This document shows positions 1 to 23,226 of a stretch of 23,226 bases of DNA, piece after piece. Source of the DNA: a virus; the IMG/VR virus record IMGVR_UViG_3300025483_000079, positions 1 through 23,226 of that record. The stretch is one strand, 5' to 3'. Numbering within the stretch: the first letter of the stretch is position 1; each line of letters begins with the position of its first letter. The notes beneath the pieces are model-generated. The model had not been told where the DNA came from. It saw only the letters and a list, made by a program, of their open reading frames with translations, and did no database searches. Position numbers and translations under genes: made by a program.

Positions 1-2
1 TT

Positions 3-206
3 CCTATGATTTGGCGTGTACTAGCAGAACGCACCTATCCTAAGTCTGCTGTGCCATGGGAAGCAGAAGCAGGTTGGGCAGGTCGTACTGAAAACATGAC
101 TATGGATGCCCTTGCTGCCTGTGCTGGTGGTGCTATGTGGGAAGTATATGAACCAACTCCCTTGACACGTAAATATCTTGAGGATTTTGGTTACCTTAAT
201 AAATAA
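3..206 (+). CDS. C-terminal end of an unidentified protein (5' partial)
   Basis: The reading frame is open to the left edge of the window, so the gene very probably starts upstream; the ATG at position 6 need not be its start. The visible 67 residues are rich in Trp, Ala and Glu, include a stretch WEAEAGWAGRTENMTMD and end in FGYLNK. I do not recognise the family. It lies 22 bases before the baseplate hub gene on the same strand, so it is plausibly another late, tail-related gene. That is only a positional inference. Confidence 0.7.
   Translation, partial: PMIWRVLAERTYPKSAVPWEAEAGWAGRTENMTMDALAACAGGAMWEVYEPTPLTRKYLEDFGYLNK
198..205 (+). promoter_or_regulatory. T4-type late promoter motif AATAAATA upstream of the hub gene
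   Basis: The octamer matches NATAAATA, the late promoter core reported for T4-like cyanophages (T4: TATAAATA). It overlaps the end of the preceding gene and lies about 24 bases before the hub gene start. AT-rich DNA gives chance matches, but its position just before a virion gene supports it. Confidence 0.5.
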
Positions 207-211
207 ATCGT

Positions 212-231
212 AAGGATAAAAATGTAAGATG
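212..231 (+). promoter_or_regulatory. Ribosome binding site followed by an ATG-TAA start-stop just before the hub gene ATG
   Basis: AAGGA at 212-216 is a Shine-Dalgarno-like sequence. Five bases later comes ATG (222-224) followed at once by TAA (225-227), then one base and the hub gene ATG (229-231). The spacing from AAGGA suits the first ATG better than the second, so ribosomes might start and stop there before reinitiating. Confidence 0.45.
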
Positions 232-2784
232 CCTACAATTGACGGTATTATTAATGAACCTACAGTAAATTTTGTTGGTAAAGATGGATTTTTCTGGTGG
301 GTTGGTGAAGTAGAAGATAATGAAGATCCTATGGAACTTGGACGTGTTCGCGTTCGAGTTCTTGGATACTATACAAATGTGAGAGGTGGAACAACATCAG
401 ATCTGCCAACTGATAATCTTCCATGGGCAACAGTGTTGCAGCATACCTGTCAACCAGGTAATGATGGTCAGGGTGAAAGTTCGGGTCAATTGCAACCTGG
501 TGCTATTGTCATGGGATTCTTTATGGATGGAGAATCTGCACAGATGCCGATTGTTATCGGTGTGATGAGAGTTAAAAAATCTGCTGAGACTCAAGATGTA
601 AAAGAGTTTGCCTTTACTGGTGAGAGGATGGAACCTGGTGTGGGTGTCAATATGGCAACCATGACAGTTGGTAATCCTAACTCTAGCATGGCATCTACTA
701 AAGAGGAAGGATATCATAGAGCAAAACAAGATAATACAGTAGATCTTCCTAATCAGAAAGGAGAGAATCGTAGTTCTCAAACTTCTGGTCCTGGTTCTCC
801 TAATAATGTAGGAAATCAATCTGGAATTAATGGTAGTGCTGGCAATGCATCGAAACCTAGAAACCCAGAAAAACCAATTCCTGCTGCAAATGGTGTTGGT
901 GGTCCATGGAAAACATTAGAGTATAAATTATCATATCTTTTAGAAGATCTTGCTGATCATGCAGGTCTGCTTATTCGTGCAGAAGATGGTAATTTTATGG
1001 ATATTGTTACTGGTAAGTTAGTTACTGCAAAACAACTTACAGTAAGACTTCAAAACTTTTTAGGTAGTGTATTTGCACAAGTAGTTTCTGCTATGAGGCA
1101 ATCTCTTGCCAATCTTGCAGAACAATTAGAACTTGTTAATCTTCTTGGTGGTGCAACTGGTGCTCCATTTATTGTGTTTACTGCTATTCAGGCAGCAGTA
1201 TCAACAATTCTCAAGTCTCTCTGTAATATTGATTCTCAATTAATTAGTTTCATTGAGGATCCTATTGGCACAGTTCTTAGTTTCGTTGAAGATTTCCTTG
1301 ATGGGGTTATTGATAAGGCATCGATGGTCCTGCAAGGTGTGCAGGCAACTATCGATAGTGTTATCTGTCAAGTTCAGAAACTTCTTGACTCCGTTCTTGA
1401 AATTGTTGACACAGTTTCAACAATTGTTGATGGTGTTGGTCAAGCACAAGAAATCATTGAGGCATGGAAAGCAGGTAGTGAAATCTTTGAAGCAGGAACC
1501 GATCTTCTTAAAAAAGGTATCACCAGTATTACTGGTTTGATTGCATTGTTTATTAAATTTGCTGCTAGTAATTGTGACCGTAAACCTGATGGTGGTAAAG
1601 ATACTGTAGGTTGGTATCCTTTATTTGGTGTTACTCACTGTACTCCCGAAGAACTTGATAAAATTAACAAAATTCGAGGAAAAAGTAGGGGAACTTGTGG
1701 TGGTTCTAATGACAGTGGTGGACTCTTTGATAATATTTTTAGTGAAGCAGATCCTTATCTCACTGCTGCTAAAACCTGGTTAGATGGTTCTTATGAAATG
1801 TTTGTCGGTACACCTGGTCGTCAGGCAAGTGTAAAGAAAAGTGCAAGTGGAACGACATCAACTTCTGTAAAACTAAATCAGAATGAAAATGCAAAATATG
1901 TTGCCCGTAAAGCAATTCGTGAACAGAATCCAGATCTGGATGCTGAAGAACTTGAGAAAAAGGTAAACTCTTCTGTAAGATCTCAGAATGATGGTAAGGG
2001 TGATAGTGGTGCATTAGTTGCAGATCATACATCATATGCTGGTAATCATACCGCAGAAGTTCATGGAGATGATTGTGTACAGATTGATGGTGATAATGTT
2101 GTAAACGTTGATGGAGATTACTTCTTAAAGATTAGTGGCAACTGTCATATTGAAGTTGGTGGTGGATTTTTCTTTGGTGCTGAAGGTTCTCCTACAATTG
2201 TAGATAAGCAAGGTGAATCTAAGGATAGTGATGTACAAAAACACACCATACGTTTTGGATCTGATGTGGACATCAATACTGTTGGTGCTAAATTTGAGGT
2301 TCAAGGTGCTGAATTTAATGTAGGATCTTTATCTACTAAATTTACTAGCAGTGTATTTGAATCTAGTGGTGGTCAGGCATCAATTTCTGCAGGAGAAGTT
2401 ATTGTTAGTGGTGATAACTCAATTGAACTTGTTACACCACACTTAGTAGAGATGATTAATACTCCACCTTCTCCTATTCCTAAAGCACTTACTGGTATTC
2501 GTAGATTTGTTGGTGGTTCTGTTGAAACGGTGATGACACCTGGTTTATCTGCTGATGCTGTTCCTAGGTATACCATTGCTAACCCACTTGGACCATATTC
2601 ACTTACATGTGGAACAACAGGATATAACTGTAATGTTACTACTGGTCTGTATAATGTCAATGTAGTGGCAGGTGCAATGGTACTGAATGCAAGTCTTGCA
2701 GCAACAATTACCTGTGGCACTGGTATGCTCCTAGACGCGAAAGGAGCAGTTCTTATCCTTGGTAAGACCGTCTTTATTAATTGA
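229..2784 (+). CDS. 5: gp5-like baseplate hub / tail spike protein, no visible lysozyme domain
   Basis: The 851-residue product resembles T4 gp5, the trimeric hub at the tip of the contractile tail that pierces the host envelope. Residues about 15-115 look like the gp5/VgrG OB-fold (DPMELGRVRVRVLGYY, then a GAIVMGFFMDGE stretch and a PIVIGVM strand). Residues about 145-225 are a low-complexity linker. Residues 228-440 are strongly helical where T4 gp5 carries its lysozyme, and I see no lysozyme catalytic motif. From about 606 there are VxG-type repeats (VHGDDCVQIDGDNVVNVDGD) typical of the gp5 C-terminal triple-stranded beta-helix needle. The extreme C-terminus is Thr/Ala/Gly-rich. The gene is much longer than T4 gp5 (575 residues). 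A late promoter motif precedes it. Hub identity is well supported; the role of the helical middle is unknown. Confidence 0.85.
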   Translation: MPTIDGIINEPTVNFVGKDGFFWWVGEVEDNEDPMELGRVRVRVLGYYTNVRGGTTSDLPTDNLPWATVLQHTCQPGNDGQGESSGQLQPGAIVMGFFMDGESAQMPIVIGVMRVKKSAETQDVKEFAFTGERMEPGVGVNMATMTVGNPNSSMASTKEEGYHRAKQDNTVDLPNQKGENRSSQTSGPGSPNNVGNQSGINGSAGNASKPRNPEKPIPAANGVGGPWKTLEYKLSYLLEDLADHAGLLIRAEDGNFMDIVTGKLVTAKQLTVRLQNFLGSVFAQVVSAMRQSLANLAEQLELVNLLGGATGAPFIVFTAIQAAVSTILKSLCNIDSQLISFIEDPIGTVLSFVEDFLDGVIDKASMVLQGVQATIDSVICQVQKLLDSVLEIVDTVSTIVDGVGQAQEIIEAWKAGSEIFEAGTDLLKKGITSITGLIALFIKFAASNCDRKPDGGKDTVGWYPLFGVTHCTPEELDKINKIRGKSRGTCGGSNDSGGLFDNIFSEADPYLTAAKTWLDGSYEMFVGTPGRQASVKKSASGTTSTSVKLNQNENAKYVARKAIREQNPDLDAEELEKKVNSSVRSQNDGKGDSGALVADHTSYAGNHTAEVHGDDCVQIDGDNVVNVDGDYFLKISGNCHIEVGGGFFFGAEGSPTIVDKQGESKDSDVQKHTIRFGSDVDINTVGAKFEVQGAEFNVGSLSTKFTSSVFESSGGQASISAGEVIVSGDNSIELVTPHLVEMINTPPSPIPKALTGIRRFVGGSVETVMTPGLSADAVPRYTIANPLGPYSLTCGTTGYNCNVTTGLYNVNVVAGAMVLNASLAATITCGTGMLLDAKGAVLILGKTVFIN

Positions 2785-2787
2785 CCC

Positions 2788-2816
2788 TTGACAGGGCACC
2801 TCGCGCCTGCTATACT
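2788..2816 (+). promoter_or_regulatory. Consensus sigma70-type promoter inside a short CCC/GGG hairpin
   Basis: TTGACA (2788-2793) and TATACT (2811-2816) are separated by exactly 17 bases. The -35 box is flanked by CCC and GGG, so it can be the loop of a small stem. The element begins right at the hub gene stop codon (TGA, 2782-2784). It should start a transcript near 2823, just before the small gene at 2839. It lacks the T-run seen in related elements, so termination here is doubtful. Confidence 0.8.
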
Positions 2817-2838
2817 ACATAAGTAGTCAGGAGTTTGC

Positions 2839-3033
2839 ATGAGCACCCATCTCGCACATGTCTTTGTCAATTTTTCAAAACGGTCAATTAATATCGTAGA
2901 CGATGAAGGATACGATAAAACTGTAAACTGGAAATGGGACGAAGAAGGTTCTGAAGGTTTCTCTGAAACTGTCAGTGAGATTGAAAACATTCTCGATCCT
3001 GATATGATTACTTATTGTTTTGCTGTAAAATGA
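2839..3033 (+). CDS. Small acidic protein of unknown function
   Basis: The 64-residue product starts at an ATG with a good ribosome binding site (CAGGAG, five bases upstream), directly downstream of the consensus promoter. It is acidic and contains a VNWKWDEEGSEGF stretch that loosely recalls the WDEND motif of two other small proteins here (6698 and 18277). I do not recognise a family with known function. Its stop overlaps the next start (ATGA), so the two are probably co-translated. Confidence 0.75.
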   Translation: MSTHLAHVFVNFSKRSINIVDDEGYDKTVNWKWDEEGSEGFSETVSEIENILDPDMITYCFAVK

Positions 3034-3248
3034 TTGGACCTATTGGAGTTACACTACAACAAGCAGAAGATAATCTTGAGTTTCTTTTAGATCTCACAGA
3101 TACTCAACATGTTTGTTGGAAAATTACTCGTCCTGATGGTAAGTCTGTCATGATGGTTCCCGTCAATGAAATCTCTCCTATTCCTGATGAGATTCAAAAT
3201 CAAGTAGAAGAATTTCAGAAACAATTCATGGAGGAAAATGCGTCCTGA
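3030..3248 (+). CDS. Small protein of unknown function, 72 residues
   Basis: I chose the ATG at 3030 because it overlaps the upstream stop as ATGA, a usual arrangement for translational coupling; an in-frame TTG at 3015 would add only five residues. The product starts MIGPIGVTLQQAEDN, has a beta-rich middle (WKITRPDGKSVMMVPVNEI) and a helical Glu/Gln-rich tail. No motif identifies a function. It overlaps the next gene by 11 bases, making a three-gene early cluster under the 2788 promoter. Confidence 0.7.
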   Translation: MIGPIGVTLQQAEDNLEFLLDLTDTQHVCWKITRPDGKSVMMVPVNEISPIPDEIQNQVEEFQKQFMEENAS

Positions 3249-3477
3249 AACTCGTGAATCAATGGAAAATCTTTGGTCCGCAAAATGGAACTTGCCAAAG
3301 GCAGCAAGAAACTGTAATTTAACAGACAAGGAGATGAAAATCACCTTCAACGAGTATTGTGCTTTTCATCCTCCTACCTGGGAAATTGGTAACACAAAAC
3401 AGATTAGTATCCTTTATGTTGACGCGAGTATGGCGGAATCGGTAGACGCACCAGACTTAAAATCTGTTGAGAATTAA
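3238..3477 (+). CDS. Small helix-rich protein whose frame runs into the tRNA-Leu gene
   Basis: The first about 50 residues look like a genuine compact helical protein (MENLWSAKWNLPKAARN, then LTDKEMKITFNEYC), perhaps helix-turn-helix-like. The last 17 or so residues (SMAESVDAPDLKSVEN) are simply the tRNA-Leu gene read as protein, and the stop at 3475 lies inside the tRNA. Either the original stop was lost when the tRNA gene was joined to this end, or the overlap is tolerated. The start overlaps the preceding gene. Function is unknown. Confidence 0.55.
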   Translation: MRPETRESMENLWSAKWNLPKAARNCNLTDKEMKITFNEYCAFHPPTWEIGNTKQISILYVDASMAESVDAPDLKSVEN

Positions 3478-3508
3478 TCTCGTGGGAGTTCAAGTCTCCC
3501 TACTCGCA
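3424..3508 (+). tRNA. tRNA-Leu (anticodon UAA)
   Basis: The 85-base sequence folds as a class II tRNA. The acceptor stem is GCGAGTA/TACTCGC with discriminator A at 3508. The anticodon loop is CTTAAAA (anticodon TAA), the variable arm has a GAGA/TCTC stem, and the T arm is GGGAG-TTCAAGT-CTCCC. CCA is not encoded. There is no intron, although many cyanobacterial tRNA-Leu(UAA) genes carry a group I intron. It reads UUA, a codon that AT-rich phage genes should use often. The top pair of the anticodon stem is a C-T mismatch. Confidence 0.93.
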
Positions 3509-3519
3509 TATCTTTTACT

Positions 3520-4071
3520 ATGTTTTATCCTACCTTTCTATCTTCATTTTATTGGTCTTTCCAAGTAAATAATTTAGAGCAAATAAAAAAATACGTAGAC
3601 TCTCAAACTGATATCGATAATTCATCATTTAACTGGGGTGATGAATGTTTGATTGATAGAATTGAATTGGATAATGAGGAAATTCTTGATTTAATTCAAC
3701 CATCTATAGAAAAATTTGCAGAAGATTGGAATAGACAACCAGAGATAAAAATTTATAAACCATGGATAAATCTTTACAAGAGAGGATATTATCAAGAAGT
3801 TCATGACCATAGAACTGATTTTGGTGCTACAATAGTATTAAATGATGATGTGAATTTTTCTAAGTTTTATTTTTTTAATAGATATAGTAATTTTGCAAGT
3901 AATAAAGTATTACATTTGTTTAAAAATCTTTCTACACATGATCTATATTATCCTAATGTAAAAGCAGGTACAATAATATTTTTTCCTGGAACAGCACTTC
4001 ATGGAGTTACTGTTCACAAAAGTGATGTAGTACGAAAAACATTGTCATTTAATATAGACATTGTATCATGA
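3520..4071 (+). CDS. 2OG-Fe(II) oxygenase-like protein, first of six (H-x-H type)
   Basis: The 183-residue product resembles the small phage-rich 2OG-FeII_Oxy_5-like group. NLYKRGYYQEVHDH gives candidate iron ligands His95 and His97 in place of the usual HxD, with Asp100 nearby. The distal motif FFPGTALHGV supplies His161, and Arg172 before TLSFNI is placed to bind 2-oxoglutarate. Enzymes of this fold couple 2-oxoglutarate decarboxylation to hydroxylation or demethylation of a substrate; none is evident here. It starts 11 bases after the tRNA-Leu gene and overlaps the next gene by 4 bases (ATGA). The block is visibly more AT-rich than the virion genes. Confidence 0.7.
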   Translation: MFYPTFLSSFYWSFQVNNLEQIKKYVDSQTDIDNSSFNWGDECLIDRIELDNEEILDLIQPSIEKFAEDWNRQPEIKIYKPWINLYKRGYYQEVHDHRTDFGATIVLNDDVNFSKFYFFNRYSNFASNKVLHLFKNLSTHDLYYPNVKAGTIIFFPGTALHGVTVHKSDVVRKTLSFNIDIVS

Positions 4072-4706
4072 AAGTTACTAACTCAAATGATCTAGATAAG
4101 TTTCCATATATTCTTGTGGATAATTTTTATAATCAACAAGAATTAAATGAAATATGGGAAGAATTGGATTATATGTGTAGTCCTAAAAGAATGAATCGAT
4201 CTTCCATTGAAAATGGTGGAGCATGGGATAAAGATGAATATGGCAATAAACAATTATTGAAACATAATTGGACCATGTGGTTAGATCCTTTCTTTGTACA
4301 AAATAGGCAGCATTCAAATATTTTAGGTGTAAACCGAAAGTTATTTCATAATATGCATCTGTTTACCGATCATCCTCATTGGTTAATTAACGATGTTGAT
4401 GCTCTCCAAAAAGACTTCAGTCAAATTGCATACTATGAAGACAGTGATGTTTATAAAGTTCATAGAGATTATTCCAGATTAACATGTCTCACTTGGTTTT
4501 TTCGAGAACCAAAAAAATTTACTGGAGGTAACTTACAATTTCCTTTGTTTGATATTGAGATTGAATGTAAAAACAATAGAATGATTATTTTTCCTGGAGC
4601 AGTTCCCCATGCAGCAACTAAAGTTTGTATGGAAGAAGAACATAGAGGAAAAAAACTTGGAAGGTTTGTAATGGTGCAGTTGCTAAAACTTGACGGAGGT
4701 ATGTAA
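4068..4706 (+). CDS. 2OG-Fe(II) oxygenase-like protein, second of six
   Basis: The 212-residue product has the complete motif set of the superfamily. VHRDYS supplies His132 and Asp134 (HxD), followed by FTGGNLQFP. IIFPGAVPHAAT supplies His181, and GRFVMVQ supplies Arg199 for the 2-oxoglutarate carboxylate. The N-terminus (DKFPYILVDNFYNQQEL) is the typical leader helix region of prolyl-4-hydroxylase-like proteins. It overlaps the previous gene (ATGA) and shares one base with the next, so it belongs to a tightly coupled operon. Substrate unknown. Confidence 0.8.
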   Translation: MKVTNSNDLDKFPYILVDNFYNQQELNEIWEELDYMCSPKRMNRSSIENGGAWDKDEYGNKQLLKHNWTMWLDPFFVQNRQHSNILGVNRKLFHNMHLFTDHPHWLINDVDALQKDFSQIAYYEDSDVYKVHRDYSRLTCLTWFFREPKKFTGGNLQFPLFDIEIECKNNRMIIFPGAVPHAATKVCMEEEHRGKKLGRFVMVQLLKLDGGM

Positions 4707-5281
4707 TGAATTGGAAATCTCTATCTAACTGTAATGAAGTTTTTCAAATATCAAATATTTTTCCTTGGTCATATTACAATACTTTAATTGATGAATTTGA
4801 TTTCAAAAATAATACTATTGTTTGGGATAAAAGAGAACTTAGTGAGCAACCTTTATTTGGTCAACATGAAGATACTAAGTGGAATAATAATGAGTTGGGA
4901 TGGAATTATAAATTCATACACTCCTCTCGTTATGCTGAATATGCACTTAAAAAAATTATAAAAAAGAATGTAAAATTAATTAGAATCAATACCAACTTTC
5001 AATTCTATGGTATGGAATCTGGTTGGCATAATGATTATAATATTCCAGATGAGAATGCCTGGTCACTTGTTACCTATATCAATTCCAAATGGGACTATAC
5101 TTGGGATGGTCAATTTGTTATTCGTACAAAAAATAGAGATTATATTAATGTCAATCCAACTCCAAATGAAGGAGTTTTATTTAATGCCAGTCTAGAACAT
5201 AGAGGTGGCGCTCCTAATAGATATTGTACTGAATGTAGAATGTCACTTGCATTTTTATTCAAAGAGGTGTATAATGATTGA
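4706..5281 (+). CDS. 2OG-Fe(II) oxygenase-like protein, third of six
   Basis: The 191-residue product carries GWHNDYN (His108, Asp110 as HxD), then SLVTYINSKWDYTWDGQF, which matches the double-stranded beta-helix strands after HxD. NASLEHRGGAP supplies His165 and CRMSLAF supplies Arg178. That is the full Fe(II)/2OG ligand set. Its sequence differs clearly from its neighbours, so it is not a recent duplicate. It overlaps the preceding gene by one base and the following one by eight. The coding sequence is especially rich in A. Confidence 0.78.
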   Translation: MNWKSLSNCNEVFQISNIFPWSYYNTLIDEFDFKNNTIVWDKRELSEQPLFGQHEDTKWNNNELGWNYKFIHSSRYAEYALKKIIKKNVKLIRINTNFQFYGMESGWHNDYNIPDENAWSLVTYINSKWDYTWDGQFVIRTKNRDYINVNPTPNEGVLFNASLEHRGGAPNRYCTECRMSLAFLFKEVYND

Positions 5282-5834
5282 TGTTGAGGTTATTGATAAT
5301 TTTTTAGATGCATCTTACATAGATTTCATTGAACAATGGTCTATTGTTGGTTGTAAATGGCAATATAGACCAAATATATCTTCTTACCATATAATGGATA
5401 CTCCAGAGTCTCCTTGGCGTCACGGACTTGCTTTTACTACTCATGATCCAAAAAGAAACTTAGATTTTCAAAATACAAATTCAAGTTTCATGATTCCATT
5501 TATCTTAAAAGTTGAACAAACTTTTGGATTTCAGCAAAATAGTTGTTATCGCAGTAGATTTGATATGACTCTTATATCACCAGAAAATTCAATGCATGAT
5601 GCTCATCAAGATTTTACTTATCCGCACTATGCATCTATTCTCTATATAAATGATAGTGATGGAGATACTGTTATTTACAATGAAACAAAGTTTTGTGAAC
5701 AATTTACAGAAAAACAACGCATATCACCAAAGAAAAATAGACTAGTGGTATTCAATGGGTTATATTTTCACACAGGACATTCTCCAAATAAACACCAAAA
5801 CAGAATTCTTGTAAATAGTAATTATAGCGTATAA
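5274..5834 (+). CDS. 2OG-Fe(II) oxygenase-like protein, fourth of six
   Basis: I start the gene at ATG 5274 (MIDVEVIDNFLD), seven bases after AGAGG and overlapping the previous stop. The longer open frame from 5205 merely overlaps gene three. The 186-residue product has HQDF (His111, Asp113), the strand motif YINDSDGDTVIY, a distal His at 166 or 169 (YFHTGHSP) and Arg177 (NRILVN). The DSDGDTVIY motif is shared with the fifth oxygenase, suggesting these two are closer paralogues. It ends 57 bases before tRNA-Asn. Confidence 0.78.
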   Translation: MIDVEVIDNFLDASYIDFIEQWSIVGCKWQYRPNISSYHIMDTPESPWRHGLAFTTHDPKRNLDFQNTNSSFMIPFILKVEQTFGFQQNSCYRSRFDMTLISPENSMHDAHQDFTYPHYASILYINDSDGDTVIYNETKFCEQFTEKQRISPKKNRLVVFNGLYFHTGHSPNKHQNRILVNSNYSV

Positions 5835-5839
5835 TTTAC

Positions 5840-5880
5840 GGGGGAGTACAAAAGATCTGCATTATAGAAGCAGCGCCCCC
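5840..5880 (+). other. Structured intergenic element before tRNA-Asn
   Basis: GGGGG (5840-5844) can pair with CCCCC (5876-5880), and inside it CTGC (5857-5860) pairs with GCAG (5870-5873). This could be a weak terminator (no T-run follows), a tRNA-processing structure, or a decayed tRNA reduced to an acceptor-like stem and one arm. I cannot tell which. Confidence 0.35.
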
Positions 5881-5891
5881 TAGAATTTTAA

Positions 5892-5964
5892 TCCTCTATA
5901 GCTCAGTTGGTAGAGCAGGTGACTGTTAATCACCCTGTCCCTGGTTCGAGTCCAGGTGGAGGAG
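5892..5964 (+). tRNA. tRNA-Asn (anticodon GUU)
   Basis: The 73-base cloverleaf has acceptor TCCTCTA/TGGAGGA with one T-G wobble and discriminator G at 5964. The D arm is GCTC...GAGC, the anticodon arm is GGTGA-CTGTTAA-TCACC (anticodon GTT), and the T arm is CCTGG-TTCGAGT-CCAGG. CCA is not encoded. It sits between two related oxygenase genes. Confidence 0.95.
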
Positions 5965-5987
5965 TTGTCCATTTTATCATTATTAAT

Positions 5988-6611
5988 ATGACTATTGGTC
6001 TTACAAAACTAAATCATCCCACATTAGGTGAGGTCCTATTTCATAGATGTATGGGTCAGGTTAGCAAAGATAATCAAGATATTATTGAACACCATTTATC
6101 TAAACCAGAATTTAACTGGCAATTTACAAAATCTACTATAGTTGAAGGAACTAATCCTGATGAATTTTCTAAATTTGATGATGTGTCAATTCTTGCACAT
6201 CAATTAGTAATAGATAATCGTTCTTGCTCTGATTATACTAGTCCATTAATTGATCATACTGAAATTAAAGATTTAATCAATAGACATCATTTGTCTGGAG
6301 AAATTTTACGTGCTCAGGTTAATTTATTTGTAAAACGTGATAAAGTTATAAATCCATGTCCTCACATTGATATCCGTTCTGTACCTCACATCGGCATTTT
6401 ATATTATGTGAATGATGCTGATGGTGATACAGTTTTTTATGATCGTTCTGAATATGATTCAAATGAAGAACTTGGTCTTATGAAAGAATGGAGGAGAGAA
6501 TCTCCAAAGAGGGGTGATATTTTAATTTTTGATGGTAGAATATATCATAGTCCATCTTGTCCAGTTGAAGCAACTCATAGGATTAGTGTTAACTTTGATA
6601 TGTTAAAATGA
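5988..6611 (+). CDS. 2OG-Fe(II) oxygenase-like protein, fifth of six
   Basis: The ATG at 5988 is the first start outside the tRNA; the open frame upstream only reads through the tRNA gene. The 207-residue product has PHIDIR (His126, Asp128), then YYVNDADGDTVFY, which nearly repeats the equivalent strand of gene four. GRIYHSPSCP supplies His187 and HRISVNF supplies Arg198. No clear ribosome binding site is visible. It overlaps by four bases (ATGA) a longer open frame that continues into the next small gene. Confidence 0.78.
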   Translation: MTIGLTKLNHPTLGEVLFHRCMGQVSKDNQDIIEHHLSKPEFNWQFTKSTIVEGTNPDEFSKFDDVSILAHQLVIDNRSCSDYTSPLIDHTEIKDLINRHHLSGEILRAQVNLFVKRDKVINPCPHIDIRSVPHIGILYYVNDADGDTVFYDRSEYDSNEELGLMKEWRRESPKRGDILIFDGRIYHSPSCPVEATHRISVNFDMLK

Positions 6612-6647
6612 ATTATCAATATCCTCTTTATGCACCATATTGGAAGG

Positions 6648-6676
6648 TTGACGCTTTCAAAAAATCATGGTACAAT
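6648..6676 (+). promoter_or_regulatory. Sigma70-type promoter before the 6698 gene
   Basis: TTGACG (6648-6653) and TACAAT (6671-6676) are separated by exactly 17 bases. Transcription would start near 6683, about 15 bases before the ATG at 6698. This supports 6698 rather than 6608 as the start of the downstream gene. Unlike other promoters here, its -35 box is not in a hairpin loop. Confidence 0.65.
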
Positions 6677-6697
6677 ACACTCAGTTCCCTGTTTAAG

Positions 6698-6985
6698 ATG
6701 ATTAATGTCAAAGACAACGAAGATGGTTCCTTCGAAATCCAGTGGGATGAAAACGATCCAGAAGAAAGTATCCTCAACGACTGGACAAAAGAAGACTTCA
6801 CAAACTTCTTGCGTTACTGTGCTCAACGTGAAAACTCAGAAGAATTTGGAGAAGAATCTAAAGAAACTTACTACAACTCAGAAAGCGAAGGTAAAGAAAA
6901 CTACTACACAAACCAAGACCCGTACACCCAAGCGATCAACAAAGAAACCTTTAGAATTGAAGGTGATGAACTCTCGGAAGATTGA
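6698..6985 (+). CDS. Small acidic protein with WDEND motif
   Basis: The 95-residue product starts MINVKDNEDGSFEIQWDEND, continues EESILNDWTKEDFTNFL and ends in an acidic, Asn/Tyr-rich tail. I chose ATG 6698 because a good promoter lies just upstream. A start at 6608 would add 30 residues, would overlap the oxygenase stop as ATGA and cannot be excluded. The gene uses more C-ending codons than the AT-rich oxygenases beside it, as if of different origin. Function unknown; the WDEND motif recurs in the 18277 gene. Confidence 0.7.
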   Translation: MINVKDNEDGSFEIQWDENDPEESILNDWTKEDFTNFLRYCAQRENSEEFGEESKETYYNSESEGKENYYTNQDPYTQAINKETFRIEGDELSED

Positions 6986-7133
6986 ATTCTTTCCTTGGGT
7001 TGAAACATTTCCTATCTTTTTTATGGATGAGGCAGAGAACAAAAAATGTTGGTTCACATGCATTGAACATGCACAAAAATATTTGAATAGGCATCAACCT
7101 AAGTATAAATGTTATCAATATACAGGAAATTAA
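6966..7133 (+). CDS. Small protein of unknown function, 55 residues
   Basis: ATG 6966 overlaps the end of the previous gene by 20 bases and has AAGG close upstream. The product (MNSRKIEFFPWVETFPIFFM, then ENKKCWFTCIEHAQKYLNRH) is Cys/Trp/Phe-rich and has a protein-like composition, unlike the Lys/Thr-rich stretch that the same frame gives upstream, which I reject. No function can be assigned. Confidence 0.55.
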   Translation: MNSRKIEFFPWVETFPIFFMDEAENKKCWFTCIEHAQKYLNRHQPKYKCYQYTGN

Positions 7134-7139
7134 ATTATT

Positions 7140-7730
7140 ATGGGTGAAGGATTCCCTAACAAAGGAGTTTATTATGTTCCATCAAAATTACCAAAATATC
7201 TTATAGAACTGATGAAGGGTTATTGTGATAATCTGAATTATTCTTACGGTGAAGTTTATGCTGAAGATAAAGATAATTCAATTATACGCGATAGTGTTAG
7301 AAAATCTAAAGTTGCATGGATTAATTTTGACGAATGGATTCCTGGTATTTTGCATAATATGATGATTTCAGCAAATCAAATGCATTTTAAATATGATCTC
7401 AGACATTTCAATGGTCAAATACAATCTACTGTTTACGAGGGAGGTGAAAAATCTTTCTATAGTTGGCATGTTGATGGTGGAAGAACTGGGGTATTTGATG
7501 GAGTGGAAATAGAGAGGAAACTATCAATATCATTAATTCTTAGTGAACCTGATGAATATGAGGGTGGTGAATTGCAATTTAGTTACTATAGCAAACATCA
7601 CTCTACTGGCAAACCACCTGCTGGCACAGCAGTTATTTTTCCTTCCTGGTTACCTCATAGAGTTAGACCAGTTAAGTCTGGTATAAGACATTCTTTAGTT
7701 GCTTGGATGGATGGACCTCTCTTTAAATAA
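7140..7730 (+). CDS. PKHD / prolyl-4-hydroxylase-like 2OG-Fe(II) oxygenase, sixth of six
   Basis: The 196-residue product is the most canonical oxygenase here. SFYSWHVDGG supplies His110 and Asp112. RKLSISLILSEPDEYEGGEL is the hallmark strand block of PKHD-type hydroxylases. VIFPSWLPHRVRPVKSGIRHSLVAWMDGP supplies His173 and Arg183. This family hydroxylates protein side chains, often proline, or small molecules; the target here is unknown. It is separated from the first five by two small genes and has its own ATG six bases after the preceding stop. Its last 20 bases overlap the next gene. Confidence 0.87.
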   Translation: MGEGFPNKGVYYVPSKLPKYLIELMKGYCDNLNYSYGEVYAEDKDNSIIRDSVRKSKVAWINFDEWIPGILHNMMISANQMHFKYDLRHFNGQIQSTVYEGGEKSFYSWHVDGGRTGVFDGVEIERKLSISLILSEPDEYEGGELQFSYYSKHHSTGKPPAGTAVIFPSWLPHRVRPVKSGIRHSLVAWMDGPLFK

Positions 7731-7908
7731 ATATCAACCTGGTGGATTAGAAAGACATCCCGCTAATATATTAAGATTACTCTCTGAACTTGAGGGGTCA
7801 TATCAATTATTAAAATACATGGGATTTGAAGAAGATAGTAATACTATCAAAAAAATCAAGACTACATATTATAAGTTATACTTTAAAACGAAGAAAGATT
7901 ATGAGTGA
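7711..7908 (+). CDS. Small helical protein of unknown function
   Basis: The ATG at 7711 lies inside the end of the oxygenase gene in another frame; a TTG at 7699 would add four residues. The 65-residue product (MDLSLNKYQPGGLERHPANI...) is helical, with LRLLSELEGSYQLLKYMGF and a Lys/Tyr-rich tail. Its stop overlaps the next gene's start region by eight bases. The reading frame and helical pattern look real, but no family is recognised. Confidence 0.6.
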   Translation: MDLSLNKYQPGGLERHPANILRLLSELEGSYQLLKYMGFEEDSNTIKKIKTTYYKLYFKTKKDYE

Positions 7909-8260
7909 TCATGTATTTAATAAAGTGGTTTCTGAATATTTTGAGAAACCTGGAGCAGAAGATTTTTCTACCCCAACAGGTAAAGATGGAGAACCATTAA
8001 CTGCTAAGGGTAGAGAAATTGCTAAAATTAAAGCCGAAGAAAAGGAGTGGCATGAATACCATTTAGAAAGGGCAATGTACAAACTTCAAGATAACTTTAC
8101 GTGGGTTCTTGATAATATGGATGATGATTCATCCAAAGATCAATCTTATTATGTACTTGTAGATATTATTAAACGAGTTGCAGAGTATCATAATGAAACA
8201 GGAAAAAAAGCAGAACGACTCCTCGCAGTCATACAAGATACCTCACTCCTTGATGAGTGA
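7901..8260 (+). CDS. Helical, charged protein of unknown function, 119 residues
   Basis: ATG 7901 (MSDHVFNKVVSEYFEKP) follows a purine-rich GAAGAAAG. The upstream part of the open frame to 7826 overlaps the previous gene and is unlikely to be coding. The product is rich in Glu, Lys and Asp and predominantly helical (AKIKAEEKEWHEYHLERAMY; YYVLVDIIKRVAEYHNETG). It lies directly before the late virion block and overlaps a 33-codon gene at its 3' end. It could be a small structural or chaperone-like protein, but nothing shows this directly. Confidence 0.7.
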   Translation: MSDHVFNKVVSEYFEKPGAEDFSTPTGKDGEPLTAKGREIAKIKAEEKEWHEYHLERAMYKLQDNFTWVLDNMDDDSSKDQSYYVLVDIIKRVAEYHNETGKKAERLLAVIQDTSLLDE

Positions 8261-8354
8261 ATGGGAATCATACCTTGCTGTGTGTGAATCTTTCGGCATA
8301 GAACCTTCAGCGCGGAGGTTCCTAAGATACAACGAATTGTTCCCGTATAAATAA
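8253..8354 (+). CDS. Very small protein, 33 residues
   Basis: ATG 8253 overlaps the end of the previous gene. The product MSEWESYLAVCESFGIEPSA continues RRFLRYNELFPYK. It has a sensible amphipathic helical composition and fills an otherwise empty gap. Its stop overlaps a perfect late promoter motif. It is supported only by position and composition. Confidence 0.5.
   Translation: MSEWESYLAVCESFGIEPSARRFLRYNELFPYK
8346..8353 (+). promoter_or_regulatory. T4-type late promoter motif TATAAATA
   Basis: This is a perfect match to the T4 late promoter core, 27 bases before the GTG start of the first fibre-like virion gene. It is the clearest candidate for the promoter of the late virion block. Confidence 0.75.
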
Positions 8355-8380
8355 CCTTGTAGCAAATCGTGTGATTATTC

Positions 8381-9703
8381 GTGGGAACTAGAAAAATATC
8401 TCAGTTGGATGTTATTTCAGATGCGAATCTCTCAGGAGAAGGTATTCTTCCTGTTGTAGTGTCGGATCCTTTGATTCCCAACAGAAAAGTCAAGATTAAT
8501 CAACTTCATAAAGGTGTTGCACAAGGTATAAAAGCAGCACCTGGTCTATGTTTTGACTTAGATCGAGATACTGGTTTATATCAAGACGCCTACGATCAGA
8601 TTGGGATTGGTTTTGGTGATAGTGGTTTCTATATGACCACTATTTCAAATACAGAGACTTCTAAATCTTTGTATATTACAGCAGTGCATGAGACTGCAAC
8701 TAATGCAGATATTGTTCTTTCACCAAAAGGAACTGGTTCTGTAAAAGTTACAGGTAGTTTCGTAATTTCCGATCAAGCTTTTACTCTTGAGGATTCTCAG
8801 GGACCAAAGGCAAGATTTGAAGTGAGTAATGTTGGTACTGGTACTAATACTAGAATCATGACATTGCCTGCTATTACATCTGGTAATGGTACAACATTAG
8901 TTGGTGCTGATACACAGCAAACTTTAACTAATAAGACACTTCTTATTGATGAAGATAACTTTGTTATTGTTGATGGCACTGAAGAAGCAATCTTTCAGAT
9001 TAACTGGGCAGAAACTTCTAGTACTAGAAGATCATACTTCTTACCTGATGCTGGCACAGTAACAACAACTCTTGAACCAAGTGCTACATCATCAACTTTA
9101 CTTGATACAAAAGCAGAACAAACTGTTCTGAATAAATCTTTTGTTGATGTGAAATTAGTTGCTGATTCTGAACTTAATACTAACTACGCGATTTTTAATA
9201 CCAGTTCTCTTACAACAAATAGAACAATTACTGTTCCAAACACTAATATTACATTAGTTGGTACAGATGCAACACAAATTCTTCAAAATAAATCTTATGA
9301 AATCCTGATTCTTCAGGATGCAACAGATAATACTAAGAAGATCACTTTTGATGTTTCAAATCAAAACTCATCATCAAATCAAACTTTTCAATTTCCTCAG
9401 ACTAACAATCTAAATAATGGGGGAAATGCAAATACCTTTGTATCTGAAGCGGCAACTCAAAATTTATCTAATAAATCTTTAGTTACCCCAGTTATTAAGC
9501 AAACCACTTCTAGTCTTAATGGCATTACAATTAGCGCAGATAACATTACTGCGAATAGAACCATTAGATTTCCAGACGCTGATGCAACTTTACTTTCTAC
9601 AACAAATGTAAATGTTGATGATATTACATTTGGTTCTGGCATCGGTGCTTCGAATTTAATTGGCAGAACCAGACAACAACAGTTTTTCTACGCAGGATTC
9701 TAA
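8381..9703 (+). CDS. Repetitive fibre-like virion protein, 440 residues
   Basis: The start is GTG 8381 because an in-frame stop lies at 8372-8374 and no ATG precedes the conserved-looking MGTRKISQLDVI. The product is Thr/Asn/Ser-rich and beta-repetitive. NKT/NKS-containing repeats (QTLTNKTL, TVLNKSF, ILQNKSY, NLSNKSL) occur at about residues 180, 248, 300 and 360. They are interleaved with RTxxxPxxxxTLVG-like strands. Such repeats are common in phage tail fibres and decorate virion surfaces. A TATAAATA late promoter precedes it. I infer a structural, probably fibre or fibre-attachment, role. Confidence 0.75.
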   Translation: MGTRKISQLDVISDANLSGEGILPVVVSDPLIPNRKVKINQLHKGVAQGIKAAPGLCFDLDRDTGLYQDAYDQIGIGFGDSGFYMTTISNTETSKSLYITAVHETATNADIVLSPKGTGSVKVTGSFVISDQAFTLEDSQGPKARFEVSNVGTGTNTRIMTLPAITSGNGTTLVGADTQQTLTNKTLLIDEDNFVIVDGTEEAIFQINWAETSSTRRSYFLPDAGTVTTTLEPSATSSTLLDTKAEQTVLNKSFVDVKLVADSELNTNYAIFNTSSLTTNRTITVPNTNITLVGTDATQILQNKSYEILILQDATDNTKKITFDVSNQNSSSNQTFQFPQTNNLNNGGNANTFVSEAATQNLSNKSLVTPVIKQTTSSLNGITISADNITANRTIRFPDADATLLSTTNVNVDDITFGSGIGASNLIGRTRQQQFFYAGF

Positions 9704-9712
9704 TTTATAACA

Positions 9713-11161
9713 ATGGCAAATCAAGGACTTCTCGCACAACTTAAACCATCTGCTAACACAGATACTGTGTTATATAGAGCACCTATTGATCAGAGTGCTA
9801 GTACGGTTTTGAATATTGCAAACGACGGAACTGGTTCCGCTTATGATGTTGCACTTAAGGATTGTGATCAAAAACTAACTCTTGATGCATCAACATATAA
9901 GTTGCATAAAGGTGATATTATCAGTTCGTATTTCGTTACATTAAATACGAATATGACTAGTAATACTGATATTTCTGTAGGTCAGTTAATTAATACTACA
10001 GATTTGGAGAAGTCTTTTAAGTTCGAATCATTTTATGCTCCTGTTCTCACAACAAAATTTGTAAAGGCAATTTCTGTTAGAGAAATACCTTTAGAATCTG
10101 TTACAGGTGTATTTGTTGTGGGGGATACACTTACTAAAGGAACTTCTCCAAACACTGCTACAGCAACAGTATTTGGAATTGATGAAGATACAATTATTAT
10201 TGGTGCCACTACTCTTGCTGGAACTGGTACTGAATTTGTTGCTGGTGATAGTGTAACTGGAACAGGTGGTGGCGCTGGAACTATTGCTGCTTCTCCTGCT
10301 ATTACTACTGCTCAAGAAGAATTCTGTTTCTCTGATACTTCTGGTGGTACATATAATATGCACATTGGTGTTGATCAACTTGAAATTCAAGATGATCGTA
10401 CATATAGATTTGATGTTTCCGACTCATCGATGAGTGGTAGAGATTTTAAGTTATCTGAAGTTGCTAATGGTGAATATGGTCCAGATGGTGATGCATCAAC
10501 TACTGGTGATAATGGTACAGAATACACAACGGGTAAGACTACAAACGGTACAGCAGGTTCTTCTAGTGCATATGTTCAATATGCATTTGGTGACTCAGTA
10601 ACTCCAGATCCTCTATATTTCTATGATGGTGGCACTGGTACAGCATCAAATGCTAATTATGGCGGAATTGATCGTTCTATTGAATCGGCAGATGAATACT
10701 CATATACTGGATTTTATATCTATGATAAAGTTGGAACTCTTACCGATAATGTAGACACATTTTTAGTTGATGGTGTAACATATACAATCACAGCACAAAC
10801 TACTGGTGCATATGGTTATGTTAAAGATTACACTGGATCAGTTCTTAAGTTTGTAAAGGGAATTGGTTCTGCCGACTTTAGTGGATCTGATACTTTTAGA
10901 GATGTTCCTAAATTGAATACTGGAATTAGAACTGTGGCAACTGTTTCTAGTGTAACTGTTGCCTCAGCAGCAGTTGAAGCATCTAATTATCTTGTAGATG
11001 GTCTCACTAATGGTAATAATGAGGTAGATAAAATTACTTCACTTGTTATTGGACCTGGTGAAGTTCTTGTTGTTAAAACCGTAACAGATAACAATTTATT
11101 CAGTTTAGTTGGTTTTGAAGATTCTTCAGATTCAATTACAACTAGAGTATTCGGATCCTGA
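9713..11161 (+). CDS. Virion structural protein, 482 residues, tail-associated
   Basis: The product is Gly/Thr/Ser/Asp-rich with very few Cys, predicted to be mostly beta structure. The middle has Thr/Gly-rich stretches (GTSPNTATATVFGI; SVTGTGGGAGTIAASP), with a Tyr-rich region around residues 305-350. It lies nine bases after the previous virion gene and before the giant fibre-like protein. No late promoter motif is visible directly upstream, so it is probably co-transcribed from 8346. I recognise only the general style of cyanophage tail-fibre-cluster proteins. Confidence 0.65.
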   Translation: MANQGLLAQLKPSANTDTVLYRAPIDQSASTVLNIANDGTGSAYDVALKDCDQKLTLDASTYKLHKGDIISSYFVTLNTNMTSNTDISVGQLINTTDLEKSFKFESFYAPVLTTKFVKAISVREIPLESVTGVFVVGDTLTKGTSPNTATATVFGIDEDTIIIGATTLAGTGTEFVAGDSVTGTGGGAGTIAASPAITTAQEEFCFSDTSGGTYNMHIGVDQLEIQDDRTYRFDVSDSSMSGRDFKLSEVANGEYGPDGDASTTGDNGTEYTTGKTTNGTAGSSSAYVQYAFGDSVTPDPLYFYDGGTGTASNANYGGIDRSIESADEYSYTGFYIYDKVGTLTDNVDTFLVDGVTYTITAQTTGAYGYVKDYTGSVLKFVKGIGSADFSGSDTFRDVPKLNTGIRTVATVSSVTVASAAVEASNYLVDGLTNGNNEVDKITSLVIGPGEVLVVKTVTDNNLFSLVGFEDSSDSITTRVFGS

Positions 11162-11166
11162 TCAAC

Positions 11167-11174
11167 AATAAATA
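11167..11174 (+). promoter_or_regulatory. T4-type late promoter motif AATAAATA
   Basis: This NATAAATA match lies in the 33-base gap between two virion genes, 20 bases before the start of the 1323-residue protein. Its presence in a real gap makes it more credible than matches inside genes. Confidence 0.6.
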
Positions 11175-11194
11175 ATCAAAAAGCATACTAAGAA

Positions 11195-14100
11195 ATGGCT
11201 TTAACTAGACTAAAGAATATTATCACTTCCCGCACGGGAAGAATTATCTATGTGAATCCAGATGACTTTGATGCCTCTGATGCTATTGATAATAGGGGTA
11301 ACTCAGCATTACGTCCATTTAAGACGATTCAAAGAGCATTTCTTGAAGTTGCAAGATTTTCGTATAGAGTTGGTTTAAGTAATGACGAATTTGACGCATT
11401 CTCGATCATGCTCTATCCTGCTGAGTATATTGTAGATAATCGTCCTGGAGATGTTTTATATACAAATGTTCCTCCGATTGACTCAAACTCCAATTTAGAC
11501 ATTACATCAGCAAATAATGTTCTTTACAAATATAATTCTGTAGAAGGTGGTATCATTGTTCCTAGAGGTTGTTCCCTCGTTGGTACTGACTTAAGACGTA
11601 CAAAAATTATTCCTAAGTATGTTCCTTATCCAACAACTTATGGCAATGAAATTCTGAATGAAGCGGATGTTCCTCCACGGACTGCAATTTTTAAAGTAAC
11701 TGGTGGTACTTATTTCTGGCAGTTCTCTTTTTTTGATGGTGCAGAAGAAGGTGTATATTATAGACCTGGCAGTACAAATACACTTGCTCCTAAGTTTTCT
11801 CATCATAGATTAACTTGTTTTGAGTTTGCTGATGGTTTGAATCCTTTGTCAACTCTTATCTCTAATGGAAGTGTTCCTAATAGTGATTACACAGCAGTTG
11901 CTAACATTCAGGAGAGAACTGATCTAGAGATTTATTATCAGAAAGTCTCCAAAGCATTTGCTACAATTCCTGATACCTCTGGTGATCCTACTGCTGACCA
12001 GATTCAAGCAAGAGTAGAAGAAAATAGAATTGTAGGTCCTATTTCGGATGAATATCGAGTCTTACAAATCACTCGTAATGGTAATACTGCAACAGCAGTC
12101 ACTGTTGATGAATTTGATAACCCGAGAGATCATGGATTCTCTGTAGGTGTTAATATTAACATTAGTGGAGTTAGTGGATCAACTGGTCCCTCATCTGAAG
12201 CAGATACAGGACTTTATAACGGTTCTTTTACAGTCACATCTGCATCTAATAATGTATTTACCTATCAGATGTCAGCAGAACCAACGGGTAATGCTGTTGG
12301 TTCAAACATTACTGTGAAGACTGAGATTGATACTGTTGACTCTGCATCACCATATGCGTTTAACTTGTCACTGAGATCAGTGTGGGGTATGAATGGTATG
12401 AATGCTGACGGTAGTAAGGCAACTGGTTTCAAATCAATGGTTGTTGCACAATTCACGGGTCTATCTCTTCAGAAAGATGATAGAGCATTTGTACGATATA
12501 ATTCCTCAACTGGTAACTATGATGTGGCAACTGCTGGTGATGGTGCTCACTTAGATGGTTTTGCTGAATACCGTAAGGGTTGGGCACATGAGCATATCAA
12601 GTGTAGTAATGACTCATTTGTGCAGGCAGTTTCGGTGTTTGCTGTTGGATATGGCACACACTTCACTGCACTAAGTGGTGGTGATATGAGTATTACGAAC
12701 TCAAACTCTAACTTTGGAAACACTGCATTGAGAGCAGCAGGATTTAAGGCAAAATCATTCTCTAAAGATAAAGCAGGAGAAATTACACATATCATTCCAC
12801 CTAAAGCACTTACTACCATTTCAACTACTGCAACTGGTACATCTGGAGCAAATACTATTACGCTTGCCGACGATGGTTCTATCAATGGTGTCATTCAAGG
12901 TGTGCAAGTTTTTGGTACTAATATTGGTGATAATGCAGTTGTAGTATCTTTTAATACAAATACGAGAGTTGTTACATTATCTGTTAATAATAGCGGTGCT
13001 GTTAATGGCAATGTTATTTTTGGAGAAGAAAATACTGTCAACTGGGTGAATATTGATATTCAAAGAACCAGAGTTGTAAATGCTGCACTTGCTGGTCAAG
13101 GTCAAACACCAGGAACACGATTATATCTCTTTGGATATACTGTCGAAGCATCTCCTCCAACGACTAGGGTTCAGGGTTTTGCAGTTGGTGCAAGACAAGA
13201 TGGCACTGGTTCAAATGCAATTCCTGATAAGTTAAATTGCTTGTTAGTTTCTAATGGAGAAAGTGAGGCAACTGTAAAGAGTGCAAGAATATCTCCTTAT
13301 GGTCCATCTGTTTCTGGTCTAAAGGCAGGTGTAGTCGGTTCACCTCTACAGTTTGATCCAGGCACTTATACTGTTGGTGGGCAAGCAGATACTGTTGGTG
13401 GTTGGTATCTTTCTGTGGACTCTACTGATAATGGAATTTATACAGATATAACAGCAAATTCTCAATATGATAATGTAAGTTTTAGTCCTACTACATTTAT
13501 TAAGAGGATTCCTGACGGTAGAGATCTTCAGGATAGAACTTATCGTGTTCGTATGGTAATCGATAAGGATAAGACTAATCCACTACCTAGAAATCCTATT
13601 AGTGGTTATGTGATGCAACCATTAAATAGTGACACTACTAATTATAAATTAGCAAAGGCATATTACATTTACGATATTGAAATTGTTCAAGAATTTGAAA
13701 GAGGTGTTGCCGATGGAATCTTCTATCTTACCCTGCTATGTGCATCTATTGCACCTACAACTTCTAACTTTAACGACAGAAAGTTCAGTCAAAACGTCAA
13801 CGAAGTCTATCCTACGTTTGACAGAGACAACCCTGTTGCTGACCCTCTTGCTTCGATATCCGTCGCTGATAACGAAACTATCGGTCTCGTAAGTTCAACT
13901 GATGGTGCAACTCCAACTCCTGCAAAAGATCCTAAGAGATCTATCACTAAGGAAGCAGTTCAGTTTCTTTTATCAGATACTGGTTGGACACAACCAGGCA
14001 CGACACCTGCATGGGATTCTGTTAATAGCGAACTTTCTGATGTTGAATTAACTGCTCGTGCTGGTGACGAAGAAGATCGTAAAATCAATATTCGTGAAAA

Positions 14101-15166
14101 TAATGATGGGACAGTTGCACCAATTCCTATTGAGTTTAGACGACACTCAATTATGAGATCTGGTAACCATACATTCGAGTATCTTGGTTTTGGTCCTGGT
14201 AACTATTCAACTGCATTCCCTCAGACTCAAGTAGAGACACTATCTTCTGATCAGATTAAGTTCTCTCAGTCTATTAAAGAAGAAGCAGGTGTTGCATTTT
14301 ACTCAGGTCTAAACTCTAATGGTGACCTATTCATTGGTAACCAGATTATTAACCCCGTTACTGGTCAGATTACGAACGAAGATATTGCACAGTTGAATGT
14401 TGTTGGTGAAGAGAATACAACGATTGAAACATTCTCTGAGTTAGTTCTTACTGATAAACTGACTGTTATTGGTGGTGCATCTAACCAGTTAGAATCTATC
14501 TTTGCTGGTCCTGTTACATTCCAAGGACTTTCTACATTTACTGGTAATTTACAGACGAAGAAATTTACTTACTTTAACAATGATGGTACGGTACTAAAAC
14601 AAACTTTACTTGCTCCTGAACTTGCTAATGGTCAACCAAATTTTGCTAATGTAACTGGATATACTACACCTGGTAATGGCGATCTTGTCTATAATTCTAC
14701 TTGGTCTCCTGGAAAATCACTTGGATGGATTTATTATGATGGTTATTGGCATGAGTTTGGTTTGACAAACACTGGTGATATTAATATTACTGAAGATGAT
14801 ACTGGAGCACGTATTGGTATTGGTGTTGCACCTCATGCAAGTTATAAAGTTGCAGTAACTGGTGATGTTAAGATCACTGGAGATCTTGTTGTTACTGGAA
14901 GAGGTACTGTTGCTTCTGATAAGTACATCACAAGATCCTATACTGGTGACGGAACGAATCTTACATTTGCGATCACTACTTATAATCCTGGTCCTAATGG
15001 AGGTATTCTTCACACAGATAGTTCTGTTTTAGTATTCTTAAATGGTGTTGCACAGATTGGTGGAACAAACTATACTGTAGATGCTCAAGGAGCAAACATT
15101 ATATTTACTTCTGGACATGCACCACAATCTACTGATACAGTTCATGTTTTAGAACTTCCTATCTAA
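11195..15166 (+). CDS. Very large fibre-like virion protein, 1323 residues
   Basis: The N-terminus has GRIIYVNPDDFDASDAIDNRG followed by LRPFKTIQRAFLEVARF (about residues 15-55), the usual opening of right-handed parallel beta-helix proteins. A long beta-rich body follows, with SVEGGIIVPRGCSLVGTD around residue 115. Near the C-terminus GNGDLVYNSTWSPGKSLGW is followed by a tryptophan-rich DGYWHEFGL, then repeated hairpin-like VTGDVKITGDLVVTG and a final domain with VFLNGVAQIGGTNYTVD typical of phage fibre ends. I infer a long tail fibre or side-spike protein contacting the host surface. Whether it has enzymatic (depolymerase) activity cannot be read from the sequence. Confidence 0.75.
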   Translation: MALTRLKNIITSRTGRIIYVNPDDFDASDAIDNRGNSALRPFKTIQRAFLEVARFSYRVGLSNDEFDAFSIMLYPAEYIVDNRPGDVLYTNVPPIDSNSNLDITSANNVLYKYNSVEGGIIVPRGCSLVGTDLRRTKIIPKYVPYPTTYGNEILNEADVPPRTAIFKVTGGTYFWQFSFFDGAEEGVYYRPGSTNTLAPKFSHHRLTCFEFADGLNPLSTLISNGSVPNSDYTAVANIQERTDLEIYYQKVSKAFATIPDTSGDPTADQIQARVEENRIVGPISDEYRVLQITRNGNTATAVTVDEFDNPRDHGFSVGVNINISGVSGSTGPSSEADTGLYNGSFTVTSASNNVFTYQMSAEPTGNAVGSNITVKTEIDTVDSASPYAFNLSLRSVWGMNGMNADGSKATGFKSMVVAQFTGLSLQKDDRAFVRYNSSTGNYDVATAGDGAHLDGFAEYRKGWAHEHIKCSNDSFVQAVSVFAVGYGTHFTALSGGDMSITNSNSNFGNTALRAAGFKAKSFSKDKAGEITHIIPPKALTTISTTATGTSGANTITLADDGSINGVIQGVQVFGTNIGDNAVVVSFNTNTRVVTLSVNNSGAVNGNVIFGEENTVNWVNIDIQRTRVVNAALAGQGQTPGTRLYLFGYTVEASPPTTRVQGFAVGARQDGTGSNAIPDKLNCLLVSNGESEATVKSARISPYGPSVSGLKAGVVGSPLQFDPGTYTVGGQADTVGGWYLSVDSTDNGIYTDITANSQYDNVSFSPTTFIKRIPDGRDLQDRTYRVRMVIDKDKTNPLPRNPISGYVMQPLNSDTTNYKLAKAYYIYDIEIVQEFERGVADGIFYLTLLCASIAPTTSNFNDRKFSQNVNEVYPTFDRDNPVADPLASISVADNETIGLVSSTDGATPTPAKDPKRSITKEAVQFLLSDTGWTQPGTTPAWDSVNSELSDVELTARAGDEEDRKINIRENNDGTVAPIPIEFRRHSIMRSGNHTFEYLGFGPGNYSTAFPQTQVETLSSDQIKFSQSIKEEAGVAFYSGLNSNGDLFIGNQIINPVTGQITNEDIAQLNVVGEENTTIETFSELVLTDKLTVIGGASNQLESIFAGPVTFQGLSTFTGNLQTKKFTYFNNDGTVLKQTLLAPELANGQPNFANVTGYTTPGNGDLVYNSTWSPGKSLGWIYYDGYWHEFGLTNTGDINITEDDTGARIGIGVAPHASYKVAVTGDVKITGDLVVTGRGTVASDKYITRSYTGDGTNLTFAITTYNPGPNGGILHTDSSVLVFLNGVAQIGGTNYTVDAQGANIIFTSGHAPQSTDTVHVLELPI

Positions 15167-15169
15167 ATA
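15162..15169 (+). promoter_or_regulatory. Near-match to late promoter (TCTAAATA)
   Basis: One mismatch to TATAAATA, 24 bases before the next gene start, at the spacing seen for the better matches. It may be a weak late promoter, or chance, since it also contains the stop codon of the large gene. Confidence 0.3.
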
Positions 15170-15193
15170 GGAGTGGGGGATTAGGTAAACAAT

Positions 15194-15613
15194 ATGGCAA
15201 CGACCAGAATTAGCGATAATCAGATCGCAACTACTACAAATGCAATTCTCGATACACTTAACTTTTTAGATGGTGAAAGTGTGTTTAGACTTCCTGCTGG
15301 AAGTAATGCACAAAGACCTGGAACACCTGCTCTTGGTACGCTTAGATTTAATACAGAAGTAGACACTGCTGAAATCTATGTAAATGATAATGGTGATGGT
15401 GTTAATGGTTGGATTCCTGTCGGTGGTGGTGGTGGTCCAAGCGTTGGTGGTGATAGTGTTATTAGAACTCATCCAGCAACTATTGAAGAGGATGCTGTTA
15501 TCGGTGCCTCTTCTGGTGCTGAGTATATGAGAGCGTTTACTGTTGGACCTGTAACTGTGGCAAATGGTGTGTCAGTTACTGTAGAGACTAATGCTATCTG
15601 GAAAGTTATTTAA
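15194..15613 (+). CDS. Small fibre-associated virion protein with a W-type repeat module
   Basis: The 139-residue product begins MATTRISDNQIATTTNAIL. Residues 41-73 (RPGTPALGTLRFNTEVDTAE, ending NGW) match a module found in the next two genes. A Gly-rich hinge at 77-86 leads to a beta-rich C-terminal domain (AFTVGPVTVANGVSVTVETNAIW) that recalls the short capping or trimerisation ends of fibres. The leader AGGTAAACAA before its ATG recurs before two other genes. Likely a fibre subunit. Confidence 0.65.
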   Translation: MATTRISDNQIATTTNAILDTLNFLDGESVFRLPAGSNAQRPGTPALGTLRFNTEVDTAEIYVNDNGDGVNGWIPVGGGGGPSVGGDSVIRTHPATIEEDAVIGASSGAEYMRAFTVGPVTVANGVSVTVETNAIWKVI

Positions 15614-15622
15614 GGAGGAACT

Positions 15623-15961
15623 ATGGCAGGATTATTTGAGGTAGATACACTTAACTGCACTAATATGGTGCCTACTAATTCACCAACAGCAGATAAGTTA
15701 ATTGTAGAGACAAAAACATCGGCAACTTTACCCGCTAATCCTGTTATAGGACAGTTGGTTTATGACACTACTGTAAACAGACCTAGAGTTTGGACTGGTA
15801 CTGAGTGGAAAATTACAGGTTTAAGACTCACTTTCCCTGTGTGGACTGATGCAACGAAACCATCTACAGCTGGTTTGCCCAATGGATATTCTGGTTACAA
15901 TTCAGAACAAGAGACACTACAAGTTTGGAATACTTCCACTAATGAGTGGCAACCTGAATAA
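15623..15961 (+). CDS. Small fibre-associated virion protein, 112 residues
   Basis: It follows the strongest ribosome binding site in the window (AAGGAGG, five bases before the ATG). Residues 37-62 (LPANPVIGQLVYDTTVNRPR, then VWTGTEW) are another copy of the module in the flanking fibre genes. A second partial copy may end the protein (GYNSEQETLQVWNTSTNEW). It probably belongs to the distal fibre assembly or connects the large fibre to the glycine-rich tip. Confidence 0.65.
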   Translation: MAGLFEVDTLNCTNMVPTNSPTADKLIVETKTSATLPANPVIGQLVYDTTVNRPRVWTGTEWKITGLRLTFPVWTDATKPSTAGLPNGYSGYNSEQETLQVWNTSTNEWQPE

Positions 15962-15965
15962 TTTT

Positions 15966-15973
15966 TATAAATA
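15966..15973 (+). promoter_or_regulatory. T4-type late promoter motif TATAAATA
   Basis: A perfect TATAAATA in the 37-base gap before the glycine-rich adhesin gene, 25 bases before its ATG. It would give the adhesin its own late transcript. Confidence 0.7.
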
Positions 15974-15998
15974 AAAACAAGAACAACGAATAATAGTT

Positions 15999-17183
15999 AT
16001 GTCATCTATTACAGTAGGAACTCTTACTTCAACGACTGTAAATGTGAGTGGAAACATCACCATGACCAATGGTATGGTGTTACCTTCATTTACTACAGCA
16101 GGTAGACCATCAAGTCCTAGTGCAGGTCAGATGATCTTTAACACAACTACCGTTGATGTTGAGGTTTGGACAGGATCTGCTTGGGCACCTTTCTTAGGTC
16201 AAGGTTTAAGAAATTGGACTACAGCAGGTAGACCTGCATCACCTGTTGCAGGTGACGTTGGATGGAATACTGAAGATGAGATTGCAGAAATTTATAATGG
16301 AACTGAGTGGGTTCCATTAGGTCAAGGTGGTGGTGCTGATCCTGGTGAGGTTCTGTTTGTTAGCACTGGGCAGAGAAGTTGGGTTGTTCCTGATGGTGTA
16401 GAGTCTGTTTCTGTTGTTGCTATCGGTGGCGGTGGCGGTGGATCAGGCGACCATGATGGTGGTGGCGGCACTGGTGGTGGTCTTGGATGGAGAAATAACA
16501 TTTCAGTAACTCCTGGCGGAAGTGTTACAGTTGTCGTTGGTTCTGGTGGCAGTGGCGGTCCAGGTGATAGTCAAAACGGGCAGGATGGTGGCGATTCCTG
16601 GTTCCAGTCTACTAGTCAAGTTCGTGGTGGCGGTGGAACAGGTGGTCGTGGTAACTATTCTAATGAGAGTCTTCCTGGTGGTAGTTTTACTGGCGATGGT
16701 GGCGGAAGAGGTGGAGAAAATAACTACGGTCCTACTTGGAGAAATGGTGGTACTGGTGCTGGCGGTTACACTGGCAGAGGTGGAGAGGCGGCAATTCCTT
16801 ACAACAACCCTGGTATAGCAGGTACTGGCGGCGGCGGCGGGTCAGGTTCTGGCGGCAATAACTATTATATGGGCGGCGGTGGAGGCACTGGCGTCTATGG
16901 TGAAGGATCAAATGGTAATGGTGGCACTTTCACTGGTAACGGAAGAGAGGGACAACCTGGACAGGGTGGATCTGGAGGGCAACCTGGCGGACCTCCTAGG
17001 AGTGCTGGTCATCACGGTGGTATCTATGGCGGTGCAGGTGGTGGAACCTTTGCTGGTAACAACCAAGGTGGATTGGGTGCTAATGGTGCTGTTAGAATTA
17101 TATGGGGTAGTAATGATGTTCCAAGATCGTTCCCTAGCACAAATACTGACATAGGATCCTCAGTCACGAATCAGCAAGTGTAA
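15999..17183 (+). CDS. Glycine-rich, gp38-like tail fibre tip adhesin
   Basis: The 394-residue product has two tandem copies of a module (TTAGRPSSPSAGQMIFNT...WTGSAW at 32-63; TTAGRPASPVAGDVGWNT...YNGTEW at 73-105). A strand block follows (RSWVVPDGVESVSVVAIG), then about 230 residues of polyglycine-rich sequence, and a closing GANGAVRIIWG with a short tail. T-even gp38-type adhesins form a polyglycine sandwich with variable loops that bind the host receptor, and I infer the same job here. The Gly tract uses GGT and GGC codons and forms a local GC-rich island in AT-rich DNA. It is followed by a strong terminator. Confidence 0.72.
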   Translation: MSSITVGTLTSTTVNVSGNITMTNGMVLPSFTTAGRPSSPSAGQMIFNTTTVDVEVWTGSAWAPFLGQGLRNWTTAGRPASPVAGDVGWNTEDEIAEIYNGTEWVPLGQGGGADPGEVLFVSTGQRSWVVPDGVESVSVVAIGGGGGGSGDHDGGGGTGGGLGWRNNISVTPGGSVTVVVGSGGSGGPGDSQNGQDGGDSWFQSTSQVRGGGGTGGRGNYSNESLPGGSFTGDGGGRGGENNYGPTWRNGGTGAGGYTGRGGEAAIPYNNPGIAGTGGGGGSGSGGNNYYMGGGGGTGVYGEGSNGNGGTFTGNGREGQPGQGGSGGQPGGPPRSAGHHGGIYGGAGGGTFAGNNQGGLGANGAVRIIWGSNDVPRSFPSTNTDIGSSVTNQQV

Positions 17184-17207
17184 TGTGCCAGTTAAAATAA
17201 GTGTCAT

Positions 17208-17233
17208 AGAGGGGTTGCGACCCCTCTTTTTTT
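17208..17233 (+). terminator. Rho-independent terminator of the virion block
   Basis: Perfect 7-base-pair stem AGAGGGG/CCCCTCT with loop TTGCGA (17215-17220), followed by a run of seven T. It ends the fibre gene transcript. The loop is also the -35 box of the promoter below. Confidence 0.9.
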
Positions 17234-17243
17234 ATGCTATATT
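17215..17243 (+). promoter_or_regulatory. Promoter with its -35 box in the terminator loop
   Basis: TTGCGA (17215-17220, the terminator loop) and TATATT (17238-17243) are separated by exactly 17 bases; the terminator's 3' arm and T-run form the spacer. It would drive the small genes from 17269. The -35 box matches consensus less well than its relatives at 18607 and 21080. Confidence 0.6.
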
Positions 17244-17268
17244 GTATAGGTAAACAAATGATAGGACC

Positions 17269-17472
17269 ATGCCTCAATTCACTCTCATCTGCACTGATGA
17301 AGATTCAACGGTAACAACTAAAGAATTTGAAGCAACTGTCCTACAAGATGTTGTGGAAAAGACAGAAGACTTTTTGAAAGGTGTTGGTTATTGCTTTGAA
17401 GAGTTGCGTACTCAAGTATATCCTTTTCCAGTAACTGATGATATTCGCTCTATTTACAAGGATGTGGACTGA
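17269..17472 (+). CDS. Small acidic protein, 67 residues
   Basis: The product (MPQFTLICTDEDSTVTTKEF...) has an alternating beta-alpha pattern and ends ...PVTDDIRSIYKDVD. Its ATG at 17269 is 26 bases after a -10 box. Another ATG at 17258, better spaced from AGG, would open a different 18-codon frame instead. No function can be assigned. It is the first gene of the accessory block after the fibre cluster. Confidence 0.7.
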   Translation: MPQFTLICTDEDSTVTTKEFEATVLQDVVEKTEDFLKGVGYCFEELRTQVYPFPVTDDIRSIYKDVD

Positions 17473-17514
17473 TACATACTAACGTAGTTTATCTTAACTT
17501 AAACATTCAAAACA

Positions 17515-17700
17515 ATGGGTAAGACTTTTCGGCGTGGCGGTAGTGAGCGGGGTTATTACTCACCTGGCAAATCATTACGAGATAAGCGACAACGTGGTGG
17601 ATCTAATCGCACCAGTTCTTGGGAAGAAGAAAACTATTCAAACAAAAAAAATAAGTCTAAAAAAGAATCATTTGATAATTTGGATAGTGATTGGTCATGA
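17515..17700 (+). CDS. Small basic RGG-containing protein, 61 residues
   Basis: The N-terminal half is strongly basic and has two RGG motifs (FRRGGSERGYYSPGKSLRDK and RQRGGSNR). The C-terminal half has a Lys/Asn-rich stretch and an acidic end (NLDSDWS). The composition suggests nucleic acid or acidic-partner binding and probable disorder. No family with known function is recognised. It overlaps the next gene by four bases (ATGA). Confidence 0.65.
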   Translation: MGKTFRRGGSERGYYSPGKSLRDKRQRGGSNRTSSWEEENYSNKKNKSKKESFDNLDSDWS

Positions 17701-17870
17701 TAACATCTAATGACAAATTTAATAGAGGTTTAGATCTCTTTATGGAATCTGTCCTTAAACCAGACAGTAAATTGCGTGAGTGTGCTCACAACCAAAAATG
17801 TTACAACGAACTGATGTATGTCCGTTCCTATGTTCTTGACTATCTAAAAACTCTAAGACGAGACGACTGA
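17697..17870 (+). CDS. Small helical protein, 57 residues
   Basis: ATG 17697 overlaps the preceding stop as ATGA, and its own stop TGA shares a base with the next ATG. The product (MITSNDKFNRGLDLFMESVL... CAHNQKCYNELMYVRSYVLD) looks like a two-helix protein with two Cys. The tight overlaps on both sides support it. Function unknown. Confidence 0.6.
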   Translation: MITSNDKFNRGLDLFMESVLKPDSKLRECAHNQKCYNELMYVRSYVLDYLKTLRRDD

Positions 17871-18067
17871 TGCAATTTCTACACTCACCAATCCTTGACA
17901 GGGATGAGAAGATGGTCTTAAAAGATGCGTTAATTTTGTATGTCTCGGACATACAGAAACGCTTTTATGCCGATGGTGTAATTCCTGAAGATGCTTATCT
18001 AAGTAAGATGGAACGAGTGAAAGAAATTGTTGACATTTTACATTTGAGTGAACTGTATCGCCAGTGA
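17870..18067 (+). CDS. Small helical protein, 65 residues
   Basis: The start shares one base with the previous stop (TGATG). The product (MQFLHSPILDRDEKMVLKDA... IVDILHLSELYRQ) is a helical, evenly charged protein. It ends exactly at the start of a stem-loop element at 18066. No function recognised. Confidence 0.65.
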   Translation: MQFLHSPILDRDEKMVLKDALILYVSDIQKRFYADGVIPEDAYLSKMERVKEIVDILHLSELYRQ

Positions 18068-18121
18068 CACTCTGCAAGGTGTCCACTACACCTTGCAATC
18101 CTAAACAATCTATGCAATACT
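18066..18121 (+). promoter_or_regulatory. Degenerate stem-loop/promoter module, copy at 18066
   Basis: It begins at the upstream stop codon (GTGACAC) like the better copies. A perfect 9-base-pair stem, GCAAGGTGT (18074-18082) and ACACCTTGC (18088-18096) with loop CCACT, follows. TTGCAA (18093-18098) and AATACT (18116-18121) are 17 bases apart, but the -35 box lies in the 3' arm, there is no T-run, and the next ATG (18126) is too close for a normal leader. It may be a decayed copy or give a leaderless transcript. Confidence 0.5.
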
Positions 18122-18125
18122 AATA

Positions 18126-18302
18126 ATGTTGGAAAAAGAAATCCGCCTATTGAACAAAGTCATCAAGAAAGGCGAAAGTGGAGAAGTCGGGTATTCTGAC
18201 GAAGAACTACGCAAACTTAAGACAAAACGTCGCCAGTTGAAAGACTGGAAACAATCAGCAATCACCTCACAAAACAATGGATTCGGTCAGTATGTACGAT
18301 GA
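18126..18302 (+). CDS. Small basic coiled-coil-like protein, 58 residues
   Basis: The product (MLEKEIRLLNKVIKKGESGE... LRKLKTKRRQLKDWKQ) is Lys/Arg/Glu-rich and helical with heptad-like leucines. There is no ribosome binding site, and a possible -10 box lies only four bases upstream. The next gene starts inside it in another frame. The codon pattern is consistent with coding. Function unknown. Confidence 0.6.
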   Translation: MLEKEIRLLNKVIKKGESGEVGYSDEELRKLKTKRRQLKDWKQSAITSQNNGFGQYVR

Positions 18303-18423
18303 AGATTTCAAGGTTTCTTGGGACGAGAATGATCAGGTTCAAGTTCAAGAAGATGAATGGATTTCCTCAGTGATTGGCACTGAACAAGATGCAATCTATG
18401 ATGTTCTTGCCGAGATTGAATGA
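18277..18423 (+). CDS. Very small acidic protein, 48 residues, WDEND motif
   Basis: ATG 18277 (MDSVSMYDEDFKVSWDEND) lies inside the previous gene; ATG 18292 is an alternative. Strongly acidic, with the WDEND motif also present in the 6698 product. The stop overlaps the next start (ATGA). Probably a member of the same small phage protein family; function unknown. Confidence 0.55.
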   Translation: MDSVSMYDEDFKVSWDENDQVQVQEDEWISSVIGTEQDAIYDVLAEIE

Positions 18424-18581
18424 ACAACAACAATCGCTACAAAGTTTGTTGGACTAGACCTAAATCAAAAAATGGATTCTATTCACAACAACAAGTAATC
18501 GTCTTTGGTCTTGATTCTGTGCAACATGTTATCGAAAATGTAGTGCCAGAGGGTCAAGGTTGGGATGTTATACCAATGTGA
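18420..18581 (+). CDS. Very small protein, 53 residues
   Basis: ATG 18420 overlaps the previous stop. The product (MNNNNRYKVCWTRPKSKNGF... VIVFGLDSVQHVIENVVPEG) looks like a small beta-beta-alpha domain ending GWDVIPM. Its stop codon is the first element of the stem-loop/promoter module that follows. Confidence 0.55.
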   Translation: MNNNNRYKVCWTRPKSKNGFYSQQQVIVFGLDSVQHVIENVVPEGQGWDVIPM

Positions 18582-18643
18582 CAGTCACCGAACTGGAGCA
18601 GCACCCTTGACGGGGTGCTTTTTTTATGCCATACTGTATACAG
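18579..18643 (+). promoter_or_regulatory. Combined terminator-promoter module before the first R-M unit
   Basis: It starts at the stop codon with GTGACAGTCACCGAACTG, a partial inverted repeat. TTGACG (18607-18612) forms the loop of the hairpin GCACCC/GGGTGC. The spacer holds the hairpin arm and seven T, and CATACT (18630-18635) lies exactly 17 bases after the -35 box. CTGTATACAG (18634-18643), a perfect 10-base palindrome, overlaps the -10 box and likely start point and could be an operator. It drives the gene at 18657. Confidence 0.8.
18601..18625 (+). terminator. Hairpin terminator with -35 box as loop
   Basis: Stem GCACCC (18601-18606) and GGGTGC (18613-18618), loop TTGACG, followed by seven T (18619-18625). 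A classical rho-independent shape. Confidence 0.85.
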
Positions 18644-18656
18644 GTTAAACAAAGCA

Positions 18657-19283
18657 ATGCCACTCACCGCTGAACAAGGTTACAAGATCAGAGAAGAGTA
18701 TTCTGACATCAAAGAAAAGGCAGTTTGTGATGCACATGGTCTGACACAAGTTGGAGGTTCACGCACTAAAATTGATGGTACTGATGGCGTTAAGAATAAG
18801 AGCATCAAGAATATGTCAGGATCTTCTACACAGGTTCATCTCACAACACAGAAACATTTCATCGAGATGTTAAACATCAGTGGTGATGCTGCTGAGTTCA
18901 TTGCACATTTCTGTGGCAGTGTAGGTTATAACTACAATGGCAAAGATCGCCGTACTATCAAACAGATTGATACGGTGCAGGTTGATGCTTTCAAAGAGTT
19001 CCTTAATACAAACAAGGCAAAAGTTGTCGATCTTATTATTCGCAATGGATTCGACATCACGTCAGTTGTAATTAAGAATACAAAGACAGATGAAGAGTTG
19101 GAGTTGACCTATCAACAGATTTGTGATAAGATTAAGGATGCACAATGGGTCTTCCTCAGTGGTGGTATTCACTTGAAAAATGCTGAAGGTAAGAGTTACT
19201 TTCACTTTCAGCGTGAGGGTAAAAAGAAACTGAGCAATCGTCACAATGTCTTGTGGCATATTCACCGTAACTTGTTCGTATGA
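18657..19283 (+). CDS. Putative restriction endonuclease paired with TSPPY methyltransferase
   Basis: I start at ATG 18657; the frame open from 18615 runs through the promoter. The 208-residue product has a mixed region KIDGTDGVKNKSIKN (residues 38-52) that could hold a D...xK-type metal site, followed by MSGSSTQVHLTTQKHFIEML. Its C-terminal GIHLKNAEGKSYFHFQREGK and NRHNVLWHIHRN recall the closing strands of some type II restriction enzymes. The gene overlaps a DNA methyltransferase by four bases, the usual restriction-modification arrangement. The nuclease call rests mostly on this context and weak motifs. Alternatives are a methyltransferase accessory or an unrelated DNA-binding protein. 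Confidence 0.5.
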   Translation: MPLTAEQGYKIREEYSDIKEKAVCDAHGLTQVGGSRTKIDGTDGVKNKSIKNMSGSSTQVHLTTQKHFIEMLNISGDAAEFIAHFCGSVGYNYNGKDRRTIKQIDTVQVDAFKEFLNTNKAKVVDLIIRNGFDITSVVIKNTKTDEELELTYQQICDKIKDAQWVFLSGGIHLKNAEGKSYFHFQREGKKKLSNRHNVLWHIHRNLFV

Positions 19284-20008
19284 TTATCAATAAAGATTGC
19301 ATCGAAGGTATGAAAGAGATGGAAGATAATTCCATCAATACTATTGTCACATCCCCTCCATATAATAAGAAGGGATTACTTGGTAAGGTGAAGCAAGGTA
19401 ATCAGATCTGGGGTAAGTTTCAGATTGATTACAACACTTATGGTGACGATATGCCTGAAGATCAGTATCAGGCATGGATGGTAGAGTTTCTCAATCAGTG
19501 TCATCGTATTATTAAACCTGATGGTTCTATCTTCTTCAATCACAAACCAAGACGATATAAGAATAGATGTTATCTTCCCACAGACTTCATCAGTCAGAGT
19601 GATGCTCAACTCTATCAACTGATCATCTGGGATAGACGCAACTCACCAAATATCAGGAATGATGTACTTGTGCCATGCACAGAGCATATCTATTGGTTCT
19701 GTAAAAAGAAACCGAAAGTATTTCGTGATGCCATAGATCCTGCATACAAAGGTGAAGTATGGGTGATCAATCCTGAACGACAGAAACAACATCCAGCACC
19801 ATTTCCACCGCAATTAGTAAAGAACTGCATCCAACTCACTACTGAGAAGGGTGACGTTGTTTTGGATCCTTTCATGGGATCAGGCACAACTGCCCTAATT
19901 GCGACAGAATGTAACAGAAGTTGGATTGGGTTTGACATTGACGAAAAGTATGCTAATCTAACTAAAGAAAGAACCAATCAAACTAATCTGAATCACATTC
20001 TTAAATGA
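19280..20008 (+). CDS. DNA methyltransferase, beta-class, TSPPY type (probably N4-cytosine)
   Basis: The 242-residue product transfers a methyl group from S-adenosylmethionine to an exocyclic base amine. Motif IV TSPPYN is at 24-29, and motif I DPFMGSGTT at 196-204, followed by GFDIDEKY. The order IV-before-I is the beta arrangement. An S rather than D before PPY favours N4-cytosine over N6-adenine, though this is not decisive. HPAPFPPQLVKNC (171-183) fits motif X. It overlaps the putative nuclease upstream and the ParB-like gene downstream, each as ATGA, so the three are one translation unit. Confidence 0.9.
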   Translation: MIINKDCIEGMKEMEDNSINTIVTSPPYNKKGLLGKVKQGNQIWGKFQIDYNTYGDDMPEDQYQAWMVEFLNQCHRIIKPDGSIFFNHKPRRYKNRCYLPTDFISQSDAQLYQLIIWDRRNSPNIRNDVLVPCTEHIYWFCKKKPKVFRDAIDPAYKGEVWVINPERQKQHPAPFPPQLVKNCIQLTTEKGDVVLDPFMGSGTTALIATECNRSWIGFDIDEKYANLTKERTNQTNLNHILK

Positions 20009-21054
20009 CATTTCTCCAAAATCTTTCAAATACACTTCCTTGTCAATACTTTGACAATCCTGACAATAAAGTAAATCTCAAAGATCCAGACAACTGGACA
20101 TTTCCTGTAACAGATTTGGGGATTGATGGTATCGAGATTCTACACAAACAATATGGTCTGTTTAAGAACACAAATGACGATAACATTGGTCGTGCAGAAG
20201 GTACTGATCCTGCACAAGTCCTTATTGTTAGAGAAGATGTAGAAGAAAATGGAGTTGATCCTACTCAACCTCCAGTTTTTGTTGATGTAGATACTAATGA
20301 TTTGGTGACTGGTGATCATCGAAAGCAGACAGGTATTCAAGGTTGGATGTTTCAATATGTTCGCTGTCGTGATGCTTGGGCACGCAAACGCCTCGCCAAA
20401 GCACTCAACAATGGGCGTCAATTTCATCAGAAAAACAATAGTGTAGAGGATATTAAAGAGCATATTAAGTATGGTATTGCCAATGGTCATTTGACTACTG
20501 AGCAGGAGATTGAGGATGAAATTAACATGCAATCTAATAACTCTTTGCGAAAGAATCATCGTTCCAATGTTATGAGTGAGATGATTAGTTTCATTCATCA
20601 GACTGGTGCCACAGTTTCACTCAATCGCTATCGCACTTTTACTGACGATAGTTACAATACTTTTGTCGAAAACTCTTCCTCTGACTATAAGAAAGAGGTG
20701 ATTGATGATTCAGAATCCAATACTTATTACTATGGTTCTTCTGGTACATCTATCTCCAATGTGTTAACTCCTGCATCAAAGATTGATCCTACTAGTGAGA
20801 AACCATATCTGAATGTTGTTGCCTCTGTTACTACTCCCAGCACCAAGCATCCGCTAATTAAGAAGCGCATGGATATTCATGAGTATCATCTCAAGCAAAT
20901 CTCTTTGAAACTTGATAAACTTGGGATCTATAAGTTCCATCATGGTTGTTATCCTTGGGAACATCGTGACTGCCGTCATGCTTTTCCTGCACAAGATCAC
21001 ATGCAAGAAGACGTAAACGGCGGTGAATTTATTGAATACAATGATATCAAGTGA
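20005..21054 (+). CDS. ParB-like domain protein in the first R-M unit
   Basis: The 349-residue product has an N-terminal part (about 65-115) ending PVFVDVDTNDLVTGDHRKQTG, which resembles the catalytic or nucleotide-binding box of ParB/sulfiredoxin-fold proteins (GxHR). Next come a Lys/Arg-rich helical stretch and a middle rich in Ser, Thr and Asp. The C-terminal HHGCYPWEHRDCRHAFPAQD is dense in His and Cys, as in a metal site. Phage ParB-like proteins include nucleases and DNA-binding regulators. Overlap with the methyltransferase suggests a restriction, regulatory or modification-related job. Family assignment is moderate, role unknown. Confidence 0.55.
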   Translation: MTFLQNLSNTLPCQYFDNPDNKVNLKDPDNWTFPVTDLGIDGIEILHKQYGLFKNTNDDNIGRAEGTDPAQVLIVREDVEENGVDPTQPPVFVDVDTNDLVTGDHRKQTGIQGWMFQYVRCRDAWARKRLAKALNNGRQFHQKNNSVEDIKEHIKYGIANGHLTTEQEIEDEINMQSNNSLRKNHRSNVMSEMISFIHQTGATVSLNRYRTFTDDSYNTFVENSSSDYKKEVIDDSESNTYYYGSSGTSISNVLTPASKIDPTSEKPYLNVVASVTTPSTKHPLIKKRMDIHEYHLKQISLKLDKLGIYKFHHGCYPWEHRDCRHAFPAQDHMQEDVNGGEFIEYNDIK

Positions 21055-21111
21055 CAGTCGCTGAACTGGTCCAGACCCCTTGACAGGGGCGCTTTTTTCA
21101 TGTATTATAAT
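21052..21111 (+). promoter_or_regulatory. Combined terminator-promoter module before the second R-M unit
   Basis: It starts at the stop codon with GTGACAGTCGCTGAACTGG, very close to the 18579 copy. TTGACA (21080-21085) is the loop of CCCC/GGGG. TATTAT (21103-21108) is exactly 17 bases away, and an overlapping perfect TATAAT (21106-21111) is 20 bases away. The consensus -35 box suggests strong early expression. Confidence 0.82.
21076..21098 (+). terminator. Hairpin terminator with -35 box as loop
   Basis: Stem CCCC (21076-21079)/GGGG (21086-21089), loop TTGACA, then CGC and six T (21093-21098). The stem is shorter than in the 17208 and 18601 copies, so termination may be partial. Confidence 0.65.
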
Positions 21112-21136
21112 AGTATCAAAGGAACCCACCCCACCT

Positions 21137-21673
21137 ATGTTTGACTCTATCTTTGCAGATGGTTCTCTTCGTGATTACATTGATAGCAACCTCCAAGATC
21201 CTTGGAAGGGCACAAACTTTGAGGGTTATGTATTCCTTTCACCTAAGCAAAAGGGTGAGTTGGGTGAAAGATTCGTGTCTAACTTGATGAATAATCTTGG
21301 ACACAAAGTTGAACGTGCAGCAACATCTACCGCAGGACATGATCGCGTTATTAGTAAAATACTGACAGAGATTAAGTTTGCTCTTGCTACTCGTAACAAG
21401 AAAGGTGGCGTGACTGTTGATAAGTTCATCATCAATCATGTCTCTGTAGGTAAAGATTGGGAGCGTCTTATCTTCTGTGGTATCAACCCTGATGAGAAAG
21501 ATGCTCGCATTGTGTTCATCACCAAAGCAGACTTTGAAGCACACTTGAAGAGTGATAAGTGCTATTTCAATGTGCAGCAAGGTGGTAAGAAAGTTGGCAA
21601 CGATGACTACATTTGCACAAATGTTGCTGCTCTGCTAGAATGTGACTTCGTGAAGAATATTGCTGAATGGTGA
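21137..21673 (+). CDS. PD-(D/E)xK-like nuclease, putative restriction enzyme
   Basis: ATG 21137 follows AAAGGA; the frame open to 21080 lies in the promoter. The 178-residue product has SPKQKGELGERFVSNLM (Glu in the first helix), then AGHDRVISKILTEIKFALA, in which Asp69 and Glu78-Ile-Lys80 fit the D...ExK active site of PD-(D/E)xK nucleases. The rest is mixed alpha/beta with a conserved-looking DWERLIFCGINPDEKD strand region. It overlaps a DNA methyltransferase by seven bases, so the pair looks like a compact type II restriction-modification system. Degradation of host or competitor DNA is the inferred role. Confidence 0.7.
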   Translation: MFDSIFADGSLRDYIDSNLQDPWKGTNFEGYVFLSPKQKGELGERFVSNLMNNLGHKVERAATSTAGHDRVISKILTEIKFALATRNKKGGVTVDKFIINHVSVGKDWERLIFCGINPDEKDARIVFITKADFEAHLKSDKCYFNVQQGGKKVGNDDYICTNVAALLECDFVKNIAEW

Positions 21674-22404
21674 ATTTACTACTGGGTGATTGTTTAGATC
21701 TTCTGCCTACGATTGCAGATGATAGCATCGACATGCTGCTGGTAGATTTGCCCTACGGTACAACTGCCTGCAAGTGGGATAGTATTATCCCTCTAGACAA
21801 GTTGTGGGAGCAATACAACAGAATCTGTAAAGAAAATGCGGCAATGGTATTCACTGCTGCACAACCTTTCACTACAATTCTTGCTGCTTCAAATATCAAG
21901 AACCTAAAGTATGAATGGATATGGGAGAAACCGCAGGGAACTAACCCCATGAATGCCAAAGTTATGCCTCTTAAGAGTCATGAAAACATCCTGGTATTTT
22001 ATAGAAAGAAACCAACATATAACCCTCAAATGTGGTATTCAACTCCGTACAGTGGGTTTAAGTCTGACACTGCAAAGATTGGCGAAGTTTATGGAGAAGC
22101 AAAATCTAAGCATCGGGACAACCCTGAGGGGTCTCGCTACCCTAAGACCGTCTTAAAATACAAGCAAGAGAAGGGTTTACATCCAACACAGAAACCTGTG
22201 CCACTAATGGAGTATTTGATCAAAACATATACTCATAAAGGTGACACAGTGCTGGATAATACCATGGGTAGTGGTACAACAGGCGTTGCATGTGTCAATA
22301 CAGATAGAAACTTCGTTGGAATCGAGATGGATGAGAAATATTTTAATGAAGCACAAACCCGTATCGGATCGCTAAAAAATCCTCTCACTGACCTGTTCAT
22401 GTGA
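21667..22404 (+). CDS. DNA methyltransferase, beta-class, DLPY type (probably N6-adenine)
   Basis: The 245-residue product opens with MVNLLLGDCLDLLPTIADDS and motif IV DLPYGTT (27-33), typical of N6-adenine or related methyltransferases. HPTQKPVPLMEYLI (172-185) is motif X, and DNTMGSGTTGVAC (197-209) is motif I followed by GIEMDEKYF. The IV-X-I order is the beta arrangement. No target recognition domain can be identified. It is translationally coupled to the PD-(D/E)xK protein and would protect phage DNA from it. As an orphan it could instead serve regulation or evasion of host enzymes. Confidence 0.9.
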   Translation: MVNLLLGDCLDLLPTIADDSIDMLLVDLPYGTTACKWDSIIPLDKLWEQYNRICKENAAMVFTAAQPFTTILAASNIKNLKYEWIWEKPQGTNPMNAKVMPLKSHENILVFYRKKPTYNPQMWYSTPYSGFKSDTAKIGEVYGEAKSKHRDNPEGSRYPKTVLKYKQEKGLHPTQKPVPLMEYLIKTYTHKGDTVLDNTMGSGTTGVACVNTDRNFVGIEMDEKYFNEAQTRIGSLKNPLTDLFM

Positions 22405-22458
22405 CAGTTGGTCAAACTGTCCACTAAACCCCCACAGGGCACCAAAATCGTGTATATT
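22402..22458 (+). promoter_or_regulatory. Module copy after the second R-M unit, decayed -35 box
   Basis: It starts at the stop codon. GACAGTT (22403-22409) and AACTGTC (22415-22421) form a perfect 7-base-pair stem with loop GGTCA. The segment aligned with CCCTTGACAGGG reads CCCCCACAGGG, so the -35 box is lost or poor (CCCACA). TATATT (22453-22458) remains as a -10 box. A weak promoter for the gene at 22483 is possible. Confidence 0.55.
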
Positions 22459-22482
22459 AAGAGAGTCAAAGGAATTCAACCG

Positions 22483-22674
22483 ATGCGAACCGTCACCAAA
22501 GCACAAGCACTAGAGCAATTCCGTTACAATTGGCAAGTAATTGTTAAACAACATCCACGCCTGAAAAATGACAAAGTTTGGAAGCGTGAAGAGTGGGGAA
22601 TGTTCACTGATTCACTTTGTAAGGAGGGTTATATCACCATGAAAAAGTATGAGTCTTGGAGCAACCCTTTCTGA
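22483..22674 (+). CDS. Small basic protein, 63 residues
   Basis: ATG 22483 lies ten bases after AAAGGA; the upstream frame to 22408 is inside the promoter module. The product (MRTVTKAQALEQFRYNWQVI... WKREEWGMFTDSLCKEGYIT) is helical and rich in Trp, Lys and Arg. No function recognised. It shares a base with the next start (TGATG). Confidence 0.65.
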   Translation: MRTVTKAQALEQFRYNWQVIVKQHPRLKNDKVWKREEWGMFTDSLCKEGYITMKKYESWSNPF

Positions 22675-22889
22675 TGAAGATTGATACGCTTGGCAGAGTC
22701 ATAGGATCATTTCTTGTGGTCACTGCATATTTCATCATTCTCCATGTAAATCTATCATTGGGAGTGATTATGCAGTTCATAGGTGATGCTATCTCAGTGC
22801 CATTCTTTATCAGAACTAAATCATGGGATGTTGTAATCATGCTCGCGTTCCTGTTAATCATCTCATCTACTAAATTGCTACCAACCTAA
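22674..22889 (+). CDS. Small membrane protein, 71 residues, two membrane segments
   Basis: ATG 22674 shares one base with the previous stop. Hydrophobic segments at about 9-27 (VIGSFLVVTAYFIILHV) and 51-67 (WDVVIMLAFLLIISSTK) are likely membrane spans; between them VIMQFIGDAISVPFFI is amphipathic or partly buried. Such small phage membrane proteins include holin-like and superinfection-exclusion proteins, but no motif decides this. The tight overlaps on both sides suggest co-translation. Confidence 0.65.
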   Translation: MKIDTLGRVIGSFLVVTAYFIILHVNLSLGVIMQFIGDAISVPFFIRTKSWDVVIMLAFLLIISSTKLLPT

Positions 22890-23107
22890 TGTCTTGGGGT
22901 CTCATTCCGTGGTCACAACTTAAACACAAAAAAATGACTTATCTTGAACTTCTAGAGCAACTCCAGTGCTGCTCAAAAGAAACTCTACAGCAAACAGTAA
23001 CACTCTATAGCATCAAAGATGACGAGTTTACTCCTGCTTACATGACAGATTACACTGACAGTGAGGAACAAGTTCTCAATCGTGATCACCTCGTTATTAC
23101 TTACTGA
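22889..23107 (+). CDS. Small acidic protein, 72 residues
   Basis: The first ATG (22889) shares a base with the previous stop. ATG 22934 (MTYLELLEQLQCCSKETLQQ) begins the more conserved-looking part and may be the true start. The body TVTLYSIKDDEFTPAYM resembles a small beta domain. The stop shares a base with the next ATG. Function unknown. Confidence 0.6.
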   Translation: MSWGLIPWSQLKHKKMTYLELLEQLQCCSKETLQQTVTLYSIKDDEFTPAYMTDYTDSEEQVLNRDHLVITY

Positions 23108-23226
23108 TGGAACTTCCTGTTGATTTTGTTCACGATCCCCCAGAAGGTTTCTCCTATGAGGTTGAAGATTTCAAGCGAAATGTCATTTCTATTTGGTTAC
23201 TTCACCATCAAATCTTTTCTTATAGT
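23107..23226 (+). CDS. N-terminal part of a protein of unknown function (3' partial)
   Basis: The frame opens at ATG 23107, overlapping the previous stop (TGATG), and stays open to the window edge. The 40 visible residues (MELPVDFVHDPPEGFSYEVE... NVISIWLLHHQIF) do not identify a family. Confidence 0.6.
   Translation, partial: MELPVDFVHDPPEGFSYEVEDFKRNVISIWLLHHQIFSYS

Follow-up and report, generated by a model that had tools for sequence, protein, structure and literature searches.

The window analysed here is the whole of the IMGVR_UViG_3300025483_000079 record, which is itself a contig of 23,226 bases. Positions 3520-7730, adjoining the tail genes, hold six intact genes of 2OG-Fe(II) oxygenases (ox1-ox6), identified from the open reading frames and profile searches. 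The features of the locus are as follows.

2788..2816, + strand, predicted sigma-70-type promoter, TTGACA-N17-TATACT with TGC before the -10 element, 3 nt past the gp5 stop codon, 11/12 match
3424..3508, + strand, tRNA-Leu (taa) ahead of ox1, a hot-spot marker
3520..4071, + strand, ox1, 183 aa, PF13759 / phrog_81, H95-x-H97...H161, R172
4068..4706, + strand, ox2, 212 aa, PF13640 / phrog_61, H132-x-D134...H181, R199
4706..5281, + strand, ox3, 191 aa, PF13640 / divergent phrog_274, HxD...H
5274..5834, + strand, ox4, 186 aa, PF13640 / phrog_274, H111-x-D113...H166, R177
5892..5964, + strand, tRNA-Asn (gtt) between ox4 and ox5
5988..6611, + strand, ox5, 207 aa, phrog_274, HxD...H, below the Pfam cut-off
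6608..6985, + strand, small acidic conserved protein of no known function, phrog_1364, its start overlapping the ox5 stop
~6966..7133, + strand, small protein of no known function, phrog_1609, start read from the sequence
7140..7730, + strand, ox6, 196 aa, PF13640 / phrog_61, H110-x-D112...H173, R183

A sequence-only reading of this DNA had described a tandem cluster of six such oxygenases. Open reading frames, Pfam, PHROGs and converging profiles confirm all six at that place, but the run is not uninterrupted, as the tRNA-Asn follows ox4 and two small genes lie between ox5 and ox6. The phrog_1609 match of the second small gene corresponds to residues 88-142 of the open reading frame 6705-7133.

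ox1 matches PF13759 (2OG-FeII_Oxy_5) with an E value of 1.5e-8 and 35.4 bits against a cut-off of 27. ox2, ox3, ox4 and ox6 match PF13640 with E values from 5e-6 to 6e-14, each above the Pfam gathering score, and ox5 stays below that score (E 0.003-0.009). The PHROGs matches are phrog_81 for ox1 (1.7e-32), phrog_61 for ox2 (3e-22) and ox6 (3e-41), and phrog_274 for ox3 (5e-19), ox4 (1e-35) and ox5 (1.6e-29). Whichever of the six was the starting point, iterated profiles reached one superfamily (271-314 of 318 proteins). On these sequence grounds ox1-ox6 are members of the 2OG-Fe(II) oxygenase superfamily, ox5 by way of phrog_274 and the converged superfamily.

The H-D-H iron ligands are present in 145 of 148 relatives of ox2-ox6. 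All 50 members of the ox1 family carry H-H-H, i.e. they are without a carboxylate at that position, and HxH is also found in the bacterial PF13759 structures 3bvc and 2rg4. The contrast of HxH in the first gene with HxD in the rest, already pointed out from the sequence, is correct in the family alignments. That the HxH of ox1 is a sign of decay or an oddity is ruled out by its invariance across the family. The arginine for the 2-oxoglutarate carboxylate, located past the last histidine, is invariant in ox1 (R172), ox6 (R183) and ox2 (R199), and the corresponding R177 of ox4 is conserved at 90% or more in its family alignment.

Structure models cover ox1 and ox4. Both AlphaFold2 models (pLDDT 88 and 91) exhibit a prolyl-hydroxylase-like double-stranded beta-helix, with Z of ~16 for ox1 and 16 for ox4. 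The best folds for both are PHD/P4H, with metabolite enzymes within 1-2 Z, and SnoN, HygX and ALKBH3 score close to PHD2. By profile, ox6 matches PKHD hydroxylases (3dkq, 6.8e-19; PiuC) and prolyl 4-hydroxylases, and ox2 matches the prolyl 4-hydroxylase 6t8m (E 4.5e-8); the ox4 family gave no match to PDB sequences. All six are intact and distinct, and they probably belong to the prolyl-hydroxylase-like branch of the superfamily. Although PKHD-type hydroxylases (PiuC, Sbal_3634) and prolyl 4-hydroxylases resemble ox6 and ox2 by profile and ox1 and ox4 by fold, identity in the structural alignments is ~8-18% and the likeness fixes no substrate. No domain fusion hints at a substrate either, family members in the loci reaching 241 aa at most; the phrog_61 profile is nevertheless 689 long.

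The family of ox3-ox5, phrog_274, is labelled "DNA endonuclease V/denV" in PHROGs and in cyanophage records. PF03013 (Pyr_excise) found no match in the ox3/ox4/ox5 family alignment or in the scanned GenBank "denV" proteins, and many of all these sequences match PF13640, whereas the same scan detected a genuine PF03013 protein, S-CREM1 ORF91. Judged by these profiles, PHROG 274 is a 2OG oxygenase family and the denV label is wrong. The true DenV-type gene of P-SSM7 carries the annotation "hypothetical protein". The misannotation is spread over many cyanophage records and bears on claims about cyanophage UV repair.

Few accessory genes are as numerous in marine T4-like cyanophages as those of 2OG oxygenases. 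A hot spot near gp5 with tRNAs has been published for these phages (PMC3037559), and the block forms the part of such a tRNA-marked (Kyanoviridae-type) hot spot, between gp5 and the tail-fibre genes, that varies and accretes genes. Across 39 distinct closed loci, counted after removal of duplicates by hand, the islands are mosaic and contain 0-6 oxygenases. Another, divergent contig (L013/L099/L107 = IMGVR 3300030085_003543) has these six genes in unchanged order, at 66-88% identity; contigs L007 and L008 carry five of the six ox genes up to the contig end, and a near-identical contig has at least one further oxygenase before gp5. S-CAM22, S-MbCM100, P-SSM7, Syn19 and Syn30 share the site and flanks, orthologues of ox2, ox4 and ox6 and, in several cases, the same tRNA-Leu and tRNA-Asn, but they hold two to five oxygenases in other combinations. 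Eight genomes together have 74 superfamily members, of which 43 are found no more than 20 kb from the large fibre gene, against ~17 expected. The tail-fibre region also gathers other added genes.

This phage family was already known to carry oxygenase clusters, and six is not a record. In S-CREM1, the consecutive genes SCREM1_72 to _80 likewise encode small, divergent 2OG oxygenases, share a strand and overlap at their ends (PMC9964418), although they number nine in 5.5 kb, one of them a JmjC, and are sited after the tail-fibre gene. Profile search places about six oxygenases within 4.1 kb of Syn9 (~38.5-42.6 kb, the gp48-gp53 region), again after the fibre gene, with most members annotated by number only. 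S-SCSM1 too has a large number of divergent oxygenases from these subfamilies, its 24 2OG-Fe(II) oxygenase genes being a genome-wide total (PMC9602691). The cluster had been called striking; the six divergent genes are real, but since known phages have equal or larger runs, the word has to be tempered.

A maximum-likelihood tree with phage homologues places the nearest relatives of each ox gene in other phages (cyanophages). Even for ox4 and ox5, the closest internal pair, 7-10 foreign sequences are closer. The earlier view that these are not recent duplicates is thus upheld, and local tandem duplication is ruled out; the six genes were gathered from a pool common to cyanophages. The same reading took the AT-richness of the block as a hint of acquisition. 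The GC content is indeed 27-34% versus 38% for the window, but recent acquisition does not follow, because third-position GC (0.14-0.23) matches that of the tail genes and gp5 (0.14-0.21), and such genes are generally poor in GC, 89% of 503 of them in related loci being lower in GC than their own locus. Gain and loss are seen in the mosaic island content of the relatives, not in base composition.

The dN/dS values are 0.17-0.23 for ox1, 0.11-0.26 for ox2, ~0.25 for ox3, 0.07-0.34 for ox4, 0.13-0.28 for ox5 and 0.20-0.40 for ox6. All six genes are under purifying selection similar to that on gp5 (0.15-0.20). Their presence is variable among loci, as would be expected of decaying or neutral passengers, but with dN/dS of 0.07-0.40 and intact iron ligands that explanation is hardly credible, and the genes are intact.

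Of 52 non-redundant gp5 loci, 46 have a sigma-70-type promoter with an 11-12/12 match after gp5, while among 1040 random windows 12 scored 11 and none scored 12. By contrast, a T4 late promoter stands ahead of 9 of 491 oxygenases versus 50 of 50 yadA and 42 of 46 fib3, which are structural genes. These counts support the prediction that the island is read from a host-type (sigma-70) promoter of its own right behind gp5, and the T4 late promoters, by consensus match, would serve the flanking structural genes. Start and stop codons of the ox genes are tightly coupled and adjacent reading frames overlap. The cluster probably works as an early-type unit directed at the host; transcription may also read through from the late promoter ahead of gp5. 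The conserved host-type promoter marks the oxygenase island off from the late tail module. With this predicted promoter, the six genes form a conserved, compact set that is open to testing. As by-products, this promoter and the denV misannotation outweigh the cluster itself in importance.

The literature searched contains no demonstrated substrate or function for these cyanophage oxygenases. The best explanation, to which we give a probability of about one half, is an exchangeable gp5 hot-spot island with its own sigma-70 promoter, whose six hydroxylases would act early and most likely on host proteins. Each enzyme would bind Fe(II) by two histidines and an aspartate (a third histidine instead in ox1) and 2-oxoglutarate by the conserved arginine, and would hydroxylate a separate target in a reaction coupled to decarboxylation of 2-oxoglutarate; host-protein side chains early in infection are the likeliest target. 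We propose that the gene number varies because any one gene helps on certain hosts and can be spared on others. The profile matches of ox6 and ox2 to PKHD/PiuC and prolyl 4-hydroxylase argue for protein hydroxylases; against this, the fold is common to enzymes on small molecules and nucleic acids, and clustering round the tail-fibre gene also fits a virion target. That the island is an early-expressed, exchangeable battery of protein hydroxylases, acting in a host-specific way on several host proteins (translation, photosynthesis or defence), is distinctly unlikely, but if true it would make combinatorial hydroxylation a tool for host range or counter-defence.

Hydroxylation of the phage's own baseplate and tail-fibre proteins, altering adsorption, would be analogous to viral prolyl/lysyl hydroxylases thought to act on collagen-like virion proteins. 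The fold is close to the PBCV-1 and mimivirus hydroxylases (5c5t, 6ax7) and the genes flank tail-fibre genes. However, the rarity of late promoters before oxygenases and the conserved sigma-70-type promoter speak against it, and the large fibre protein next to the island stays 80-85% identical in most genomes despite the changing island content, so we regard a virion target as unlikely. For cyanophages it was proposed in 2010 that such enzymes draw down 2-oxoglutarate and alter nitrogen signalling (PMC3037559), and the fold is shared by amino-acid and metabolite hydroxylases. Yet mere consumption of 2-oxoglutarate would not call for six enzymes that diverge from one another and each keep conserved residues of their own. 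Uncoupled 2-oxoglutarate turnover is also usually slow, and action on small molecules or on the host NtcA response through 2-oxoglutarate appears rather unlikely.

AlkB-like repair or demethylation of nucleic acids is improbable. A nucleic-acid role was suggested for two Syn9 homologues adjoining uvsX/uvsY (PMC2984593), ALKBH3 aligns to the ox4 model with Z 15.1, about 1 Z from PHD2, and two DNA methyltransferases lie downstream of the cluster within the window; but no AlkB family is among the sequence matches of the Pfam scan or the ox6 and ox2 profile searches, and the fold scores prefer prolyl hydroxylases, if slightly. The adjacent, overlapping reading frames and the gene order kept in the second contig might suggest that the six act in succession on one target or within one pathway. 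Nothing points to linked substrates, however, and this succession is very improbable: related phages have gained and lost ox1, ox3 and ox4 without regard to ox2, ox5 and ox6, a pattern unlike that of an obligatory pathway.

The sequence-only reading had claimed six 2OG-Fe(II) oxygenase genes (ox1-ox6) at 3520-7730, and they are real. All six are complete open reading frames on the + strand of the window, and Pfam and PHROG searches assigned each of them to the 2OG-Fe(II) oxygenase superfamily. ox5, the only one under the Pfam cut-off, matches PHROG 274 strongly. Iterated profiles seeded with each of the six recover much the same proteins, 271-314 out of 318. As each of their families preserves the iron ligands and the arginine that binds 2OG, and dN/dS against orthologues is 0.07-0.40, comparable to that of gp5 (0.15-0.20), the decay of motif residues in homologues that had been named as a possible objection does not apply. 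The HxH ligands noted in ox1 are present, but they are no oddity, being found in 50 of 50 ox1-family members and in two solved bacterial relatives. The genes lie in a variable tRNA/oxygenase stretch (the island) with two tRNA genes overlooked before.

Features of the island and its surroundings
199-205, 7727-7733, 8347-8353, 11168-11174 and 15967-15973, + strand: ATAAATA, T4-type late promoter core
2788-2816: predicted sigma-70-type promoter TTGACA-N17-TATACT, 3 nt after the gp5 stop, opening the island
3424-3508: tRNA gene
3520-4071, 4068-4706, 4706-5281, 5274-5834, 5988-6611 and 7140-7730, + strand: ox1 to ox6
5892-5964: tRNA gene

Two small genes of unassigned function separate ox5 from ox6. 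A Phd-like antitoxin family protein (phrog_375) is encoded at the island start (3015-3248), without an obvious toxin partner.

In T4-like cyanophages, the region of gp5, tRNAs and tail-fibre genes has been described as a hot spot (PMC3037559). Among 39 distinct closed loci, with duplicates taken out by hand, 5 carry no oxygenase, 4 carry one, 9 two, 8 three, 9 four, 3 five and 1 six, the last being the window and a near-identical contig counted once. Although the six-gene cluster, called striking, is correctly observed, its run is equalled in Syn9 (about 6 in 4.1 kb) and exceeded in S-CREM1 (nine); S-SCSM1 has 24 such genes across its whole genome. Complete relatives carry about 7-13 in all, and 43 of 74 lie no more than 20 kb from the large fibre gene; this tally comes from genomes that are not independent, with hits combined manually and profile matches that overlapped scored as one. 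The familiar biology of the family mostly accounts for what seemed unusual. The near-identical contig (IMGVR 3300003580_000031) has a seventh oxygenase 5' of gp5, at 5576-6139 of its locus, beyond the window.

That the six are not recent duplicates was borne out by a maximum-likelihood tree (140 very divergent representatives, aligned over a core of 162 columns, deep branches unreliable), where each adjoins genes of other phages. The closest pair, ox4 and ox5, share 33% identity over 72 residues, and several foreign genes are nearer. Relatives have the backbone ox2-ox5-ox6 in common, with ox1, ox3 and ox4 swapped for other oxygenases. One further contig keeps the complete set in order (66-88% identity), and two others carry five of the six as far as the contig end. 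By total GC the block is AT-rich, as had been noted, but its third codon positions are not, and GC is under the locus mean in 89% of 503 oxygenase genes from related loci (overlapping loci counted). Composition therefore gives no support for recent acquisition, and the hint of acquisition that had been read from it is rejected.

The promoter after gp5 is highly conserved, with scores of 11 or 12 out of 12 at 46 of 52 non-redundant related loci; random windows of the same loci reached 11 in 12 of 1040 cases and never 12. It is absent at this exact place in P-SSM7. ATAAATA is in no excess over chance in the window, and its signal resides in position and conservation. Four of the five sites lie about 25-34 nt upstream of a structural gene, as the motif does for gp5 (75 of 94 loci), yadA (50 of 50) and the large fibre gene (42 of 46), while only 9 of 491 oxygenase ORFs have it upstream (loci partly overlapping, ORF starts set mechanically). 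These predicted signals suggest that the island is an early-type unit within a late module, an arrangement that would favour host-directed action over fibre maturation.

AlphaFold2 models of ox1 (pLDDT 88) and ox4 (pLDDT 91) best match prolyl hydroxylases (Z about 16), with metabolite-acting enzymes and ALKBH3 close behind. Sequence profiles tie ox6 to PKHD/PiuC and prolyl 4-hydroxylases, and ox2 to a prolyl 4-hydroxylase. Protein hydroxylation is our best guess from these predicted folds and profiles.

The cyanophage family that goes by "DNA endonuclease V" or denV consists, we found, of 2OG-Fe(II) oxygenases, among them ox3, ox4 and ox5; the name is an annotation error.

Members of the family labelled "DNA endonuclease V"/denV
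GenBank GU071103: 22719-23297 and 151842-152324
GenBank GU071106: 21674-22171 and 22628-23173
Window: 4706-6611

The P-SSM7 "denV" proteins PSSM7_034 and PSSM7_188 (T4-GC 100) belong to it, as do those of Syn19. PSSM7_034 and Syn19_032 exceed the cut-off of the 2OG oxygenase Pfam PF13640; Syn19_026 on its own matches nothing in Pfam, yet it can be aligned with the family and retains HxD...H. None of the P-SSM7 and Syn19 proteins so labelled that were scanned matches PF03013 (Pyr_excise, the true DenV), which in P-SSM7 is found in PSSM7_154 (130731-131240), annotated hypothetical. The label recurs across many records and in PHROG 274, and no description of this mislabelling was found in the literature searched. 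That a true DenV-type gene was overlooked is partly known already, since the S-CREM1 authors pointed out overlooked pyrimidine-dimer glycosylases (PMC9964418) and a 2010 review gave denV as absent among cyanophages then known (PMC2984593).

Elsewhere in the window, 18615-20008 and 21080-22404 each hold a DNA methyltransferase-like gene overlapping an upstream gene of unassigned function. The 21080-21673 gene has, by eye, a possible nuclease-like D...E-x-K pattern, and the two pairs could be restriction-modification-like. A glycine-rich (GGxGG) protein is encoded at 15999-17183, where GC rises to about 50%, well over the window mean of 38%.

What the first reader, a model, noticed from the sequence alone, without database searches (positions are those of the whole stretch)
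18579..22458. Two restriction-modification-like units, each bracketed by the repeat module
Nuclease-like + methyltransferase (+ ParB-like) and nuclease-like + methyltransferase lie back to back with repeat modules before, between and after them. Orphan methyltransferases are common in cyanophages; two apparently complete units in a lytic-type phage are not. Homologous recombination between modules could swap whole units. Possible roles are host DNA destruction and attack on co-infecting phages while self DNA is methylated.
Basis: partly seen in the sequence, partly recalled or inferred. Interest (0 to 1): 0.75.

Follow-up and report, generated by a model that had tools for sequence, protein, structure and literature searches.

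The report
Swappable restriction-modification units in cyanophages
This virus of marine cyanobacteria carries two separate DNA-cutting-plus-DNA-marking gene pairs in a spot where related viruses carry other such pairs or none, and many relatives that have a cutter without its marker nearby have lost nearly every copy of one four-letter DNA word, which suggests what each cutter cuts.

Summary
Confirmed and extended. Window 18657-22404 holds nuc1+MT1 (+ a 349-aa protein) and nuc2+MT2. The nuc1 model matches HinP1I (VIA Z 15.4) and MspI (10.0); the nuc2 model is PD-(D/E)XK-like (best Z 9.7) and nuc2 matches a PADLOC Type II REase model (5e-9). Both MTases are PF01555. nuc1 has its MTase type adjacent in 41 of 50 loci, in either order or convergent; nuc2 in 43 of 68. 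Target words follow from avoidance: loci with nuc2 but no MT2 have zero TCGA in 15 of 19 (paired 5 of 43; neither gene 0 of 93); loci with nuc1 but no MT1 have zero ACGT in 5 of 5 (paired 4 of 40; neither gene 0 of 93). Predicted: nuc1/MT1 = ACGT, nuc2/MT2 = TCGA. Exceptions exist (ACG-2014f, L068). The units sit in a slot that across 59 slot sequences shows 26 contents (empty counted as one), with 10 nuclease-like+MTase pairings (five with clear nuclease support) and 14 empty. The 'modules' are terminator/promoter-like punctuation, also found at other genes; exchange breakpoints fall at or in them. Cleavage, methylation and role are untested.

The parts
18420..18581 (+). left flank gene (53 aa, phrog_1078), the conserved upstream border of the slot
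   Evidence: PHROG 5e-31; same position in relatives
18579..18656 (+). module C: stop codon, small hairpin, terminator hairpin 18600-18619 with T-run, and overlapping sigma-70-like promoter TTGACG-17-CATACT 18607-18635
18657..19283 (+). nuc1, 208 aa, predicted Type II restriction endonuclease of HinP1I/MspI fold; predicted site ACGT
   Evidence: phrog_25220; model pLDDT 85; HinP1I Foldseek E 3e-10, VIA Z 15.4; invariant E20, D40, S49-I-K51 in 25 sequences; ACGT avoidance
19280..20008 (+). MT1, 242 aa, DNA methyltransferase (TSPPY near the N-terminus, DPFMGSGTT near the C-terminus); best solved relative a DNA cytosine-N4 methyltransferase
   Evidence: PF01555 3e-44; 8s9m E 2e-65
20005..21054 (+). 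349-aa protein with a TGDHR motif (ParB-like only by motif), accessory
   Evidence: no ParB match in Pfam and no credible match in Pfam, NCBIfam or PADLOC; homologs only in the two S-H9-1 records in the phage collection, there without an R-M pair, none in the IMG/VR scan; gone with a scar in S-RIM12 Np_15
21052..21136 (+). module D: stop codon, terminator-like 21076-21089 with overlapping promoter TTGACA-17-TATTAT 21080-21108; right border of the natural swap
   Evidence: its fold is not more stable than shuffles
21137..21673 (+). nuc2, 178 aa, predicted PD-(D/E)XK Type II restriction endonuclease; predicted site TCGA
   Evidence: phrog_6927; PADLOC REase_II 5e-9; model pLDDT 84.5; Eco15I, NhoI and entry 3ndh matches; invariant E44, D69, E78-I-K80 in 33 sequences; TCGA avoidance
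21667..22404 (+). MT2, 245 aa, DNA methyltransferase (DLPYG near the N-terminus, GSGTTG near the C-terminus), probably N6-adenine (inference)
   Evidence: PF01555 1e-30; PADLOC MTase_II 2.5e-85
22402..22482 (+). module E: stop codon, 7-bp hairpin, -10-like TATATT; no T-tailed terminator or promoter match found
22483..22674 (+). right flank gene (phrog_336)

Best explanation
The stretch is two Type II-like restriction-modification units in a cargo slot of a T4-like cyanophage (Kyanoviridae-like). nuc1 is a HinP1I/MspI-fold endonuclease predicted to cut ACGT, and MT1 protects the phage's ACGT; nuc2 is a PD-(D/E)XK endonuclease predicted to cut TCGA, and MT2 protects TCGA. Each unit is transcribed from its own host-type promoter module, probably early (inferred). 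The nucleases then cut unmethylated DNA in the infected cell, meaning the host chromosome and/or rival phages, while the phage's own DNA is methylated (role inferred). In the slot, whole units are exchanged between phages with breakpoints at or inside the terminator/promoter modules (shown by comparison); homologous recombination as the cause is inferred. Most phages found to carry such a nuclease without its MTase beside it are instead safe because the site is almost absent from their DNA. Shown by computation: folds, coupling, slot turnover, site avoidance. Not shown: cleavage, methylation, expression time, target in vivo.
For: Folds: nuc1 to HinP1I Z 15.4, rmsd 2.8, 183 aligned, next entries after MspI (10.0) at Z 3.6; nuc2 to restriction enzymes and Holliday resolvases, Z up to 9.7, plus PADLOC REase_II 5e-9. 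Invariant catalytic-type residues. Coupling: nuc1 with its MTase type adjacent 41 of 50, including 2 with the MTase upstream and 2 convergent; nuc2 43 of 68. Site avoidance with double dissociation: TCGA zero in 15/19 loci with nuc2 alone, 5/43 paired, 0/40 nuc1+MT1, 1/5 nuc1 alone, 0/93 with neither; ACGT zero in 5/5 loci with nuc1 alone, 4/40 paired, 0/19 nuc2 alone, 0/43 nuc2+MT2, 0/93 with neither. Whole contigs: TCGA 3 vs 262 expected in 177.7 kb (G001), 0 vs 53 (G005), ACGT 0 vs 97 in 71.6 kb (G003). Syn1 (100 of its 191 kb) vs G001 over 28.9 kb aligned: TCGA 82 vs 3, none conserved, while GATC is 147 vs 134 with 52 conserved. Slot turnover: 26 contents in 59 slot sequences, 40 with a pairing, 14 empty. 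Natural swap with breaks at window 18579 and 21047. Chimeric modules.
Against: No activity data. 19 of 68 nuc2 loci and 5 of 50 nuc1 loci lack the MTase although there is room on both sides. ACG-2014f carries nuc2 (71%) without an adjacent MTase yet has 61 TCGA in 40.5 kb; its record holds three other MTases far away, none close to MT2. L068 has 16 TCGA. Paired phages also avoid the sites (median 0.11 for ACGT and 0.23 for TCGA against 0.57 and 0.71 with neither; ACGT 15 vs 166 expected in the paired contig G012, TCGA 27 vs 94 in the paired contig G007), so protection by the MTase would be incomplete, or the avoidance has a shared history. Loci are not phylogenetically independent: the nuc2-alone loci form 5 lineage groups, the nuc1-alone loci one. 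nuc1-alone loci also have little TCGA (7 seen against 143 by base composition). L182, nuc1 with almost no readable upstream side, has 7 ACGT. Nuclease-carrying loci and the 'neither' loci differ in clade make-up.
Confidence: 0.8

Rival explanations
1. Anti-host-restriction reading: the MTases matter (they protect phage DNA from host enzymes of the same specificity), the nuclease genes are passengers, and the avoidance of ACGT and TCGA is caused by host restriction enzymes, not by the phage's own nucleases.
For: Strong avoidance of other words (CCGG, AGCT, GGCC) occurs in cyanophage loci without nuc1 or nuc2 and in Syn1, so host-driven avoidance is plausible in general. Oliveira 2014 (PMC4176335, passages) reports that solitary MTases far outnumber complete systems in phages.
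Against: The avoided word follows the nuclease carried (ACGT with nuc1, TCGA with nuc2), and is strongest when the MTase is absent. The nucleases keep invariant catalytic-type residues.
Confidence: 0.12
2. Pre-adaptation (compatible with the best explanation as to specificity): phages that already lacked TCGA or ACGT for another reason could take up the bare nuclease gene, so purging came first.
For: A lytic phage could hardly acquire an active bare nuclease while holding hundreds of sites (inference). Loci with nuc2 alone fall in several lineage groups.
Against: Paired phages show intermediate avoidance, as expected if purging goes on after acquisition; four nuc2-alone groups with few or no TCGA would all need the same prior lack.
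Confidence: 0.3
3. The nucleases are homing-type or recombination nucleases (Holliday-resolvase-like) and not restriction enzymes.
For: nuc2's model also matches archaeal Hjc resolvases (Z 7.6) and the homing enzyme I-Ssp6803I (Z 7.8). The slot is a place of frequent exchange.
Against: Coupling to an MTase in changed gene order (nuc1), PADLOC REase_II match (nuc2), and loss of one 4-bp palindrome genome-wide fit a short-site restriction enzyme, not a junction resolvase or a long-site homing enzyme. nuc1 is clearly HinP1I-like in fold.
Confidence: 0.06
4. Host-chromosome destruction is the main role, as for chlorovirus restriction enzymes (a question of role, compatible with the enzymology of the best explanation).
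For: Chlorovirus restriction enzymes are packaged and held to degrade host DNA, and were tested and found not responsible for exclusion of other viruses (PMC7019647, passages).
Against: Turnover of specificities in one slot is not needed if the target is only the host (inference); the marseillevirus system spares host DNA and can degrade DNA of related viruses without the system (PMC7253447, passages).
Confidence: 0.4

Closest known systems
HinP1I and MspI Type II restriction endonucleases (G^CGC, C^CGG; sites recalled)
   Same: Fold (Z 15.4 and 10.0); predicted site ACGT has the same central CG; active site of D...x-K type
   Different: No credible match to any Pfam, NCBIfam or PADLOC model; 13-18% identity; S49 where an acidic residue is usual; partner MTase is of PF01555 type
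Chlorovirus restriction-modification systems (e.g. CviAII)
   Same: Virus-encoded REase and MTase side by side; short sites; lytic virus (PMC7019647 passages)
   Different: Virus of a eukaryotic alga; enzymes packaged in virions there, unknown here; no interchangeable slot with terminator/promoter borders known to me (recall, not searched)
Marseillevirus GATC R-M system (mel_015/mel_016)
   Same: Virus-encoded R-M pair whose enzymes can degrade related viral DNA lacking the mark (PMC7253447 passages)
   Different: One GATC system described in those passages; several exchangeable ones here
Cyanophage records already annotated 'restriction endonuclease' + 'DNA adenine methylase' (S-RIM12 RW_04_0709, ACG-2014a), and S-BM3 'restriction endonuclease'
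   Same: First two: same slot, same layout. S-BM3: a distant nuc2 relative (37% over 69%) so named
   Different: First two: a different nuclease (own cluster). nuc1 and the closer nuc2 relatives are 'hypothetical', lie in a record without annotation or are not annotated
Bdelloid rotifer N4CMT (8s9m/8s9n, listed as DNA cytosine-N4 methyltransferase; rotifer origin recalled)
   Same: Closest solved relative of MT1, E 2e-65
   Different: Eukaryotic, not in an R-M pair (recalled)

Membership tests
Type II restriction-modification system | Endonuclease with a restriction-enzyme fold and catalytic residues | tested here: met
Type II restriction-modification system | Cognate DNA MTase encoded beside it | tested here: met
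   PF01555 matches; recurrent adjacency 41 of 50 and 43 of 68
Type II restriction-modification system | Nuclease and MTase recognise the same sequence | tested here: inconclusive
   Sites are purged with the nuclease alone and partly kept with the pair, which points to a shared site but does not prove it; ACG-2014f and L068 depart
Type II restriction-modification system | Cleavage of unmethylated DNA, block by methylation | not testable with these tools
   needs enzymes in hand
HinP1I/MspI-like endonucleases (nuc1) | Shared fold over the whole chain | tested here: met
   Foldseek E 3e-10; VIA Z 15.4, 183 aligned
HinP1I/MspI-like endonucleases (nuc1) | Sequence-profile match to a known REase family | tested here: not met
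   no REase match in Pfam, NCBIfam or PADLOC at E<=1; hence 'HinP1I-like by fold', not filed as a family member by sequence
PD-(D/E)XK superfamily (nuc2) | D...(D/E)-x-K core on the right strands | tested here: met
   D69, E78-I-K80 invariant in 33 sequences, on strands 69-72 and 75-83 of the model; REase_II match
PF01555 N6_N4 DNA methylases (MT1, MT2) | Profile match over the curated cut-off | tested here: met
   151.9 and 107.3 bits against 26.7
ParB (20005-21054) | ParB domain profile match | tested here: not met
   no ParB hit in Pfam at E<=1; motif TGDHR only; profile comparison with another slot protein E 0.07, Prob 0.8 on a scale to 100
Virus-encoded R-M of the chlorovirus kind | Endonuclease carried in the virion | not testable with these tools
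   no proteome data used

The most novel reading that the evidence does not exclude
T4-like cyanophages keep an arsenal slot in which Type II R-M cassettes of several specificities are swapped between phages through terminator/promoter modules, as weapons against co-infecting phages. Cutting a rival at its unmarked sites, followed by recombinational repair from the carrier, would even copy the cassette into the rival (a homing-like spread). Some lineages drop the MTase and become immune by purging the 4-bp site from the whole genome (3 copies left in 177.7 kb), a methylation-free way to bear a restriction enzyme.
Probability: 0.35. Interest if true: 0.88.

Novelty: new variant of a known kind. 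Interest (0 to 1): 0.78.

Why it matters
A survey of 831 phage genomes found only nine R-M systems (PMC4176335, passages), and restriction enzymes are held to occur rarely on phages (PMC4081073, passages). Here 40 of 59 slot sequences carry at least one nuclease-like+MTase pairing (a biased set, since part of the loci were fetched with nuc1 or nuc2 as query). The avoidance signal gives a recognition sequence for uncharacterised nucleases from sequence alone, so the specificities (ACGT, TCGA) can be checked with a digest and long-read methylation calling on isolates on record: S-CAM22, S-RIM12 Np_15, Sf-CH1b (nuc1+MTase) and P-SSM7 (nuc2+MTase). It also makes phage-phage competition through restriction testable in an important marine host system.

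Tried and rejected
Rejected: modules as R-M-specific elements (present at other genes, and as the content of the 71-85 bp empty slots). ParB membership. Bacterial origin: pattern-based scans of genome contigs found no relative of nuc1 or nuc2; these scans reach only fairly close relatives. The S-H9-1 homolog of the 349-aa protein has no R-M neighbour, so that protein is not an obligate part of the unit. A first half-module test with too strict thresholds gave only 4 informative pairs and was repeated with looser ones (0.80/0.66). Solved-structure searches by sequence with the nuc1 and nuc2 alignments gave nothing significant.

Limits of counts: one search kept the best 80 of 134 nuc2 candidates, another the best 80 of 122 helicase candidates. 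Loci with under 80% of the nuclease, duplicates and the window's own copy (L008) were dropped. The 59 slots are distinct by exact sequence, not by phage; near-identical ones count apart. Of the 26 contents one is 'empty', meaning no ORF of 70 aa or more; pairings are counted by presence in the slot, not by adjacency. The 'neither' group (93 of the 105 loci L194-L298) was not freed of overlapping loci of one contig. For the avoidance groups I used 40 of the 41 nuc1+MTase loci (L018, an S-CAM22 record as L002 is, was dropped). Contig G004 looks like a chimera from about 15 kb on (ACGT 0 before, mostly 6-9 per 5 kb after, with a jump in CCGG), so only its first 15 kb was read as nuc1-alone DNA. 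Module pairs are not independent; only gaps of 55-110 bp were used (92 distinct), of which 67 hold TTGAC, TTGCC, TTGCA or T6 and 80 a -10-like word. In the gene panel two labels, p18278 and d22692, are translations in a wrong frame with internal stops; p18278 served with others as an upstream anchor of slots. Of the ten slot nucleases, two have modest support (c15 8e-5, c27 1e-4) and three weak or none (RE_rim, c18, c29); RE_rim is called 'restriction endonuclease' in GenBank only. The MTase of the c4 pairing (c8) has only sub-threshold Pfam matches (0.009-0.012).

Literature: the listings showed no report of such a slot or of phage restriction enzymes with genome-wide loss of their own site; only listings were seen for most papers, and the library lacks most subscription papers, so this is not proof of absence. 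PMC6286503 was searched for six terms with no passage returned; only its title and the start of its abstract were seen.

Full report
WHAT IS THERE. The window is a 23,226-base virus record whose DNA relatives are T4-like cyanophages of the Kyanoviridae. Five intact ORFs fill 18657-22404: nuc1, MT1, a 349-aa protein, nuc2, MT2. nuc1 and MT1, MT1 and the 349-aa gene, and nuc2 and MT2 overlap by a few bases, as in operons. MT1 and MT2 match PF01555 far above the cut-off. MT1's closest solved relative is a DNA cytosine-N4 methyltransferase; MT2 matches a PADLOC Type II MTase model at 2.5e-85.

THE NUCLEASES. nuc1 has no credible match to a curated family, but its model (pLDDT 85, pTM 0.81) matches HinP1I (Foldseek 3e-10; VIA Z 15.4 over 183 residues) and MspI (Z 10.0), with the next entries at 3.6. 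E20, D40 and S49-I-K51 are invariant in 25 sequences. nuc2 matches a PADLOC Type II REase model (5e-9, residues 14-96). Its model (pLDDT 84.5) matches Eco15I, NhoI, the restriction enzyme of entry 3ndh, a homing enzyme, resolvases, DpnI and PvuII at Z 6-10, with no Foldseek match under 0.001 (best 2.5e-3). So the superfamily is clear and the subfamily is not. E44, D69 and E78-I-K80 are invariant in 33 sequences. A distant nuc2 relative in S-BM3 is annotated as a restriction endonuclease.

COUPLING. In IMG/VR and GenBank loci, nuc1 has an MT1-type MTase adjacent in 41 of 50 distinct loci: 37 downstream on the same strand, 2 upstream, 2 convergent. One more lies 1.4 kb away, 5 have none although there is room, and 3 cannot be judged. 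nuc2 has an MT2-type MTase adjacent in 43 of 68, one at 815 bp, 19 none with room, 5 cannot be judged. Pairing that survives changed order and orientation (nuc1) argues for function together.

THE AVOIDANCE SIGNAL. If a phage has the nuclease without the MTase, its own DNA should lack the site. In 19 loci with nuc2 and no MT2, TCGA is absent from 15; in 43 paired loci it is absent from 5, in 40 nuc1+MT1 loci from 0, in 5 nuc1-alone loci from 1, in 93 loci with neither nuclease from 0. For ACGT: absent from 5 of 5 loci with nuc1 alone, 4 of 40 paired, 0 of 19 with nuc2 alone, 0 of 43 nuc2+MT2, 0 of 93 with neither. Of the 16 four-base palindromes, ACGT falls most in nuc1+MT1 loci relative to the 'neither' group (ratio 0.19; next 0.70), and in nuc2+MT2 loci TCGA falls to 0.32. 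AGCT and CCGG have a median of zero in the 'neither' group and give no ratio; GGCC, rare in every group, falls from 0.04 to 0.00 in nuc2+MT2 loci. Whole contigs agree: G001 has 3 TCGA in 177.7 kb against 262 expected, all within 0.9 kb; G005 0 against 53; G003 0 ACGT in 71.6 kb against 97. In these three, TCGA or ACGT is the most under-represented 4-mer, and single-base variants such as TCGT or ACGA stay common. G001 holds no PF01555 or PF00145 MTase and one PF02086. Against Syn1, the best GenBank match of a related nuc2-alone locus, L055, and without nuc2 in the tblastn search, 28.9 kb of alignment (from 100 kb of Syn1) hold 82 TCGA in Syn1 and 3 in G001, none shared, while 52 of 147 GATC are shared. 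The window itself has 22 ACGT and 32 TCGA (Markov expectation 40 and 46), so it would need both MTases.

RESULTS THAT DO NOT FIT NEATLY. ACG-2014f KJ019103 carries nuc2 without an adjacent MTase and has 61 TCGA in 40.5 kb. It has three other MTases about 95-101 kb away; the PF01555 one is only 27% like MT1 and 23% like MT2, so unlinked protection is possible but not shown. L068 has 16 TCGA and an MTase-like neighbour. L093, L095 and L119 have 2-3 TCGA each, in the last 350-1200 bases of the locus. L062 has an MTase-like neighbour yet no TCGA. L182 (7 ACGT) and L033 (2) have nuc1 but cannot be judged for pairing, while L034, also not judgeable, has 0 against 21 expected. The nuc1-alone loci are also poor in TCGA (7 in 39.7 kb). 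Paired phages avoid the sites too, though less, and unevenly: ACGT 194 of 364 expected in G011 but 15 of 166 in G012; TCGA 27 of 94 in G007. Lineages are few: 5 groups for nuc2 alone, 1 for nuc1 alone.

THE SLOT. The border genes (phrog_1078 and neighbours on the left; a helicase, phrog_336 or the next small gene on the right) frame 59 distinct slot sequences in the fetched set, with 26 contents, empty counted as one. 40 carry at least one of ten nuclease-like+MTase pairings, 14 hold no ORF of 70 aa or more, of which eight are only 71-85 bp, and two (the window and S-RIM12 Np_15) hold two pairings. The set is biased, because many loci were fetched with nuc1 or nuc2. Support for the other nucleases: MvaI/BcnI family 1.7e-40 (L224), PADLOC REase 1.3e-15 (L213), PDDEXK_11 2e-10 (L001); modest for L201 (8e-5) and L205 (HNH, 1e-4); weak or none for three. 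The window and IMG/VR contig 3300035228_000540 (L040) are a natural swap: 95% identity ends at window 18579, the first base of module C, and resumes (93%) at 21047, five bases before module D; between them the window has nuc1-MT1-349-aa and the other phage has one different protein, 56% like P-SSM7 gene 052, a family that bears a DG(S/T/N)HR motif. In S-RIM12 Np_15, nuc1-MT1 is 95% identical in DNA, but the 349-aa gene is gone, leaving its first and last few bases.

THE MODULE. Modules C and D are a terminator-like hairpin whose loop lies inside the -35 box (TTGACG, TTGACA) of a promoter with a 17-base spacer and a -10 box. The promoter scan as a whole finds no excess over shuffles (15 vs 17.5), the terminator scan does (11 vs 3.7); module C folds better than shuffles (z -2.0), module D does not (z 0.5). 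So the promoter reading rests on position and recurrence at slot boundaries. Halves move separately: for module pairs with the same downstream but different upstream gene, the right half is more alike than the left in 170 of 194; with the same upstream but different downstream gene, the left half is more alike in 33 of 50; for unrelated pairs the right half is more alike in 1785 of 3156 and the left in 1348 (pairs not independent). S-RIM12 Np_15 joins the left part of the S-RIM12 Sn_07 module, identical through ATACT of the -10 box, to the window's nuc1 leader. This fits exchange by recombination inside modules; it would also arise if any viable gene swap must fall between genes.

ROLE. Two precedents point in opposite directions: chlorovirus enzymes are held to degrade host DNA (PMC7019647 passages), marseillevirus enzymes spare the host and can degrade related viral DNA (PMC7253447 passages). 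Turnover of specificity in one slot fits rivalry between phages better than host destruction, which needs no variety; that is inference.

NOVELTY. R-M systems and virus-encoded R-M are known; phage-encoded ones are rare (nine in 831 phage genomes, PMC4176335 passages), and some GenBank cyanophages already bear a 'restriction endonuclease' next to a methylase. Sullivan et al. 2010 (PMC3037559, passages) list an N6A-methylase among cyanophage genes; the word 'restriction' does not occur in its main text. New here, as far as the searches named under Tried and rejected show, are the modular slot with interchangeable units, the HinP1I-fold phage enzyme, and solitary phage nucleases whose predicted site is almost absent from the phage DNA.

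Noticed in passing
GU071105 (Syn1) 80000-179999, loci L339-L340: GTAC and CCGG are wholly absent in this 100 kb (0 of about 363 and 168 expected by base composition); by the same logic Syn1 may carry, or face, nucleases for these words.
   Followed up: partly
G011 (S-CAM22 contig) and loci L194-L298: CCGG is absent from the 172-kb S-CAM22 contig (0 of 127 expected), and AGCT, CCGG and GGCC are strongly avoided in the 93 loci without nuc1 or nuc2; cause unknown.
   Followed up: no
IMGVR_UViG_3300017917_004309 (G004) near 15 kb: Probable chimeric contig: word usage (ACGT, CCGG) changes abruptly near 15 kb.
   Followed up: partly
S-RIM12 records KX349308, KX349311, KX349324, KX349326, KX349327: nuc1 is present at 99% identity over its full length but no gene is annotated there in these five GenBank records.
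   Followed up: yes
window 22402-22421 and other modules: A hairpin GACAGTT-loop-AACTGTC starts at the stop codon of the upstream gene; similar sequences recur at slot boundaries of relatives. Function unknown.
   Followed up: partly
L170 5934-6953, L174 6459-7580, slot clusters c3, c6, c9, c12, c28: Many slot neighbours are 300-420 aa proteins with a G-x-H-R type motif (DGSHR, DGQHK, NGNHT, DGHGRR) and, where scanned, no credible Pfam match; possibly one ParB/DGQHR-like superfamily linked to DNA modification (name recalled).
   Followed up: partly
window 3520-7730: A run of ORFs that look like 2OG-Fe(II) oxygenases in tandem (by eye).
   Followed up: no
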